From Clostridia bacterium (GTDB taxonomy: Bacteria > Bacillota > Clostridia > Christensenellales > Aristaeellaceae), in assembly GCA_017395685.1 (NCBI GenBank), contig JAFQOD010000032.1, positions 1 to 64,000 on the forward strand: a stretch of 64,000 bases of DNA, in the 5' to 3' direction. The notes under the pieces were generated by a model, which was not told where the DNA came from, did not search any database, and was given only the letters and a program-made list of their open reading frames with translations. This document shows, piece by piece, positions 1 to 64,000 of this stretch. The position numbers and the translations under genes were made by a program. Each line of letters begins with the position of its first letter. Position 1 is the stretch's first letter.

Positions 1-1
1 A

Positions 2-325
2 GAACAGCTCGACACCACCACAGCCACAGGGAAAATGATGCTGACCATGTTATCCGCTCTCAGCCAATTTGAACGGGATATCATCGCAGAACGCACCCTG
101 GACGGCCTGAAAGCCGCACGGGCAAGAGGACGGCAGGGAGGCCGCCCCAAAGCCGGGAGCGCCAAGGCCAAAGCGCAAGCCCTCGCCCTGTATGACGCAA
201 ACGCCATGACCAACCGGGAAATAGCGGAAACAGTGAAGGTATCCACCGCCACCCTCAGCCGATGGATAAGAGAAAGAAAAGATGCACAGCAAACTATGCA
301 TCAACAAGAAAGGCCGGAGGAATGA
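2..325 (+). CDS. Serine site-specific recombinase, C-terminal 107 residues (cut by window edge)
   Basis: The reading frame is open from base 2, so the N-terminal catalytic part lies before the window. What remains has the resolvase/invertase E-helix signature (LSALSQFERDIIAERT), then a basic Gly/Arg linker and a Hin-type helix-turn-helix (NREIAETVKVSTATLSRW). These proteins cut and rejoin DNA through a serine phosphodiester; this half provides dimerisation and DNA binding. The TGA stop lies inside the following terminator hairpin. Assignment to the resolvase/invertase family is secure. Whether it inverts, resolves or integrates cannot be told from this part. Confidence 0.9.
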   Translation, partial: EQLDTTTATGKMMLTMLSALSQFERDIIAERTLDGLKAARARGRQGGRPKAGSAKAKAQALALYDANAMTNREIAETVKVSTATLSRWIRERKDAQQTMHQQERPEE

Positions 326-344
326 CCCTCCAGCCTTTTGTTTT
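312..344 (+). terminator. Rho-independent terminator of the recombinase gene
   Basis: A GGAGG...CCTCC stem closed by GGC/GCC is followed by a T-run. It overlaps the recombinase stop codon and reaches the 3' end of the facing XRE gene. Bases 316-339 recur almost exactly (23 of 24) at 1922-1945 behind the secreted-protein genes. Confidence 0.8.
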
Positions 345-558
345 AAAAATTCACTTTTTTATTCTTTGTCCTTCCTGTCAGATAATCAAGGGAAACATGA
401 TAATAATCAGCTAATGCAATCAAATGCTCCAGCGGAATTGTTTGATAACCACGTTCATAGCGGCTATAAACCGTTTGTGCTATTCCAAGATAAGCCGCAA
501 TTTGTTTTTGAGAGAGGTCAGCATCTTCACGCATGTCACGAATGCGTTGGAAATACAC
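343..558 (-). CDS. XRE/Cro-CI family transcriptional regulator (71 aa)
   Basis: This is a single-domain HTH_3 protein: QKQIAAYLGIAQTVYSRYE is the helix-turn-helix and the tail LADYYHVSLDYLTGR is typical of Firmicutes XRE repressors. The start is GTG at 558, chosen because AGGAGGTG sits about 7 nt upstream and no ATG fits. It is divergent from the secreted-protein gene at 668. The 110-bp gap holds two inverted 17-bp operator-like elements flanking the forward promoter, so it probably represses the two secreted-protein genes and perhaps itself. The ligand or trigger is unknown. Confidence 0.88.
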   Translation of the reverse strand: MYFQRIRDMREDADLSQKQIAAYLGIAQTVYSRYERGYQTIPLEHLIALADYYHVSLDYLTGRTKNKKVNF

Positions 559-577
559 GTGCCGACACCTCCTGTCA

Positions 578-594
578 AGAACTAAAAAGTACTA
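578..594. promoter_or_regulatory. Left operator-like half of a 17-bp inverted repeat
   Basis: The reverse complement of this 17-mer is identical to 633-649. Each copy is itself an imperfect dyad (AGTACT-N4-AGTTCT), as expected for an XRE dimer site. It lies directly upstream of the forward -35 box and just upstream of the regulator's own ribosome binding site. Confidence 0.65.
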
Positions 595-623
595 TTGAAT
601 TATGCCATGGTTTATGATAAAAT
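595..623 (+). promoter_or_regulatory. SigA-type promoter for the secreted-protein genes
   Basis: TTGAAT (595-600), a 17-bp spacer and TAAAAT (618-623). It lies between the two 17-bp operator-like repeats, so a repressor bound at both would block it. Confidence 0.65.
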
Positions 624-632
624 ATTAAAAAC

Positions 633-649
633 TAGTACTTTTTAGTTCT
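633..649. promoter_or_regulatory. Right operator-like half of the 17-bp inverted repeat
   Basis: A perfect inverted copy of 578-594. It starts about where transcription from the 595-623 promoter should begin and ends just before the ribosome binding site (AGGAGG, 654-659). Confidence 0.65.
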
Positions 650-667
650 ATTTAGGAGGCGTAGAAT

Positions 668-1192
668 ATGAAAAAACTGTTGTCCCTCATCATGGTAATC
701 ATTTTATTATCGACGTTATTACCGTCATACAGCCTTGCAGAAAGCACAGTGAAAACTTTCACCCCTTCTCTTACAAGCGGCATCGGTTATGATGAACAGA
801 CCTGGATGTCAAACAGTTCGTCACGTGCGTTATTATGTTTGTTATTAGGAATGGATTTAACCGCCTTAGAAAATTCTCCACTCAAAAGCGATATGAAAGA
901 AATTGATTGGAGTTCGGGTGCATATGTAGCTCAGGCGAGCATCATGCTATATGCCTTATATCGCTTGAAAAGCGATGAAATCCTCATGGTGGTTTACAGT
1001 AGCTTCAAGCCTTCCAGCGGAACCTATACCATTGCTGTTTCAGATGTAAAAAACGCTGAGACCTTCGCCTTTATGGCAAAATACATTCTTGGAAATCAAG
1101 TGGGATCTTATTACGCCGTCTCAGAAAGTGAATTGAATGAGAGCGCCGCGCTTGTTCAAAGCATTTTTGAGGAATATTACTCTCAAAACTAA
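668..1192 (+). CDS. Predicted secreted protein, family not recognised (174 aa)
   Basis: A Lys-Lys start, a hydrophobic run of about 17 residues and a likely signal-peptidase site after ...SYSLA (about residue 24) mark an exported protein. The mature part of about 150 residues is mixed alpha/beta, with no cysteine motif, no sortase signal and no recognisable catalytic motif. It is the first gene of a two-gene unit with 1234-1860 and has a strong ribosome binding site (AGGAGG). Expression is probably controlled by the divergent XRE regulator. Base composition is AT-rich, unlike the chromosomal genes, which suggests acquisition. No function is proposed. Confidence 0.8.
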   Translation: MKKLLSLIMVIILLSTLLPSYSLAESTVKTFTPSLTSGIGYDEQTWMSNSSSRALLCLLLGMDLTALENSPLKSDMKEIDWSSGAYVAQASIMLYALYRLKSDEILMVVYSSFKPSSGTYTIAVSDVKNAETFAFMAKYILGNQVGSYYAVSESELNESAALVQSIFEEYYSQN

Positions 1193-1233
1193 CCAATATT
1201 GAGTGATCATAATTTGAATAAGGAGAGATTATC

Positions 1234-1860
1234 ATGAAAAAATGCATCTGTATTTTTCTGCTTACTGTGATTCTCATTTCCACAACCATGGCAAATTGCA
1301 GCGCAATCACGTTGCCAGATGATTTTAATGACGCATCTTTGGAAGAATTAATTCAGCTCAGAGAAATCATCGACCAAAGGATTTCGGAATTGACGCCCTC
1401 AGGGCTCGAACAAATTTCCATTGGCGAAAGCATCGATTTGCCTTTTGCCCAAATAAAATTGAATAAATTTGTTCAACAAAACGAATTAAAATTTTCTCAA
1501 AAAGAAACTGGGTCTTATGAAATCTCTTTGGTAAAAGATAAGAACGATGCTCAATACCTCGCAATCTATGGCGAAATCAAAAGCAAAGGCAAATCGCCTT
1601 TCAGAATCAGTGACGGCATTAAAGGACAAACAATCATTGATGGATACGAATATGAAGTCGATATATTCGCTTTAAATGATAAAATTGAGCCATTTGATAA
1701 CACTCTCGTTTTCTTGTATGCACTCGTGCCAAATGAATTGGCGCAAAATTTTAATTCCTGTATAATTCGATTTGGCTTCGATGAAAATTTTGATGAAACT
1801 GCCCTTTTCTTCAAAAACTTCGATGAATACGCCTATCGCTATGAAATCAAATTGAAGTAA
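1234..1860 (+). CDS. Predicted secreted protein, family not recognised (208 aa)
   Basis: An N-terminal signal peptide of about 25 residues ends near NCSA. The Cys there lacks a proper lipobox, so ordinary secretion is more likely than a lipid anchor. A short amphipathic helix follows (LEELIQLREIIDQRISEL), then a beta-rich domain with many acidic and Phe residues, resembling the accessory beta-sandwich domains of small Firmicutes exported proteins. It has its own ribosome binding site (AAGGAGAG) 41 bp after the upstream gene and shares its AT-rich composition. The two are probably co-transcribed and act at the cell surface. I do not recognise a family with certainty. Confidence 0.78.
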   Translation: MKKCICIFLLTVILISTTMANCSAITLPDDFNDASLEELIQLREIIDQRISELTPSGLEQISIGESIDLPFAQIKLNKFVQQNELKFSQKETGSYEISLVKDKNDAQYLAIYGEIKSKGKSPFRISDGIKGQTIIDGYEYEVDIFALNDKIEPFDNTLVFLYALVPNELAQNFNSCIIRFGFDENFDETALFFKNFDEYAYRYEIKLK

Positions 1861-1916
1861 TCATCGATTCCGCAAGGCACAAAGCAACAATTTTTGAATA
1901 ATGACGCTCAACAAAA

Positions 1917-1948
1917 GCGCTGGAGGAATAACCCTCCAGCCTTTTTTG
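1917..1948 (+). terminator. Terminator after the secreted-protein pair
   Basis: A GCTGGAGG/CCTCCAGC stem-loop is followed by a run of six T. The core (1922-1945) matches the recombinase terminator at 316-339 in 23 of 24 bases, so near-identical terminators bracket the XRE/secreted-protein cassette. 1949-2133 is AT-rich with no clear gene. Confidence 0.85.
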
Positions 1949-2133
1949 TTGCCCTGTTTTACGTCTCATTGCCTCTACAATAGCGAAAAAACCTATGCCT
2001 GTCACATGAAAAGGTCATTTCTTTTTTCCTGAAAAATATTTTTCCAAATTATGAAATTTATTCCAAAAAATGTTCCCAATATAAGTGGAGTGCATGATGA
2101 ATGCGCTATCACATGGAAAGGAGAAACCAACAA

Positions 2134-2319
2134 ATGATTCTACTGGAAGAAAGAATATGCATCCGATGCAGAAAGGGCTATTCACCGAACGGCATGCGGC
2201 AAAAGTGTTGCCTCGCCTGCGGCGCTGTCATCCGGGATCAGCAATGCAAGAAGCGATATCAACGGCAAGGATGGATAATGCGGCAACCACATATGACAAA
2301 TAGAACCCGTCTTTCCTGA
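2134..2319 (+). CDS. Small zinc-ribbon protein (61 aa)
   Basis: The protein has two knuckles, CIRC and CLAC, separated by a basic stretch with an RQKC motif, followed by a basic helix. The same arrangement (CxxC, RQK-C, CxxC) occurs in the C-terminal half of the gene at 2422, so the two are related and probably bind zinc and nucleic acid. The start at 2134 was chosen over upstream ATGs because AAAGGAG lies just before it. Such short Cys proteins are frequent in integrative elements of Clostridia; their role is unknown. Confidence 0.6.
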   Translation: MILLEERICIRCRKGYSPNGMRQKCCLACGAVIRDQQCKKRYQRQGWIMRQPHMTNRTRLS

Positions 2320-2421
2320 TATCCCTTCCAAACCAACCGAAAAACAGGGAATAACTACGGAAAAGCCATAGCAAACCACCAGAATCACCCGAAGAAAACC
2401 GAAAAAATCGGAGGTATTACC

Positions 2422-2781
2422 ATGACGGATAAGCAAGTAAAAAGCAAGTGCAAATCATAGGCGGCAGCAGAATGCGCCAATTATCACGCCGGGGAATGCA
2501 TCCCCATGGACTGCCCATGCTTCGTTTTCGATCCAAAGGCATGGATATGCGCCTATTTTCAGAAAGCTGTATTGCCATTAAACCACCAACTAAAACAAGC
2601 AATTGAAGAACGGCACACGGAAACACCAGAAAATAAGCCGCATCAAAAACCATGTGCCCGATGCGGTCAGCGCTTCACCCCCTCCAGTAATCGGCAGAAA
2701 TATTGCCCATCTTGCAAGAGGGCGGCTGAACGCCAGCGAAACGCCGCAAGCCACCGGGCAAGATACCAGAACGGAAAATAA
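2422..2781 (+). CDS. Cys-rich VLP-type element protein with in-frame TAG at codon 13
   Basis: Translation should start at ATG 2422, 7 nt after a strong GGAGG. The frame reads 12 codons, meets TAG at 2458-2460, then stays open to TAA at 2781. Residues right after the TAG fit the Cys-rich VLP family found on Clostridia mobile elements (ECANYHAGEC, CPC, ICAYFQKAVLPL), followed by a C-terminal zinc ribbon (CARC, RQKYCPSC). The conserved region begins well before the next ATG (2506), which has no good ribosome binding site. Either UAG is decoded as an amino acid or this is a recent nonsense mutation. A zinc-binding accessory role is inferred only. Confidence 0.7.
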
Positions 2782-2917
2782 GGAGTATTTTCTCCCCCTT
2801 TAGAATGCTGGAAACCCTTATAAATCGAGGCTTCCAGAGGAGGCATTTCAAGGCGGTAAGGTGTTTCATCCTTTTCCCTGAAAACGGGCTTTCTAAACGG
2901 GGAGAAATAGACTATTT

Positions 2918-3724
2918 ATGGACAACATCAAAATCATATCAGAGATGGGCAGGGAGTGTTTTCCCTGCCTATATCATGAACTGAGTAAATACGGCGGCTC
3001 ACTTCTGAAAAAGCTCGTCACTCTGATTCAAACAGGGGAACAGAATCAGAATCGCGCCATCATTGAAAGGGGCAAAGCATGGTTCTTTATCAGCTTCTCA
3101 CGGCTTGCATCACAATTCGGGGGAAGTATGCAGACATGGTGCGAATCCCTGCACTACTGTGCCGCCCTGGGATTGATCCAAATACGGACAGTCACAAAGA
3201 AAACCCTTTCCCCTGCCATGAGAAAAAGCCTGAACCATATCACCGACGCCAAGCACAAAGCCGTCAATTATTATCATATCCCTCCCTACACCGTCACACT
3301 TCTGGATCAGGCAGAGCATAAAGCCCAGCAATTCAAGAAAAAGGGGATCAACCGTACAGGATTGACCAAAGGCGGCGTGATTGATGCAATCGGTCAGAAG
3401 CACGCAAACGCTATTTACATTGACGGCAGGACAAAAAGCAAGCTGGAACGAGAAACAGAAGCCACTATCATACGCATCATGCAAGAGGCCATCACAAAAC
3501 ACGGCTATACCCTGAAAGGCGAAATCCTGAACAAAACAGCAGGAGCGCTATACCGAAAGTATAAAATGCGCTGGAGGGAAATGCATCTGTACGTTAAGCG
3601 CATCTGGAAGAATCGAAGCAAGGCGTTATTATCAAAAGCCGGGGCAGTATACAAACGTCCCACGGCAGAACAGAAGCAAGCATTCAGCCTGCAAACGAAC
3701 GGCTGGATCATCACAAGGATATAA
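2918..3724 (+). CDS. Putative element replication or DNA-binding protein (268 aa)
   Basis: A soluble basic protein. Residues about 50-95 (SFSRLASQFGGSMQTWCESLHY) look like a winged-helix recognition segment used by plasmid and element replication initiators, and the C-terminal half is rich in Lys/Arg. It is followed by 147 bp of iteron-like direct repeats and palindromes and then the integrase, the layout of small replicating or integrating elements. GGGGAG precedes the ATG. No catalytic motif is evident; replication initiator is a guess from context, and a transcription regulator is possible. Confidence 0.5.
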   Translation: MDNIKIISEMGRECFPCLYHELSKYGGSLLKKLVTLIQTGEQNQNRAIIERGKAWFFISFSRLASQFGGSMQTWCESLHYCAALGLIQIRTVTKKTLSPAMRKSLNHITDAKHKAVNYYHIPPYTVTLLDQAEHKAQQFKKKGINRTGLTKGGVIDAIGQKHANAIYIDGRTKSKLERETEATIIRIMQEAITKHGYTLKGEILNKTAGALYRKYKMRWREMHLYVKRIWKNRSKALLSKAGAVYKRPTAEQKQAFSLQTNGWIITRI

Positions 3725-3753
3725 TTACTTTGTAATTATATCGTACTATCGTA

Positions 3754-3836
3754 TATCCTTACGGTTTTAATTCCTTGTGGATATGATTACGAAGTAATAC
3801 TACCGTACTACTTCGTAATACTATCCTTACGGTTTT
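3754..3836. repeat. Iteron-like direct repeats and palindrome upstream of the integrase
   Basis: A 15-bp direct repeat (TATCCTTACGGTTTT) starts at 3754 and 3822. Between the copies lies an 11-bp perfect inverted repeat, ATTACGAAGTA at 3786-3796 and TACTTCGTAAT at 3809-3819. A related palindrome (ATTACTTTGTAAT) overlaps the end of the preceding gene at 3724-3736. These could be replication iterons, integrase/excisionase arm sites or operators for the integrase. Confidence 0.6.
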
Positions 3837-3871
3837 TATTTCTCAGTAAAAATTATAAAGGAGCAGGAATA

Positions 3872-5128
3872 ATGATAAACCAAACCGAAAATCAATTCGT
3901 ATAGACCGCAAACCAGCTTCAAGCACTCATGACTCAGGCGGTTGAACAAGGCGTTGCAAAATATGCCGCGAACCTTGAAAGCTTCACAGAGCAGATGCCT
4001 TTCGTTTCTCAGAATGGAGGAAACGAAAACATGGCACGATTGAAAGCTCAAATCAACGGGAAATGGGTAACGAGCGATACTGCACAGCACCTTGTAGATA
4101 AGGCGTTGCAATCACAAACCCCTGAGAAAAGCGACCAGACGGTGAAAGACTATGCCGCACGCTATATGCGCCTGTATAAGGAAAACAGTTCCATTTCAAA
4201 TAACACTTTGACCGGATATCACGGATATCTAAAGAACCACATCTACCCCGCCATGGGGCATAAGGATATCTGCGAAATCACGGTTGATGTTATCCAAAGT
4301 TACATCAACGATAAGGCAACAGTATACACCCAGAAAACAATCAAGGAGCATATCACTTTAATGGCTGAAATCTTCGACGGCGCTATCGAAGACGGGCTTA
4401 TTGCAAAGAATCCCTTCAGAAGCAAACGCTTAAGGATTCTGGGCAAAGAAAGCCAAGAAACAAAGGCCTATACCGAAGAAGAATTCAAGCAACTCGAAGC
4501 CGACCTACTTCCTGACCTCACGGGAAGCGCCCAGCTTTACGCCGCCCTATGCCTTTACACAGGTATGAGACGCGGCGAAATATGCGCCTTACGCTGGGAA
4601 GATGTTGACCTTGAAAATGGGTTTTTGCACGTCAGGGAATCCATTGAATGGGCGGCAAAAAATCAAGGCGGAATAAAAGGGACAAAGAGCAATAACGGAA
4701 AGAGAGATATCGTTATTATCCCCCAGTTGGCCGCAATCCTTGAACGCCACCACAAAAAAAGTGGATACCTGATACAAGGGGCAAGAGCAAAAAAAGAGGC
4801 TCCTGCTACAAATCAAACTGTAATACGGCTTAATGAACGCATCGGAAACGAAGCCGCAAAGCATGGCATTGCGTTTTATCGGGGAAGCCTGAACAGAAAC
4901 AGCAGGGCAACCGTGGCAACCTTCATGAATAATGCAGCCCTTGATGAAAAGACCATTGAAAGCCAACTGGGGCACCATGACATACGCTTCACACGGCAGC
5001 GCTACATGAAAGCACAGGCCAAACAAGCAGAAAAAAGCATGGGCAAACTATCCGTCTATATGGCTCAAATCGATGCTTGCGGAACACGCACGGAACACCA
5101 AAAAGTCCCTCAAACCCTTATGGCATAA
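3872..5128 (+). CDS. Tyrosine recombinase/integrase with in-frame TAG at codon 11
   Basis: The start is ATG 3872, 9 nt after AAAGGAG. Ten codons are followed by TAG (3902-3904), then the frame is open for 407 codons to TAA. Domains in order: an N-terminal region, a basic AP2-like arm-binding segment (ARLKAQINGKWV), a SAM-like core-binding domain (VKDYAARYMRLYKE), and the catalytic domain with Arg I in YTGMRRGEICALRW, a box II Arg in NRNSRAT (the usual His of HxxR is not evident), LGHHDI and the nucleophile in RQRYMKA. The catalytic core looks intact, arguing against a decayed pseudogene. The next in-frame ATG (3929) lacks a ribosome binding site. It sits about 120 bp from the tRNA-Met 3' end, the likely attachment site. 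Confidence 0.8.
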
Positions 5129-5216
5129 GGCTTTGCGGCACCCCCCTGGAACAAACGCGGAATAAAACAGCGAAAAAAAAGACACTTAAAGTCCCTCCCC
5201 CGTAAACGCAAAAAAG

Positions 5217-5245
5217 AAGAAAGCCTTGTAAATCAAGGCTTTCTT
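5217..5245 (-). terminator. Bidirectional terminator between the integrase and tRNA genes
   Basis: A perfect 12-bp stem (AAGAAAGCCTTG / CAAGGCTTTCTT) with a 5-nt loop starts 2 nt after the encoded CCA of tRNA-Met and is followed by a T-rich tract on the minus strand. Confidence 0.9.
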
Positions 5246-5247
5246 GA

Positions 5248-5324
5248 TGGTAGCGGCGATCGGATTCGAACCAATGACACTCCGGGTATGAACCGAATGC
5301 TCTAGCCAACTGAGCTACGCCGCC
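5248..5324 (-). tRNA. tRNA-Met (CAT), elongator type
   Basis: A full cloverleaf on the minus strand: 7-bp acceptor stem beginning GGCGGCG, anticodon CAT, TTCGAAT T-loop and encoded CCA (5248-5250). The paired first position distinguishes it from the initiator next to it. The element's integrase lies just beyond its 3' end, so it is the probable integration target. Confidence 0.95.
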
Positions 5325-5327
5325 AAA

Positions 5328-5404
<77 letters not shown>

Positions 5405-5604
5405 ATGTTAAGCGCTCATCAGCGCAAGAAATATAATACATGATTTTTCCTTCATTGTCAAGCCATTTTGAAAAAAATTTTCTTTTTTTCTTCTCCTGCA
5501 TGGATTTGGCCTGCCTTTTCCCCTTTTCCTTGCAATGTTATTACAATTATTTAGCTCTTATTGAAATTTTTCTTCAAAAATATGTAGAAAATATTTCATT
5601 TCAC

Positions 5605-5634
5605 TTGATTTTTGGTGCCATTTGCGTGTACAAT
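5605..5634 (+). promoter_or_regulatory. Promoter of the two-component operon
   Basis: TTGATT (5605-5610), an 18-bp spacer and TACAAT (5629-5634), about 65 bp before the response-regulator start. The rest of 5405-5698 is AT-rich with no gene that I can see. Confidence 0.55.
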
Positions 5635-5698
5635 AGGAGGAGACTGGATGCACCTATATTTTTGCATCCCGTATGGTTGTAAGGAAGGATGAAACACA

Positions 5699-6391
5699 GT
5701 GGCTAAGCGCATTCTACTCGTAGATGACGAGCCTTTGATTCTCAAGGGCCTTCGATTTACCCTGGAGCAGGAAGGATATGAAATCTTGACGGCGGCCGAC
5801 GGCGAAGAGGCCCTCAAGGTTTTCTTTGAGCAGCCTGTGGATCTGGTGCTGCTGGATGTGATGCTGCCCAAGCTGGATGGCATCCAGGTTTGCCAGCGCA
5901 TCCGGGAAAGCAGCAATGTGCCCATTCTGATGCTCACCGCCAAGGGCGAGGATATGGATAAGATTCTGGGCCTGGAATACGGCGCAGATGATTACATGAC
6001 CAAGCCTTTCAACATCCTGGAAGTAAAAGCCAGGATCAAGACCGTGCTCCGCCGGGCCACCCAGCCCACCGCCAATGAAGAAAAGAAGGTCATCCGGGTA
6101 CACGATATGGAAGTGAATATCGTCAACCGTTCTGTTTCCCTGGGGGGCAAGGATGTGCGCCTGACCGCCAAGGAATTTGATCTGCTGCAGCTCTTCATCA
6201 CCAATCGGGGCAAGGTATTCAGCCGCGAAACCATGCTGGAAACGGTATGGAAGTATGATTATATGGGCGATGCCCGGACGGTCGATGTGCATATCCGCCG
6301 GCTTCGTGAGAAGATTGAGCGGAACACCGCCCAGCCCGAGTTTATCTTCACCAAGTGGGGAGTGGGCTACTATTTCACCGATAAGGATTAA
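5699..6391 (+). CDS. OmpR/PhoB-family response regulator (230 aa)
   Basis: An N-terminal receiver domain has acidic residues VDDEP, phosphoacceptor Asp in LLDVMLPKLDG, Thr in MLTAKG and Lys in YMTKPF. A C-terminal winged-helix DNA-binding domain (about residues 130-228) has RLTAKEFDLLQLF and VDVHIRRLREKIE, closest in style to the WalR/PhoP/RegX group. The start is GTG 5699 after AAGGAAGGA. It overlaps the downstream histidine kinase, its evident partner. The regulated genes are not indicated by the sequence. Confidence 0.95.
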   Translation: MAKRILLVDDEPLILKGLRFTLEQEGYEILTAADGEEALKVFFEQPVDLVLLDVMLPKLDGIQVCQRIRESSNVPILMLTAKGEDMDKILGLEYGADDYMTKPFNILEVKARIKTVLRRATQPTANEEKKVIRVHDMEVNIVNRSVSLGGKDVRLTAKEFDLLQLFITNRGKVFSRETMLETVWKYDYMGDARTVDVHIRRLREKIERNTAQPEFIFTKWGVGYYFTDKD

Positions 6392-7847
6392 CAACCCCTT
6401 TACCAGCATCCGCTGGAAAATCTTAATCGCCTTCCTGCTGATCGTTGGCCTTTCCTTCTTCGTTATGGCCAATTCGCTGAGCGGCATGGTGGGCGATTAT
6501 TTATTCGAGCAGCGCATCCGTTCCGACCGGGTCAGCCTGGAAACACTGGCCGCCCGTGTGGCGCCGCTGATGGCGGAAAGCGATGCCGTAGCGCTCCATG
6601 ATCAGCTCCTGGCCGCCGGCGGGGAGCTGGGGGGGCGCATTTTGCTGTTGGATCAGAACGGCAAGGTGCAATTGGACAGCTACGGGGAATTATACGGAAA
6701 TCGCCTGCAATACCCGGAAGTGACCAATATTCTGGTCAAGGGCCAGAATGTGGATTACGGCGTGCATGAATTGGATACAGGTGCGTCCCTGGATACATCC
6801 AATCTGCTGTTCATGCGCCGCTCCAACGGCGCCTGGGTGGGCTATTGCACGGCGGGCATCGTGCATGCATCCGATATCATTGGGGTGCTGCTGCTGGTCT
6901 CCCCTGTTCAGGAAATGATGCAGAATCTGTATCAATTGCAGGATCAGATGATGCTGATTTTCGTGGTCATTGCCGTATTGGCCCTGCTTTGTTCCCTGGT
7001 TTTCTCCCAGGTCATCACCAATCCCATCGGCGGCCTGATGCGGGGGATCCAGCGCATGTCCAAGGGGGATTTTTCTGCCCGGGTGCGTGTGCGGGGCAGC
7101 GGCGAAATGAAGCATCTGGCCCAGGCCTTCAATTCCATGTCCGAAAAGCTGGAAACGCTGGATCAATCCCGCAATCAGTTTGTATCCAATGCCAGCCATG
7201 AACTGAAGACCCCCCTGGCTACCATGAAAATCATGATCGAATCGCTGATCTATCAGCCCGATATGGATAAGGAACTGCGCACCGAATTCATGGGGGATAT
7301 CAATTCGGAAATCGATCGTCTCAGCGCCATCGTAAGCGATCTGCTCACCCTGGTGCAGATGGATTCCCAGAATGTGAAGCTGACCCGGGAGAATCTTTCC
7401 ATCGCCCAGATGGTAAAGGAAAATGCCCACCGGCTGCAGCCCATCGCCGATCAGAAGGGCCAGGAAATCATCCTTACGCTCTCCGATCCCTGCGATATCT
7501 ATGCGGATAAATCCAAGCTGAATCAGGTGATTTATAACCTGATGGAAAATGCCGTAAAATATACCCAGGCAAACGGCCAGGTGAAGGTGACTCTGCAGCG
7601 TATCGGCCGGGACGCCAAGCTCACCGTGACCGATAACGGCCCCGGCATTCCCAAGGAAAATCTGCCCCATATCTTCGATCGCTTCTACCGGGTGGATAAA
7701 GCCCGCAGCAGAGAAAAGGGCGGCACGGGCCTGGGCCTGTCCATTGTGCATCAGTTGGTGCTGCTCCACGGCGGCGAAATTTACGTGGAGAGCGAAGAAG
7801 GCAAGGGCGCTTCCTTCATCGTGGAACTGCCTCTGCATCAGGGATAA
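6387..7847 (+). CDS. Membrane sensor histidine kinase (about 486 aa), start codon unclear
   Basis: Order: a transmembrane helix at the N terminus (ILIAFLLIVGLSFFV), an extracytoplasmic sensor domain of about 150 residues, a second helix (LIFVVIAVLALLCSLVF), HAMP, the HisKA box with phospho-His (SHELKTPL), and an ATPase domain (NLMENAVKYT, DNGPGIP, FDRFYRVDKARS, GTGLGLS). It is the WalK/PhoR type and the partner of the upstream regulator. No ATG, GTG or TTG lies in frame between a TTG deep inside the regulator gene (6315) and the first helix. The given start, ATT overlapping the regulator stop, is a guess based on coupling. Confidence 0.9.
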   Translation: MNNPFTSIRWKILIAFLLIVGLSFFVMANSLSGMVGDYLFEQRIRSDRVSLETLAARVAPLMAESDAVALHDQLLAAGGELGGRILLLDQNGKVQLDSYGELYGNRLQYPEVTNILVKGQNVDYGVHELDTGASLDTSNLLFMRRSNGAWVGYCTAGIVHASDIIGVLLLVSPVQEMMQNLYQLQDQMMLIFVVIAVLALLCSLVFSQVITNPIGGLMRGIQRMSKGDFSARVRVRGSGEMKHLAQAFNSMSEKLETLDQSRNQFVSNASHELKTPLATMKIMIESLIYQPDMDKELRTEFMGDINSEIDRLSAIVSDLLTLVQMDSQNVKLTRENLSIAQMVKENAHRLQPIADQKGQEIILTLSDPCDIYADKSKLNQVIYNLMENAVKYTQANGQVKVTLQRIGRDAKLTVTDNGPGIPKENLPHIFDRFYRVDKARSREKGGTGLGLSIVHQLVLLHGGEIYVESEEGKGASFIVELPLHQG

Positions 7848-7861
7848 TATGAATATAAACT

Positions 7862-8096
7862 GCGAGAGGGCCTTTCTTTTAAAAAAGAAAGGCCCTTTTC
7901 GCTCACAATTCGGCATTGTTGCCCAGTACAGCGAGATGTAAACATCTCGCTATACTGGGCTCTGTGCCTCATTGGGCCTGCATTCGCCTGCTTCCGCCAC
8001 AGGCGGCGGCGAATTTCGGCCCTCGCGCTCTCCCAAAGAAAACTGATACTGGATATTACTGATCGTCATCCTATCTGCTATTCTCCCAGTGATGTA
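7862..8096 (+). repeat. Intergenic hairpin-plus-tail repeat, expanded copy; terminator of the kinase gene
   Basis: A 19-bp imperfect hairpin (GCGAGAGGGCCTTTCTTTT and complement, 7862-7902) starts 14 bp after the kinase stop and should terminate it. A second hairpin with 18-bp arms and one mismatch (7921-7938/7943-7960) follows, then a G+C-rich stem-loop (about 7974-8016), then the conserved tail from 8017 (CTCTCCCAAAGAAAACTG, then CTGGATATT). Compared with the compact copy at 13268, about 110 bp are inserted between hairpin and tail. 8097-8249 contains no other recognisable feature. Confidence 0.75.
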
Positions 8097-8249
8097 ATTG
8101 GCACGAAAAATATCAACCTCTCGCTGCGACCCGAAGGGATGCATATGAGGCCGCCAGAAACGAAAGCGGCAAAGCCCGAAACTTTCATTGACGGATTATT
8201 CCCATCATGCTATCATGAAATCAATCTCTATCAAATCCGGGAGGCTTCT

Positions 8250-9014
8250 ATGCTCTACATCAGCCGCCTCATCAAAAACGCAGACAGCCCCGGCTATCCC
8301 TTTTCCGTGCCCGCCATTGCCGCAACGCAGGAGATTGCCTTCACCGCCCCTGTTACCATTCTCTGCGGGGATAACGGCAGCGGCAAATCCACCCTGCTTT
8401 CCATTCTGGCTGCCAAGCTGAAGGCCGTGCGCATCGGCCAGGGCATCATCGAACGAGAGCATACCGTGGACGCCGCCCAGGACGCCTTTACCCTGCACAA
8501 GCTGCCCTGCAAGCGCAATTTTCTCTTCTCCGCTGAGGATTTCATCGCCTATGTCACCTGGGTCAGCCAAACCAAGGCGGAGGCCAAAGCAGAGATCGCC
8601 CGCATCAATGAGGACGATACCATCGCCGATAAAGCCTATGCTAAAATGCCCCACTATCGTACCCTCTCCGATCTTTCCGGCCTGTATGCAGAGGACCTGG
8701 CTCTCCAATCCCACGGAGAGGGATTCCTGGATTTCTTCCAATCCCGGCTGCAGCCCGGGGGCCTGTATCTGATGGACGAACCGGAAGGCGCCCTTTCCTT
8801 TGAAAAACAGTTTGCCCTGGCGCTGCTCATCCAGAAGGCGGCGGAGAATTGCCAGTTCATCCTGGCCACCCACTCCCCCATCCTCACCGCCATCCCCGGG
8901 GCAAATATCCTGGAGGCCACGGAAGAGGGCTTCCTCCCCCGGAAATACAGCGAGCTGGAAAATATTCAGTTTCTTAAGCTCTTTATGGAAAATCCCCAGC
9001 GGATGTTCCGCTGA
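8250..9014 (+). CDS. AAA/ABC-type ATPase, stand-alone (254 aa)
   Basis: Walker A is GDNGSGKST, Walker B is YLMDEPEGALS, and the switch histidine lies in LATHSPIL. This is the pattern of the AAA_21/AAA_23 single-domain ATPases rather than transporter ATPases, and no permease is adjacent. The start at ATG 8250 follows GGGAGG; the open frame upstream has no ribosome binding site and overlaps repeat DNA. CIRCE and htpG follow 12 bp after the stop. Substrate and partner are unknown; proteins like this are usually annotated as predicted ATPases. Confidence 0.8.
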   Translation: MLYISRLIKNADSPGYPFSVPAIAATQEIAFTAPVTILCGDNGSGKSTLLSILAAKLKAVRIGQGIIEREHTVDAAQDAFTLHKLPCKRNFLFSAEDFIAYVTWVSQTKAEAKAEIARINEDDTIADKAYAKMPHYRTLSDLSGLYAEDLALQSHGEGFLDFFQSRLQPGGLYLMDEPEGALSFEKQFALALLIQKAAENCQFILATHSPILTAIPGANILEATEEGFLPRKYSELENIQFLKLFMENPQRMFR

Positions 9015-9025
9015 ATGTGTCAAAA

Positions 9026-9052
9026 TTAGCACTCTCAATATGAGAGTGCTAA
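9026..9052 (+). promoter_or_regulatory. CIRCE operator (HrcA binding site)
   Basis: TTAGCACTC, a 9-bp spacer and GAGTGCTAA match the CIRCE consensus exactly. It ends 7 bp upstream of the htpG -35 box, so the HrcA repressor, which must be encoded elsewhere, should control htpG. Confidence 0.97.
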
Positions 9053-9059
9053 TTTTCTA

Positions 9060-9088
9060 TTGCATTTTCCATTCTGCCATGCTATAAT
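9060..9088 (+). promoter_or_regulatory. SigA promoter of htpG
   Basis: TTGCAT, a 17-bp spacer and a perfect TATAAT, immediately downstream of CIRCE; transcription should start about 35 bp before the htpG start codon. Confidence 0.85.
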
Positions 9089-9130
9089 ATCCCTGCAATC
9101 AAGATTTTTCCATCAGGAGGCAATTTATTT

Positions 9131-11002
9131 ATGCAGACCAAGGGCAATATTTCCATCCATGCTCAAAATATTATGCCGGTGATCAAGCGCTGGCTCTATT
9201 CCGATAAGGATATTTTCATCCGCGAACTGGTTTCCAATGGCTGCGACGCCATCACCAAGCTGAAGATGATCAAGGGTGACATGGATGAAGAATTGAAGGT
9301 CACCGTTACCGTGGATCCCCAGGCTGGGGAGCTGCGCTTCACCGATAACGGCATCGGCATGACCCACGAAGAAGTGGAGAAGTATATCAACCAGGTGGCC
9401 TTTTCCAGTGCTGAAGAATTTCTGAAAAATTACACCGGCGATGACAAGGGCGGCATCATCGGCCATTTCGGCCTGGGCTTCTATTCCGCCTTCATGGCCG
9501 CCGATAAAGTGACCATCGATACCCTGTCCTTCCAGGAAGGGGCCTCCCCCGTGCTGTGGGAAAGCGAGGACGGTATGGAATTTTCCATGCAGGAAGGCGG
9601 CCGCAAGGAGCGGGGCACCACCATTACCCTGCACATTCTGGAAGAGGAAAAGGAATTCCTTTCCGCCTCCCGGGTGCTGGAAGTGCTAAACCGGTATTGC
9701 GGCTATATGGCCACCCCCATTTATCTGCAGGATCTTTCCCCCAAGGAAGAAAAGCCCGCCCATGATCATGACTGCGATTGCGAAGAATGCCATGATCACG
9801 AAGAAGCCAAAGAAGAATCCCCCAAGCCCGTCAATGATACCCATCCCCTGTGGCTGAAAAACCCCAAGGATTGCACCGAAGAAGAATATAAGGAAACCTA
9901 CCGTAAGCTGTTCCATACCTTTGATGATCCCCTGTTCTGGGTGCATCTGAATGTGGATTATCCCTTCAATCTGAAGGGCATCCTCTATTTCCCCCGGATC
10001 AAGAAGGATTTCGGCGGCCAGGAAGGGCAGATCAAGCTGTTCAACCGGCAGGTATTCGTGGCGGATAACATCAAGGAGGTCATTCCCGAATTCCTGATGC
10101 TGCTCAAGGGCGCCATCGATTGCCCTGATCTGCCCCTGAATGTTTCCCGCTCCTTCCTGCAGAATGACGGCTATGTGAAAAAGCTCTCCGCCCATATCAC
10201 CAAGAAGGTGGCGGACAAGCTGAACGGCCTTTTCAATACCGAACGCAAGCAGTATGAAACCTACTGGGATGATATCCATCCCTTCGTGAAATACGGCTGC
10301 ATCCGGGATCAGAAATTCTATGATCTGGTAAAGGGCAGTTTGCTTCTCAAATCCACCGCCGGGGAATATTTCACCCTGGAGGAATACAAGGCCCGCAATG
10401 AAGGCAAGGCGGAAAAGAAGATCTATTACACCACAGAACAGAATCGCCAGGCCTCTGCCGTTTCCCTGTATGTGAATAAGGGCATCGATGTGATCGTAAT
10501 GGATACCCTGATCGATATGAATTTCATGAGCTTTATGGAATTCGGCGGCGGCAATGATGGGCTGCAGTTCGTGCGGGTGGACGCCGATGTATCCGGCCTT
10601 ACAGAAGACACCGAAGAGGGCAAGGATATCGATCAGGCGCAGATGGAAAAGCTGTTCCGGGACGCCCTCAACAATCAGGAGCTGACCGTAAAGCTGGAGG
10701 CCCTTTCCGATAAGGATATGCCCGTGATGCTGCTGGAAGATGAGCAGATGCGCCGCTACAAGGAAATGAGCGCCATGTACGGCCAATCCTTCGATTTCCC
10801 TGCCCGGTATACCCTGGTGCTCAACCGCGCCTGTGAAACGGTGCGCGGCCTTGCCGCCATGGAGGATGAGGAAACCGCTTCCCTCCTCTGCCGCCAGCTC
10901 TTCGATCTGGCCCGTCTCTCCGGCCGCCCCCTGGAAGCCAATGATCTTAAGGATTTCATCGCCCGCAGCAATCAATTAATCGCCCTGCTGGCCAGGAAAT
11001 AA
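9131..11002 (+). CDS. htpG: Hsp90-family chaperone HtpG (623 aa)
   Basis: A GHKL ATPase N-terminal domain (DIFIRELVSNGCDAITKLK, DNGIGMT, GHFGLGFYSAF), then the middle domain and a C-terminal dimerisation domain; the length is normal for HtpG. It is an ATP-driven cytosolic chaperone. Between N and middle domains (about residues 203-235) is an unusual acidic linker rich in His and Cys (HDHDCDCEECHDHEE) that could bind metal. AGGAGG precedes the ATG. CIRCE control makes it part of the HrcA regulon, unlike htpG of B. subtilis. Confidence 0.97.
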   Translation: MQTKGNISIHAQNIMPVIKRWLYSDKDIFIRELVSNGCDAITKLKMIKGDMDEELKVTVTVDPQAGELRFTDNGIGMTHEEVEKYINQVAFSSAEEFLKNYTGDDKGGIIGHFGLGFYSAFMAADKVTIDTLSFQEGASPVLWESEDGMEFSMQEGGRKERGTTITLHILEEEKEFLSASRVLEVLNRYCGYMATPIYLQDLSPKEEKPAHDHDCDCEECHDHEEAKEESPKPVNDTHPLWLKNPKDCTEEEYKETYRKLFHTFDDPLFWVHLNVDYPFNLKGILYFPRIKKDFGGQEGQIKLFNRQVFVADNIKEVIPEFLMLLKGAIDCPDLPLNVSRSFLQNDGYVKKLSAHITKKVADKLNGLFNTERKQYETYWDDIHPFVKYGCIRDQKFYDLVKGSLLLKSTAGEYFTLEEYKARNEGKAEKKIYYTTEQNRQASAVSLYVNKGIDVIVMDTLIDMNFMSFMEFGGGNDGLQFVRVDADVSGLTEDTEEGKDIDQAQMEKLFRDALNNQELTVKLEALSDKDMPVMLLEDEQMRRYKEMSAMYGQSFDFPARYTLVLNRACETVRGLAAMEDEETASLLCRQLFDLARLSGRPLEANDLKDFIARSNQLIALLARK

Positions 11003-11010
11003 GCCAATCA

Positions 11011-11047
11011 ACAGGAGGATGCCATTAGAAGCATCCTCCTGTTTTTT
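11011..11047 (+). terminator. Terminator of htpG
   Basis: A perfect 12-bp stem (ACAGGAGGATGC and complement) with an 8-nt loop and T6 tail. The hairpin also encodes the last residues of the facing SLOG gene, whose stop lies in the loop. Confidence 0.9.
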
Positions 11048-11483
11048 CGGCCAGATTCGTGACAACATCTCCCCGTTTCGCTGCTGCCTCCATGAGCCTC
11101 ACACTATTGCTGCCCGGCTGCCAGGCATAGCCTATCAGATAGTGACAGTTGGCTATCGCATATCGATTTGCCCGGGCAATTCCCAGTTTCCGCGGAACGC
11201 TTTCCTGCCCTTCCGGATAGATGCTATCATCAAATCCAGGCCATAAATCTATTTTTCTCTCCCCTGGATGATAAGGGAAAAGCTGTATCAGGCGAACAGC
11301 CGGATACAGCTTTTTGATTTCAAGCAAACACCTGGCTGCCAGATAATCAAAACCGCCCTGCCGCCCAACCCAGAATTCATTCACGCCATAATCTGTAATA
11401 TGCCGCTCTATGGATTGCCGCAAAACAGATTCAATTTCCCTCTCAGCATCTCTATGCCCTATCAAAAAGCAACGGTAATTCAT
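11025..11483 (-). CDS. SLOG-family (YpsA/DUF1273-like) protein (152 aa)
   Basis: It begins MNYRCFLIGHRD, the CFxGHR start of YpsA/DUF1273-type SLOG proteins, which have a Rossmann-like nucleotide-binding fold. The later segment CHYLIGYAWQPGSNSVRLMEAA resembles their conserved second half (Gly-Ser/Thr loop, then a helix). SLOG domains bind nucleotide-derived ligands and are often tied to stress or conflict systems. It is divergent from an XRE regulator, with an inverted repeat between them, so that regulator may control it. The exact function is unknown. Confidence 0.7.
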   Translation of the reverse strand: MNYRCFLIGHRDAEREIESVLRQSIERHITDYGVNEFWVGRQGGFDYLAARCLLEIKKLYPAVRLIQLFPYHPGERKIDLWPGFDDSIYPEGQESVPRKLGIARANRYAIANCHYLIGYAWQPGSNSVRLMEAAAKRGDVVTNLAEKTGGCF

Positions 11484-11506
11484 ATTGCTTCTCCTTCTTT
11501 GCTTTT

Positions 11507-11578
11507 ATTCTTCGTATTTATTTTACGTTTTTTATTATTATATTGCAACGGTTTATCGAAGTATAATTTACGAAGAAT
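11507..11578. promoter_or_regulatory. Divergent control region with inverted ATTCTTCGTA repeats
   Basis: A perfect 10-bp inverted repeat, ATTCTTCGTA (11507-11516) and TACGAAGAAT (11569-11578), brackets an AT-rich segment with a TATAAT-like box (11562-11567). It lies between the SLOG gene and the XRE gene and is a plausible operator for the latter. Confidence 0.5.
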
Positions 11579-11599
11579 ATCAGTAAAGGAGGAGGGTGC

Positions 11600-11923
11600 A
11601 TGAAAGATATTCTATCCGCAATCGTAGCATTACGGGAAGAAAGAGGATGGACGGAGTATCAGCTGGCAGAAAAATCCGGCCTTCCTCAATCCACTATCTC
11701 TACCTGGTATCGGAAAAATATGATCCCTTCCCTGCCTTCTTTAGAAAAAATCTGCGCTACTTTTCAAATCACTTTATCCCAGCTTTTTGCGCAGGGGGAA
11801 GAAAGCGTATCTTTAACTCCCTCCCAAAGAAAACTTCTACATCATTGGGCACGCCTGAATCAAGAGCAACAGGAAATCTTATTAGCACTTATTGAGAAAA
11901 TGCAAATTGGCACCGATCGTTAA
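11600..11923 (+). CDS. XRE-family regulator (107 aa)
   Basis: An N-terminal HTH_3 domain (WTEYQLAEKSGLPQSTISTW, then PSLPSLEKICATFQITLSQLF) and a short C-terminal helix (LNQEQQEILLALIEKM) that probably dimerises; the layout is that of SinR/YgzD-like regulators. AAGGAGGAGG precedes the ATG. It is divergent from the SLOG gene across 116 bp with inverted repeats, so autoregulation and control of that neighbour are likely. Confidence 0.88.
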   Translation: MKDILSAIVALREERGWTEYQLAEKSGLPQSTISTWYRKNMIPSLPSLEKICATFQITLSQLFAQGEESVSLTPSQRKLLHHWARLNQEQQEILLALIEKMQIGTDR

Positions 11924-11945
11924 TGCAATCGGTGCCAATTTTTTA
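11903..11945 (+). terminator. Terminator between the convergent xre and DUF523 genes
   Basis: A 14-bp perfect stem (AAATTGGCACCGAT and complement, 11903-11916/11927-11940) followed by T7; it overlaps the stop codon of the XRE gene. Confidence 0.9.
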
Positions 11946-11949
11946 TGGA

Positions 11950-12393
11950 TTACATATTTATGAAGGCCAGGTATTTTTCTTCTTCTTCATCCGAAAAGAC
12001 AGGAATGCCTCTTTCCATCAGCAGCTGGGCGGTGGCCCCGTCCCCTTCCCGGAAGGCGCCGGTGAAGCTGCCGTCATAGATGATTCCCTTTCCGCAGGAG
12101 GGGCTGCGGCTCTTTAGAATCGCACAATCGCAATTGAGCAGATCATACAGCCGGGCGGCTTCCTGGGCGCCCTTCTGATATTCCTTCGTCACATCGCCCC
12201 CATCCTGCTTACGGATGAAATCCCCCTGCCGTTCCGCCGGGGGCCGGGGAGTGGGTAAGCCCCCCAATTGCTCGGGGCAGACGGGGATCAGCTGATGCTC
12301 CTTCGATAAGGCGATGATGCTCTCGCTGGGCTTGCTTTTACCGTCATAGCGGCAGCAAACGCCAAGCAGACATGCACTGACCAATATCTTCAT
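11950..12393 (-). CDS. DUF523 family protein (147 aa)
   Basis: The start MKILVSACLLGVCCRYDG and the later CPEQLGGLPTPRPPAE and SRSPSCGKGIIYDG are the conserved Cys-containing motifs of DUF523 (YbbK-like). The family is widespread and uncharacterised; the conserved cysteines suggest a metal or redox site. The length is typical. It is a single gene convergent with the XRE regulator, and a repeat copy lies upstream. Confidence 0.88.
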   Translation of the reverse strand: MKILVSACLLGVCCRYDGKSKPSESIIALSKEHQLIPVCPEQLGGLPTPRPPAERQGDFIRKQDGGDVTKEYQKGAQEAARLYDLLNCDCAILKSRSPSCGKGIIYDGSFTGAFREGDGATAQLLMERGIPVFSDEEEEKYLAFINM

Positions 12394-12456
12394 TTACAAC
12401 TCCTCAAGCCGCACGGGCACATTGTCGATTGATCGAAAACGTCAGCGTTCCGTAGC

Positions 12457-12514
12457 AGTTTTCTTTGGGAGAGCGCGAGAGGGCCTTTCTTTTTCAAAAG
12501 AAAGGTCCTCTCGC
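12457..12514 (-). repeat. Intergenic hairpin-plus-tail repeat; terminator of deoD
   Basis: Read on the minus strand: the hairpin (12514-12474, stem GCGAGAGGACCTTTCTTTT) starts 15 bp after the deoD stop, followed by the short tail GCTCTCCCAAAGAAAACTGC (12474-12455). The longer downstream part of the tail seen in other copies is missing or diverged. Confidence 0.75.
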
Positions 12515-12529
12515 ATTATTCTTCTCTCC

Positions 12530-13237
12530 TCACTCCGCAGCTTCCAGGGCGATTTCCATCATCTGGGTGAAGGTTTCCCGCACTTCCTGGGGGGTGAGGC
12601 CTTCGCCAGTGAAGGGATTATCAGAGATGGTAAGCAGGGCCAGGGCCTTCTTGCCATGATAGGCAGCATTCAGATAGAGGGCATAGGCCTCCATTTCCAC
12701 GGCCAGCACGCCCAGCTTGCTCAGCACTTCGTTCTGGGTGGGAGTAGCGGCGTCATAGAAGGTATCAGAGGAGAAGATGGGGCCAACCGGCATTTCCACG
12801 CCCATCTTCCGGGCAGCAGCCACCGCCCGCTCCAGCAATTCATAGGAGCAGCTGGGGGCCATATTGCCGTCAAAGCCAAATTGCTTGCCGAAATTGGAAT
12901 TGGAATAGGCGCTCATGCCCGCCACGATGGAACGCACCTTCAGATAGGGTTGCAAAAGACCGGCAGAGCCAATGCGGATGATGCTTTCCACCCCGTAATG
13001 GGTATACAGCTCATGGGAATAGATGCCGATGGAGGGCATGCCCATTCCGGAGGCCATCACGGATACTCGCTTTCCCTTGTATTCGCCGGTATAGCCCTGA
13101 ATGCCCCGCACGTTATTCACCAGCACCGCATTTTCCAGATAGGTTTCCGCAATGAATTTCGCCCTGAGGGGATCCCCGGGCATCAAGACCGTCTTGGCGA
13201 AATCGCCCTTTTCAGCACTGTTATGCAGCGTTCCCAT
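12530..13237 (-). CDS. deoD: Purine-nucleoside phosphorylase, DeoD type (235 aa)
   Basis: It starts MGTLHNSAEKGDFAKTVLMP with the phosphate loop MPGDPLRAKFIAE, the GSAG substrate strand (RIGSAGLL), EMEAYALY and the catalytic Asp in TISDN, as in hexameric DeoD enzymes. It cleaves purine (deoxy)nucleosides with phosphate for salvage. The start at 13237 is set by GGAGG 9 nt upstream; the longer open frame runs into repeat DNA. Inverted copies of the intergenic repeat lie on both sides. Confidence 0.95.
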   Translation of the reverse strand: MGTLHNSAEKGDFAKTVLMPGDPLRAKFIAETYLENAVLVNNVRGIQGYTGEYKGKRVSVMASGMGMPSIGIYSHELYTHYGVESIIRIGSAGLLQPYLKVRSIVAGMSAYSNSNFGKQFGFDGNMAPSCSYELLERAVAAARKMGVEMPVGPIFSSDTFYDAATPTQNEVLSKLGVLAVEMEAYALYLNAAYHGKKALALLTISDNPFTGEGLTPQEVRETFTQMMEIALEAAE

Positions 13238-13267
13238 GTGTAGTACCTCCGTAATGTAATATTTCTT

Positions 13268-13387
13268 GCGAGAGAACCTTTCTTTTGAAAAAGAAAGGCC
13301 CTCTCGCGCTCTCCCAAAGAAAACTGCTTCTGGACATTTCTTGGGCTTCATCCTATCAGCCGTTTCCCCAGCGAAGCCTGGAAAATA
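13268..13387 (+). repeat. Intergenic hairpin-plus-tail repeat, compact reference copy
   Basis: The hairpin at 13268-13307 (GCGAGAGAACCTTTCTTTT / complement with a few mismatches) leads directly into the tail CTCTCCCAAAGAAAACTG, then CTGGACATT, TCATCCTATC and CCCAGCGAAGCCTGG. The tail matches 8017-8096 over about 75 bp. It lies upstream of deoD (which reads the other way), so here it does not obviously terminate a gene. Confidence 0.75.
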
Positions 13388-13451
13388 TGTTAACAAACTA
13401 TAATTCTGAATTCATAATTTCGAATTCCGCATTCCGAATTCCGAATTTCCA

Positions 13452-13883
13452 TTACCTCTCCCCCGTGGATCCAATGCCGCCCCGATCCGGATCGGATAAG
13501 AATTCCACCGTTTCAAAGGTGACGGCGGGCATCTTTTCCATGATCCTGAACTGGCAGATACGATCGCCCTTTTCAATCACCGTATCCCGCATAGCCAGAG
13601 CAGAAAAGCGCCAGATATCATGATCCCCGCAATAGCTTTCATCAATGATGCCCATGCCGTTGGCCTGGATGACGCCCCACTTTTTGAAGGTGGAGGATCG
13701 GGAAAGCAGATGCGCCTCATAGCCCTCCGGCAGCTTCATGGATACGCCCAGGGAAATCAGGCGGAATTCCCCCTCTTTCAGGGATACCGTCTCCGCCGCC
13801 CTTAGATCAATCCAATCCCCCTGGGGAATCTTCTCCAGGGGCTCCACATCCCCATGATAACGGATTTTAATGGTCATGGTCAA
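13452..13883 (-). CDS. dut: dUTP diphosphatase (143 aa)
   Basis: All motifs of trimeric dUTPases are present in order: DLRA (motif 1), [13 protein letters not shown] (2), [10 protein letters not shown] (3), GDRICQFRI (4) and RGGIGSTG (5). It removes dUTP and supplies dUMP for thymidylate synthesis. Two start Met codons are close together (13883, 13877); the first is used here. It lies just after the phosphorylase-GNAT gene on the same strand (15-bp gap), so the two may be co-transcribed. Confidence 0.95.
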
Positions 13884-13898
13884 GCCGCCTTTCCCATT

Positions 13899-15143
13899 TC
13901 AGCGATATTTTTCCATCCGGTAAAGGCCTTCATTATCCGGATAAGTGCCGCCGGGCTTCAAATCATAGCCCATTTTTTGATAGAATTTCACCGCAGTGAT
14001 AGAGGCCGGAATCTCAATACGGTTTGCCCGCAGGGCGTATTCATCCTGCTCCACCGTTTCGATAATCTTCCGGCCCAATCCCCGTCCCTGATAATCGGGA
14101 TGCACGAAAATATTGAACAGGCTGCTCTCCGTTTCGCTGTTCCAATAGGGGCCGATGGCGCCGCAGGCGATGATCTGATCGCCCTCGCAAATCACATAAT
14201 AATGGGTCCAGGAGGCCCGGCGGATGATATCCTTGGGCTGCATATTGGAAATGGCCTCCTCAATATAATGAGGGGGATAATCTGCGCTGTTGGTGGTGCG
14301 CATGGTAGTGGCAATCAGATCGGTAACCCCCTGCGCATCCTCTGCCCGAAAGCGGCGAATCACCGGTTCTGCCTTTTTCTTGATTCTCAGCCCCAGTTCA
14401 AAGGCCAGCAGAGCAATTTTCCCCTTGTCATCCAGCCGCACATCTCCACTCAGGCTGCGGGGTTGCCAGGAGGAATGATCCAGATTATCCCCCGCATAAA
14501 AGAATTGGAAAAATTCAGTGCCCCGGAAATCACACAGAGCCTGCATCCCTGCGCATTCCATTTCCACACAGATGGCCCCTTGTTCCTTCCGGCGGCGCAC
14601 CTTTTCACGGGTTTCCCGGTAGCATGCATCGGTGGTCCAAGTGATTCCCTCCACATAGGGGTATCCGTATTCCTGAAGCACTTCCTTGAATTCTTCTTTA
14701 TATTTGTGGTTTACATCAATCATATCGGCAGCCGGGGCGTAATGATAGCTGGCCCCCTCATCCCGAATGGCCCGGGTGGGGATGATAATTCCGCAATCCT
14801 GAATATTCCGATCCAGTACCCCGCAATTGCCAAGCAATATCAACCGCCTACTGCCCATGGCCATGACATCTTCATAATCCCCTATGCATTTTGGCTCCCC
14901 CACATAGGATTGATAGAAAGCAAAGCTTTCCCCTTTGTATTCCACCTGATAAACAGGATTTGCGCCGACAGCAGAACGAATGGCAGCAATCTGCCGTGCC
15001 TGTGGAAAAAAGCCCAGCACTGCATCAAACAATTTTTTCGAGAAGATGGAGATGGTCACATCTGGAAAATCAGGGAGGGGCTCCACCACCATGTCTGGAT
15101 TGATTACCGCAGATTTTTCTGGATCAAATTCTGTCAATAACAT
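13899..15143 (-). CDS. Nucleoside phosphorylase-like/GNAT acetyltransferase fusion (414 aa)
   Basis: Residues about 1-265 resemble the PNP_UDP_1 (uridine/purine phosphorylase) superfamily: LILLGNCGVLD in place of the usual phosphorylase Gly-rich strand and a well-kept CVEMECAG near the nucleoside site. Residues about 270-414 are a GNAT acetyltransferase with the acetyl-CoA loop VHPDYQGRGLGRKIIE and an FYQKMGY C-terminal motif. I see no frameshift, so it is one two-domain polypeptide. The substrate is unknown; a nucleoside or modified-nucleoside salvage role is inferred from the fold and the dut/deoD neighbours. The start is uncertain (see the leader ORF at 15134-15163). Confidence 0.8.
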   Translation of the reverse strand: MLLTEFDPEKSAVINPDMVVEPLPDFPDVTISIFSKKLFDAVLGFFPQARQIAAIRSAVGANPVYQVEYKGESFAFYQSYVGEPKCIGDYEDVMAMGSRRLILLGNCGVLDRNIQDCGIIIPTRAIRDEGASYHYAPAADMIDVNHKYKEEFKEVLQEYGYPYVEGITWTTDACYRETREKVRRRKEQGAICVEMECAGMQALCDFRGTEFFQFFYAGDNLDHSSWQPRSLSGDVRLDDKGKIALLAFELGLRIKKKAEPVIRRFRAEDAQGVTDLIATTMRTTNSADYPPHYIEEAISNMQPKDIIRRASWTHYYVICEGDQIIACGAIGPYWNSETESSLFNIFVHPDYQGRGLGRKIIETVEQDEYALRANRIEIPASITAVKFYQKMGYDLKPGGTYPDNEGLYRMEKYR

Positions 15144-15163
15144 AGCTGCGCATGCTTTCGCAT
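15134..15163 (-). CDS. Possible 9-aa leader peptide overlapping the next start codon
   Basis: The only well-placed Shine-Dalgarno (AAAGGAG, 15178-15172) lies 8 nt before ATG 15163, which opens the frame MRKHAQLCY and a TGA. That stop falls 5 nt past the ATG (15143) of the phosphorylase-GNAT fusion, in another frame. This suggests translational coupling or a regulatory leader. Alternatively the fusion begins at GTG 15170, which is too close to the Shine-Dalgarno. Confidence 0.35.
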   Translation of the reverse strand: MRKHAQLCY

Positions 15164-15310
15164 GCTTCACGCTCCTTTGAGTTGCACCGCATGTCTCACA
15201 TTGATAACGGGGCATATATCGAATTCCGACAGGATGAGTTTATCCCGCCCTGCTTTTACATATCTTTTCAGGTTGAAACAAAAGATGCCTGTTTCTTCGT
15301 TCCACACCCA

Positions 15311-15416
15311 TCACTGGGAAAACAGCTGATAAAACGGCGATCAGCCATATCCAGTAATCGTTTTCTTTGTGTGGGTGCGGGAGAGGCTTTCTTTTTCAAA
15401 AGAAAGCCCCTCCCGC
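15311..15416 (-). repeat. Intergenic hairpin-plus-tail repeat; terminator of the HD gene
   Basis: On the minus strand the hairpin (15416-15377; 16-bp arms, GCGGGAGGGGCTTTCT and its near-complement) begins 16 bp after the HD-gene stop. The tail AAAGAAAACGATTACTGGAT and a CCCAGTGATG end follow, matching the tail at 8030-8096. Confidence 0.75.
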
Positions 15417-15431
15417 CATTCTTCCCGCATC

Positions 15432-16016
15432 TCAATCCTCGCTGATTTCGTCCAGGGTCATGGTGAAGCCGGGGACACATTCGCTGATGAAATCCTGCAC
15501 TTCAGGAAGATCAATCTGATCCAGGGATTTTTTCACCGTCTTGCGGGCCTGCTCAAATTCCAGATTGCCGGCCTTGCGCTCTTCCAGGCATTTGATGTAG
15601 GCGCAGATGCGGTCGGCCGCCTTGACGATGTGCCATTCGGGGCTATCCTCTCCATGCACGATGAGGGGGGTATAATACTCCCGCAGATCGGGGGGCAGCA
15701 TGGTCAGCAGCTTCTGGGCCGCCATTTCCTCCAGCTTGTTATATTCCATTTTGATGGTAGGGTTATGATGCTTGATGGGGGTGGGCAGATCACCGGTGAT
15801 GACCTCGCTGCTGTCATGATACATGGCCAGGGCCATGATATATTCGGCATTGTAGCCCCGATTGTAGCGCACATTGCCCATCACCGCCATGGCATGGGCG
15901 ATCATGGCGGTCTGCAGGGCATGCTCCATATCATTTTCCGGCTGGGTATTGCGCATCAGGCCCCAGCGCTGGATAAACTTCATCCGGCTGATATAGGCAA
16001 AAAAATGATGTTCCAT
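15432..16016 (-). CDS. HD-domain 5'-deoxynucleotidase, YfbR type (194 aa)
   Basis: The YfbR-like start (HHFFAYISRMKFIQRWGLM) is followed by metal ligands in ENDMEHALQTAMIAH and the HD motif AMYHDSSEVITGDLPTPIKH, with a further Asp in AADRICAYIKCLEE; the length fits YfbR. The E. coli enzyme dephosphorylates deoxyribonucleoside 5'-monophosphates, which fits the nearby dut and deoD. The start at 16016 is set by AAGGAG 10 nt upstream. It is divergent from the riboswitch-controlled thiT. Confidence 0.9.
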   Translation of the reverse strand: MEHHFFAYISRMKFIQRWGLMRNTQPENDMEHALQTAMIAHAMAVMGNVRYNRGYNAEYIMALAMYHDSSEVITGDLPTPIKHHNPTIKMEYNKLEEMAAQKLLTMLPPDLREYYTPLIVHGEDSPEWHIVKAADRICAYIKCLEERKAGNLEFEQARKTVKKSLDQIDLPEVQDFISECVPGFTMTLDEISED

Positions 16017-16029
16017 ATTTGTATACTCC

Positions 16030-16057
16030 TTGACAGATAGGGCGTTTGTGATATAAT
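16030..16057 (+). promoter_or_regulatory. Promoter of the TPP riboswitch-thiT transcript
   Basis: TTGACA (16030-16035), a 16-bp spacer and TATAAT (16052-16057). Both boxes are perfect, and the start point is predicted just before the aptamer. Confidence 0.9.
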
Positions 16058-16069
16058 TTTCTTGTGCAT

Positions 16070-16148
16070 CCGCTGGGGGCGTCGTCCAAAGGACGGCTGA
16101 GATAGAACCCTTAGAACCTGTGTAGATCATCCTACCGAAGGGAAGCGG
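16070..16148 (+). ncRNA. TPP riboswitch aptamer (THI element)
   Basis: The core motifs GGCTGAGA, ACCCTTAGAACCTG and the closing GAAGGGAAGC are in the right order, enclosed by a P1 stem CCGCT/AGCGG (16070-16074/16144-16148). Binding of thiamine pyrophosphate should favour the downstream terminator and switch off thiT. Confidence 0.95.
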
Positions 16149-16179
16149 CACGCAAAGATGATTTTGCGTCATACCGTTT

Positions 16180-16209
16180 CCCACACGCCTGATCAGCGTG
16201 TGGGTTTTT
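16180..16209 (+). terminator. Riboswitch expression-platform terminator
   Basis: CCCACACGC / GCGTGTGGG (perfect 9-bp stem) followed by T5, 31 bp after the aptamer and before the thiT ribosome binding site. This points to transcriptional attenuation. Confidence 0.9.
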
Positions 16210-16246
16210 GTATGCCGGATGCAACAGAAAAGGAGGTTGATACCTG

Positions 16247-16984
16247 ATGAAACTTTTCCTCGCATCGGCACGGGCCGAAGAAACCGCCGCGGAAATTCTG
16301 GAAACGGTAGAAACAGAACCCACCTGGGGCCAGGAAGCAGTAGAAAAATTCGCCGAAACCCCGCTTACCATGTGGGTGGCCATTCTGGCCGTGGCCGCGC
16401 TGGCCGCCATCTTTCTCACGGTAGGCAAAAGCCATAAGAAATGGAACGCCAAAACCATCGCCTATGCCGCACTGGCCATTGCCCTTTCCTTCGTGCTTTC
16501 CTGCTTCCGGCTGTTCAGAATGCCCACCGGCGGCTCCGTTACCCCGGGCAGCATGCTGCCCCTGATGCTCTTTTCCGTCTCCTTTGGCATGGGCCCCGGG
16601 CTGATGGCAGGCCTGGTATACGGCTTGCTCCAGTATCTGCAGGGGGGCTGGTGGCTGAATTTCTGGCAATTCCTGCTGGATTATGTTCTGGCCTTTGCCG
16701 CCATCGGCCTTGCCGGCATTGCCCATAAGAAGGGCGATAAATGGCTGTATATCGGCATTCCCGTGGCCGCTGTTGGCAGGGCCGTCAGCGCCATTCTGGC
16801 CGGCATGATGTGGATTGCCGATACGCCGGTTTCCGAGCTGGTCATCGGCAATATGCAGTTCAATTCGCCGCTTGTCTATTCCATCGTCTATAACGGCCTT
16901 TACCTGGTGCCCGATTGCGCCATCTGCATACTGCTGGCGCTGCTGATCGCAAAGCCGCTGCTTCGGATCATGAAAACCAAATGA
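16247..16984 (+). CDS. thiT: Energy-coupled thiamine transporter S-component ThiT (245 aa)
   Basis: After an unusual acidic, Glu/Thr-rich N-terminal extension (residues 1-38) and one extra hydrophobic helix come the ThiT core helices with the conserved W-rich loop (YLQGGWWLNFWQFLLDY) and RAVSAILAGMMW. It binds thiamine in the membrane and needs an ECF module (EcfT/EcfA), not encoded here. The TPP riboswitch directly upstream confirms the substrate. AAAGGAGG precedes the ATG. ThiT proteins are usually about 180-200 residues; the extra length is all N-terminal. Confidence 0.95.
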   Translation: MKLFLASARAEETAAEILETVETEPTWGQEAVEKFAETPLTMWVAILAVAALAAIFLTVGKSHKKWNAKTIAYAALAIALSFVLSCFRLFRMPTGGSVTPGSMLPLMLFSVSFGMGPGLMAGLVYGLLQYLQGGWWLNFWQFLLDYVLAFAAIGLAGIAHKKGDKWLYIGIPVAAVGRAVSAILAGMMWIADTPVSELVIGNMQFNSPLVYSIVYNGLYLVPDCAICILLALLIAKPLLRIMKTK

Positions 16985-16995
16985 ACACGAATTAT

Positions 16996-17245
16996 ACGGG
17001 GAAACCATTCTTTGAAGCCAAAGAATGGTTTCCCCGTACCCCTTCCAAGAAAGCTATAGGGGATATTCCATGGCTTCGATCAATTTTGTTTTTGCCCCAG
17101 AAACGCATTATTCGGTTATCTCTTCTCCACCAAGCTTCACTGGGAAAAGCGATGATTTCTCAAGTCCAAGAAAAATCCAGTAATAGTTTTCTTTAGGTGG
17201 GTGCGGGAGGGGTATTCTTTGGCCTCCAAAGAATATCCATCCCGC
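16996..17245. repeat. Convergent pair of hairpin-plus-tail repeats between thiT and rqcP
   Basis: The left copy (+): a perfect 19-bp hairpin, ACGGGGAAACCATTCTTTG at 16996-17014 with its complement at 17019-17037, then the tail AAGAAAGCTATAGGGGATA. The right copy (-): a hairpin at 17245-17203 (20-bp arms, two mismatches), then the tail AAAGAAAACTATTACTGGAT and TTCCCAGTGAAGCTTGG (to 17131). The hairpins terminate thiT and rqcP; the tails face each other. The whole is a 250-bp unit with inverted ends. Confidence 0.8.
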
Positions 17246-17257
17246 ATTTTTTCATCC

Positions 17258-17530
17258 TCAGCCTCTCTCCGCAGCTACGGCAGGGTCTTCCTCCAGAACG
17301 CGATACATTTCGGCGGCATTTTCCTTGCGGACCACTTCACGGACGTCCGTGATCTGATATTTGCCTACGCGGTTGCCGAAGCGGATTTCCATGATATCCC
17401 CTTCCTTGATCTCAGCGCCGGCCTTGGCCACCTTTCCGTTCACGGTAACACGGCCGCCGTCGCAGGCCTCTTTCGCCACGGTGCGGCGCTTGATGATGCG
17501 GGATACCTTCAGATATTTATCCAGACGCAT
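17258..17530 (-). CDS. rqcP: S4-domain RNA-binding protein RqcP/YabO (90 aa)
   Basis: A single S4 domain: MRLDKYLKVSRIIKRRTVAKEACDGG in outline, then VTVNGKVAKAGAEIKEGDIMEI. The family acts with RqcH in bacterial ribosome quality control, binding stalled 50S-tRNA complexes. Size and the yabM-yabN neighbourhood match B. subtilis yabO. AAGGAG precedes ATG 17530. Separation from hup by a terminator suggests some independent transcription. Confidence 0.9.
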   Translation of the reverse strand: MRLDKYLKVSRIIKRRTVAKEACDGGRVTVNGKVAKAGAEIKEGDIMEIRFGNRVGKYQITDVREVVRKENAAEMYRVLEEDPAVAAERG

Positions 17531-17554
17531 ACTATGCACTCCTTCATCGATCAA

Positions 17555-17582
17555 AAAAGCCGCGCCAAACGGCACGGCTTTT
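17555..17582 (-). terminator. Terminator of hup
   Basis: AAAAGCCGTGCC / GGCGCGGCTTTT stem (one G-U pair) with a 4-nt loop and T-run on the minus strand, 12 bp after the hup stop. Confidence 0.85.
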
Positions 17583-17593
17583 CAAGACGCTGA

Positions 17594-17866
17594 TTAGTTG
17601 ATGCTGTCCTTGAGGGCCTTGCCCACTTTGAAGGAAGCGGTCTTGCTGGCAGCGATGGTGATTTCTTCGCCGGTGCGGGGATTGCGGGCGGTGCGGGCGG
17701 GGCGTTCCTTGCTTTCGAAGGTGCCAAAGCCAACCAGCTGCACTTTTTCGCCAGCCTTGAGCTGTTCGGTAACAACTTCAACAAAAGCGGCCAGGGCCTT
17801 TTCAGCGTCCTTCTTGGACAGTTCGGCCTTCTGAGCCAGAGCAACGATCAGTTCAGACTTGTTCAT
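17594..17866 (-). CDS. hup: DNA-binding protein HU (90 aa)
   Basis: A full HU/IHF protein: [36 protein letters not shown], then the DNA-binding arm [20 protein letters not shown] and the C-terminal helix. It bends and compacts nucleoid DNA as a dimer. It stands between mazG and rqcP, a placement seen in many Clostridia, and has its own terminator, which suits high expression. Confidence 0.97.
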
Positions 17867-17909
17867 GAGTTAGTACCCTCCATTTATTCTTGAATGACAA
17901 GCCGCGGCA

Positions 17910-19331
17910 TCATGCCTGCGGACGTTGTTTGCTACCTTCCCAGTATACATCCATTTCGGATAATGTCAAGCCCTCCAGCCGTTTTCCATCCCTTAAAATG
18001 GCATTTTCCATGGCTGTAAAGCGGCGGATGAACTTTTCCGTGGCCTGCTGAAGGGCCGTTTCCGCTTCCACACCGGAGAGCCGGGCCACATTCACACAGG
18101 CGAAGAACAGATCGCCCAGCTCTTCCGTGGGATCATTGCCCTGCTGCAGTTCTTCCAATACTTCATCCGCTTCTTCATGCACCTTTTTCAGCGCATCCCT
18201 GGGATCATCCCAGTCGAAGCCCACATCCCGGGCCTTTTTCTGCACCTTGCCGGCCCGCATCAGCGGCGGCAGCCCCCGGGATACGCCGTTCAATACATCG
18301 GATTGGGTTTTAAAGCCCCGCTCCTCTTTCTTGATCTTTTCCCAGTTGATCAGCACATCCTCTGCCGTTTCGCACTTATCGGTGCCGAAAATATGCCGGT
18401 GCCGATCGATCATCTTGCGGCAGATATAGGTGGTGATATCAGAAAGCTCCATGGTACCGTACTGGCCGCCCACATGGGCATGGAACACCACCTGCAGCAT
18501 CACATCTCCCAGCTCATCCGCCACATGATCCCAATCCTCTTCATCGATGGCGGCAGCGGTTTCATACGCCTCTTCAATCAGATACTTGCGAAGCGACTTA
18601 TGATCCTGCTCCCTATCCCAGGGGCATCCGTTTTCCCCCCGGAGAATGGCCATTACCCGCACCAGATCATAAAAATCAAAGCGCTTGCGGAAAATCAGGG
18701 AAACGGAGGGGATCAGCACCGCACAGGTATGATCATACCGGGGCTGCCGGTCCACATCGGAAAGGGGAAGGATTTCATAACTGCGCTGCCCGCCCTTGGC
18801 AGGAGCAAAGAAATAAACGGGCTGATCGGGATCATACCATTTGAGCAATTGCAGCTTGCAATCCCCCATCAGCATTTTTGAATCGCACTCCAGGATCAGA
18901 AGAGGATTCTGGGTGGAGGTAATCTCCAGGGAGGATGCCGTCTGGATTTCGATCTTTTCCTGGGGCGCAGCGGACAGGAAGGGGGCGGACAGGGGCATGC
19001 CGGGGATGATATCAGCCGGGGCATGTTCCATCAGTTCCCGCACCGTTTCATCGGCAGTGGCATCCAATACCGCATAGCACAGATCGCCTTCCTCCGCCAT
19101 TTTGAGAAGATGACTGACGCAGGCAGCAATCAATTCATCAAAATCCTCACAGGCCTCATGCAAATGATCCAGCGATTCAAAGGATATCCCCTTTTCCAGA
19201 AGATATTCTGCCGCATCACACCGATTGGTGCGCAGCACCAGTTTTTTCGCATTTTCCAGTGCGGAAAGGGCGCCCAGGGTAAGATATTCCCGGGGACCGG
19301 GGCCCAGAGAAACAATGGTAATCTGATTCAT
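17910..19331 (-). CDS. mazG: YabN-type tetrapyrrole methylase-like/MazG pyrophosphohydrolase (473 aa)
   Basis: Residues 1-about 210 carry the tetrapyrrole-methylase-like fold (ITIVSLGPGPREYLTLGA). Residues about 230-470 hold two MazG halves: GCPWDREQDHKSLRKYLIEEAYE and ELGDVMLQVVFHA, then VHEEADEVLEEL and EELGDLFFACVN, with the metal-binding Glu/Asp clusters. It hydrolyses NTPs to NMP and PPi, cleaning the nucleotide pool; the N-terminal part has no known reaction. It overlaps the flippase stop by 4 bp, so they form an operon as in B. subtilis yabM-yabN. Confidence 0.95.
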   Translation of the reverse strand: MNQITIVSLGPGPREYLTLGALSALENAKKLVLRTNRCDAAEYLLEKGISFESLDHLHEACEDFDELIAACVSHLLKMAEEGDLCYAVLDATADETVRELMEHAPADIIPGMPLSAPFLSAAPQEKIEIQTASSLEITSTQNPLLILECDSKMLMGDCKLQLLKWYDPDQPVYFFAPAKGGQRSYEILPLSDVDRQPRYDHTCAVLIPSVSLIFRKRFDFYDLVRVMAILRGENGCPWDREQDHKSLRKYLIEEAYETAAAIDEEDWDHVADELGDVMLQVVFHAHVGGQYGTMELSDITTYICRKMIDRHRHIFGTDKCETAEDVLINWEKIKKEERGFKTQSDVLNGVSRGLPPLMRAGKVQKKARDVGFDWDDPRDALKKVHEEADEVLEELQQGNDPTEELGDLFFACVNVARLSGVEAETALQQATEKFIRRFTAMENAILRDGKRLEGLTLSEMDVYWEGSKQRPQA

Positions 19332-20929
19332 TTGAATTTCCTCCTCAGCCGGGCAGGCAGATCTTCCTTACGGATGGCCCCCGTCTTCCAGACGGCGAGG
19401 GCATATACCACAACCCCGGCGCCTACGCACAATAGGATGCCCAGCATCAGCATCAGCCGGGAAAGATTGGCCGCATCCCCAAACAGGAAATGCCACAGCG
19501 CCCATACGATGCCCCCCATTACAAGGGAGGAAAGCAGGGGCTTCACCGCCGTGCCCATCCAATCCATCCGGTAATCCGTATGCCGGCAGATAAAATACAG
19601 ATTGGGGATCATGCTGGCCGTGTAGCAAAGCAGGGATGCCCAGGGCGCGCCATGGATATCCACCCCCGGAATGCGCACCAGCGTATAATTCAGGGCGATT
19701 TTCAATACCACGCCAAGCAGCAGCGTATACATGGGAATTTTTTGCTTGCCCAAGCCCTGCAAAACGCCGCTGGTGGCCTGCACCATGGTAAAGAGCACGA
19801 TGGTCAGGCTGCTGATCTGCAAAAGCTCCGCCGCCACATTCAATTGATCCGCCGTATAACTGCCCCGATAGCAAAGGAACAAAATGGGCTGGGCCAGAAT
19901 GCTCATGCCGATGGAGCAGGGAAAGCCGATCACAGAGGCCATCCTAAGGCCTGTGCCCGTTTCCCGGGCCACATAGGCCCGATCCTCTTTGGCAACGCCA
20001 GAGGCGATAGAGGGCACCAGATTGGTGCTCATGGCCATGGCCAGGGCCGTGGGCACGTTAATCAGGGTGAGCACCGGGCCGGCATAGGCGCCGTAGCGGA
20101 TGAGAGCATCATCCTTGGCCATGCCCGCCCCTTCCATCAGTTGGGTGAGCATCACACTGTCAATGAAGCCGGCAAGAGGCACAATGCAGGCCCCCAGGGT
20201 AATGGGAATGGCCACCAGCACCAATTGACGGCTGATGGTGCGGCCGGAAAGCAATTCCATCTGATCCCGCTGCACGCTTGCATTGAGCTCCGTCCTTTTC
20301 CGGCGATACTGCCACATCATATAAAGCAGCGCCGCCGCTTCGCCCAGGGTAGAGCCCAGCAGGGCCCCTGCAGCGCCCCAGGCCACGCCGCCCTTTGCCA
20401 TGCCCAGGGCCGCCAGGGGAAGCGCCACCGCCACCTTGCCCACCTGCTCAATCAGCTGGGAAATGGCCGTGGGCATCATATGCCGCTGCCCCTGCATGTA
20501 TCCTCTGTAGGCGCTCATAGCGCATACAAAAAACAGGCTGGGGGCAATGCAAAGATAGCCCGCCGTGGCGTCCGCCGTGCCCTGCCAGGAGGCCACGGAG
20601 CCGGAAAAGGCCATCAGCAGCACCGTGGTGATCAGCCCCAATGCACACAGCAGATACAGCGCCACCCGGAAAATGCGTTTTGCATTATCCGTTTCCCCCT
20701 TGGTAACATAATGGGATACCATCCGGGAAATGGCCACAGGAATGCCCGCAGAAGAGATGGTGAGCAAAAGATTGTAGGCCGGGAATACCTTGTGATAGAT
20801 GGCCATGCCCATGGGATCGATCAGATGGGCCAGGGGAATGCGATACAGCACCCCCACCACCTTGCAGATCAGCCCGGCAAGGCCCAGGACGGATATTCCG
20901 CCCACCAGCGATTTCTGTCTTTGTGTCAT
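19328..20929 (-). CDS. MOP-superfamily polysaccharide/lipid flippase, YabM/SpoVB type (533 aa)
   Basis: About 14 hydrophobic segments and the typical start GGISVLGLAGLICKVVGVLYRIPLAHLI with the IYHKVFPAYNLLLTISSAGIPVAISR pattern mark a SpoVB/MurJ-like flippase. Position before yabN and yabO homologues equates it with yabM. Such proteins move lipid-linked sugars across the membrane; a role in cell-wall or spore-cortex precursor export is inferred. The start at 20929 follows GGAGG; the longer frame runs into repeat DNA. Confidence 0.9.
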   Translation of the reverse strand: MTQRQKSLVGGISVLGLAGLICKVVGVLYRIPLAHLIDPMGMAIYHKVFPAYNLLLTISSAGIPVAISRMVSHYVTKGETDNAKRIFRVALYLLCALGLITTVLLMAFSGSVASWQGTADATAGYLCIAPSLFFVCAMSAYRGYMQGQRHMMPTAISQLIEQVGKVAVALPLAALGMAKGGVAWGAAGALLGSTLGEAAALLYMMWQYRRKRTELNASVQRDQMELLSGRTISRQLVLVAIPITLGACIVPLAGFIDSVMLTQLMEGAGMAKDDALIRYGAYAGPVLTLINVPTALAMAMSTNLVPSIASGVAKEDRAYVARETGTGLRMASVIGFPCSIGMSILAQPILFLCYRGSYTADQLNVAAELLQISSLTIVLFTMVQATSGVLQGLGKQKIPMYTLLLGVVLKIALNYTLVRIPGVDIHGAPWASLLCYTASMIPNLYFICRHTDYRMDWMGTAVKPLLSSLVMGGIVWALWHFLFGDAANLSRLMLMLGILLCVGAGVVVYALAVWKTGAIRKEDLPARLRRKFK

Positions 20930-20951
20930 ATAAAACCTCCAGGGAATTTTC

Positions 20952-21194
20952 GCGAGGAAACCGCTTTTGAAGGCAAAAGCAGTTCCCTCGCGCTCCCTCC
21001 GAAAACCTATAGGGGATAAAGCAGAAGGATTCTCCTTACTATCTTCCCCCTGCTGCACTCAGGATTCAGTAAACTTCGAATAATCAGCACCACTGGGAAA
21101 AATGTTGATTTCTTTAGTCCCAAAAAATCCAGTAGCAGTTTTCTTAGGGTGGGCGCGGGAGGGGGATTCTTTTCCAAAAGAATCCCCCTCCCGC
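20952..21194. repeat. Convergent pair of hairpin-plus-tail repeats between the flippase gene and gyrA
   Basis: The left copy (+): an 18-bp hairpin (20952-20969/20974-20991, two mismatches), then the tail CTCCCTCCGAAAACCTATAG and GGGGATA. The right copy (-): a perfect 19-bp hairpin, GCGGGAGGGGGATTCTTTT (21155-21173) and its complement (21176-21194), then the tail AAGAAAACTGCTACTGGATT and TTTCCCAGTG (to 21091). The right hairpin terminates gyrA. The architecture and length equal those of the 16996-17245 unit. Confidence 0.8.
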
Positions 21195-21204
21195 AAAAAT
21201 CTCA

Positions 21205-23649
21205 TTATTCGTCGTTTTCCTCGGCTTCTTCCTTTTCGGCGCGGGCGACGGCCACAATGCGGCTGCCTTCCGCCACGCGCATCAGGCGCACGCCCTGGGT
21301 AGCACGGCCGCAGAGGCGGATATCGTTAACAGGCGTACGGATGATGGTGCCGTCATCGGTGATCATCAGCAGATCTTCCTGAGGATGCACCATCAGCTGG
21401 GACACCAGATTGCCCGTCTTTTCGGTGAGCGCCATGGCGATGATGCCCTTGCCGGCGCGGCCGGTTTCACGGTAAGCATCCACCTCGGTACGCTTGCCGT
21501 AGCCGTTTTCGGTGATGGAAAGCACATGGGCGCCTTCTTCGATAACGCACAGGTCGGTTACCAGATCCGTTTCGGCCAGGTTCATGGATTTTACGCCATG
21601 GCTGGCGCGGCCCATGGCACGGACATGGCGCTCATTAAAGCGGATGGCCTTGCCCTGACGGGTGCCCAGCAGCAATTCTTCCCCATCGCAGCAAAGCTCA
21701 ACCCCGATCAGTTCATCGCCCTCATTGAGCACAATGGCAATCAGGCCGGATTTGCGCAGATTCTGGAATTCGGAAAGGGCGGTCTTTTTAATCAAGCCGT
21801 TCCGGGTGGCCATGATCAGATACCGGCCCTCTGCCATTTCGGGCATGGGGATCATATTGGTCACCTTTTCCCCGGCATTGAGCTGCAGCAGATTCACAAT
21901 GGCAGTGCCCCGGGCAGTGCGGCCCGCTTCGGGAATCTGATAGCAGGTGAGATTATAAACCCTGCCCTGATTGGTAAAGAACATGATGGGCTCATGAGAA
22001 TTGACGATGCGGATATTTTCGGCATAGTCATCTTCCCTGGTGGTCATGGCGGCCACGCCCTTGCCGCCCCTATTCTGGGCGCGGTAGATGGATTTGGAAA
22101 GACGCTTGACATAGCCAAAGTGGGTCAGCGTCACCACCATGTCGTCCACGGCGATGAGATCGGCAATATCGATTTCCCCTTCCACGGCGGAAAGCTCGGT
22201 ACGGCGGGGATCGGCGAATTTATTCTTGACTTCGGTCAGCTCATCCTTGATGACGCCCATGAGCAGATTGCGATCCGCCAGCAGGAACTGCAGATAGGCA
22301 ATGGTCTTTTCCAGTTCCTGATATTCCGCCATCAGCTTATCCCGCTCCAGGCCGGTCAGCCGGGCCAGACGCATATCCAGAATGGCCTGGGCCTGTTTAT
22401 CGGAGAAATCAAAGCTGCTCATCAATTCCATCTTGGCAGTGGCGGTATCCTTGCTGCCCCGGATGATGCGCACAATTTCATCAATATGATCCAGCGCCTT
22501 GATCAGGCCCTCCAAAATATGGGCCCGGGCCAGGGATTTATCCAGATCATACTGGGTACGGCGGGTGACCACATCCTCCTGATGGAGAATGTAATAATGC
22601 AGCATATCCCGGAGGGAAAGCACCTTCGGCTCCCCATCCACCAGGGCCAGCATGATCACGCCGAAGGTATCCTGCAACTGAGTATGCTTGTACAGATAAT
22701 TGAGCACCACCTGCGGCTGCACATCCCGCTTGAGCTCAATCACGATGCGCATGCCCTGACGGTCGGATTCATCACGGATATCGCTGATGCCCTCCAGCCG
22801 CTTTTCATGCACCAATTCCGCAATCTTTTCCACCAGGCGGGCCTTATTCACCATATAGGGGATTTCGGTGATCACGATGCGCTGGCGGTTGTTGGAAAGC
22901 TCTTCAATCTCCGATTTGGCCCGGGTGATGATGCGGCCCCGGCCGGTATGATAGGCCTCCCGGATGCCGCTGCGGCCCAGAATCACGCCGCCGGTGGGGA
23001 AATCGGGGCCCTTGATATGCTCCATAAGATCATCCAGCGTGGCTTCCGGATTATCGATCAGGCAGATGGCGCCGTCAATCACTTCGCCCAGATTATGGGG
23101 CGGGATATTGGTGGCCATGCCTACGGCGATGCCGGAAGTGCCGTTGACCAACAGGTTGGGGAAGCGGCTGGGCAGCACTTTGGGCTGCATCAGGGTTTCA
23201 TCGAAGTTGGGCATGAAATCCACGGTGTCCTTTTCGATGTCCTGCAGCATATAGGTGCAGATCTTGCTCATCCTGGCTTCGGTATAACGCATGGCAGCGG
23301 CGCCGTCGCCGTCCACAGAGCCAAAATTACCCTGGCCCTCCACCAGCATATAGCGCATATTGAAATCCTGGGCCAGGCGCACCATGGCGTCGTATACGGA
23401 GCTGTCCCCATGGGGATGGAATTTACCCAGCACGTCGCCCACGATACGGGCGGATTTGCGGAAGGGCTTATCCGGGGTCATGCCCAGCTCATTCATATCA
23501 TAGAGGATGCGCCGGTGCACGGGTTTTAAACCGTCCCTGACGTCAGGCAGGGCGCGATCCACGATCACGGACATGGCATAGCTGATAAAGGATTGGCGCA
23601 TTTCATGCTCCAGATCCGTGGGAATCAATCTGTCTCTAATTTCGCTCAT
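21205..23649 (-). CDS. gyrA: DNA gyrase subunit A (814 aa)
   Basis: It begins in the usual way ([20 protein letters not shown]) with the quinolone region [14 protein letters not shown] (Ser at the position mutated in resistance, so wild type), the catalytic Tyr in [10 protein letters not shown], coiled coil and six beta-propeller blades including the GyrA-box region (QNRGGKGV). Together with GyrB it introduces negative supercoils. It is 12 bp after gyrB on the same strand, with AGAAAGATC before the ATG. The length is normal. Confidence 0.98.
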
Positions 23650-23661
23650 GATCTTTCTCCC

Positions 23662-25665
<2,004 letters not shown>

Positions 25666-25676
25666 TCAACCAATTA

Positions 25677-25705
25677 ATTATAGCACAAAAACATGGATTT
25701 TGGAA
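25677..25705 (-). promoter_or_regulatory. Possible promoter of gyrBA
   Basis: On the minus strand, TTCCAA (25705-25700), a 17-bp spacer and TATAAT (25682-25677), about 60 bp before gyrB. The -10 box is perfect and the -35 weak. Confidence 0.5.
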
Positions 25706-25753
25706 GAGTTTCTACTATATAATTGTAAAATATTTTGCAAACTTTTTTCCATT

Positions 25754-25786
25754 AAAAAACGGCCCGAAAATCGGGTCGTTTTTTTG
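25754..25786 (-). terminator. Terminator of the DUF2804 gene, possibly bidirectional
   Basis: AAAAAACGRCCCGA / TCGGGYCGTTTTTT stem with a short A/T loop and T-runs on both sides, between gyrB and the DUF2804 gene stop. Confidence 0.85.
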
Positions 25787-25806
25787 CCGGATCGTGGCAT
25801 TTTTCC

Positions 25807-26853
25807 TCACCATTTGTTGAATACTTTTTCCGCAAACCCCAGGAAATTTTTGATTTCCAGCTTCCTTCCGTCATCCAGTACGGCCGTTCCGGAAAAATAG
25901 CCGAATACCTGATGCTGATCGGAGCAGAGCACCTTGAAATCGGTGAGCGCCGCCCGGTCGATGATGGGCCTGAAATCCATTTCAAAGCGTCCGTCATCGC
26001 TGGTAAAGCGCCAGGGGGAAAGGAAATCATCCTTGCCCTCCTTCTGAGGGATTTCGAATTTCACCTGGGAAAGCTTATGGGCCCTGCCGTCATAGAACAG
26101 CATATTTTCCGATGCAGCGGAGGTATCCCCAAAGCCGTAGCCGATATTGAAGCCGAAAGGCACCCCTTCATGCAGCCCGGAGGCAGATCCCCAATACCAG
26201 GTATTCTTATACGTCCATACGCCCCGGCCCCAATCCAGCACGGCAAAGGAATGGGCGGGGGCAAAAAGATATTCCCTGCCCTTCCATTCCACTTTTCCCT
26301 CAGCCCGCATGCAATTGATTTTCTGGTTGTAATAAAATGCCTTTTCCTTGCCGGGGAAGGGGGTGACGATCACCATGGAATCCTCCGGCTCCTGGGTCAG
26401 CGTCACATCAAAGAGCAGGGTATCCCCGCCAAAATCATCCATATGGCCGTAGAGCCTGCGCTTTTTCCCGTCATTTTCAAAGGTCATTTCATAGCCTTTT
26501 CCTTCGGTATGGCTGACGCCCAGGGCGCTGGTGGAGGGCAGATGCCGCTTGCCCAGGGTAAACAAGCTCATCCGGGAATAGGTATGCTGGGCATAGTAAT
26601 TATTCTGGCCGTTTTCCTCATATTCCAGCAGGGAAATGCTGTCCAGCCCCATGTATCCATTATCCGCAATGGTGAGCGCCAGGGCATAGCAATCGGATGT
26701 GATCAGATAATAATCCCATTCCTTGATGCGCAGCTTGCTTGCGGCGATGCGGCTGCGGTCATAGGTTTTGATCAGGCTGGTGGCGTAGCCCGTTTCTGTC
26801 AGGCGGCCCTTTTCATCATGCAAGGGGCCGGGCGTAACAATGCGCTTCTGCAT
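25807..26853 (-). CDS. DUF2804 family protein (348 aa)
   Basis: It begins QKRIVTPGPLHDEKGRLTETGYAT, the standard DUF2804 opening, with the later conserved patterns KEWDYYLI, GVSHTEGKGYEMTF and WYWGSASG. The fold is a lipocalin-like beta-barrel; no enzyme activity is established for this family. There is no signal peptide. It is a single gene with its own terminator, back to back with sigG. Family assignment is by motif and full length. Confidence 0.88.
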   Translation of the reverse strand: MQKRIVTPGPLHDEKGRLTETGYATSLIKTYDRSRIAASKLRIKEWDYYLITSDCYALALTIADNGYMGLDSISLLEYEENGQNNYYAQHTYSRMSLFTLGKRHLPSTSALGVSHTEGKGYEMTFENDGKKRRLYGHMDDFGGDTLLFDVTLTQEPEDSMVIVTPFPGKEKAFYYNQKINCMRAEGKVEWKGREYLFAPAHSFAVLDWGRGVWTYKNTWYWGSASGLHEGVPFGFNIGYGFGDTSAASENMLFYDGRAHKLSQVKFEIPQKEGKDDFLSPWRFTSDDGRFEMDFRPIIDRAALTDFKVLCSDQHQVFGYFSGTAVLDDGRKLEIKNFLGFAEKVFNKW

Positions 26854-26937
26854 GGAATTTCCCCCTTTTCAATTTTGATATCCTTTTCATCACTGTATCA
26901 TACCCCGGCCTTCCTGTCAATTTTTCATTTGCAGACT

Positions 26938-26967
26938 GCATAAGCCCATCTTCCCGGTGCCATACTG
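26938..26967 (+). promoter_or_regulatory. SigG/SigF-like promoter of sigG
   Basis: GCATA (26938-26942), an 18-bp spacer and CATACTG (26961-26967) match the SigG consensus (gHATR-N18-CATnHTA) except the last base. It lies just before the sigG ribosome binding site. This suggests autoregulation by SigG or activation by SigF, as in B. subtilis. Confidence 0.55.
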
Positions 26968-26987
26968 CTTTTGACGGAGGTGGCAGT

Positions 26988-27770
26988 ATGGCAAACAGCA
27001 AAGTGGAAATCTGCGGCGTGGATACCGCGACGCTGCCCGTGCTCACCAATGAACGCATGCGGGAATTATTCCCCCTGGTACACGGGGGCGACCGCGAAGC
27101 GAGAGAAGAATTTATCCGGGGCAATCTGAGGCTGGTGCTCAGCGTGGTGCAGCGCTTCAATAACCGGGGCGAAAATGTGGATGATCTGTTTCAGGTGGGG
27201 TGCATCGGCCTGATCAAGGCATTGGACAATTTCGATGTCACCCAGAATGTGCGCTTTTCCACCTATGCGGTACCCATGATCATCGGGGAAATCAGGCGGT
27301 ATCTGCGGGATAACAATCCCATCCGGGTGAGCCGCTCCCTCAGGGATACTGCCTACAAGGCCCTGCAGGCAAGGGACAGGCTGGTAATCTCCCTCAACCG
27401 GGAGCCCACCATTGCCGAAATGGCCCAGGAGCTTTCCCTGCCCCAGGAGGATGTGGTCTTCGCCCTGGAGGCCATTCAGGATCCCATTTCCCTGTTTGAG
27501 CCCGTGTATAATGATGGGGGCGACGCTATCTACATCATGGATCAGGTAAGGGATGAAAAGCACAAGGATGAGGGCTGGCTGGAGAAAATCGCCATTAAGG
27601 AGGCCATGCGCCGCCTGAACGACCGGGAAAAAAAGATTCTGCGGCTGCGCTTTTTTGAGGGCAGAACGCAGATGGAGGTGGCCGGAGAAATCGGCATTTC
27701 CCAGGCTCAGGTATCACGCCTGGAAAAAAATGCGCTGCTGCATATGCGGAAATATGTCACCAGCCAATAA
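26988..27770 (+). CDS. sigG: RNA polymerase sporulation sigma factor SigG (260 aa)
   Basis: It begins NKVEICGVDTATLPVLTNE in outline, the diagnostic SigG N-terminus, then sigma region 2 (NLRLVLSVVQRFNNRGENVD, DLFQVGCIGLIKALDNFD), region 3 and region 4 (RRLNDREKKILRLRFFEG, EIGISQAQVSRLEKNAL). SigG drives late gene expression in the forespore, so this organism, or a recent ancestor, makes endospores. GGAGG lies 7 nt before the ATG. The spoIIG neighbours usual in Bacillus (spoIIGA, sigE) are not present. Confidence 0.95.
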   Translation: MANSKVEICGVDTATLPVLTNERMRELFPLVHGGDREAREEFIRGNLRLVLSVVQRFNNRGENVDDLFQVGCIGLIKALDNFDVTQNVRFSTYAVPMIIGEIRRYLRDNNPIRVSRSLRDTAYKALQARDRLVISLNREPTIAEMAQELSLPQEDVVFALEAIQDPISLFEPVYNDGGDAIYIMDQVRDEKHKDEGWLEKIAIKEAMRRLNDREKKILRLRFFEGRTQMEVAGEIGISQAQVSRLEKNALLHMRKYVTSQ

Positions 27771-27782
27771 TCCCCTGCAATC

Positions 27783-27820
27783 AAACGCCGGAGCGCATTC
27801 CCCAAGCGCCCCGGCGTTTT
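27783..27820 (+). terminator. Terminator of sigG
   Basis: AAACGCCGG / CCGGCGTTT stem with a long internal loop and a T-run, 12 bp after the stop. Confidence 0.8.
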
Positions 27821-27864
27821 CGTATTTCACGTTTTTCCCCTCCTCGCCCTGCCATTCTTCCCAC

Positions 27865-27892
27865 AAAAAATTCCCCGGCCAGGCCGGGGAAT
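27865..27892 (-). terminator. Terminator of the DUF4173 operon
   Basis: A perfect 11-bp stem ATTCCCCGGCC / GGCCGGGGAAT around a single base, followed by T6 on the minus strand, 5 bp after the DUF4173 stop. Confidence 0.9.
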
Positions 27893-27897
27893 GCTCT

Positions 27898-29391
27898 TTA
27901 TTCTTCAGGCGTATTCGTTTCTTTAGGCGTATTTATCGCTTCAGGGGCCTGTATATGCCGCCAGGAAAAGCTCCAATCGTAATCGACGGGATATTTTTCT
28001 TCCAGCAGGGTGCGCACTTCCAGCACCGTCTTTTCCCGCAATTCCTTATCCCCGATGCTTTCCAGGGCAGGCATGACGTCCGGGGATAAGCCGGCCAGAT
28101 ATTCCTCATCCAGAACGGCGATATCCCCCTTTTCCCAGGCGGATACATTATATCCGGCAATCCGGGCATCCACATTGATAAAATTCAGCCCGATCCAGGC
28201 GGCAATCAGCGCCGCCGTCAGGGCAGGGCACATTCTGAAGGCAGGATAAATGCATTTGACCAAGGTAAGCACCAGGGCAATCAGAATGGCCAGCATACCC
28301 CAGATGGTCACCAGCCGCAGCACCGTCAGCCCATACTGGCGGATATACATCAGCATCCGGAAAAAGGCGGATACATCAATCACCACCGTCAGCAGCGCCA
28401 CAACGGCCCCCAGCACCCTTACCGCACCGCTGCCCCGGCACAGAGAAAGGCCGGGCAGCAGAATGCCCAGGGTGATAAAGGAAAGCAGCACAAGCTGGAA
28501 AAAGCCGGAACGGGCATAAACCGCATAGCCGCCTTTCATCACCGCCGTTTCCACACCGCCGAACAGATAGCGGAACTGGATATAGGCAAACAGGGCATAA
28601 ATCACCGCCATGCCCCCAAGAGCCACGGAAAATGTGGCGGCTGGCATCTGATATTCCTTCTTTTTTGCCGCCTGGCGCCAGGTCATCGTAGCGCCAAATA
28701 GGGCGGAAAACAGCATCAATCCCACCACAAAAGTAAACAGCAGCCGGATGAAAAATGCCGCGCTCAGCTCCCTTATGGCGTCAAACATCTGGGAAAACAG
28801 ATCCCCGAACATGGAATCGGCGCTGGCCAGCAGAAAAATGGCCGCAAATACCACAGGGATGCCGATAGCAAGCCCCAGGCCCAGCCCCTTGATGCGATGG
28901 GTCTTTTCCTTGGATCGCTCCTGTATGGCCTCAAAAGGCCGCAGAAAATGGAGGAAAGGCATGGGGAAAATGCGGCCTGCCGCCGTCAGCCAGCCCCAGC
29001 CGGAAAGGGGATTTTCCCCATGATGGCCGGAAAAGGCGAAGATGGCCTGGGCGCTTACCAGCACCAGCACCGGCGCATTCATCAGCCGCATGGCACGATT
29101 GCCGAAAATGCCGTAGCAGGCGCCCAGCAAAAGCGCCGCAGCCAGCAGGAAATATCCCCCGAAATTGCCGATGAACCGCTTCTTATCCTCCCGGAAGGCG
29201 GCAATCAGCGCCCCGGCCATCAGCATCCAATGGGTAATGGCAAAGCCGATCCCCGGCAGCCCCTGGTATCGCCCGGAAAAGGGCAGGGGATGGGCAAAAT
29301 AATAGATGGCCGCCGCCAGAAACGCCAGCACCAGCAGCAGGATTCCGTGCCCCTTCAGGGCATATTGACGGGTGGTCTTTTCTTCCATCAT
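27898..29391 (-). CDS. DUF4153/DUF4173-like polytopic membrane protein (497 aa)
   Basis: About 11-12 hydrophobic helices from residue 13 to about 420, then a soluble C-terminal tail ending in Thr/Glu-rich repeats. The block YARSGFFQLVLLSFITLG followed by an Arg/Tyr loop (RMLMYIRQYGLTVLRL) is typical of DUF4173. Function unknown. It overlaps the XRE gene upstream by 4 bp (ATGA), and with the DUF2975 gene they form a three-gene operon of two membrane proteins and a small regulator, an arrangement seen repeatedly in Firmicutes. Confidence 0.8.
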   Translation of the reverse strand: MMEEKTTRQYALKGHGILLLVLAFLAAAIYYFAHPLPFSGRYQGLPGIGFAITHWMLMAGALIAAFREDKKRFIGNFGGYFLLAAALLLGACYGIFGNRAMRLMNAPVLVLVSAQAIFAFSGHHGENPLSGWGWLTAAGRIFPMPFLHFLRPFEAIQERSKEKTHRIKGLGLGLAIGIPVVFAAIFLLASADSMFGDLFSQMFDAIRELSAAFFIRLLFTFVVGLMLFSALFGATMTWRQAAKKKEYQMPAATFSVALGGMAVIYALFAYIQFRYLFGGVETAVMKGGYAVYARSGFFQLVLLSFITLGILLPGLSLCRGSGAVRVLGAVVALLTVVIDVSAFFRMLMYIRQYGLTVLRLVTIWGMLAILIALVLTLVKCIYPAFRMCPALTAALIAAWIGLNFINVDARIAGYNVSAWEKGDIAVLDEEYLAGLSPDVMPALESIGDKELREKTVLEVRTLLEEKYPVDYDWSFSWRHIQAPEAINTPKETNTPEE

Positions 29392-29600
29392 ACATCCTCC
29401 TTTTCATAGATCAGGATATCCCCGGGCTGACAATCCAGGGCCCTGCAGATTTCATTCAAAGTGGCAAAGCGCACCGCCTTGGCCTTGCCGTTTTTCAGGA
29501 TGGACAGATTGGCCATGGTAATGCCCACCTGATTGGATAATTCCGTCATGCTCATTTTCCGGCGGGCCAGCATCACATCCAGATCAATCCGTATTGCCAT
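29388..29600 (-). CDS. Small XRE-family regulator, YozG type (70 aa)
   Basis: MAIRIDLDVMLARRKMSMTE in outline, then the helix-turn-helix ELSNQVGITMANLSILKNGK and the GDILIYE C-terminus, closely matching the YozG/YdaS-like mini-repressors that accompany DUF2975 membrane proteins. It overlaps the next gene by 4 bp and follows the DUF2975 gene by 12 bp, so it is translationally coupled within the operon. It probably regulates its own operon. Confidence 0.88.
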   Translation of the reverse strand: MAIRIDLDVMLARRKMSMTELSNQVGITMANLSILKNGKAKAVRFATLNEICRALDCQPGDILIYEKEDV

Positions 29601-29612
29601 TCTGCCGCCCCC

Positions 29613-30083
29613 TTACACCGTCAGATCATTTTCTTCCTGCAATTGCACCGCCCGGGAAAGCAATTTGCCGATGGCCCAGGAAAGCACCCCCATGGCGCCG
29701 CTTGCCACCGCAAACAGCAGGAAGGATACCCACCAGCCCCCCGGCCCCACATCGGGCAGCAGCGCCGCCCCCTGGGCCAGCAGCCACAGCCCTGCAGCCA
29801 GGAAAAGATACCGGCTGATCCCGGCAAGCCCCCGGGCATTCTCCCGACAGAAGGATTGATTATTGCCAATGCGCACGCAGATGCACAGATATTCCCACAG
29901 CGCCAGGCCGTAAAACAGGGCCAGGCCGCACATGCCCACTATAATCAGCCAGAATAAATACCCGGGAAAGAAAAAACGATTCTGGATCATTCCCAGCAAA
30001 TAGAGCAGAAATACGGCGCATCCGCCCGCCCCGGCCGCAATCCCGGCGCCCAGCAGGCAGCGGGAAATTCTTTTGTGTTCCAT
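29613..30083 (-). CDS. DUF2975 family membrane protein (156 aa)
   Basis: Four predicted transmembrane helices and an internal ICVRIGNNQSFCRENARGL loop, the conserved signature of DUF2975. The start MEHKRISR at 30083 follows GGGGAGG. It is the first gene of a three-gene operon with a YozG-type XRE regulator and the DUF4173-like protein. Function unknown; the regulator-membrane protein pairing suggests a small membrane-linked signalling or stress unit. Confidence 0.85.
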   Translation of the reverse strand: MEHKRISRCLLGAGIAAGAGGCAVFLLYLLGMIQNRFFFPGYLFWLIIVGMCGLALFYGLALWEYLCICVRIGNNQSFCRENARGLAGISRYLFLAAGLWLLAQGAALLPDVGPGGWWVSFLLFAVASGAMGVLSWAIGKLLSRAVQLQEENDLTV

Positions 30084-30197
30084 TTCTTCTTCGCCTCCCC
30101 AACAAAAGAATATCACAGCGCGCATCATATGTCAATATAAATTTATCGTATTTCGATAACTTTTTGCCTTTTTGCAATGTCTATCCGACAAAAGGAA

Positions 30198-30577
30198 ACG
30201 ATACGGGGCTCCGCGCCCCGCATCCCCGCCAGGGGCATGGCCCCTGGGCCCATCTTCCGGATGCATCAAAACTTACCAACAAACAATTTCCCGGTGAAGC
30301 AAAAGGCACCATCTTTCACGGGCACGGCGGCAGCATGCCGCCAACCGGATGCTTTGCATCCGGGAAACCATAAAAAAGGCGAAGGAGAAAGCTCGCTTTC
30401 TCTCTCGCCGTTTTTTCATGGTTTCCTTGTGCCCGTAGAAATGCTGATTATCGTATCCCAAAGTCTCACACGCACACAAATCGATCAGAATAAATGTAAG
30501 CAAAATCGTGTAACCGGGTCTAGGGATGAAATCCCTGGTGCGGGGTACAGGGGGCGCAGAGCCCCCTGCCCCATCGT
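30198..30577. repeat. Structured intergenic element with inverted GC-rich ends, downstream of polC
   Basis: The left end (from 30198: ACGATACGGGGCTCCGCG, then CCAGGGGC/GCCCCTGG) and the reverse complement of the right end (from 30577: ACGATGGGGCAGGGGGCTC, then CCAGGGAT/ATCCCTAG) align over about 50 bp. Inside is a nested long hairpin (30363-30426; GGAAACCAT...ATGGTTTCC enclosing GCGA..GAGAAAGC/GCTTTCTC..CGC), plus a GGCGGCA/TGCCGCC and a CCGGATG/CATCCGG stem. The right-hand hairpin terminates polC. No gene is seen in 30084-30581. Confidence 0.7.
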
Positions 30578-30581
30578 ATCC

Positions 30582-33500
30582 TTACAGCTGGAACAGGGTC
30601 ACCTGATTGGTTTCTGCCAGATCCTTGAGGCAGCCATGCTCCCTGAGCAGATCCAGCACGGCGCTGGATACCTTGCCCCGGTTCTTCAGATCCTCTACAG
30701 AAATGAAGGGAATTTCCCTTGCCTCCACAATCCCCTGGGCCGCTGCTTCGCCCAGGCCGCCCAAGGCGGTGAAGGGCACCCGGATGCCCTTTTCCCCTTC
30801 CGGCCTGAAATTGGTCACTTCGCTCTTATACAGATCGGCCGGCAGGAAATAATACCCCCGCGCCATCATTTCCAGCACCATTTCCATGGCTGTGATGGCA
30901 TCCTTATCCTTGGCTGTGGTCTTCTTTTCCTGATCCATGGCGTACATATCCTTCAGCTTCTGCCGCAATTGATCAATGGGCAGAATCATGGTGCTGGCAT
31001 CAAAGCCATCCCCGCGGATGGTGAAATAGGCGCAGTAATAGGCCTGGGGATAATATACCTTATACCAGGCGACCCGCAGCGCCATGGTCACATAGGCCAC
31101 CGCATGGCCCTTGGGGAACATGTATTTGATCTTCCGGCAGCTATCTTCAAACCACTGGGGCACATTATGCTCATGCATGGCATCCGCCATTTCAGGCTTC
31201 AGGCCCTTGCCCTTACGCACATTTTCCATGGTATCAAAGGCCATTTTGGCCGGCACACCCATTTCCATCAGCTGATTCATGATATCGTCACGGGTGCACA
31301 GGCACTGGGAAAGGGGCGCAATGCCCTGATCAATCAGATCCTTGGCATTGCCCAGCCATACGTCAGTGCCGTGGCTGAGGCCGGAAATGCGGATCAATTC
31401 CTGCATGGTGGTGGGGTGGGTGTCATCCAGCATCTGGCGCACAAAGGCAGTGCCGAATTCCGGCACGCCGAAGGTGCCGGTGGTGCAGCCGATATCCTCC
31501 GGCTTCACCCCCAGGGCCTCCGGGGATTTGAACAGGCTCATCACCTTTTTATCATCCAGGGGGATATCCTTGAAATTGACGCCCGTCAGTTCCTCCAGCA
31601 TATGCATCATGGTAGGATCGTCGTGGCCCAGAATATCCAGCTTGACCAGAATATCATGCATGGATCCGAAATCATAATGAGTGGTAACGAAGGTGCTTTC
31701 CAGATCGTCCGCCGGATGCTGCACCGCAGTAAACTGGCAGATATCGTAGGCCTTGGGCAGCACCACCATGCCGCCAGGATGCTGGCCGGTGGTGCGCTTT
31801 ACGCCCACGCAGCCCGCCGCCAGCCGCTCTTTTTCTGCATCGGATACGGTCAGATTGCGCTCCTCCAGATATTTGAGCACATAGCCGTAGGCCGTTTTTT
31901 CCGCCAGGGTACCGATGGTGCCCGCCCGGAAAACAAAGCCCTCGCCGAATAATTCTTCCACGTATTTGTGGGCCACGGGCTGATATTCACCGGAGAAATT
32001 CAAATCGATATCGGGCACCTTATCCCCCTTGAAGCCCAGGAATACTTCGAAGGGAATATCGAAGCCATCCTTGATCAACTTCGTTCCGCAGGTGGGGCAA
32101 TTGGCGTCGGGAAGGTCCACACCGATGGTATAGCCCTTGGGAATATCAAAGGTGGCCTTGCGGCACTTGGGGCAGCGGTAATGAGGGGGCAGGGCGTTCA
32201 CTTCCGTGATATTGCACATGCAGGCCACCAGAGAGGAGCCTACCGAACCGCGGCTGCCCACCAGATAACCATCCGCCAGGGATTTGGTCACCAGCTTGTT
32301 GGCAATGGAATAGAGGGTGGCATAGCCGTAGCCGATGATGGAATTCAGCTCTTTTTCCAGACGCTTCTGCACAATTTCCGGCAGTTCATCGCCGTAAAGC
32401 TCATGGGCCTTATTCCAGGTCATGGACCGGATATCCTCTTCCGCCGTCTCCCAGTAGGGAGAGAAGGTGGTCTTTCCCTCCGGATGGGGCGGGAACAGGC
32501 CGATCTTGCCCACCCGATCGGCAATCATTTTGGGATTTTTGATCACCACTTCATAGGCCTTTTCCTTTCCCAGATAGGAAAATTCCTGCAGCATTTCATC
32601 GGTGGTCTTGAAATACAGGGGGGGCTGATGATCGGCGTCGGAATAGCCCTGACCAGCCTGCAGAATGGCCCGGAACTGGGCATCCTGGGGATCCAGGAAA
32701 TGCACGTCGCCGGTGGCCACTACCGGAATGCCCAGCTTTTCCCCAAGCTTCACAATGCGCCGGTTGAAATCCCGCAGCGCTTCCTCATCGGGCACCCGGC
32801 CCTCCCGGAGCAAAAACTGATTATTGCCGATGGGCTGAATTTCCAGATAATCATAGAACCGGGCGATCTTGCCCAGCTTTTCATCGCTGGCCCCATCCAC
32901 CATGGCGGAGAATAATTCCCCCGATTCACAGGCGGATCCCACGATGATATCCTTCCGGAATTTCTGCAGCACCGCCCTTGGGATATGGGGCCTGCGACGG
33001 AAATAATTGAGATGGCCTTCGGAAATGAGATGATTCAGATTGGTCATACCGTCCTGGGATGCAGCCAGCAGCACGATATGCCAGGAATTGCCCAGGGTAT
33101 AGCCGGTGGATACGTCGTTGAGATCCCGCAGCTGCTCCGCCCCTTTTTTCCTGGCGTCATCGATCATCCGTGCCAGGCACTGGGCAGTGGCGGCGGCGTC
33201 GTTTACGGCCCGGTGGGCATCCTTCAGGGATACGCCCAGCCGCTTGCAGACGGAGCCCAGCTTATGGGATTTCAATTCCGGATACATTTTCCGGGAAAGG
33301 GTGAGGGTGTCCAGCTGGGCGGCGTCATAGGAAAGCCCCTGGCGCTTCAGTTCGCTCTGGAGCACGGCGCAATCGAATTTGGCATTGTGGGCGGCAATGG
33401 GGCAGCCGTCCATAAATTCCAGCAGCTTCGGCAGCGCCTCCGTAATGGGCGGCGCATCCCGGAGCATCTGATCGGTGATATGGGTAATTTCCACAATCTT

Positions 33501-34922
33501 GGCAGGCAGCAGCATGCCGGGGTTCACCAGGGTGCCAAAGCTATCCACCACCTGGCCGTGAGCCAGCTTTACCGCACCGATTTCAATGATGCGGTCCTTG
33601 GCGGTATTGAGGCCGGTGGTTTCAAAATCCAATACGATGATGGGGGTATCAATGGGCAGATCCTTGTGATCCCCCTGCACAACGGAATCATCATCCGTCA
33701 GATATCCCTCCACCCCGGGGATCAGCTTGATGCCGTTTTTCTTGGCCGCGCCGAAGGCTTCAGGGAAGGCCTGGGCCACCCCATGATCGGTAACGGCAAT
33801 GGCCTCATGCCCCCATTTAGCCGCCCTTGCAATCAGATCGGAGGCGGAAGATACGGCGTCCATATTGCTCATCTGGGTATGCAGATGCAGTTCGATTCTC
33901 TTTTCCGGGGCCTTATCCTCCCGGACGGGCAGCTTGCAGGAGGACATATCCCGGGCCATCACCACCGTCTCATGGGAGAAATTATCATATTGGGTTTCCC
34001 CGCGGACAATGATGCCCATGCCGGGCTTGATAGCCTTCAATACCTTCTGCACCGCTTCCCTTTCCTCTGCGGTGATGGGTGGGGCGTCCTCCTCATCCTT
34101 TCTTCTCCGGGGACGATAGCGCAAAAAGGCCTTGCAGCGGATGGTGCTGGTATAGTCCGTCACCAGGAAGGAGAGCAGCACCATTTCGCCGCCGGCAATT
34201 TCCTTATCTTCCGTGGAAAGCACCTTGCCCTGGATCACCACCAGGCCGCTGTCATCCGTCAGTTCCTTGATGGCCACAGGGGGATCGGCAATAGCCCTGC
34301 CCTTGATACGGTTATCCTCTTCCTTGGGCTTTTCTTCCTTCTTTTCCTGGGCACGGATTTCCTCATACCGGGCGGCACGCTCCGCCGCAATGCGATCCTG
34401 ATTTTCCCGCTCCTGCTGCAATGCCCGCAGCCGCTTTTCCTCATCGCCGCAGATTTTCAGCTGCACATCCGTATCCAGCCGGAATACATCGTGAATTACC
34501 ACGGATAATTGCTCCCGGATATTCTGCTTTTCTAGATAGTGCATGGAAAATTCATCGGGCATTTCCAGCACCACCCGGCCGTTGCCCGGGGCCCAGCGCA
34601 TATCAAATTCCCAGGATGCCACTGCCGGATAATGCCGGATCAGATAATGATTGAGGGGAGCGGCATATTTATCCGGATTCTGCAGAAATTCCCTGGCCAG
34701 GGAAGGGGAGGCCACCCGCAGGGAAAATTTCATCCCCGGGAAGGCATCCGCAATGGCTTTTTTCATGACGAAAAAGCCCTTCTCTCCGATCAATACATCG
34801 GAGAGAAAGGAAAAATAGGCCTTATTTTCACTTTTTGCATAGCGCACCCGCTCAATGGCAATCTTGCCCTCCGCTTCCGGCAGGGCCCGGTAAATGGCGC
34901 GCAGCAATTCATCATATGTCAT
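30582..34922 (-). CDS. polC: DNA polymerase III alpha subunit, PolC type (1446 aa)
   Basis: PolC architecture: N-terminal domains, OB fold (about 215-310), PHP domain (IELHLHTQMSNMDAVSS) interrupted by the 3'-5' exonuclease (IIVLDFETTGLN, EIGAVKLAHG), then the polymerase domain with a Cys4 zinc site (CPKC...CPTC), catalytic Asp residues in VPDIDLNFSGEYQ and the tail QVTLFQL. It is the main replicative polymerase with built-in proofreading of low-GC Gram-positives. It is the last gene of the frr-to-polC operon and overlaps ispG by 11 bp. The length is normal. Confidence 0.98.
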   Translation of the reverse strand: MTYDELLRAIYRALPEAEGKIAIERVRYAKSENKAYFSFLSDVLIGEKGFFVMKKAIADAFPGMKFSLRVASPSLAREFLQNPDKYAAPLNHYLIRHYPAVASWEFDMRWAPGNGRVVLEMPDEFSMHYLEKQNIREQLSVVIHDVFRLDTDVQLKICGDEEKRLRALQQERENQDRIAAERAARYEEIRAQEKKEEKPKEEDNRIKGRAIADPPVAIKELTDDSGLVVIQGKVLSTEDKEIAGGEMVLLSFLVTDYTSTIRCKAFLRYRPRRRKDEEDAPPITAEEREAVQKVLKAIKPGMGIIVRGETQYDNFSHETVVMARDMSSCKLPVREDKAPEKRIELHLHTQMSNMDAVSSASDLIARAAKWGHEAIAVTDHGVAQAFPEAFGAAKKNGIKLIPGVEGYLTDDDSVVQGDHKDLPIDTPIIVLDFETTGLNTAKDRIIEIGAVKLAHGQVVDSFGTLVNPGMLLPAKIVEITHITDQMLRDAPPITEALPKLLEFMDGCPIAAHNAKFDCAVLQSELKRQGLSYDAAQLDTLTLSRKMYPELKSHKLGSVCKRLGVSLKDAHRAVNDAAATAQCLARMIDDARKKGAEQLRDLNDVSTGYTLGNSWHIVLLAASQDGMTNLNHLISEGHLNYFRRRPHIPRAVLQKFRKDIIVGSACESGELFSAMVDGASDEKLGKIARFYDYLEIQPIGNNQFLLREGRVPDEEALRDFNRRIVKLGEKLGIPVVATGDVHFLDPQDAQFRAILQAGQGYSDADHQPPLYFKTTDEMLQEFSYLGKEKAYEVVIKNPKMIADRVGKIGLFPPHPEGKTTFSPYWETAEEDIRSMTWNKAHELYGDELPEIVQKRLEKELNSIIGYGYATLYSIANKLVTKSLADGYLVGSRGSVGSSLVACMCNITEVNALPPHYRCPKCRKATFDIPKGYTIGVDLPDANCPTCGTKLIKDGFDIPFEVFLGFKGDKVPDIDLNFSGEYQPVAHKYVEELFGEGFVFRAGTIGTLAEKTAYGYVLKYLEERNLTVSDAEKERLAAGCVGVKRTTGQHPGGMVVLPKAYDICQFTAVQHPADDLESTFVTTHYDFGSMHDILVKLDILGHDDPTMMHMLEELTGVNFKDIPLDDKKVMSLFKSPEALGVKPEDIGCTTGTFGVPEFGTAFVRQMLDDTHPTTMQELIRISGLSHGTDVWLGNAKDLIDQGIAPLSQCLCTRDDIMNQLMEMGVPAKMAFDTMENVRKGKGLKPEMADAMHEHNVPQWFEDSCRKIKYMFPKGHAVAYVTMALRVAWYKVYYPQAYYCAYFTIRGDGFDASTMILPIDQLRQKLKDMYAMDQEKKTTAKDKDAITAMEMVLEMMARGYYFLPADLYKSEVTNFRPEGEKGIRVPFTALGGLGEAAAQGIVEAREIPFISVEDLKNRGKVSSAVLDLLREHGCLKDLAETNQVTLFQL

Positions 34923-35961
34923 TTAAATACTCCCTGACTGCATTGGCCATGCCCTCGCTGAGATCACCGGTGAGCTTGCCCACATGCTTGCCGCCAATAT
35001 ACAAAGCGCCGCAATCCTTGCCCCCGCACAGGGCAATATCCGCATCCCGGGCCTCCCCGGGGCCATTGACCACGCAGCCCATTACCGCCACCGTCACCGG
35101 CTTTTCCACGCCGGAAAATTCCTTTTCCAGCCGGTGGGCAATGCCCGCCACATCAATCTGAGTGCGGCCGCAGGTGGGACAGGATACGAAATGGATGCCT
35201 TTTCTCAAGCCCAGCGCTCGGAGGATGGAGAGAGCCGCCCCCGGCTCATGAACGGGATCGCCGGTAAGGGACACCCGCACCGTATTGCCGATGCCGTCCA
35301 GCAGCAGCGCACCGATGCCGATGGCGCTCTTCACCGTACCCTGGCCGGGCAGGCCGGCCTCGGTTACCCCCAAATGCAGGGGATAATCGCTCACCTGATC
35401 CATCAGCCTGTAAGCCGCCACCGTCAGCGGCACACTGCTGGCCTTTAAGGATACCACGATATCGTAAAATCCCGCGTCCTCCAGCAGACGGATATGCCGT
35501 CTGGCACTTTCCACCATGCCCTTGGCGGTGGCGCCGCCCTCTTTTTCCACAATATCCTTTTCCAGGGATCCCGCATTCACGCCGATGCGGATAGGCACAT
35601 GGTGGGCCTTGGCGCAATCCACCACTTTGCGCACCTTTTCGGCGCTGCCGATGTTGCCGGGATTGATGCGCAGCTTATGAATGCCATTTTCCATGGCAGC
35701 GATGGCCAGGGTATGATCAAAATGAATATCGGCCACCAGGGGCACCGGGCTTTGATCCACAAGCGCCCTTACCGCCCCGGCACATGCCCGGTCATACACC
35801 GATACCCGCACCAGATCGCAACCCGCCTGGGCCAGACGATGAATCTGCTCCAGGGTGGATTGCACATCCCGGGTATCTGTATTGGTCATGGATTGAATGG
35901 ATACCGGGCTGTCGCCGCCGATCAGCACATTCCCGGCTTTTACCTGTCGTTTCGCGCCCAT
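34912..35961 (-). CDS. ispG: 4-hydroxy-3-methylbut-2-en-1-yl diphosphate synthase IspG (349 aa)
   Basis: An N-terminal TIM barrel (VSIQSMTNTDTRDVQSTLEQ, ADIHFD, LRINPGNIG) and a C-terminal Fe4S4 domain with Cys in SCPTCGRTQ and MGCVVNGPGEA. It makes HMBDP from MEcPP in the non-mevalonate pathway, complementing dxr in the same operon. Short two-domain bacterial form. Its stop overlaps the polC start by 11 bp, so the two are translationally coupled. Confidence 0.97.
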   Translation of the reverse strand: MGAKRQVKAGNVLIGGDSPVSIQSMTNTDTRDVQSTLEQIHRLAQAGCDLVRVSVYDRACAGAVRALVDQSPVPLVADIHFDHTLAIAAMENGIHKLRINPGNIGSAEKVRKVVDCAKAHHVPIRIGVNAGSLEKDIVEKEGGATAKGMVESARRHIRLLEDAGFYDIVVSLKASSVPLTVAAYRLMDQVSDYPLHLGVTEAGLPGQGTVKSAIGIGALLLDGIGNTVRVSLTGDPVHEPGAALSILRALGLRKGIHFVSCPTCGRTQIDVAGIAHRLEKEFSGVEKPVTVAVMGCVVNGPGEARDADIALCGGKDCGALYIGGKHVGKLTGDLSEGMANAVREYLNDI

Positions 35962-35988
35962 GAAGTGTTCCCATCCTTTGCAATGGAT

Positions 35989-37080
35989 TTATCGAAAAAT
36001 TTTGAAAATATCCTTAAAGGTCATAACCACCATCAGCCCGATGAGCAGCATGTAACCGCCCATATGCACATAAGCCTCCACCTTCTGGGGAACCGGCTTT
36101 CTGCGGATGCCCTCAATGGCCAGAAAAATAATCCGGCTGCCATCCAGGCCGGGAATGGGAATCAGATTGAACAGCCCCAGATTGACGGAAATCATCACCA
36201 GCAATTCCAGATATACCGTCCATCCGTTGGCCTTGGTTTCCTCGGCAATCAATTGCACAATGCCTACCGGGCCAGAGGATTCAGAAAAGCCCTCCCCGGT
36301 GGTGATCATCTTGCCCAGGCCCTCCAGAATGGCGCCGCCGGCCCGCACACAATACTGAAAGCCCAGGGCGCCTGCCCGGAAAATGCTGACAGGCACATAT
36401 TCCATGGAATATTCCGCCCCCAGGATCACGCCCATCAGCGGCCGCTTTTCCGCTTCATCATAGAGGGGAATAACGGACAGATTCAATTCCTTTGCATTGC
36501 GGAAGATGGTCAGGCTGAGGGGATCATCCCCCTCCTTGTAGGCGGCAATCAAAGGCTGCACCGCCAGATTGCCATCTGCCGTCAGGCCCTTAGCCTCCAC
36601 ACCATTTACTGCAAGCACCCGGTCGCCGGGCAGAATGCCTGCCTGGGCCGCAGGGCTGCCCTCGGTTACCTCCTGGATCACCGCATAGCCGTAATCGATG
36701 ATGGGCTCCCCCATCACCGCATACAGGCCGATGGCCACCACCAGGGCCAGCACAAAATTCATTACAGGGCCCATCACGATGGTAAGCATCCGCTTCCATA
36801 CCTTGTGATTGGCGATATTCCGGGGATCATTCTTATCCTTTTCCTGGGTATCATCCTCCCCATAGAAGGCACAATAGCCCCCGGCAGGGATCAGCCGCAG
36901 AAAAAACACCGTATCATATTTTTTGCTCTTCCAGGAAAAAATCTTTTTCCCGAAGCCGATGGCAAACTCCTTCACAGGAATGCCGGTGAACCGGGCCGCC
37001 ATAAAATGGCCCAGTTCATGAATGGTGACCATCACACCCAAGAGAAAAATAGCAGCGATCACATAAAAAACAGTATCCAT
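35989..37080 (-). CDS. rseP: RIP-type membrane zinc metalloprotease RseP (363 aa)
   Basis: The zinc motif HELGH is in the first membrane helix (VTIHELGHFMAARFTG), followed by a PDZ domain (GSPAAQAGILPGDRVLAVNG) and the second active-site motif NLIPIPGLDG, with four helices in all. It cleaves substrates inside the membrane, for example anti-sigma factors or signal-peptide remnants. Its place between dxr and ispG is the standard Clostridia order. Confidence 0.96.
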   Translation of the reverse strand: MDTVFYVIAAIFLLGVMVTIHELGHFMAARFTGIPVKEFAIGFGKKIFSWKSKKYDTVFFLRLIPAGGYCAFYGEDDTQEKDKNDPRNIANHKVWKRMLTIVMGPVMNFVLALVVAIGLYAVMGEPIIDYGYAVIQEVTEGSPAAQAGILPGDRVLAVNGVEAKGLTADGNLAVQPLIAAYKEGDDPLSLTIFRNAKELNLSVIPLYDEAEKRPLMGVILGAEYSMEYVPVSIFRAGALGFQYCVRAGGAILEGLGKMITTGEGFSESSGPVGIVQLIAEETKANGWTVYLELLVMISVNLGLFNLIPIPGLDGSRIIFLAIEGIRRKPVPQKVEAYVHMGGYMLLIGLMVVMTFKDIFKIFR

Positions 37081-37110
37081 TTACGAAAATTTCCTCCGAT
37101 ATTCCTTCAA

Positions 37111-38256
37111 TCAGCCCTGCATCAATTGCCAGGCAGCTTCCCGGGCCAGGGCATCCGCCCCTTCAATATCCGCAAGATTCCGGGCCGGCAGATGGCCCCA
37201 GCGCTGCAGCGCCCCATCCACCACATCATAGATGCGGCCAAAGGGGATTTTTTCCTGCAGGAAGGCGCCGGCCGCCTCCTCATTGGCGGCATTGAGCACA
37301 CAGGCCGCTGCCCCCCCCGCTGCGAGCGCCTCATAGGCCAGGCGGATGGAGGGGAATTTTTCCATATCCGGTGCCTCAAAGGTCAGGCTGCCCAGGGCGA
37401 ACAGATCCAATTCCCGGGTGCCTGTGAAAAGCCGCTCCGGATAGCTCATGGCATAGAGAATGGGCACCTTCATATCCGGATTGCCCATCTGGGCGATCAC
37501 CGCCCCATCAGCAAACTGTACGGCGGAATGAATGATGCTCTGGGGATGCACCACCACCTGAATCTGGGAGGGAGCAGCATCAAAAAGCCATTTGGCCTCG
37601 ATAATCTCCAGGGCTTTATTGAACATGGAGGCGGAATCCACAGTGATCTTGGCCCCCATATTCCAGGTGGGATGGCCCAGGGCCTGGGGGACGGTGGCAT
37701 GCCTCATCCGTTCCCTGTCCCAGGTGCGGAAAGGGCCGCCGGATGCGGTGAGCAGAATTTTTTCATACCGATTGGGGCCTGCCCCCTGCAGGCACTGGAA
37801 AATGGCGCTGTGCTCACTATCCACAGGCAGGAGCGTGGGGCCGTTTTCATCCGTTCTGCACAGATTCATCACCATTTCGCCGCCGGAAACCAGCGTTTCC
37901 TTATTGGCCAGCAGCACCCTTTTTCCTGCCTCCCGGGCAGCCACCACGGCCTTCAGGCCGGCAACGCCCACCACGGCAGCCAGCACATCCTGGCCTTCCG
38001 CTTCCCGGGCCACCTTCTCCAGGGCATCGGCGCCGAAATAAAACTGGCAGAAGGAAAGATCGGCAGGGATCTGTGCTTCCTCCCCCGTCAGCGCCGCCAT
38101 TTTGGGGCGAAACAGACGAACCTGTTCAAATAAAAGCGCCGCATTCCTGTGTGCGGTCAGGGCCGTCACAAAAAAGCGGTCGGGATGCAGTGATATAACC
38201 TCTATGGCTTGTTTTCCAATGGAGCCTGTGCTGCCCAAAATTGCAATGCCGCGCAT
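37111..38256 (-). CDS. dxr: 1-deoxy-D-xylulose 5-phosphate reductoisomerase (381 aa)
   Basis: The NADPH loop GSTGSIGKQAIEVI, substrate region LLPVDSEHSAIFQCL, the flexible loop TASGGPFRTW and the motif GAKITVDSASMFNKALE are all intact. It commits DXP to the MEP isoprenoid pathway by making MEP, feeding undecaprenyl and quinone synthesis (ispG and uppS in the same operon). Normal length; 30 bp upstream of rseP. Confidence 0.97.
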   Translation of the reverse strand: MRGIAILGSTGSIGKQAIEVISLHPDRFFVTALTAHRNAALLFEQVRLFRPKMAALTGEEAQIPADLSFCQFYFGADALEKVAREAEGQDVLAAVVGVAGLKAVVAAREAGKRVLLANKETLVSGGEMVMNLCRTDENGPTLLPVDSEHSAIFQCLQGAGPNRYEKILLTASGGPFRTWDRERMRHATVPQALGHPTWNMGAKITVDSASMFNKALEIIEAKWLFDAAPSQIQVVVHPQSIIHSAVQFADGAVIAQMGNPDMKVPILYAMSYPERLFTGTRELDLFALGSLTFEAPDMEKFPSIRLAYEALAAGGAAACVLNAANEEAAGAFLQEKIPFGRIYDVVDGALQRWGHLPARNLADIEGADALAREAAWQLMQG

Positions 38257-38308
38257 GCCTTTTCAGCCGTCCTCCTTAAATAAAAGGGCCCCTGCCCGCC
38301 CCGGCGGC

Positions 38309-39130
38309 TTATGCCGCCGGAAGGGTGAAGGGATTGAGATTCAGATATACATACATGATCACCGTGGCCCAGAATACGCTGTCCAGCCGATCCATTACGC
38401 CGCCGTGACCAGGAAAAATGGTGCCATAGTCCTTCACGCCGCAATGGCGCTTCACCAGGGATGCAAACAGATCGCCCACCTGGCCGGCCAGGCCGCCCAG
38501 CAGCCCCAGCACCAGGAAATGCCAGAAGGCAGGCATAGGCGCAAAGATAGAAAATACCGCCCACAGAATCACGCCGAATACCATGCTGCCAATCAGGCCA
38601 GCACCGGCGCCTTCCACGGATTTATTGGGGCTGACCGCAGGGCACAGTTTCCTCACCCCGAACCGGCTGCCGATAAAATAGGCCGCCGTATCCCCAGCCA
38701 GTGGCACGCCGAAGGCCATCAGGGTCAAAAGCAGCTGATTGGCCCGGCCGGGGGCATTCTGCAGCCCCACCATGCACATTCCCGGCAGCAGCACGCAGAT
38801 CAGGGGCAGGCAGGATACGCAGATATCCTCCAGCCTGGGCTCCGACCGGAACATGATCATGGCGGCAATCAGCATGCAGGCCCCTGCCAGCAGGGGAATG
38901 AGGGTACCCACGCTGCCCACCAGGAAAAAGAGGGGAATGCACAGCGCCATACAGATCCAGCTGGGCCACTGCACAGGCCTGTGCCCCGCCTGGCCCAGGG
39001 CACGGTACATTTCATACATAGCCAGTGCCAGAAACAGCATGAACACCACTGAAAACACCAAGCCACCCAAAGAAAGCACAAGGGCCAGAAAGGCGGTCAG
39101 GCAAGCGCCTGTAATAATTCTTTTCATCAT
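38309..39130 (-). CDS. cdsA: Phosphatidate cytidylyltransferase CdsA (273 aa)
   Basis: A multi-spanning protein with the C-terminal CDP-diglyceride synthase signature: SPNKSVEGAGAG, then VKRHCGVKDYGTIFPGHGG and VMDRLDS. It makes CDP-diacylglycerol, the branch point for phospholipids. It overlaps the uppS stop by 4 bp (ATGA), so translation is coupled. Confidence 0.96.
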   Translation of the reverse strand: MMKRIITGACLTAFLALVLSLGGLVFSVVFMLFLALAMYEMYRALGQAGHRPVQWPSWICMALCIPLFFLVGSVGTLIPLLAGACMLIAAMIMFRSEPRLEDICVSCLPLICVLLPGMCMVGLQNAPGRANQLLLTLMAFGVPLAGDTAAYFIGSRFGVRKLCPAVSPNKSVEGAGAGLIGSMVFGVILWAVFSIFAPMPAFWHFLVLGLLGGLAGQVGDLFASLVKRHCGVKDYGTIFPGHGGVMDRLDSVFWATVIMYVYLNLNPFTLPAA

Positions 39131-39840
39131 TTGGTGCGTCCTCCAAATCGCCTGTCACGGTGCCGGAATGCATCCAGCGCCTGATGATAGGCCGCCAGAT
39201 CGAAATCAGGCCATAGCACAGAGGGAAAATCAAATTCTGCATATGCGCATTGGAATAACAAAAAATTGCTCAACCGCATTTCACCGCTGGTGCGGATCAT
39301 CAGATCCACATCCGGCAGGCCCTGTGTATATAAATGCCGGGCCAGCATATTTTCATCGATTTCATCGGGGGTGATTTCACCCCGCTGGGCCATCAGCGCC
39401 AAATGGCGGGCAGCCATGGCCAATTCCGCCCGGCCGCCGTAATTGATGGCAATATTCAGCTTCAATCCGGTATTCTTTTCCGTGCGCTGCTCCGCACGGA
39501 TCACCGCCTCCCGCTGACGGGGGGGCAGCCCATCCTTATCCCCCAGGATCCGGATGCATACATTCTTTTCATCCAATTCATCAATTTCGGAAGAGAAAAA
39601 TTCCAGCAGCAGCGCCATCAGCGCCTCTACTTCCGTCTTTTCCCGCTTCCAGTTTTCGGTGGAAAATGCATATAACGATAAAGCCTCGATCCCCAGATCG
39701 CTGCTTTCCCGAATGATGCTGCGCAGGGCCTCCACGCCCTTTCTTTGGCCCAGGGCCACCTGCAGCTTATGCTGTTTGGCCCAGCGGCCGTTGCCATCCA
39801 TGATGATGGCCACATGCCGGGGCAATGCGCGCTCTGTCAT
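39127..39840 (-). CDS. uppS: Isoprenyl transferase / undecaprenyl diphosphate synthase (237 aa)
   Basis: The catalytic loop HVAIIMDGNGRWAK, then AFSTENWKR, the loop INYGGRAEL and the Arg/Ser/Glu block DLMIRTSGEMRLSNFLLFQ are typical of cis-prenyltransferases. It builds the C55 lipid carrier for peptidoglycan. The start ATG 39840 overlaps the upstream small gene's stop by 4 bp. Neighbours supply its isoprenoid precursors (dxr, ispG). Confidence 0.97.
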   Translation of the reverse strand: MTERALPRHVAIIMDGNGRWAKQHKLQVALGQRKGVEALRSIIRESSDLGIEALSLYAFSTENWKREKTEVEALMALLLEFFSSEIDELDEKNVCIRILGDKDGLPPRQREAVIRAEQRTEKNTGLKLNIAINYGGRAELAMAARHLALMAQRGEITPDEIDENMLARHLYTQGLPDVDLMIRTSGEMRLSNFLLFQCAYAEFDFPSVLWPDFDLAAYHQALDAFRHRDRRFGGRTK

Positions 39841-40046
39841 GCTTCCTCTTTTTCCTTGGGCGCCTGATCCATAAACCGCGCCGCAATCCATTCATTCCCC
39901 CGGCAGGCGATGATGCGCAGGGTGCCATCCACCCTGGCCTGCCCGGGGCGGGCAGGCGCAGCGGTGATATGCACACAGGGCTTTTCATCCCCGGCTTCCA
40001 GGCTTTGGAGCGCCTCCTCCAGGGGACGGCCCAGCCATTTTTGCAT
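39837..40046 (-). CDS. Small conserved-position protein of unknown function (69 aa)
   Basis: It is locked between frr and uppS by stop/start overlaps (1 bp and 4 bp), so it is surely translated. The first part (WLGRPLEEALQSLEAG) resembles the start of a PASTA repeat; the rest forms a short beta pattern (TLRIIACRGNEWIAARF) and a charged tail. Too short for an enzyme, with no membrane segment. A cytosolic accessory to the operon is all that can be said. Confidence 0.7.
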   Translation of the reverse strand: MQKWLGRPLEEALQSLEAGDEKPCVHITAAPARPGQARVDGTLRIIACRGNEWIAARFMDQAPKEKEEA

Positions 40047-40603
40047 CAGACTTCCATGATCTCCTTTTCCTTTTCGGCGGCGATCTTATCCACTTCCTTG
40101 ATCTGGGCGTCGGTCAGCTTCTGCAGTTCATCCTCGGCCTTACGCTGATCATCTTCGGTGATCTGGGAATCCTTCTTCAGCTTCTTGATCTGTTCCATGG
40201 CGTCACGGCGGGTATTGCGGATGGCCACCTTGGCTTCTTCCGCGCCCTTGCGGACCACCTTGGTCAGCTCCTTGCGGCGTTCGGCATTCAGTTCCGGCAC
40301 CACCAGGCGAATCAGCTTGCCATCATTGGAGGGGTTCATGCCCAGATCGCTCTTCTGGATGGCCTTTTCCACCAGGGGAATGGCCTTGGGATCCCACAGG
40401 GAGATGGTCAGCAGCCGGGGTTCAGGGCTGTTGATATTGCCCATCTGCTTGAGGGGAGTGGCAGTGCCGTAGTAATCCACCATGATGCGATCCAGGATCT
40501 GGGGATTGGCGCGGCCGGCACGCAGGGACAGCATATCGCGCTGGAAAAATTCACGGGTCTTTTCCATCTTTTCCTTGGCGGTTTTGTTAACGGGACGATA
40601 CAT
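40046..40603 (-). CDS. frr: Ribosome recycling factor (185 aa)
   Basis: A full RRF with helical coiled coil and the conserved core SLRAGRANPQILDRIMVDYYG, DLGMNPSNDGKLIRLVVP and RKELTKVVRKGAEEAKVAIRN. With EF-G it splits the post-termination ribosome. It is the first gene of the long operon; pyrH and tsf, which usually precede it, are absent. GGAGG precedes the ATG. Confidence 0.98.
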   Translation of the reverse strand: MYRPVNKTAKEKMEKTREFFQRDMLSLRAGRANPQILDRIMVDYYGTATPLKQMGNINSPEPRLLTISLWDPKAIPLVEKAIQKSDLGMNPSNDGKLIRLVVPELNAERRKELTKVVRKGAEEAKVAIRNTRRDAMEQIKKLKKDSQITEDDQRKAEDELQKLTDAQIKEVDKIAAEKEKEIMEV

Positions 40604-40637
40604 ACTTTTTTCCTCCGTTCATGCAATCTTTTCCTTT

Positions 40638-40666
40638 ATTTTACCCTGTTTTTGGGGAATAGGCAA
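40638..40666 (-). promoter_or_regulatory. Promoter of the frr-polC operon
   Basis: On the minus strand TTGCCT (40666-40661), a 17-bp spacer and TAAAAT (40643-40638), about 35 bp before frr. It would drive the eight-gene run down to polC. Confidence 0.6.
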
Positions 40667-40703
40667 GCAAAAATTATCCAGCTTCCGAGGGGAGAAATCC
40701 ATC

Positions 40704-41885
40704 TTATTTTTCTTCATGCTGCGCAAAATAATCCCGGTCAAAATGTACCACGCAGCGGTATCGGGCGTCCAGCGTCCGGGCATGGGCATTGATGCCGTCC
40801 CGGATGGCGGCCACTTCCCGGGCTTGGGTGGGCAGCACCACATCAAATACCAGATTGATATTCTTATCCCCCGGCACCCGCCTGAAATCATGCAGATGCA
40901 GGGGCGGATTGAGGCCCGCCAGATATTCTGCCATCTGGGCCCGGGCGATTTCGGTTTTTTCATCATGGGTGAGAATGGGATCCATGTGAATGCAGATGGG
41001 AATATTCAGTTCCCGGGAAATTTCCCTTTCCGCCTGGTCAATCACCTCATGAATGGCGACAAAATCGCTGTCCGCCGATACCTCCGCATGGACGGAGGCA
41101 ATGGATCTGCCGGGGCCGTAATCATGCAGCACCAGATCATGCACCCCCAGAATGCCGGGATAGCCCATCAGCATTTCCACGATCCGGCCGCCCAGCTGCT
41201 GATTGGGCTTGCCGCCCAGCAGCCGGTCCACCGTATTTTTCAGCACATCCCAGGCCGCCTTCAGCACCAGCAGCGATACCAGCACGCCCACATATCCATC
41301 CAGGGCCCAGCCAAACAGCATGGAAAGTACCGCCGATACCGCCACCGCCCCAGTGGCAATGGCATCGCTGAGGCTGTCCTTGGAGGCGGCCAGCAGCGTC
41401 ATATTATCCGTTTTTTTGCCCAGAATGCGGTAAAACCGGGCCATCCACAGCTTCACCAGGCTGCCTGCGGCAAGCAGGCCCACCGTCAGCCAGGAAAAAG
41501 CGGTTTCGCCGGGAGAGAAAATGCTCTTCACCCCGGAAAGCAGCAGCTCCATGCCGAAAAAGGCAATCAGCACCCCCACCGCCAGGGCACCCAGATATTC
41601 AATACGCCCGTGACCGAAGGGATGATCCTCGTCATCCGGCTTCTGGGCCATCCGCACCGCAATCAGCGCCATCAGGCTGCCCCCCGCGTCGGAAAGATTA
41701 TTCACCCCATCCGCCACAATGGCCACGGATCCTGTAAGAACACCCAGCAGGATTTTTCCTGCGGTCAGCAGCAGATTCAGCACCATTCCCGTAATGGAGC
41801 CCAGGGTGCCATAAGCCTGACGCACCCGCTGATCGCCGGTATTTTCCGGATATTGAATTGTTTTTTTGATCAGCCAGCCCGTCAT
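40704..41885 (-). CDS. Cation diffusion facilitator family transporter (393 aa)
   Basis: Six membrane helices with the CDF metal-site pairs VADGVNNLSDAGGS and DEDHPFGHGRIEYLG in the first half, DSLSDAIATGAVA in helix 5, and a long cytosolic C-terminal domain. It exports divalent metal (Zn, Mn or Fe) in exchange for protons. The C-terminal extension (about 100 residues beyond residue 290, with HMDPILTHDE) is longer than in classic CDFs and could bind metal. The exact metal cannot be told. Confidence 0.93.
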   Translation of the reverse strand: MTGWLIKKTIQYPENTGDQRVRQAYGTLGSITGMVLNLLLTAGKILLGVLTGSVAIVADGVNNLSDAGGSLMALIAVRMAQKPDDEDHPFGHGRIEYLGALAVGVLIAFFGMELLLSGVKSIFSPGETAFSWLTVGLLAAGSLVKLWMARFYRILGKKTDNMTLLAASKDSLSDAIATGAVAVSAVLSMLFGWALDGYVGVLVSLLVLKAAWDVLKNTVDRLLGGKPNQQLGGRIVEMLMGYPGILGVHDLVLHDYGPGRSIASVHAEVSADSDFVAIHEVIDQAEREISRELNIPICIHMDPILTHDEKTEIARAQMAEYLAGLNPPLHLHDFRRVPGDKNINLVFDVVLPTQAREVAAIRDGINAHARTLDARYRCVVHFDRDYFAQHEEK

Positions 41886-41972
41886 ATTCCTTCCTCCACA
41901 CAGCCATATGCTTCATCCGTTTTTTATCCTATGCGCCGGACGGAAAAATCATCCTTTCCGGCACGTTGGGCA

Positions 41973-42503
41973 TTACTTTTCCAGTTTCCGGCCAAGCATA
42001 TCTTCCGCCAGGGCGGTATCCCCTGTCTCCAGTGCCTGCCGGATGGCCGTGCTGGAAATGCGCATGCCGTTTCCCAGCGTCACTTCCGGCACCACCGTCA
42101 GCCCGATGCCGGCCCGGCCGCACAGATCAGCCAGCTCCCTGACGCCCCAGGCCCCTTTATGGCCGAACCGATGATCATCCCCGCAGATAATATACCCGGC
42201 CTTCAACTGGCCAAGCACGATTTCACGAAAGAAATCATCCCCCTGCATCAGGCGCATATGATCATCAAATGTGCTTACCGCCACCTGATCCGCCCCGGCC
42301 TGCAGCAGCAAATCCGTCCGCTCTTCCAGGGTGGTCAGCGCCCTGCCCTTGCTGCCAGGGGCATGATCAAAGGTATGCACGCATACCGGCCAGCCCCTTT
42401 CATCGGCAACTGCCCGTGCCGCATGCAAAAGGGCCAGATGCCCCTTATGCACCCCGTCAAAGAATCCCAGGCAGACCACTGCGGGCCTATCCGCCTTGCA
42501 CAT
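41973..42503 (-). CDS. FAD synthetase-domain protein lacking riboflavin kinase (176 aa)
   Basis: The nucleotidyltransferase motif GFFDGVHKGHLALL (HxGH-like), the conserved FDDHMRLMQGDDFFREIVL and the ISSTAIRQALETGD end are those of the RibF adenylyltransferase half. The gene stops right after LGRKLEK, where bifunctional RibF (about 300 aa) continues into riboflavin kinase. No kinase fragment follows. It may make FAD from FMN alone, with kinase encoded elsewhere, or be a regulatory paralogue. The usual truB neighbour is missing. Confidence 0.85.
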   Translation of the reverse strand: MCKADRPAVVCLGFFDGVHKGHLALLHAARAVADERGWPVCVHTFDHAPGSKGRALTTLEERTDLLLQAGADQVAVSTFDDHMRLMQGDDFFREIVLGQLKAGYIICGDDHRFGHKGAWGVRELADLCGRAGIGLTVVPEVTLGNGMRISSTAIRQALETGDTALAEDMLGRKLEK

Positions 42504-42635
42504 GGATCATTCTCCTTCTGTGTTCCTTTTTGAAGGGACTGCAAATAATCCCCTTCAGGGAATGCTCATATTTTACCATATCTCCCTCCCCTGCGCAACC
42601 GGGCAAGGGCAGCGAAAGATGCGGAAATTAGGGCA

Positions 42636-42665
42636 GAAAAAAGCCGCCCCGGCATACGGAGCGGC
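42636..42665 (-). terminator. Terminator of the SH3-repeat gene
   Basis: GCCGCTCC / GGGGCGGC stem with a 7-nt loop and T6 on the minus strand, about 70 bp after the stop. Confidence 0.85.
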
Positions 42666-42733
42666 AGAAAGATCTGATTGACGCCGGATCCTGCACATAA
42701 AACGGCGAAAAAATTCACCTTTGCGTGCTGGCA

Positions 42734-43267
42734 TTACCGGGCAGAGGCCTGAACCAGCGCCCCCTTGGCGATATAGCCATACTTGTTTTCATTCCAGATG
42801 CGCACCTTGGCATAATTATCATCTGCATTCCAATCCACGATCAAGACCAGGGCGCCGTCATTATAGCGGCCCAGATTCATTCCTTCAATACTGCTGGGCT
42901 TATCATACATATAGCAATAGCCGGAGCCATTTTCGCTTTGCACCCGGTAAACGGGCCTGTTCAGAGTATCGCTGTATTTGGTCAGGGCCTTGCTGCCGAT
43001 ATAGCCCGTTTTTCCGCTAGTGCTGATCACATAAGAATATCCATTTTCATTCCATTCGATCACTTTCACAAAGGATCCGTTATCAAACCGGCCCATATTC
43101 CGGCCTTCACTGGAGCTGGGCTTGTTATACATATAGCAGTATCCGTTGGGGGAATAGCTTTCAACCTTATAGAGGGGATAATTATCAGAAAAACTCAGGG
43201 CAAAGGCGCTGGTGCAGGAAAGCAGCAGGGCCAGGCAGGTAATCAGCAATGCAGTACGCTTGATCAT
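42734..43267 (-). CDS. Secreted protein with two bacterial SH3-like repeats (177 aa)
   Basis: A signal peptide (residues 1-23, cut after AFA) is followed by two similar units (about 30-95 and 105-170): each has YPLYKVES or RPVYRVQS, GYCYMYxKPSS, xGRxxxG and W-N-x-N, then a terminal KTGYIG or KYGYIA, the SH3_3-type wall-binding fold. It probably attaches to peptidoglycan or extracellular ligands. The units are about 50% identical, indicating internal duplication. No catalytic domain. Confidence 0.85.
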   Translation of the reverse strand: MIKRTALLITCLALLLSCTSAFALSFSDNYPLYKVESYSPNGYCYMYNKPSSSEGRNMGRFDNGSFVKVIEWNENGYSYVISTSGKTGYIGSKALTKYSDTLNRPVYRVQSENGSGYCYMYDKPSSIEGMNLGRYNDGALVLIVDWNADDNYAKVRIWNENKYGYIAKGALVQASAR

Positions 43268-43310
43268 ATGGATTCATCCTCTCTTTTAGCGGAAATCATA
43301 TCGCATTTCC

Positions 43311-43340
43311 ATTATAGTATGGAAAAAATGGGGCTGTCAA
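43311..43340 (-). promoter_or_regulatory. Promoter of the SH3-repeat gene
   Basis: On the minus strand a perfect TTGACA (43340-43335), an 18-bp spacer and a perfect TATAAT (43316-43311), about 45 bp before the start codon. Confidence 0.8.
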
Positions 43341-43467
43341 TCCTTTTCGCCGGGGAAAATCCCCCATTTTTCGCTCCCTTCATCCATAGAACGAACCCTG
43401 GCATCATTTCCCTGCATTGGAATGAAAAAATTTTCTCTCTTTTTTTCGAAAATAATGAAAAAAGTGC

Positions 43468-43496
43468 TTGACAAACAGATGTGATTTACGTATAAT
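43468..43496 (+). promoter_or_regulatory. Promoter of the tRNA-Gln/tRNA-Glu operon
   Basis: TTGACA, a 17-bp spacer and TATAAT, all consensus, ending 39 bp before tRNA-Gln. Confidence 0.92.
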
Positions 43497-43535
43497 AGTT
43501 CTCGCGATTGGAAATCACATTTCCGAAAGCAACGT

Positions 43536-43609
43536 TGGGGAATGGTGTAACGGCAGCACCTACGACTCTGACTCGTATTGTCAAGGTTCAAATCCTTGTT
43601 CCCCAGCCA
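43536..43609 (+). tRNA. tRNA-Gln (CTG)
   Basis: Cloverleaf with acceptor TGGGGAA/TTCCCCA, anticodon loop CTCTGAC (anticodon CTG, reads CAG), GTTCAAATC T-arm and encoded CCA. It cannot read UAG by standard pairing (that needs CUA). Confidence 0.95.
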
Positions 43610-43613
43610 ATCT

Positions 43614-43689
43614 GCCTCCATTGTCTAGAGGCCTAGGACGCCGCCCTCTCAAGGCGGAAACATGGGTTCGAATCCCATTGGGGGTGCCA
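43614..43689 (+). tRNA. tRNA-Glu (CTC)
   Basis: Acceptor GCCTCCA paired with TGGGGGT, anticodon loop CTCTCAA (anticodon CTC, reads GAG), GGTTCGAATCC T-arm and encoded CCA. It is 4 bp downstream of tRNA-Gln in the same transcript. Confidence 0.95.
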
Positions 43690-43709
43690 TGCTTCACCGC
43701 CGCGGTGAA

Positions 43710-43744
43710 AAGAAACCGTTGCCAATCGCAACGGTTTCTTTTTA
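43710..43744 (+). terminator. Terminator of the tRNA operon
   Basis: A perfect 12-bp stem AAGAAACCGTTG / CAACGGTTTCTT with a 7-nt loop and a T-run, about 20 bp after tRNA-Glu. Confidence 0.9.
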
Positions 43745-43849
43745 TTCAAAAGCCATTTCCTCCCCTTGACGGAAGACCCCGGGAAGGGTATGATGATACC
43801 GATCCCTTGAAATTTTTTTGCGTTTCCCGCATAAAAGGAGGCAATTCCC

Positions 43850-44374
43850 CTGGCTAAGCGAACCAATCAGGAAATGATCCGCCGCACCACCCTTTCCGGC
43901 CTGCTCATCGCCATGATGCTGATTCTGGGCTATGTGGAATCCCTGCTCCCCATTACGTTTCTTGGGGTGCCTGGCATCAAAATCGGCCTTTCCAACAGCA
44001 TCCTGATCTTCGCGGTCTATATGCTGGATCTGCCCACGGCCTGGCTGCTGATGGTGCTGAAGGTGGGGCTGTCCGGGCTGCTCTTTGGCAATCTTTCCAT
44101 CACCATTTTCTATGCCCTGGCCGGCGGCGTGCTCAGCATGCTCACCATGAGCATCCTCAGCCGCATCAAGGGCGTGCATCCCGTTACCGTCAGCATGCTG
44201 GGGGGTGTGATGCATAATCTGGGCCAGGTGCTGATGGCCATGATCCTTTTCCATACCACCCAGCTACTGTTTTTCATGGCGGTGCTGATGCTCACTGGTC
44301 TGGCCTTCGGCGCCGCTACCGGCACCTGCGCCACCCTGGTGATGAAGCATCTGAAGCAATTCAAGCGAAAATAA
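43850..44374 (+). CDS. Gx transporter / heptaprenyl diphosphate synthase component I family membrane protein (174 aa)
   Basis: Five to six helices with the family core FLGVPGIKIGLSNSILIFAVY, GNLSITIFYALAGGVLSMLTM and the VSMLGGVMHNLGQ loop. The family resembles ECF S-components, and its synthase name is doubtful. The only well-placed ribosome binding site (AAAGGAGG, 43835-43842) points to a CTG start at 43850 (MAKRTNQE...) rather than ATG 43874, which lies 31 nt beyond it. The substrate is unknown. It stands alone after the tRNA operon. Confidence 0.85.
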   Translation: MAKRTNQEMIRRTTLSGLLIAMMLILGYVESLLPITFLGVPGIKIGLSNSILIFAVYMLDLPTAWLLMVLKVGLSGLLFGNLSITIFYALAGGVLSMLTMSILSRIKGVHPVTVSMLGGVMHNLGQVLMAMILFHTTQLLFFMAVLMLTGLAFGAATGTCATLVMKHLKQFKRK

Positions 44375-44457
44375 TCTTTCCTGCGCCCTTCTGTCGGGCG
44401 CATTTTTCATACGCAGCCTGAATCAATCCGATATCTGAGATCATTCCGAGGTAAATT

Positions 44458-45378
44458 ATGAAAATCACCACCAAACAATACCAGTCTCTCACCGATCAGC
44501 AATTGATATGGGATCTGATGGTATCCTGCTATCAGCCCCTGTGTACAAACGGCGTAGCCGCCCCTTTCTTTGAATACGCCATCACCGCCAGTTGGATGGA
44601 TACTCGCTTTCTGTATCTCAATCGTATCTGGATGGATGGGGAGAAAGCCGTGGGCTTCGTTTTCTATGAGAATCCTGTTTCAAGCATCTTTTTCCATCTG
44701 CTTCCGGGCTATGAATGCCTGGCGGAAGAAATGATGGATTATGCCATCCAGCATATGCCGGGCAAGGACGCAAAGGAATTGAATCTCTTCCCCGGCCAGA
44801 AAGCGCTGATCGAAGCAGCGGAAAGGCGGGGCTGGCAGCTGCAGTATACCAGCCAGGATATGCTTTTCGATTTCCAGCAGGGCGTGCTGGATTATCCCCT
44901 ACCGGAGGGCTTTCATTTCGTAGAGCCTCTGGATATCGATCCAGTGAAACTGGCCAGATGCACCTGGAAGGGCTTTGATCATGAGGATAAAGGCCCCTTC
45001 ATCAATTGGGACGAAGAGGATCCCGGCACCCCCTGGAACCCTCAAAAGGCCTATCTGGATGTGATCAGCAGCCTGATGGCCCCGCCGCCCCATGCTACCT
45101 TTGACCGCATCGTGGTGATCGCCGATGCTCAAGGGGAATATGCCTGCTATTCCGGCATGTGGTGGGTGCCGGAAAATTGTCTTGCCTATATGGAGCCTCT
45201 GTGCACCATCCCAAAACACCGGCACAAAGGCCTGGCGGCGGCCGCCCTATCCCGGCATTACCGCAATCTTTCTCCCCTGGGCGCGCAATACATGACCGGC
45301 GGGGAGGATCCCTTTTATCAAAAGATTGGCTACACCAAGGCTATCCAATGGCTGCATTACAAAAAAGCTGCAAAATAA
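44458..45378 (+). CDS. GNAT-family N-acetyltransferase, two-domain (306 aa)
   Basis: The C-terminal half carries the acetyl-CoA site (LCTIPKHRHKGLAAAALSRH, with the R/Q-x-x-G-x-A loop) and a final IGYTKAIQWLHY strand; the N-terminal half (1-135) looks like a diverged second GNAT fold. The length suits tandem-GNAT enzymes. The substrate is unknown. The start is preceded by GAGG. Confidence 0.82.
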   Translation: MKITTKQYQSLTDQQLIWDLMVSCYQPLCTNGVAAPFFEYAITASWMDTRFLYLNRIWMDGEKAVGFVFYENPVSSIFFHLLPGYECLAEEMMDYAIQHMPGKDAKELNLFPGQKALIEAAERRGWQLQYTSQDMLFDFQQGVLDYPLPEGFHFVEPLDIDPVKLARCTWKGFDHEDKGPFINWDEEDPGTPWNPQKAYLDVISSLMAPPPHATFDRIVVIADAQGEYACYSGMWWVPENCLAYMEPLCTIPKHRHKGLAAAALSRHYRNLSPLGAQYMTGGEDPFYQKIGYTKAIQWLHYKKAAK

Positions 45379-45384
45379 GCGAAC

Positions 45385-45416
45385 GCCCGGAAGAGCAATT
45401 CTTCCGGGCAATTTTT
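45385..45416. terminator. Bidirectional terminator between the convergent GNAT and M20 genes
   Basis: GCCCGGAAG / CTTCCGGGC stem with a 7-nt loop; T5 follows on the plus strand. Confidence 0.85.
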
Positions 45417-45420
45417 GTAT

Positions 45421-46614
45421 TTATTTTTCCAGATTGGGCACGCCTTCCATATTATCCAGCACAAATTGGGTAAACAGCCGCACGCCCGTTTCCATGGCAC
45501 TTTCATCCACATCCCAGTCCACGGTATGGGCAGGCTTATTGAATCCCTTCTCATCATTGCGCATGCCCAGGCCGAAGAGCAGCCCCGGCTTTTTCTTTTC
45601 ATAATAGGCAAAATCCTCTGCGCCGGGAGAGGGCTCCAGCGGCAGGCAGAAGCCTTCTCCCCCTACCTTATCGCAGGATTTCAGGAAGGATTCATACATG
45701 GCCCTGCTGTTGACCGCAGGGGGCAGATGCCCATCCCCGAAATCAATCTCATACTCTCCCCGCATATCCTCGCATACGGTGCGCACCAGCTTTTCCAGCC
45801 GCGCCTTGGCCCATTCCATGGTTTCTTCCTTCAGGCAGCGGATGGAGCCCGCCATTTCGCAATAATCCGCATTGGTGGAAATGGTGGTGCCGGCATGCAT
45901 GGTGCATACGGCGAACACGCAGGTATCAAAGGGATTCACTTCCCGGGAGAGCATATACTGAATGCCGTCATAAATCTTCACCGCCATGGCCAGGGCGTCA
46001 ATTCCCCGATGGGGAGAGGCCACATGGACGGAGCGGCCCTTGGTGATCACCTTGAAGCGGTTGGAGGCGGAATTGGTGGTGCCAAAGCAGCAGGAGGGCC
46101 GGTGCACCGGATCATTGCAATTCACATGGCACATGATGATGCAGTCGATATCATCCATCACCCCATGCTGGCACATCACATTGGCGCCGCTGGGCCTGCC
46201 CTCTTCGCTGGGCTGGAACAGCAGCTTCACCCGGCATTTCAGCTGATCCCGGATGCCGTAGAGGGTTTTGCAGGCGCCCACCAGCATGGCCGTATGGGTA
46301 TCATGGCCGCAGGCGTGCATTTTGCCGTCAATTTTGGAACGATAGGGTTTATCAAAATTCCTTTCCTGGATGGGCAGGGCGTCCATATCCGCCCGGATAC
46401 CGATGGTAAAGGAAGTAATTTCGGGATTAATGGTGGCCACGATGGTGTTGCGGCCGTATTTCTCAAATTCATAGGGGATGCCGATTTTATCCAGTTCAGC
46501 CCGGACCAGGGCCGTTGTATGATCCAGATCCCAGCCCAGTTCGGGATGCATATGCAATTCCCGGCGCAGCCGTACCATCATTTCCTGATCCACCTGGCAT
46601 TGCTTTGCGTCCAT
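45421..46614 (-). CDS. M20-family amidohydrolase (397 aa)
   Basis: M20D motifs: RRELHMHPELGW, GIRADMDALPIQE, HACGHDTHTAMLVG (metal ligands) and FQPSEEG, with a lid dimerisation domain (about 190-300). Such zinc enzymes remove acyl groups from amino acids, amino sugars or peptides. It is the next minus-strand gene after the sugar importer, 120 bp beyond it, and may belong to the same pathway (deacylation of an imported N-acyl substrate); that link is an inference. No signal peptide, so cytosolic. Confidence 0.92.
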   Translation of the reverse strand: MDAKQCQVDQEMMVRLRRELHMHPELGWDLDHTTALVRAELDKIGIPYEFEKYGRNTIVATINPEITSFTIGIRADMDALPIQERNFDKPYRSKIDGKMHACGHDTHTAMLVGACKTLYGIRDQLKCRVKLLFQPSEEGRPSGANVMCQHGVMDDIDCIIMCHVNCNDPVHRPSCCFGTTNSASNRFKVITKGRSVHVASPHRGIDALAMAVKIYDGIQYMLSREVNPFDTCVFAVCTMHAGTTISTNADYCEMAGSIRCLKEETMEWAKARLEKLVRTVCEDMRGEYEIDFGDGHLPPAVNSRAMYESFLKSCDKVGGEGFCLPLEPSPGAEDFAYYEKKKPGLLFGLGMRNDEKGFNKPAHTVDWDVDESAMETGVRLFTQFVLDNMEGVPNLEK

Positions 46615-46671
46615 TTCAGGATTCTCCTTTTTTCAAAAATGAATCATCACATGAGTATCCATGCCGGAAAG

Positions 46672-46700
46672 AAATGGGGGCCCGGCGAACCGAGCCCCCA
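46672..46700 (-). terminator. Terminator-like hairpin of the importer operon
   Basis: TGGGGGCTCGG / CCGGGCCCCCA type stem (imperfect centre) with a short T-rich tail on the minus strand, about 35 bp after the solute-binding-protein stop. Confidence 0.55.
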
Positions 46701-46735
46701 CACCGGGTCAAGTCAATTGAATATTGGCCTGCAAA

Positions 46736-48220
46736 TTACTTGGAAGCCATGTATTCATCCAGCTGAGCCTGAACGTCATCGATAACATCCTGGAGGCCCA
46801 GTTCATACATCTTGGCGGAAACGGTGGCGAAGTATTCATCGGGATCCAGGGTACCGGTGCACAGTTCGCTGTACTTTTCCATGTAGATATCCTGCAGCAC
46901 GGTGCACAGATCAGCGTAGTCGCCCTTATCATAGCGGAAGCCGCTTACGGGAGCGATAACAGCCTTTTCATACTGTTCGTAAACCACATCCCACTGGTTG
47001 GGATCGCCCAGAACGGTTTCGTTGGCGGAGCGAACGGAAGCGCTGATAACGGGGCCGGTTACATAAGTGTCGAAGCTGTAGTTTTCAGAGCCCAGGGCGG
47101 TACGGATCACGGTGCCGTTGGAGGCATAGGTGAAGTGTTCGCCTTCGATACCATAGGCCAGCAGATCGCGGAAAGCGGTATCGGTGTACAGCAGTTCGAA
47201 ATACTTCAGAGCGGCGATGGCCTTTTCTTCAGTAGCAGCAGCATTGATGGCGTGCAGAGCGCCCTGCATGGAGGCACGGCTCATGTACGGCCCAATGTAC
47301 TGGGACAGCTTCACGTTGAAGCCGTAAACGGAAGGATCGCTCCAGCCCTTGTAGCCGTTCCAGGCAGTACCAGAGCGGACGGGGGTGCGCAGTTCCATGG
47401 GCAGGGATTCGTTGATAGCGGCGTCGGGATTGATGTAGCCCAGTTCGTACCACTTATGCAGGCAGCGAACCTTTTCTACATAGTAGGGGTTTTCCCAAAT
47501 GGGGACAACCTTGGTGGGTTCATCGGTCTTGTAGGGGATGACCAGGTAGTCGCCTACGATTTCCTGATGTTCCTGCCAGAAGCCGGACAGACCGGACTTG
47601 GTCATGTGCAGGGGATATTCATTGGGATGAACATCCTTCCAGGCCTTCAGATACTTTTCCAGATCGGCGAATTCCATGGTTTCGGGAATGGTCCAGCCCA
47701 GTTCGCCTTCATAGAAATCCTGGTTCAGACGGAAGAACACCTGGATGCCCAGGTCCTTCAGGGCGGGGATGCCCCAGATGCCGTCCACAACGATTTCTTC
47801 GCCGTCTTCATCTTCCATGGTCACTTCCAGCTGAGCCGCCTTCCACCAGGGATCAACGGCATCATACAGGGCGGGAGCATGTTCCTTCAGAAGGGGCTCT
47901 ACATTGTAGTACAGGCCTTCGGCAGCATTGGTGTCGAAATCGTTGTACCAGTCGCAGGTGAATACCATATCATAGTATTCGCCGGCGTCAAAGTCCATCA
48001 CCAGCTGATCGCTGGTCTTGAACTGCAGGTCAACAACCACGCCGATCTTTTCGGCAGAGATCTTGTTGGCAGCGTCAACGACCTTCTGGGCATCGATGGG
48101 GGCGTCGCCCATGGTAGAAGTCCACCAGATGAGCTTGATGGGTTCTTCGGCAGAAGCCACGCTTACGCCAACGCACAGCAGCATCGCCAGAACCAGAGCC
48201 AGGGATACGAGTTTCTTCAT
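46736..48220 (-). CDS. ABC sugar importer solute-binding protein, DUF3502 type (494 aa)
   Basis: A signal peptide (MKKLVSLALVLAMLLCVGVS, cut after VASA) and a large type-I binding-protein fold beginning IKLIWWTSTMGD, with the C-terminal DUF3502-like part characteristic of LipO/YtcQ-type proteins paired with LplB/LplC permeases. Unusually there is no lipobox cysteine: the cleavage site is of signal peptidase I type, so membrane anchoring must be by another route. It lies downstream of the two permease genes. The ligand is unknown; the neighbours suggest an amino-sugar-containing glycan. Confidence 0.9.
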   Translation of the reverse strand: MKKLVSLALVLAMLLCVGVSVASAEEPIKLIWWTSTMGDAPIDAQKVVDAANKISAEKIGVVVDLQFKTSDQLVMDFDAGEYYDMVFTCDWYNDFDTNAAEGLYYNVEPLLKEHAPALYDAVDPWWKAAQLEVTMEDEDGEEIVVDGIWGIPALKDLGIQVFFRLNQDFYEGELGWTIPETMEFADLEKYLKAWKDVHPNEYPLHMTKSGLSGFWQEHQEIVGDYLVIPYKTDEPTKVVPIWENPYYVEKVRCLHKWYELGYINPDAAINESLPMELRTPVRSGTAWNGYKGWSDPSVYGFNVKLSQYIGPYMSRASMQGALHAINAAATEEKAIAALKYFELLYTDTAFRDLLAYGIEGEHFTYASNGTVIRTALGSENYSFDTYVTGPVISASVRSANETVLGDPNQWDVVYEQYEKAVIAPVSGFRYDKGDYADLCTVLQDIYMEKYSELCTGTLDPDEYFATVSAKMYELGLQDVIDDVQAQLDEYMASK

Positions 48221-48279
48221 AGCTGGGTTCCTCCTTAAATATTTTTATGCAGCATCTGCCGCATAGTAACAAAGTGGCA

Positions 48280-49203
48280 TTATCCCTTCACGGAGCCAAT
48301 GGTCAGGCCGCCTACGAAGAAGCGCTGGAAGAAGGGATAAGAGCAGGCAATGGGCAGCACGATGGTCACAACCAGCGCCATGCGGAAGGTTTCGGTGGGC
48401 AGCTGCACGCTTTCAAAGGTCATACCGGTTTCGGCTTCCACCTTGGCCATAAAGTCAATATTATTCTGGATATTGATCAGCACATACTGCAAGGGATACA
48501 GGTGACGATGATCACTGGTGATATACAGCATGGCGCCGTACCAGGCATTCCAGTAGCTGAAGCTCATGAACAGGCCGATGGTGGCAATAACGGGCAGGGA
48601 GATGGGCAGCACCAGCTGGGCAAAGATGCGGATCTGCCGGGCGCCGTCGATCTTGCCCGATTCAATGATGGAATCAGGCACCGTGGTCTGGAAGAAGGTG
48701 CGCATGATGATGATATACCAGCCGGAGCAGGCGCCGGGCAAAATCAATGCCCAGTAGGTATTGCGCAGCTGATAGATCTGGGTGTTCACCATATAGCTGG
48801 CCAGCAGGCCGCCGCCAAAGAGCATAGGAATGAAGATCATCCAGGTATAGATATTCTTCATATAAAATTTGGGGCGGGAAAGGGCATAGCCCATGGTGGC
48901 AATCAGCACCAGGGCAATGCAGGTGCCCACTACCGTGATGCCGACGGAGTTAAAGAAAGAACGGATAATATAATCCTTGCTCTTCCACATGTACTCATAT
49001 GCTGCAGTGGACCAGGCATTGGGGAAAAAGCTGTAGCCCTTTTCGGCAACGGAGGCATCGGAGGAGAAGGAAATGATGATAACGAATACCAGCGGCAGCA
49101 AGGTGAGCAGAGCGAGGAAAATGAACAAGCTGCTGATGGCCACATTGGTGATTGGGTGTACCCGGTTCCATTTGGGCTGAGAATTTTTGCTTTCTTTCTT
49201 CAT
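48280..49203 (-). CDS. Carbohydrate ABC transporter permease, LplC/YtcP type (307 aa)
   Basis: Six helices, the N-terminal NVAISSLFIFLALLTLLPLV segment and the EAA loop (ESGKIDGARQIRIFAQLVLP) of MalG-like permeases, ending FFVGGLTIGSVKG as in LplC-like CUT1 proteins. It pairs with the upstream permease. No ATPase is encoded; a shared MsmX-type ATPase is expected elsewhere. Confidence 0.95.
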   Translation of the reverse strand: MKKESKNSQPKWNRVHPITNVAISSLFIFLALLTLLPLVFVIIISFSSDASVAEKGYSFFPNAWSTAAYEYMWKSKDYIIRSFFNSVGITVVGTCIALVLIATMGYALSRPKFYMKNIYTWMIFIPMLFGGGLLASYMVNTQIYQLRNTYWALILPGACSGWYIIIMRTFFQTTVPDSIIESGKIDGARQIRIFAQLVLPISLPVIATIGLFMSFSYWNAWYGAMLYITSDHRHLYPLQYVLINIQNNIDFMAKVEAETGMTFESVQLPTETFRMALVVTIVLPIACSYPFFQRFFVGGLTIGSVKG

Positions 49204-49219
49204 TTTTTCTCCTCCCTTC

Positions 49220-50212
49220 TCAGAACAGGCCGCTGTTGGGATCGATCTTCTTCACTGCCATGTTGGTGATGATGATCAGGATACAGCCGATGGTATTCTG
49301 CAGCAGGCTGGTGGCGCTGCTGTAGCCATAGTTGTTATCCTCCATCAGGGCTTTGTACACATATACGTCGATGGTGGTGGTGGCCTGCGCCAGCGAGCCG
49401 GAATTGCGCGTTACATGATAGAACAGGCCGAAATCGCTGGAAAAAATGTTGCCAACATTCAGAATGAACATGATGGAAAGAATGGGGCGCAGCAGGGGAA
49501 GGGTGATGCCCTTGATCTGCTGCCAGATGGTGGCGCCGTCGATTACCGCACTTTCATACATACTCTGATCAAAGCCGGTGATGCTGGCCATATAAACGAC
49601 CATGGAATAGCCGAAGGTCTTCCAGGTATTCAGGAAGATCAGAATATAGGGCCAGGGCTTGGTATCCTGATACCACTTGATGGGGGTGCCGCCGGCATTG
49701 AGGATCATGTTGTTGATCAGGCCGCGGTCGGTGGACAGGAAGGCATACACGAAATAGCTGATAACAACCCAGGAAAGGAAATGGGGCAGGAAGGTGGCCG
49801 TCTGGCATACTTTTCTCAGCTTGCTGGAATACATATAGCTGATGGCGATGGCCAGGGCGACGGGGAAGGTGATGCCAATCAGCAGGAAGATAATATTATA
49901 GGTGAGCGTATTGCCGATATAATTCCAGATCTTGGGATTGAGGAAGAGGAATTTAAAATTGCCAAAGCCAACCCATTCGCTTTCCACAAACAGATTATAA
50001 AGGAAGCCCTGTTTGGGGTCACGGCTCCAGGATTTGAAGGCAAACACAATACCGAACATCGGCACATAGCAGAAAGCCAGATACCAGATTACTGTAGGCA
50101 GCGAAATGCCGATCAATTCCACGTCATCGGCAGAAAAACGCTTTTTATCCCGACGGCGGTAGGATTCCGGGAAAATATTGCCCCGTTCAGCGGGCATGCG
50201 TTTGAGTGACAT
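49220..50212 (-). CDS. ABC transporter permease, LplB type (330 aa)
   Basis: Six helices; start SLPTVIWYLAFCYVPMFGIV, then the KSWSRDPKQGFLYN extracellular loop and the EAA loop ESAVIDGATIWQQIKGITLP. It is the first gene of the importer operon (permease-permease-binding protein), transcribed from the promoter at 50282-50310. This gene order is standard for the LplB/LplC/LipO-type CUT1 importers. Confidence 0.95.
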   Translation of the reverse strand: MSLKRMPAERGNIFPESYRRRDKKRFSADDVELIGISLPTVIWYLAFCYVPMFGIVFAFKSWSRDPKQGFLYNLFVESEWVGFGNFKFLFLNPKIWNYIGNTLTYNIIFLLIGITFPVALAIAISYMYSSKLRKVCQTATFLPHFLSWVVISYFVYAFLSTDRGLINNMILNAGGTPIKWYQDTKPWPYILIFLNTWKTFGYSMVVYMASITGFDQSMYESAVIDGATIWQQIKGITLPLLRPILSIMFILNVGNIFSSDFGLFYHVTRNSGSLAQATTTIDVYVYKALMEDNNYGYSSATSLLQNTIGCILIIITNMAVKKIDPNSGLF

Positions 50213-50281
50213 CCCTCATGTCCCTTCCTTTCGTTGGGCCTTATGGGCCAGGATATCCGTACGTATCTTAATTCATTATTG

Positions 50282-50310
50282 AGTATACCATATCATTTTC
50301 AAAAATACAA
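50282..50310 (-). promoter_or_regulatory. Promoter of the sugar importer operon
   Basis: On the minus strand TTGTAT (50310-50305), a 17-bp spacer and TATACT (50287-50282), 70 bp before the first permease start. Confidence 0.65.
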
Positions 50311-50734
50311 TGGGTTTAGAATTGTGTTTTCTGCTTTTTTCATGTATTTTTTGGTTTTTTTTCGTACATTTGTTATGCTTTGACTGCACTTTTTTCGTTT
50401 TTCCCCTCTTTTTGTTTGGTTATCCAAAGGCAATGAATGCATCTTCCATCCCACCGGAAATGAAATAAAATGCAGAATATGAATGCCCGCTTCCCCGGAT
50501 GCAGATTGATCTGTTAACCCATCCCATTTTTCAAAAATATGCTATTTCCCCCCTTTTTATTTCTAAAGCCCCTATATTTTCTTTCCAATGATTAAAGTAT
50601 GCTTTTATAAATGCCCCTTTATTTCAGCGAAATCCCCCGCTATCCTCCTGATTGCAAAAAAATTATTTTCCTGTTTTTCCCACTTTGATGAATTAAAATC
50701 CCCCTGCGTCCGGCGGTTGTCCCTGCCTCCTGTC
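50311..50734. other. AT-rich divergent intergenic stretch without a gene
   Basis: About 420 bp of T- and A-runs between the importer promoter and the kinase-operon promoter. I see no convincing ORF with a ribosome binding site, no RNA gene and no long palindrome. A small RNA or catabolite-control sites could be present but are not evident. Confidence 0.5.
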
Positions 50735-50763
50735 TTGACTTCATCCCTGGTTTGCTATATAAT
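50735..50763 (+). promoter_or_regulatory. Promoter of the kinase-SIS-hydrolase-ROK operon
   Basis: TTGACT (50735-50740), a 17-bp spacer and a perfect TATAAT (50758-50763); transcription should begin near 50770, at the operator. Confidence 0.85.
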
Positions 50764-50773
50764 ATAAACGATA

Positions 50774-50790
50774 TATAAACTGCGTTTATA
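50774..50790. promoter_or_regulatory. Perfect 17-bp palindromic operator, TATAAAC-TGC-GTTTATA
   Basis: Seven-base arms around TGC, immediately downstream of the predicted start point; a third TATAAAC half-site lies 11 bp upstream (50763-50769). The position suits a repressor, most simply the ROK regulator encoded at the end of the same operon. Confidence 0.7.
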
Positions 50791-50826
50791 ATTGATTGAG
50801 GATATACAGATTGGAGGAGCGCTGAG

Positions 50827-51795
50827 ATGGAAAGGGTCATGATCGGCGTGGACGGCGGCGGCACCAAAACGGTAGCCGTTGCTTCCCGTATGGATGGAAC
50901 CATTCTGGCTGCCCAGCGCGGCATCGGCATCAATTACAACAATGTCGGCATGGAAAAGGCACGGGATAACCTGAAAGAGGTGATCGATGGCCTGCTGGCA
51001 AAATGTGGCCGGGATTATGAGGAAATCTGCATCGGTATGCCCGCCCTGGATATGGCGGCAGATGAGGCCCTCACCCGCCAGTTCGCCGGGGCTGCCTTTG
51101 ATCCTGCCCGGCTGGATATGCAATCCGATGCCTATACCGCCCTTCAGGGCTTCACTTTGGGTAAGCCCGGCATGATCGTCATCTGCGGCACCGGCTCCAT
51201 CCTGCTGCTGATGGATGGGAAGGGCGGCCAATATGTGCAGGGCGGCTGGGGCCACATGCTGGGCGACCGGGGCAGCAGCCATGCCCTGGCCTCTGCCGGG
51301 CTGTGCGCCGCCATTGACGCCTGGGAAAATGTAGGCCCGGAAACAGCCCTCAGCGATGCCGCCATGAGGCATTTTTCCCTCTCCAATCCCCGGCAGCTGA
51401 TTGACCGGATCTATGCCCCCGAATGCGGCCCCCACGGCATTGCCGGCTTTGCCAAGGAGGTGCTGCTCCTGGCTGCCCAGGGGGATGGGCTTGCCCGTGC
51501 CATTGTGGAAAAGGAAATGACCCATGTGGCTGCCCAGGCCGCCGCCCTCATCCATCAATTCCCGGAGGCTTACCGGGTAGGCATGTATGGCGGGGTATTC
51601 GCCCATAATCCCCTGGCTAGGGATCTTTTCACCGATGCCCTTACCGGGCGCATCCCCCATGCCCGGATCAGTATGCCTGAATATCCGCCGGAGCTGGGGG
51701 CCCTGATCCATTCCTTCCAGAAGCGGGGGCTGCTCACCGATCAGGTGCTGTCCAATATGAAAGAAAGCTATGGGGCCCTACAGGCCAATCAATAA
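50827..51795 (+). CDS. BadF/BadG-type N-acetylglucosamine (amino sugar) kinase family (322 aa)
   Basis: An ASKHA ATPase with the BadF-type start GVDGGGTKTVAVA (phosphate 1), VICGTGSILLLM (phosphate 2), GGWGHMLGDRGSSHALA (the signature shared with GlcNAc kinases) and an adenosine motif near MYGGVFAHN. In this family enzymes phosphorylate GlcNAc-like sugars; the wider family includes CoA-dehydratase activators, but those need Fe-S cysteines not seen here. First gene of the operon; GGAGG precedes the ATG. Confidence 0.9.
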   Translation: MERVMIGVDGGGTKTVAVASRMDGTILAAQRGIGINYNNVGMEKARDNLKEVIDGLLAKCGRDYEEICIGMPALDMAADEALTRQFAGAAFDPARLDMQSDAYTALQGFTLGKPGMIVICGTGSILLLMDGKGGQYVQGGWGHMLGDRGSSHALASAGLCAAIDAWENVGPETALSDAAMRHFSLSNPRQLIDRIYAPECGPHGIAGFAKEVLLLAAQGDGLARAIVEKEMTHVAAQAAALIHQFPEAYRVGMYGGVFAHNPLARDLFTDALTGRIPHARISMPEYPPELGALIHSFQKRGLLTDQVLSNMKESYGALQANQ

Positions 51796-51814
51796 TTAAG
51801 GAGGAATTCTTTCC

Positions 51815-52549
51815 ATGTCTGTTCTGCATCGTTATTTTGATAATCTTTCTTCTCTGCTCCATACCGTGATCACCCGCCAGGAAGCGGCCCTGGAAACCGC
51901 TGCCCAGAAAATCGCCCAATGCCAGCTGAACGGCGGCATGCTCTATACCTTCGGCACCGGCCACGGCCATCTGCTGGCCCTGGAAATTTTCTATCGTGCC
52001 GGCGGCCTGGTAAGGATCTGCCCCATCCTGGATGAAAAGCTGATGCTGCATCTTTCCGCTTCCGAAAGCTCCCAGTGGGAAAGGAAGGATGATCTGGCGG
52101 ATGCGCTGCTGGAAAAATACCCCGTAAAAGCAGGGGATGTGCTCATCTCCATTTCCAATTCCGGCCGCAATGCGGTGCCGGTGGAGCTGGCCCAGAAATG
52201 CCGGGAGAGGGGGGCCTATGTGATCGCCCTCACCTCCATGAAGCATTCTTCCGCCGTATCCCCCCGGAACGGCCTGGGGCTGCGGCTGTTTGAGGCTGCC
52301 GATCTGGTGCTGGATAATGAAGGCATCCTGGGCGACGCCAGCATGGAAGGGGCGGGCGGCCGGATGGTAGGCCCCACCTCCACCGCCGTGGGCGCTGCCA
52401 TTCTGCAGTCCATCGTCTGCCGGGCCGAGGAAATCGCCCGGGAGCAGGGCAAGGAAATTGAATTCTTTGCCTCCGCCAATATCGATGGCGGCGACGAAAT
52501 CAACAATCGCTATCTGGCCAAATATCTGGGCAAAATTCCTGCCCTCTGA
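51815..52549 (+). CDS. SIS-domain sugar-phosphate protein (244 aa)
   Basis: A single SIS domain: GGMLYTFGTGHGHLLALEIFYR at the phosphosugar loop, VLISISNSGRNAVPVELAQK and IALTSMKHS. This fits the SIS_2 group (UPF0309/MurQ-like) of isomerases or etherases for phosphorylated sugars. It is 20 bp after the kinase gene, so it likely acts on that kinase's product. No MurQ-specific C-terminal domain, so an etherase reaction is not assured. AAGGAGG precedes the ATG. Confidence 0.88.
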   Translation: MSVLHRYFDNLSSLLHTVITRQEAALETAAQKIAQCQLNGGMLYTFGTGHGHLLALEIFYRAGGLVRICPILDEKLMLHLSASESSQWERKDDLADALLEKYPVKAGDVLISISNSGRNAVPVELAQKCRERGAYVIALTSMKHSSAVSPRNGLGLRLFEAADLVLDNEGILGDASMEGAGGRMVGPTSTAVGAAILQSIVCRAEEIAREQGKEIEFFASANIDGGDEINNRYLAKYLGKIPAL

Positions 52550-52581
52550 TATCCCACTCATCCAGAAAGAAGGGATTTATT

Positions 52582-53811
52582 ATGCGCGCCGGATTCGGCA
52601 AAATGGAAATCACTCCCCGCCTGGGGGTTGAATTGACCGGCTACGGTTATTATCTGGAGCGTCGGGCCGCCGGGATTATTGATCCCCTCCATGCCCGTGC
52701 CCTTGCCCTGGAAGCGGATGAAAATATTTATCTGATCATCAGCTGCGATCTGCTGGGCCTGAATAAGGGCCTGGTGCAGCAGGTAAAGGATGCACTGCGG
52801 CAGGAATACGGCATTCACCCCGATCATGTGATGATGGTCAGCATCCACACCCATACCGGCCCCTCCATGAAATATCATGAGGGCTGCGGGGAAGTGGATC
52901 CGGATACCGTTGCGGGCATGCCCGCCCTCATCACCGAAGCTGCCCGCCGGGCCATGGGGGATCTTGCCCCTGTGGAGGGCATCACCCATTCCATCGCCCC
53001 CATCGGGGAAAAGCATGCCTACAACCGCACTACCGAAAACGGCCCCGTGGATGATCAGGTGCGCTCCTTCCGCATTGTGCGCTGCGGCGCGCCGGAAATC
53101 GCCCTGGTTTCTTATGCCTGTCATGCGGTCAGCAGGGGGCGGATTGATCAGATCTCCGCCGATTATCCCGGCCAGGTCTGCCGCATATTGGAAGAAAAAG
53201 GGCTGCTGCCCATTTATATCAACGGCCTGTGCGGGGATATCGATCCTGTGCCCTGCGAAGATGAGGATCGCCCGGCCCGGCTTTTAGCCTTTGCCCAGGC
53301 CATCTGCCAGGCGGAAAACCAGCATCCCTCCCCCCTTCCCCTTACCCTGCAGGGCGGACGGCTGCAGATGGAGCTGCATCTGATGGCAGTCACCCGGGAA
53401 GATATCCGGGAAACCGCCCGGCGGGCCAAGGAACGGCCGGAAACGATCCCCGGCAGCCGGAAGGTAGCCGCCGTCTGGGAGCGGGAAATGCTGGATCGGT
53501 TCGATTTCCTCTCCCCTCGGGAGGAAATCGGCATCGGTTATCTGAAAATCGGCGGGGTCATGATCACGGCGCTGCCCTTTGAGGGCTTTACCCTCACCGG
53601 CCAGATGATCCGAAAAGAACTGGGGGATCCCCGAGCCATCACCCTTGGCTGCGCCGAAGAATTGCTGGGCTATCTTCCCACCCGGGATGATATCGCCCGG
53701 GGTGCCTATGCCGCCCTGGAATCCACCTTCCTTTATAAGCGTCTGCCCGGCATCCCCGGGGAGGCCGAACGTATCGGGGAAGAGGCAGGCCGCCTGCTTG
53801 CCCGTATCTGA
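52582..53811 (+). CDS. Neutral/alkaline ceramidase-like hydrolase (409 aa)
   Basis: N-terminal neutral-ceramidase fold: RAGFGKMEITPRLGVELTGY, the zinc-binding SIHTHTGPS, a second His in SYACHAVSRG and the conserved INGLCGDIDPV. It is the short bacterial version (about 400 aa, no C-terminal Ig domain, no signal peptide), so it is cytosolic and unlikely to act on host membrane lipid in place. With a kinase, SIS protein and ROK regulator it probably cleaves an amide or ester in an imported sugar conjugate. The true substrate is unknown. Confidence 0.82.
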   Translation: MRAGFGKMEITPRLGVELTGYGYYLERRAAGIIDPLHARALALEADENIYLIISCDLLGLNKGLVQQVKDALRQEYGIHPDHVMMVSIHTHTGPSMKYHEGCGEVDPDTVAGMPALITEAARRAMGDLAPVEGITHSIAPIGEKHAYNRTTENGPVDDQVRSFRIVRCGAPEIALVSYACHAVSRGRIDQISADYPGQVCRILEEKGLLPIYINGLCGDIDPVPCEDEDRPARLLAFAQAICQAENQHPSPLPLTLQGGRLQMELHLMAVTREDIRETARRAKERPETIPGSRKVAAVWEREMLDRFDFLSPREEIGIGYLKIGGVMITALPFEGFTLTGQMIRKELGDPRAITLGCAEELLGYLPTRDDIARGAYAALESTFLYKRLPGIPGEAERIGEEAGRLLARI

Positions 53812-53826
53812 GAAGGAGCGTATGGG

Positions 53827-54993
53827 ATGAAAACCATTGATCAACTGAGTATCCGACGCCAGAATATCGCCAGGATCTGGGAATTATTTTCCGTTCATCC
53901 CATGCTGACCCGCCATGATCTGGCCGAGGGCACAGGGCTGAGCCTGATGACGGTGACCAATCTGGTGGATCATTTGAACCGCTATCATGTATTGGATTTT
54001 TCCGCCCCTGCCCAGCAGGCGGCCCCCGGTTACCGGAATGCAGGAAGAAAGGCGGATCAGATTTCTCTGTGCACCACCCGCCATGCCTGGCTGATCATTG
54101 ATCTGACGGATATTTATTTCCGTTTTTCCGCCTTGGCGCTGGATCTTTCCCCGCTGCTTCCTTCCATGATCTTTTCCTACGACCGGGAGAGGGATTATAC
54201 CCTCAATCTGCTTTCCTTCCTGCGGAAGGTGCGGGAAACCATCGATAAGGAATTGAAAAACCGGGAAATTCTGGGAGTGGCCATCGTGGTGCCCGGCCCC
54301 TACGATATTCAGCAGGATGTGGTGATCAACAAGCGTCTGCCCGCCCTGAATACCATCAAAATGAAAAAGATGCTGCGGGAAGAGCTGGGCCTGTATGATT
54401 TTTATGTGGATGAGGATGTGAAATTCGCCGTCCGGGCATTCATGTCCCTGGCCACCCGCAACGACAGTGAAGTGCTGTATTATCTCTATATCGGCGAGGG
54501 GGTAGGCGGCGCCACCATCCATAACGGAAATGTGCTGCGCGGCCTGAATGCCGCTGCCGGGGATGCCGGGCAGCTGATCAGCCGGCAGGGCAAATCCTTT
54601 GAAAGCCATCTATCCCTCCGGGCATTTGCGAAAAATTGCGGCCTTACGGAAATCCCCGATGAAAATGAGGATGCCCTGCTCAGCCGCATCGCTCAGTGCT
54701 CCCTGACGGATTTTTCCCAGTATCAGGCTGCCCTGCTGCGCAGCGCAGATGATGCGGCGGAAATGCTGCATTCCGTCATCTGGCTGCTGGATCCCGGCCA
54801 GGTGGTCATCGATTGTCCCTATGCCCGGCCCTGCCAGGAGCAATTCATTTCCCGCATCTCCAGCCGCCTCAATACCCTGCTGGGCGGGGCGGTCAAAGCC
54901 CCGGAAATTCTCCCCTCCCCCTATGAAATGCGCAGCGTGCTGCTGGGGGCCACCCAGGTGCTCAGCCGGGAATGGTTCGGAAGAATCGTGTAA
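53827..54993 (+). CDS. ROK-family transcriptional regulator (388 aa)
   Basis: An N-terminal winged helix (IRRQNIARIWELFSVHPMLT region, RHDLAEGTGLSLMTVTNLVD) and a C-terminal ROK sugar-kinase-like domain (AIVVPGPYDIQQDVVINKR, YIGEGVGGATIHNGNVLRG). The usual ROK zinc signature (CxCGxxGC) is absent. ROK repressors release DNA on binding sugar or sugar phosphate. It is the last gene of the operon and likely binds the 17-bp palindrome at its promoter. AAGGAG precedes the ATG. Confidence 0.92.
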   Translation: MKTIDQLSIRRQNIARIWELFSVHPMLTRHDLAEGTGLSLMTVTNLVDHLNRYHVLDFSAPAQQAAPGYRNAGRKADQISLCTTRHAWLIIDLTDIYFRFSALALDLSPLLPSMIFSYDRERDYTLNLLSFLRKVRETIDKELKNREILGVAIVVPGPYDIQQDVVINKRLPALNTIKMKKMLREELGLYDFYVDEDVKFAVRAFMSLATRNDSEVLYYLYIGEGVGGATIHNGNVLRGLNAAAGDAGQLISRQGKSFESHLSLRAFAKNCGLTEIPDENEDALLSRIAQCSLTDFSQYQAALLRSADDAAEMLHSVIWLLDPGQVVIDCPYARPCQEQFISRISSRLNTLLGGAVKAPEILPSPYEMRSVLLGATQVLSREWFGRIV

Positions 54994-55041
54994 GAAAATC
55001 GGATATGCCGTCCTCCCTTTGAAATCCCATGATGAAAAAAC

Positions 55042-55081
55042 GGCGTTTCAGCCCTGCTTTGGTGCTGAAACGCCCTTTTTT
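55042..55081. terminator. Bidirectional terminator between the convergent ROK and MBL genes
   Basis: A perfect 11-bp stem GGCGTTTCAGC / GCTGAAACGCC, 11-nt loop, T7 on the plus strand and T6 on the minus strand. Confidence 0.92.
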
Positions 55082-55152
55082 TGATCATGCTTTCCGTTTT
55101 CTTCCCGGCTTCACAGCATATCCGGGATCATTTTTTTCATAATTTATAGGGT

Positions 55153-55803
55153 TTATTTCTGCCAGGAAAGCAGCACCAGAGGCGGCTGCTGGGAAAGATC
55201 CCCCCGGGTAACCCGGAGCAGAGGCATGGCCTCAGCCTGTCCGGCCCCCATCAGCTCCAGAAAATCCCTTCCATCGCTGATGGGCCAATCCCAGTTGATC
55301 CCCTGCTGCTTGAAATGCATGGGAATCACCACGGAAGGCTTTAGATCATGCACCGTCTGGCGGGCCAGCTTTGCATCGATGGTATAATAGCCGCCCACGG
55401 GCACCATCAGGATATCCACCTGGCCCAGCGCCCGGATCTGATCCTCATTCAGGGCAGTGCCCAGATCCCCCAGATGGCAGCACGTCAACCCCTCCATTTC
55501 AATCTTCATGATCAGATTGCCGCCCCGCTTTGCCCCCTGGGCATCATCATGAAAGGAAGGAATGGCGGTGATCTTCACATCCGGCGCCGCCTGCCATTCC
55601 CCCGATTGGGATATAATGACAGGATTGCCCTTCACCTTTTCCACAAAATTATGATCCCCATGGCCATGGGATACGGTGACGGCATCCGCCGGATATTCCC
55701 CCATGGGATAGCCTACATGAGCATCAAAGGGATCGGTGATCAGGGTAAAGCCCTGCTCCCCCTCCAGATAGAATTCCGAATGACCGTGCCAGGTAATCAG
55801 CAT
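55153..55803 (-). CDS. MBL-fold metal-dependent hydrolase (216 aa)
   Basis: Lactamase_B_3/UlaG-like: start MLITWHGHSEFYLEG, the metal motif TVSHGHGDHNFVE, HLGDLGTALNE and the late His in VVIPMHFKQQ. The UPF0173-type family contains lactonases and phosphodiesterases. The substrate is unknown. It overlaps the upstream gene's stop by 7 bp, so it is co-translated with two small proteins of unknown role. Confidence 0.9.
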   Translation of the reverse strand: MLITWHGHSEFYLEGEQGFTLITDPFDAHVGYPMGEYPADAVTVSHGHGDHNFVEKVKGNPVIISQSGEWQAAPDVKITAIPSFHDDAQGAKRGGNLIMKIEMEGLTCCHLGDLGTALNEDQIRALGQVDILMVPVGGYYTIDAKLARQTVHDLKPSVVIPMHFKQQGINWDWPISDGRDFLELMGAGQAEAMPLLRVTRGDLSQQPPLVLLSWQK

Positions 55804-56303
55804 TCTGCTTCCGCTCCTTTCCTGCGATGAAAAAGATCATCCATAATCAGCGCCCCCGCCAGGGAGGGAAGGGGCCGGTGCTGCCGCTGCAGAAGGGCAA
55901 TCGCCGGGGGCAGCAGCCGCATGATTTCCCCATCCTGACGGGCATCCAGGCATTTCATGGTAAAGCGGATCCATTCCATGGGCTGTTCATTTATAGGCTC
56001 CATGCGTTTCATCAGCCGCTTTCCCAGATCATAGAGGGGATAATCCCCTTCATCCGGCAAAAATGCTTCATATTTTAATTGATCCGCCAATTGCCGGTAT
56101 TTTTCCATCTCCCCGTCGATCCAGGCCAGCTGAGATGCCATCTCCACCCGGAACCCCCGGGTACGGAGGATCTGAGCCACCTCCTGCCCCAGGCCCAGCC
56201 TTGGAAAATCACTGATAAAAAGGCCGCTTCCCTGATCCCGGCGCAAAAACCCCCGGGGAATCAGGGGACGGATTTCCCTGCGCCATTTATCCAAAGCGCT
56301 CAT
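55797..56303 (-). CDS. Uncharacterised protein (168 aa)
   Basis: I do not recognise the family. It has an N-terminal basic stretch, a strand-helix pattern (GLFISDFPRL, then VAQILRTRGFRVEM) and a helical C-terminal part. It is soluble with no signal peptide. Start ATG 56303 overlaps the DUF1934 stop by 4 bp and its own stop overlaps the MBL start by 7 bp, so three genes are translationally coupled. The first part faintly recalls DUF2764-like small-molecule binding folds; this is not asserted. Confidence 0.7.
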   Translation of the reverse strand: MSALDKWRREIRPLIPRGFLRRDQGSGLFISDFPRLGLGQEVAQILRTRGFRVEMASQLAWIDGEMEKYRQLADQLKYEAFLPDEGDYPLYDLGKRLMKRMEPINEQPMEWIRFTMKCLDARQDGEIMRLLPPAIALLQRQHRPLPSLAGALIMDDLFHRRKGAEAEC

Positions 56304-56734
56304 GATTTCCCTGCCGGGCAAAAGCGAATGCGCAGGGAATGCATGGCAGCGAACTGGCCCTGCAGATCCAGCTGATACTGCAGATTGACCTCGCCGTTGG
56401 CGTCCCCATCCACATCATATTTCACCTGGGTGGCATAAACCCCCATATCCAGCGCGCCGTAAGGGGTATAATAGCTGCCCTCGAACCGGCGCCCCCTTTC
56501 AAACACCATGCTGGTGGAAAAAGGCCCCATCCGCTGCATGGTGACCACGCCCTTGCCCATGGTGACCACCACGTCATGGGATTGGTTATCGGGCTGGGTT
56601 TCGGTATAATCAAGGCGCCAGGCCTCATCCGTCCCGGACAGGGTGCCGGTGGTCAGCAGCCGCACAGGATCAGGCTTTTCCTCCTGCTCCTGGGCCCAGC
56701 CGGTAACGGAAAGCAGCACCTGCTTCTTTTCCAT
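56300..56734 (-). CDS. DUF1934 family protein, YwiB type (144 aa)
   Basis: A beta-barrel (calycin/lipocalin-like) pattern: KKQVLLSVTGWAQEQEE, TLSGTDEAWRLDYTET, VVTMGKGVVTMQRMG, LDMGVYATQVKYDVD and VNLQYQLDLQGQFAA are the family's strands. Proteins of this family often sit near argS or genome-maintenance genes and have no known function. It is the first of three overlapping genes. Confidence 0.88.
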   Translation of the reverse strand: MEKKQVLLSVTGWAQEQEEKPDPVRLLTTGTLSGTDEAWRLDYTETQPDNQSHDVVVTMGKGVVTMQRMGPFSTSMVFERGRRFEGSYYTPYGALDMGVYATQVKYDVDGDANGEVNLQYQLDLQGQFAAMHSLRIRFCPAGKS

Positions 56735-56843
56735 TCAAAAAACCTCCTGGGTATTGTTTCCCTATCAGTATAGCAGATTCCCCTGTTCAGCGCAAGGACA
56801 GGCGCCAAATTGCCAAATTTCCACGAATTTCGTCAAAATTTCC

Positions 56844-56872
56844 TTGCACCCGTCATTGCGCCATGCTATAAT
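56844..56872 (+). promoter_or_regulatory. Promoter of the secreted cadherin-like gene
   Basis: TTGCAC, a 17-bp spacer and TATAAT. Just downstream a small TGCGCC/GGCGCA hairpin (56879-56899) sits in the 5' leader. Confidence 0.75.
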
Positions 56873-56957
56873 TTACAATGCGCCCAAAATCAGGCGCAAG
56901 AAAATGGCATCTTCTTCCGTTCTATGGTTGAATCCATCATTTCAGGAGGATGAAATA

Positions 56958-57695
56958 ATGAAAAGAATGGTCTCTTTGATGATTGCACTGGTGCTGGCGC
57001 TTTCCTGCCTGCCCGCCCTGGCGGATGACGGCTATGCCGGTTCTTATTACGGCGGTTCCTCCACCCTGCTGAGCAATCTGACCCATAACTGTCCCAATAC
57101 CGGCATTATGCTGCCCGAATCCTTCAATCCCTATCAGACCACCTATCTTCTTACCGTGGCGGATTGGGTATCCCGCCCCACCTTTACCCCCACCGCCTAT
57201 GATCCCAATGCGGTGATCACCGTAAACGGCCAGTATGTGCGCTCCGGCCAGGAATCCCAGGTCATTTCCATCACCGATAAGCCCCAGGTGGTGACCATCC
57301 AGGTAAGCAACGGAGGCGCATCCACCACCTATACCATCTATCTGCAGCGCCGTCCCAGTGAAAAGCGCACCCGGGTATCCGCCGGCTATATCACCAATAT
57401 CTATCTGAAGGGTACCACCTGGCGTATTGATGCCGATCTGGTCACCATCAAATACAGCAGCTCCGATTACGGCTCCGGCAATTATTCCACATTCACCAAC
57501 GGCGGTGTGGATTCCTACGATTATGCGGTAAGCCCCAACTGCCTTTTCTACTACGGCACCAAAGCCAACTGCAAGCGGGCCTACAACATCCAGGATTTCA
57601 TGAACAATTATATGACCTACGGCAGTTCCCTGTACACCATCGTCTATATTGAAAGTGAAATCGTGGCGGTATTCCCCTACGGGGCTGACTATTAA
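56958..57695 (+). CDS. Secreted protein with a cadherin-like beta-sandwich domain (245 aa)
   Basis: A signal peptide (residues 1-22, cut after ALA) is followed by a cadherin-like/F5-like beta domain: GIMLPESFNPYQTTYLLTVA, then TPTAYDPNAVITVNG and TIQVSNGGASTTYTIYLQR, the pattern seen in Firmicutes surface proteins. The C-terminal part (about 130-245) is Tyr/Ser-rich and unassigned. The start is ATG 56958 after AGGAGG; the open frame upstream has no ribosome binding site. It is probably a surface or envelope binding protein. Confidence 0.85.
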   Translation: MKRMVSLMIALVLALSCLPALADDGYAGSYYGGSSTLLSNLTHNCPNTGIMLPESFNPYQTTYLLTVADWVSRPTFTPTAYDPNAVITVNGQYVRSGQESQVISITDKPQVVTIQVSNGGASTTYTIYLQRRPSEKRTRVSAGYITNIYLKGTTWRIDADLVTIKYSSSDYGSGNYSTFTNGGVDSYDYAVSPNCLFYYGTKANCKRAYNIQDFMNNYMTYGSSLYTIVYIESEIVAVFPYGADY

Positions 57696-57709
57696 GCAAA
57701 TATCAATGA

Positions 57710-57738
57710 AAAAGCGAGGCTGCAAAGCCCCGCTTTTT
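57710..57738. terminator. Bidirectional terminator between the secreted and ABC-ATPase genes
   Basis: AAAGCGAGGC / GCCCCGCTTT stem (one mismatch) with T6 on the plus strand and T-rich on the minus strand. Confidence 0.8.
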
Positions 57739-57746
57739 TATGCTGC

Positions 57747-58826
57747 TTATTCCGTTGTCTCATCCCAGGGAACCATGACGGCATGATCCGGATCCCACCA
57801 GATAAATACCCGGCCGCCGGGGCTGCAATCATCCCCCTGACGGCAATAGGCCATCATCTCCGCTCCATCCGGCAATTCGATCACGGCCATCTTTCCTCCC
57901 GGCCCGTAACGGAATTCCCGGAGCACGCCGCTGAGGAATACCCTGCCCTGGGGCCTGAGCCCATAATGCAGCTGGGAATAATCCAGGCACAGGGCCACCT
58001 GATCCCCCAGCATCACCGGAAGACTGGGAATGCAGTGCAGCGTAATCCCATCCATTTCCATGGCGGCCTTGTTTTCCCCCAGGCCGGTTACCACGCCCCG
58101 AAGCACATTACCCGGCTTCAGAAAAGAAACAGCATAATGGCTCCGGGGATTTTTCATCATCTGCTGAGGGGTATCCGCCTGCAGAATGCGGCCCTCCCGC
58201 ATCAGCAGGGCATAATGGGCATAATTGAGGGCGTCCTCCGGCTGCGCCGAAGAAAAAAGGATGGTCGTTTTATTTTCCTCCTGCCACGCCTGCAGCCGCT
58301 GCCACAATCTGTGCCGGAATGCCTGATCCAGGCCCTGAAAGGGCTCATCCAGGATCAGCAGCCGGGGCCGGAGCAGCATCCCCCGGGCCACCAGCACCCG
58401 CCTCAGTTCCCCATCGGATAATTGATCGGGATAGCGGCCCGCGCAGTCCTCTGCTTCCATTAACTGCAGGGCATGGGCAATGCGGCCTTCCGCTTCCTTC
58501 CCCCGGATTCCCTTCAGCGCCAGCTTCATCTTCAGCTGCAGGCCGATTTTCAGGCTGTCCATCAGCCGGGTCTGGGAAAAAACGGCCGTGCAATGCCCCT
58601 TGCCGATCCGGCCGGCGGGCTGATTTCCCATCAGGATGCGGCCGTTCCTTGGCCTGATTTCCCCGGCCAGCAATTTCAGCAGGGTGGTTTTTCCGCATCC
58701 GGCGGCCCCCAGCAGGCAGGTAATCTGCCCTTCCGGCAGTCTCAGATCCACCTGCCGCAGACAGTTATCCTTTCCGTAGCCGGCGTCAACGCCCTGCAAA
58801 ACCATCAGGGCAGGCTGCATTTCCAT
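57747..58826 (-). CDS. ABC transporter-type ATP-binding protein with atypical motifs and TOBE-like domain (359 aa)
   Basis: Walker A GAAGCGKTT, Walker B LLILDEPFQGLD, D-loop and a C-terminal TOBE-like OB domain (about 245-340) like PotA/FbpC/MalK ATPases. The signature is LSDGELRRV instead of LSGGQ, and the switch segment is FSSAQPEDAL where His is expected (TH-D/E), so H-loop catalysis may be impaired. No permease or binding protein is adjacent. It may serve a remote importer or act as a regulatory ATPase. Confidence 0.88.
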   Translation of the reverse strand: MEMQPALMVLQGVDAGYGKDNCLRQVDLRLPEGQITCLLGAAGCGKTTLLKLLAGEIRPRNGRILMGNQPAGRIGKGHCTAVFSQTRLMDSLKIGLQLKMKLALKGIRGKEAEGRIAHALQLMEAEDCAGRYPDQLSDGELRRVLVARGMLLRPRLLILDEPFQGLDQAFRHRLWQRLQAWQEENKTTILFSSAQPEDALNYAHYALLMREGRILQADTPQQMMKNPRSHYAVSFLKPGNVLRGVVTGLGENKAAMEMDGITLHCIPSLPVMLGDQVALCLDYSQLHYGLRPQGRVFLSGVLREFRYGPGGKMAVIELPDGAEMMAYCRQGDDCSPGGRVFIWWDPDHAVMVPWDETTE

Positions 58827-58850
58827 GCAATCGATCTCCTTTGTATCAGA

Positions 58851-58879
58851 AAGGGACGGCGCATTTTCCGTCCCTTTTC
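58851..58879 (-). terminator. Terminator of the rplI-dnaB operon
   Basis: AAGGGACGG / CCGTCCCTT stem with an 8-nt loop and T-rich flank, 6 bp after the dnaB stop. Confidence 0.8.
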
Positions 58880-58884
58880 ATCCG

Positions 58885-60249
58885 TCAGAATGAAGGCTCG
58901 CTGGCCAGATTATCAAAGAGGGTATATTCGCCCAGCCAGGCCAGCTTTACCGTGCCGATGGGGCCGTTTCTCTGCTTGGCCACAATGACCTCAGCCGTGT
59001 TATCGGGGTTTTCCCCCTCCCGCTTTTCCCGGTCATAATAGGCTTCCCTGTGCAGGAACATGACCACGTCGGCGTCCTGCTCAATAGAGCCGGAATCACG
59101 AAGATCGGAAAGCATGGGCCGGTAGCCGCCCGAGCCCCGCTTTTCATTGGCACGGGAAAGCTGGGCCAGGGCCACCAGGGGCACATTCAATTCCCTGGCG
59201 ATGGCCTTCAGGCTGCGGGAAATTTCGCTTACTTCCACCTGGCGGCTTTCCGCCTTTTTATCCGATCCCATCAGCTGCAGATAGTCCACCATGATCATAT
59301 CCAGGCCGTGATCCATCATCAGCCTGCGGAAGCGGGAACGCATCTGGCCCGGGGTCAGGCCGGAGGTATCATCGATATAAATTTCCGTGGTGGCAAGGGG
59401 CGCCAGGGACCGGGCCAGCTTCATCCAGTCCTCATCCCGGAGCATGCCCTTTCTCACCGACTGCAGATTCACCCTGGAATCGCCGCACAGGATACGCATG
59501 GCAATCTGCTCCCGGGGCATTTCCAGGCTGAAAAAGGCGATTTTCTTTCCCTTTCTGGCGGCATTGGAAAGCACATTGATGGCAAAGGACGTTTTACCCA
59601 TGGAGGGACGTGCGCCCACCAGCACCAGTTCGCCCCCATGCAGGCCGGTCAGCATGCTGTCCAGGGCATAGAAACCGGTGGGCACCCCGGAAACGCCGCC
59701 CTTGAGCCGGGCGAATTCTTCCATCTGGGTATAGGTATTGGTGAGCACCTCTTTGATGTGCTTGAGATCCTCTCCCCCGGTGCGCTGCATCACGATATCG
59801 AAAATCAGCTTTTCGGAAAGGGCCAGCACTTCGGGCAGATCCTGCTCCTGGGCATAGCTGGCCTTGGAAATTTCCCCCGCCGCACCGATCAGGCGGCGCA
59901 GGATGGATTTTTCCTGGACGATCCGGATGTAATAACGCACGTTTACGGTGGTGGGCACAAACTGGGTCAATTCAATCAGATATTCAATGCCCCCCACCCC
60001 GGGCAATGTGCCCCTACGGGAAAGCTCCGCATCCATGGTGACCAGGTCCACCGCCATGCTGTCGGCGGCCAGGGCCCGGGCGGCATCAAAAATTTCCCTG
60101 TGTGCAGGCACATAAAAATCATCCGCCCCCAGCGTTTCAATGGCTGCGGATACAGCCGCTCCATCCTGGAGCATGGCGCCCAGCACCGAGCGTTCCGCAT
60201 CGGTGCTGTGAGGGGGAACGGGGGCATAGGCAGGCATATTGGCTTCCAT
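58885..60249 (-). CDS. dnaB: Replicative DNA helicase DnaB (454 aa)
   Basis: An N-terminal all-helical collar (DAERSVLGAMLQDGAAV), then a RecA-like motor with Walker A GARPSMGKTSFAINV, LEMPREQIAMR, Walker B MVDYLQLM and the conserved LRDSGSIEQDADVV. It unwinds DNA ahead of the replication fork. It overlaps the rplI stop by 1 bp, as in many Firmicutes (rplI-dnaB pair). Confidence 0.98.
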   Translation of the reverse strand: MEANMPAYAPVPPHSTDAERSVLGAMLQDGAAVSAAIETLGADDFYVPAHREIFDAARALAADSMAVDLVTMDAELSRRGTLPGVGGIEYLIELTQFVPTTVNVRYYIRIVQEKSILRRLIGAAGEISKASYAQEQDLPEVLALSEKLIFDIVMQRTGGEDLKHIKEVLTNTYTQMEEFARLKGGVSGVPTGFYALDSMLTGLHGGELVLVGARPSMGKTSFAINVLSNAARKGKKIAFFSLEMPREQIAMRILCGDSRVNLQSVRKGMLRDEDWMKLARSLAPLATTEIYIDDTSGLTPGQMRSRFRRLMMDHGLDMIMVDYLQLMGSDKKAESRQVEVSEISRSLKAIARELNVPLVALAQLSRANEKRGSGGYRPMLSDLRDSGSIEQDADVVMFLHREAYYDREKREGENPDNTAEVIVAKQRNGPIGTVKLAWLGEYTLFDNLASEPSF

Positions 60250-60701
60250 TATGCTTCTCCGCCCGTTACGCGCACGGTCATCTTGGCGCTGATTTCAGGA
60301 TACAGCTTCACGATCACTTCCGTTTCACCCACGGTGCGAATGGTTTCGGACAGATCGATCTTCCGCTTATCCACTTCCACCCCATGCTGGGCCTGGAGGG
60401 CAGCGGCGATTTCCTGACCGGTGACAGAGCCGTACAGCCGGCCCTGGGCGCCGCACTTGGCCACCACGGTGATCACCTTGCCCCGGAGGGAAGCGGCCTT
60501 CTTTTCAGCGGCGGCCCGCCGTTCCATTTCACGCTGGCGTTCAGCGGCCTGCTTGCGCTCAATTTCCTTGGATGCGCCGGCGGTGGCTTCGATGGCCAGC
60601 TTCTTGGGAAAAAGGAAATTGCGGGCATAGCCATCGCTTACATTGACGATTTCCTGTTTTTTGCCGGTGCCCTTTACATCGGCCAGCAGAATGACTTTCA
60701 T
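60249..60701 (-). CDS. rplI: 50S ribosomal protein L9 (150 aa)
   Basis: Start [20 protein letters not shown] and the [13 protein letters not shown] motif of the N-terminal rRNA-binding domain, a long central helix (residues about 45-75), then the C-terminal domain ([20 protein letters not shown]). Normal length. Between DUF2232 and dnaB. Confidence 0.98.
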
Positions 60702-60705
60702 GGAT

Positions 60706-61821
60706 TTATTCCTCCTTCGGTTGCCGGGGCTTTCTCAAGCCCCGCAGATTGGTTATCTGATCGAAAATCCCTACGATGCTCAGCAGGGAAACCATATATA
60801 AAAGCAGGGGAAGAATGATGCGCCAGGCTTTTTTGCTCCCCTTCGCCTTTTGCAGAAAATTGATCATGCTGATGCCCTGGATGGTAAACAGGGCGCTGGA
60901 GCCGGCATACAGGATGATGCCCGCAATGGCCGCAGGGGCAGAAGCGGCGCCCTGCAGAAAATTGCCCAGCAGCCAGCATACCCCCACCTTCCAGCCCATT
61001 CCCCGGGGAATATGCCACAGGCTGACCGGCGGCATGGAAAGATCGGGAAAATCCGGGGCCTGCAATTCCTTCTGATCATCGATCACCTGTTTGAAATCCC
61101 GTCGCTGGGCGGCCACGGCGCCGTATTTCAGGGGCAGGGCCAGGCAGGCCACGCCGCCCAGAATGCTCTGGGAAATCAGCAGCGTGGGCACCAGGGTGGC
61201 AAGCAGACTGTTGACCAGAGAACGCATGGAAAGGATCAGATCCGCCCGGGCGGCGGCATTCATCATGTATCCGCCCTCGGCAGCGGGAACAAGCAGCGTT
61301 TCCTTCATCTCCTCCGGCAGGCTGATCAGGCCGTATTGATAAAACACATACAGCATCTGATCGCCTTCCTCAGCCTTGGAAAGATAATCAGCCGCCCAAT
61401 CACCGGCCAGGGTAAAAAGCTGGCCGCCGGCAAAGCCCTGAATCATCAGATAGGCCCCTGCCATCGCCGCCACATGGGCGCCGATCATCACAGCGCAGCC
61501 CTTCCAGAAGGGAATGCGGCGCACAATCACCACAATAAATGCAACCAGAACCGGGATCAGATATACCGCAGCCGTCTGGGCGCCCTGGGGCCCGGCCAGC
61601 AGATACATGGAAAAAATGCCGCTCATGATCCCCGCCGCCATGGGCAGCGCACCGCATACCAGCCCGGATATGCAGGCCGCCGCAGGCAGCACCATCACCG
61701 TCAGCATCAGGGCAAGGGGCGCGGAAGCGGAAGATAAAGAAAAAATAATCAGCGGAAATACCATGATTGCCAGGCCTGCCAGCCCGGAGCGGGCAGACCG
61801 GAACAGGGGAAAATCTTTCAT
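60706..61821 (-). CDS. DUF2232 (YybS-like) polytopic membrane protein (371 aa)
   Basis: About 9-10 helices, with [20 protein letters not shown] near the middle and a cytosolic loop ([16 protein letters not shown]). Placement just upstream of rplI-dnaB is that of B. subtilis yybS. The function is unknown; structurally it resembles S-component-like membrane proteins. The start MKDFPLFRS at 61821 follows AAGGAG. It reads into rplI across 4 bp and so belongs to the operon. The gdpP gene (yybT), usually between, is absent. Confidence 0.85.
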
Positions 61822-62021
61822 CGGGCAGCTCCTTAAAAAAATGGCTGTTTTACCAATTGATATTGTACGGTTTTCCCAGGTTTTTGTCAACCTGAAACGG
61901 CGCTTTCACCGGCATTTCACCCCCGCTTATCCCTCCTTTTTTGCTGTTATCATTTACAAAAAAATATTTTTATAATATTATTATGATTACAAGCATTCCA
62001 TCCATAAAGCGGAGGTATCAA

Positions 62022-62552
62022 ATGAATTTTACCGAAATTGCCGTCAACCGGCAATCCTGCCGCAGCTTTGACGAAACCAGAATGATCGAACCGGAAAAGC
62101 TGGATGCCATTCTGGCCTCCGCCCGCCTTTCCCCCTCCGCCTGCAACGGGCAGCCCTATCACATCACGGTCTGCCGGGGCCAGGCCGCCAAGGATGTGGC
62201 CCGGGCCACCACCGGCATGGGCATGAATAAATTTGCCCATCAGGCCCCGGTGCAGCTGGTCATTTCGGAGGAGGATTATGTGGCCTCCGCCGCCCTGGGC
62301 GCCCGGATCAAAAAGAATGATTACCGCTCCATCGATATCGGCATCGCCGCCGCCTTTATCACCGCAGAGGCAGCCGCCCAGGGGCTTGGCAGCTGCATCC
62401 TGGGCTGGTTTGATAATGAAAAAATCCGGGAAATCTGCGGCCTGGAAAAACCCGTCCGGCTGGTGATCTGCCTGGGCTATCCCAAAGAAGGGGATGCCCT
62501 GCGGCCCAAAAAACGCAAGGAAATGGACGCCCTGGTTTCCTGGAAAGAATAA
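62022..62552 (+). CDS. Nitroreductase-family flavoprotein (176 aa)
   Basis: NADPH-nitroreductase fold: MNFTEIAVNRQSCRSFDETR with the FMN-binding RxSxR, LSPSACNGQPYHITV, GIAAAFITAEAAAQGLGSCIL and GYPKEGDALRPKKRKE. Small FMN enzymes of this type reduce nitro groups or quinones with NAD(P)H. The start at 62022 follows GGAGG. No clear metabolic partner nearby. Confidence 0.9.
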   Translation: MNFTEIAVNRQSCRSFDETRMIEPEKLDAILASARLSPSACNGQPYHITVCRGQAAKDVARATTGMGMNKFAHQAPVQLVISEEDYVASAALGARIKKNDYRSIDIGIAAAFITAEAAAQGLGSCILGWFDNEKIREICGLEKPVRLVICLGYPKEGDALRPKKRKEMDALVSWKE

Positions 62553-62580
62553 ACCCCTATATATGGAAGGAGATCCTATC

Positions 62581-63249
62581 ATGATTAAGAAAATGGCCAA
62601 ATTTCTGCTTCCCTGGTTTGCAGCATCCCAGCTTTCACTGGGCGTTTCCTATTTTTCCAGCATTGCCGTCGGCCATATGGGCGCTGTTCAGCTGGCCGGC
62701 CATTCCATCAGCTCCCAGCTGATCAATTTGCCTGCCAATCTCATTTTCGTCCTGTGCATTCTGGGCCTGGTGTTATCCGCCATCATGCAGGAAAAAGGCA
62801 AAATCAAAGCGGGAATGGCCTTCCACATCAGCTTTGTTGCCTCCGCCATGGGCATTGTTTTCCTTTACTATGCCGCGCTGCTGCTGGCCCCGAATGCCTT
62901 CCTGGTCACCTTTGAATCAAACCCCGAAATCATGGCTATCGGCAAAAGCCAGCTGATTTCCGCCTCTGCCACCATGCTGATCTGCCTGCTGATTTTCCTG
63001 CCCATCGGTCAATTGGCCCTGCGCAAATATTCCCTGCTGGCCACGCTGCTGGTGGCCGGGGGGCTGATGCTGACGGCAGTCCTTCTGCCCATTCTGGCGC
63101 TGACCCTGAAATTGGGCATACAGATGATTGGCATTTCTGATGCCCTTCTGCTTTTCATCCGATTCATCCTGCCCTTCGCCTTCATTTCCATTCCTGCCTA
63201 TCGCGGCGCCTTCGCCCCGCAGCAGCCTGAAAGTATCGCCGTGGGCTGA
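62581..63249 (+). CDS. Half-length MATE-like membrane protein (222 aa)
   Basis: Six predicted helices; the block SSIAVGHMGAVQLAGHSISSQ recalls the first half of MATE exporters (VDTIFVGHLGAVALAG), but the family is about 450 residues with two such halves. It has its own AAGGAG and stop, with no second half in any frame downstream. It could be a truncated MATE, a homodimeric half transporter or a distinct family. It is 28 bp after the nitroreductase gene, so the two are probably co-transcribed. Confidence 0.6.
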   Translation: MIKKMAKFLLPWFAASQLSLGVSYFSSIAVGHMGAVQLAGHSISSQLINLPANLIFVLCILGLVLSAIMQEKGKIKAGMAFHISFVASAMGIVFLYYAALLLAPNAFLVTFESNPEIMAIGKSQLISASATMLICLLIFLPIGQLALRKYSLLATLLVAGGLMLTAVLLPILALTLKLGIQMIGISDALLLFIRFILPFAFISIPAYRGAFAPQQPESIAVG

Positions 63250-63284
63250 TCCGCCATTCTTTTCCGCCTGTCAAGGAGGCCTTA

Positions 63285-63959
63285 ATGCACATTATCGCCC
63301 GTATCCGCAATGATTTTCCCACCAAATTCGGCCTGCCCCGGCAGAGCGGTCTGACGGACAGCCTGGAATCCTATCTGGTATTTGAACCGGAATACCGCAA
63401 TCCCGACGCCCTCCGGGGGATCGAGGGATATTCCCATCTATGGCTGATCTGGCAATTCCATCTGGCCCAGCGTGCGGAATGGTCCCCAACGGTGCGGCCG
63501 CCAAGGCTTGGGGGCAATAAACGAATGGGGGTTTTTGCCACCCGTGCCCCCTACCGGCCCAATCCCATCGGGCTGAGCTGCGTAAGGCTGCTGGGGGTGG
63601 AGCATGATCCCCATCTGGGGCCCATTCTGCGCATTGCAGGGGCCGATATGGTAGACGGCACCCCCATCTTCGATATCAAGCCCTATCTGCCCTATGTGGA
63701 TTGCCATCCCGAGGCTACCGGCGGCTTTGCCCATGAGGTGATGGGGCATCAGCTGCAGGTGATCATCCCCGATGAACTGATGAAAAAAATTCCGGCAGAA
63801 AAACGGGATTCCCTCCGCAGCATTCTTTCCCAGGATCCCCGGCCCGGCTATCAGCAGGATCCGGAAAGAATTTATGGCTTTCCCTACGACAATATGGAAA
63901 TCCGCTTCTCCGTCCGGGAGGATATCCTGACCGTGTGCCAGGTGGAAACAGAAAAATAA
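63285..63959 (+). CDS. trmO: tRNA (t6A37) N6-methyltransferase TrmO/TsaA (224 aa)
   Basis: The TrmO beta-barrel: start HIIARIRNDFPTKFGLPRQS, YSHLWLIWQFH, then the SAM site RPPRLGGNKRMGVFATRAPYRPNPIGLS, with GTPIFDIKPYLPYVD. It methylates t6A at position 37 of ANN-decoding tRNAs. GGAGG precedes the ATG. Length and motifs fit the bacterial enzyme. Confidence 0.95.
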   Translation: MHIIARIRNDFPTKFGLPRQSGLTDSLESYLVFEPEYRNPDALRGIEGYSHLWLIWQFHLAQRAEWSPTVRPPRLGGNKRMGVFATRAPYRPNPIGLSCVRLLGVEHDPHLGPILRIAGADMVDGTPIFDIKPYLPYVDCHPEATGGFAHEVMGHQLQVIIPDELMKKIPAEKRDSLRSILSQDPRPGYQQDPERIYGFPYDNMEIRFSVREDILTVCQVETEK

Positions 63960-64000
63960 ATCCATTCCCCTTTTCCTTTCAGCGCATAATATGAAAAAGG

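Follow-up and report, generated by a model that had tools for sequence, protein, structure and literature searches.

We consider it slightly better than an even bet that UAG is read as leucine in the pool of phages and mobile elements of one bacterial clade, and that the two in-frame TAG codons of the small mobile element described here are leucine codons that borrow this code. The element lies at the beginning of the window, by which we mean the whole stretch of 64,000 nucleotides that was analyzed, and the bacterium carrying it is a probable gut bacterium. The stops in its two genes are likely to be hidden leucines rather than damage, because relatives have leucine at these positions, and a tRNA of phage-like contigs would read UAG as leucine.

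A Small Mobile Element with Two In-Frame TAG Codons

The element comprises a resolvase gene, a VLP gene, a replication-like gene and a tyrosine integrase gene, adjoining tRNAs (Table 1), and its 5' end is cut off by the contig edge. tRNA genes are usual insertion sites, and at two other loci (L156 and L157) related integrases likewise have a pair of tRNA-Met genes nearby. With its TAG entered as X, the VLP gene matched phrog_32573 at 2.7e-20, and the replication-like gene has a 38.6% identical homologue beside the integrase of a relative (L029). The nearest named records for related integrases are Clostridia MAGs. When viral contigs, phages and plasmids were searched with the element's integrase, only distant integrases were found, with none at 60% identity or above in two of these three sets. 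No ORF ended in TAG among six from the window and four from C36, a second contig of the same genome.

Two small proteins with secreted-type starts are encoded beside the resolvase, at 668-1860, and are possible cargo; neither had a Pfam match above the cut-off. The interval between the replication-like gene and the integrase (3712-3843) holds inverted and direct repeats, among them a 22-nt near-palindrome at 3779-3826 and the sequence TATCCTTACGGTTTT, which occurs twice, and might be an origin or an operator.

Table 1. Positions of the features of the mobile element within the window.
Feature	Position	Strand	Basis
Small serine recombinase (resolvase), 3' part; contig starts inside gene	2..325	+	PF00239, 8.3e-12 (translation of 2-322)
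Cys_rich_VLP / phrog_32573 gene, single in-frame TAG	2422..2781	+	PF14194, 2.4e-8, part after TAG
TAG, codon 13 of VLP gene	2458..2460	+	Leu column in alignment
Replication-like or unknown element gene, without TAG	2918..3724	+	phrog_25531, 1.3e-12, no known function
Shine-Dalgarno AAGGAG for leader start ATG 3872	3858..3863	+	Sequence
In-frame integrase leader (possible N-terminal extension), ~50 codons	3872..4030	+	Aligned with relatives' leaders; near-identical part in C36
TAG, codon 11 of integrase frame (ten codons before)	3902..3904	+	Sequence
Leader DNA motif copy GNACCTTGANA	3970..3989	+	Loose-pattern search
Shine-Dalgarno GGAGG for ATG 4031	4016..4020	+	Sequence
Tyrosine recombinase from conserved start, TAG-free	4031..5128	+	PF00589, PF14659
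Two tRNA-Met genes, likely insertion site	5248..5404	-	~120 nt past integrase

As a preliminary description of this DNA had stated, ATG 3872 has a strong ribosome binding site, and the integrase frame that it opens is interrupted by TAG at codon 11, after which 407 codons are open up to TAA 5128. The description was also right that a neighboring mobile gene has a single early TAG, since the VLP gene has one at codon 13, and that there is no other lesion, the VLP, replication-like and integrase genes showing neither a premature TAA or TGA nor a frameshift. The integrase is a tyrosine recombinase by its match to PF00589 (4.6e-16, 59.5 bits against a cut-off of 27.1). We take R-K-HxxR-H-Y to be the catalytic set of these enzymes, and name the motifs from it. 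By eye, all of its positions could be recognized (Arg I, Lys, Arg II, His III, Tyr) except the His of HxxR, so that the reported retention of active-site residues holds only in part; this His is Arg here and also in L038 and G019:C36, which are the closest relatives.

The VLP Gene TAG and a Leucine Column

The VLP gene makes a stronger case for UAG as leucine than the TAG in the integrase leader. A VLP profile in which both TAGs were masked took in 38 other loci (26 genome, 12 viral), and at the column of the window TAG, which 36 of them reach, 33 of these aligned sequences, not all of them independent, have Leu, the rest having M, Y and Q. The 33 Leu codons at this column are mostly CTG and never TTG, which is the sole Leu codon one step from TAG; on a path from CTG through TTG to TAG, each step would be silent if UAG encodes Leu. 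The VLP, replication-like and integrase genes of the window contain 110 codons that a single base change turns into TAG; TTG makes up just 8 of them, and chance nonsense changes would therefore seldom hit Leu. A second VLP TAG, in a genome of another genus of the same family (G059), falls in a column to which 37 other rows extend, 26 of them with Leu, or 25 of 36 when the window gene is counted once. Leucine is thus indicated as the amino acid at the VLP TAG site. VLP matches numbered 27, in 14 of 120 genomes, with TAG in two (the window's own genome, G000, and G059) and TGA in one (G053).

UAG in Phage-Like Contigs

Phage-like contigs that encode a tRNA-Leu with the anticodon CUA hold many in-frame TAGs, 88 in 33 hand-chosen genes; in one of them (G468), the terminase gene has eight and the portal gene six. 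When 15 orthologous phage gene sets were aligned with TAG read as X, 82 TAGs fell into 50 columns, 19 of which had no other residue. Leu made up 22 of the 33 residues aligned with phage TAGs, against a background of 8.2%, and was favored by 54 nats over Met, which came second. In NrdD the TAG column belongs to a conserved SCCR-X site, where solved sequences (4coi and 4u3e) have L, and an excisionase-like gene of G002 (phrog_66, 8.1e-6) reads EE-X-AKQ-X-NIS, where X is TAG at what are presumably Leu positions of such proteins. The helicase and desulfurase alignments had mixed TAG columns and added no support for Leu. Among the 88 TAGs, 31 lie within the first 60 codons where 16.7 were expected, the genes being hand-chosen and partly orthologous and so not independent. 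Taken together, these alignments indicate that UAG is Leu in the phage contigs.

The preliminary description had named a tRNA-Gln or a Pyl-like tRNA as a candidate reader of UAG. Code 15, with UAG as Gln, is the usual phage TAG recoding according to the excerpts consulted of PMC11210395, PMC10879173 and PMC7886860. Against such a reading, Gln appears in only 3 of the 33 aligned residues of the phage contigs, where Leu is ahead of it by 64.5 nats, and the CUA tRNAs are of Leu type. For pyrrolysine, the best PylS match in the window's own assembly scored 20.1 bits, far below the cut-off of 178.15. We regard glutamine or pyrrolysine as very improbable here, and both the alignments and the tRNA favor Leu.

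Suppressor tRNAs, Release Factor and Host Stop Codon Usage

A tRNA-Leu with the anticodon CUA was found in G002 (same genus as the window's genome), G087 (same family), G468 and G469. The first two carry it about 5.5 kb from an integrase adjoining a tRNA. In a pattern search of 150 relatives, whose hits were mostly sorted by eye before chosen ones were given to ARAGORN, at least 2 of the 150 genomes had a CUA tRNA; a tighter pattern matched two IMG/VR contigs and, in a set of 396 genomes sampled from the order, only G087. ARAGORN labels the tRNA as Pyl, by its anticodon. The body is class II, with a tRNA-Leu D-arm and, in those cases that show the end, A73; when other tRNAs were compared with the CUA tRNAs, all the best scorers were Leu types. 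At gathering scores, the four loci with CUA tRNAs matched no Rfam family apart from tRNA.

Two other frequent patterns were discarded. A class II tRNA with TTCTAGTGA, present in many relatives, resembles a CUA suppressor; ARAGORN identifies it as tRNA-Leu(CAG), with CTA in a stem. The other is tRNA-Arg(TCT).

No suppressor tRNA was found for the window element in its own genome assembly, which is 96% complete and in which none of the 43 tRNAs detected has CUA, and a search for a CUA tRNA in tRNA-Leu form with up to two mismatches found none in this genome or in G059. RF1 is present in the assembly. The preliminary description had named the lack of a CUA-reading tRNA together with an active, UAG-reading RF1 as evidence against a sense reading, and in this assembly RF1 is indeed present and a CUA tRNA was not found, but phage-like contigs of relatives do carry CUA tRNA-Leu.

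Of 37 long ORFs picked mechanically from the window's host part (5600-64000), 18 end in TAA, 19 in TGA and none in TAG; about 5 TAG ends would have been expected, as TAG makes up 454 of the 3,264 stop trinucleotides there. Over four stretches of the same genome, 1 of 57 long ORFs ends in TAG, and across the family 13 of 133 do (13 sets, this genome included). A tRNA that reads UAG could be tolerated by a host in which this codon is scarcely used. Host-wide recoding of UAG was considered and set aside, given that no CUA tRNA was found, RF1 is present, and TAG does end long ORFs elsewhere in the family.

The Integrase Start and Its Leader

The catalytic integrase is probably made from ATG 4031 in a normal cell and would not depend on TAG 3902, because ATG 4031 is preceded by GGAGG and its Met is conserved in relatives. 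This Met is invariant in all seven rows of the leader alignment A3, in which TAG rows were read as Leu, and an SD-like sequence precedes the corresponding start in many relatives (71 loci, some of them duplicates, surveyed with a script that preferred SD starts). The preliminary description had suggested that the early amber limits integrase synthesis, which is left unsupported because the catalytic body has this conserved start of its own, and it had named ATG 3929 as the alternative start, for which ATG 4031 is the better candidate.

It is possible, if on the unlikely side, that the leader is dispensable, positions 3872-4030 being a short upstream ORF or a 5' untranslated leader in which TAG merely ends a 10-codon peptide; the conserved start at 4031 and its SD fit such an arrangement. 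Many relatives, including the TAG-bearing G087, G592, G566, G535 and G074, also have a sigma-70-like promoter within the leader, and at five loci (L254, L267, L279, L260 and L293) good sites of the form TTGACA-17/18-TATACT or TATAAT lie inside the leader frame. In addition, a DNA motif of approximately GNACCTTGAyAACnnCAcA, defined by a loose pattern, precedes the integrase start in 64 of the 71 loci (L018, L249, L277 and L294 among them), mostly 43-72 nt upstream; 11 of these copies are out of frame, although the loci were chosen by a profile that favors in-frame copies. Because promoters lie inside the leader in many relatives, and the motif can be out of frame, part of the leader may be regulatory DNA or RNA, or a 5' UTR.

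Other features of the leader speak against dispensability. Leaders of relatives without TAG stay open (L038 and L039), and in these non-TAG leaders dN/dS was 0.42 and 0.46 between two groups and 0-0.24 within groups, all on the basis of few changes. The window's own leader lacks a promoter-like site, as do those of C36, G059 and G536, and none was found on the + strand of the window from 2000 to 4200. A dispensable leader would, moreover, leave the VLP TAG unexplained.

At the column of TAG 3902, the leader alignment has Leu in G059, L039 and L003, and Tyr in L038.

The types of stop found in leaders carry little weight. A leader search gave 66 matches in 308 genomes, with eight TAG, two TAA and no TGA, of which four of the TAG matches are rows of the query itself, so that the other rows give four TAG and two TAA; outside the query rows, stops within the leader proper come to three TAG and one TAA, which is too few. 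In two of those four TAG matches, the TAG is not in an integrase leader. That of G535 sits in the integrase body, aligned by eye with Lys, and that of G566 (L279, G566:C388) is in an excisionase-like gene that opens with a leader like that of the integrases, containing one TAG; the leader may be a module common to different genes. The SD-start survey of 71 loci cuts leaders at TAA or TGA by construction and is unusable for comparing stop types.

Sister Elements and the Question of Decay

The integrases of the window contig (C28) and of C36 are only 34% identical, yet 105 bp around the leader TAG are 90% identical between the two contigs, TAG included; that both have it is more than coincidence, but may go back to one recent exchange. 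C28 and C36 both begin in one and the same resolvase gene, whose two copies share 90% identity over 92 aa; what the element lacks at its 5' end may therefore be a repeat that was collapsed, and a tRNA is possibly hidden there.

In G059, two elements (C4 and C29) with different integrases have in common about 165 bp of leader with one TAG in it, and this TAG aligns with Val, an exception to the Leu pattern. The replication-like genes of both elements have TAG at codons 7 and 38, kept in both copies, which differ by a dS of 0.09 and a dN of 0.033 over 171 codons (dN/dS about 0.37); the protein had no match among plasmids. The C4 gene is shortened by a premature TAA relative to the C29 copy. With one more TAG in its VLP gene, the C4 element has four TAGs across three genes.

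Ordinary decay, in which the stops would be nonsense mutations in a dying element and the leader TAG would have been copied between two elements by recombination, draws on several of these observations, namely the leader identity of C28 and C36, which fits recent exchange, the TAA in the C4 replication gene, the TGA in the VLP gene of G053, and an own assembly with RF1 and no suppressor tRNA found. Related integrases, too, contain stops of all kinds with no TAG bias overall, at least seven rows with TAG, at least nine with TAA and at least seven with TGA among the matches listed. We nonetheless find decay unlikely. The three window genes showed no TAA, TGA or frameshift, both window TAGs fall on Leu positions, and the TAGs of the G059 replication genes were kept in both copies at the dN/dS given above. 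The preliminary judgment that two such TAGs are unlike random decay is upheld by the VLP Leu column, the recurrence of TAGs in relatives and the CUA tRNAs in phage-like contigs of the genus and family.

A Model for Decoding of UAG

In the model that we favor, a pool of phages and small integrative elements in this family of bacteria would have UAG decoded as leucine by a phage-borne tRNA-Leu(CUA). The window element would belong to that pool, with Leu codons at the TAGs of its VLP gene and integrase leader, which would be readable only when a phage, perhaps one resident in the cell or one entering it, provides tRNA-Leu(CUA) in trans. Reading of the element's TAGs, and the part of the phage tRNA in it, are inferred; more tentatively, a cell lacking the tRNA would terminate the leader after 10 codons and make the short integrase from ATG 4031, and a cell containing it would make the extended integrase and the VLP protein.

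More speculatively, the leader TAG might be a regulatory gate separating the short from the long integrase, by which the element senses phage. The TAG-free integrase body and the early position of the TAGs in their genes are points for a gate; that the leader is possibly untranslated, and that tRNA-Leu(CUA) was not found in this assembly, are points against it. The leader TAG could also be harmless, since the integrase body is provided with a separate start. Rather doubtful, in our estimate, is a code-dependent parasitism in which the catalytic integrase is kept in the host code, the UAG-as-Leu codons of leader and accessory genes open only once a phage using this code comes in with its tRNA-Leu(CUA), and the amber serves to sense the helper phage.

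If UAG is leucine in these elements, one genetic code would be common to several mobile elements in a cell, and annotation with the normal code would miscall such elements as broken. The function of early in-frame stops becomes directly testable.

Comparison with Known Systems

Phage recoding is described as TAG for Gln or TGA for Trp in the excerpts consulted of PMC11210395 and PMC7886860, and in our search of the literature on phage recoding we recognized no description of UAG as Leu in phages. The TAG-recoded gut phages (code 15; crAss-like and Lak) are like the phage contigs here in combining many in-frame TAGs in conserved phage genes with a phage-borne CUA suppressor tRNA. The contigs here are set apart by Leu as the indicated amino acid and by a tRNA-Leu of class II; further differences are that the named host relatives are Clostridia MAGs, and that TAGs occur in replication and nucleotide genes besides terminase and portal. 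As in recoded phages, TAGs are spread over multiple genes in the phage contigs; the window element has them in two of three core genes, one each. Suppressor tRNAs of their own are carried by G002, G087, G468 and G469 but were not found for the window element.

Suppressor tRNAs of theta-ribozyme phages are similar in being phage tRNA-Sup with a UAG anticodon, and in the portion of PMC10879173 consulted their isotypes are given as Gln, Trp, Ile and Tyr for 180 tRNAs, with Leu absent. The tRNA loci described here, by contrast, are without Rfam families beyond tRNA at gathering scores, and the isotype is Leu. UAG is a sense codon in ciliates, where it has been reassigned, and in green algal mitochondria, where it encodes Leu (NCBI table 16). 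Those codes belong to whole genomes or organelles, whereas the one proposed here would be phage-borne, with a mobile element making use of it in trans.

Phage satellites and small integrative elements resemble the window element, which is small and tRNA-adjacent and has a resolvase, a VLP gene, a replication-like gene and an integrase; the difference here would be a possible dependence on a tRNA. UAG as Leu, with a matching tRNA, is indicated in the phage contigs of one family; UAG also stands at Leu positions in small elements, for which such a tRNA was looked for without success. UAG read as Leu by tRNA-Leu(CUA) in phage contigs would be new relative to the phage recodings described, and the satellite-like elements are possibly a new twist on them.
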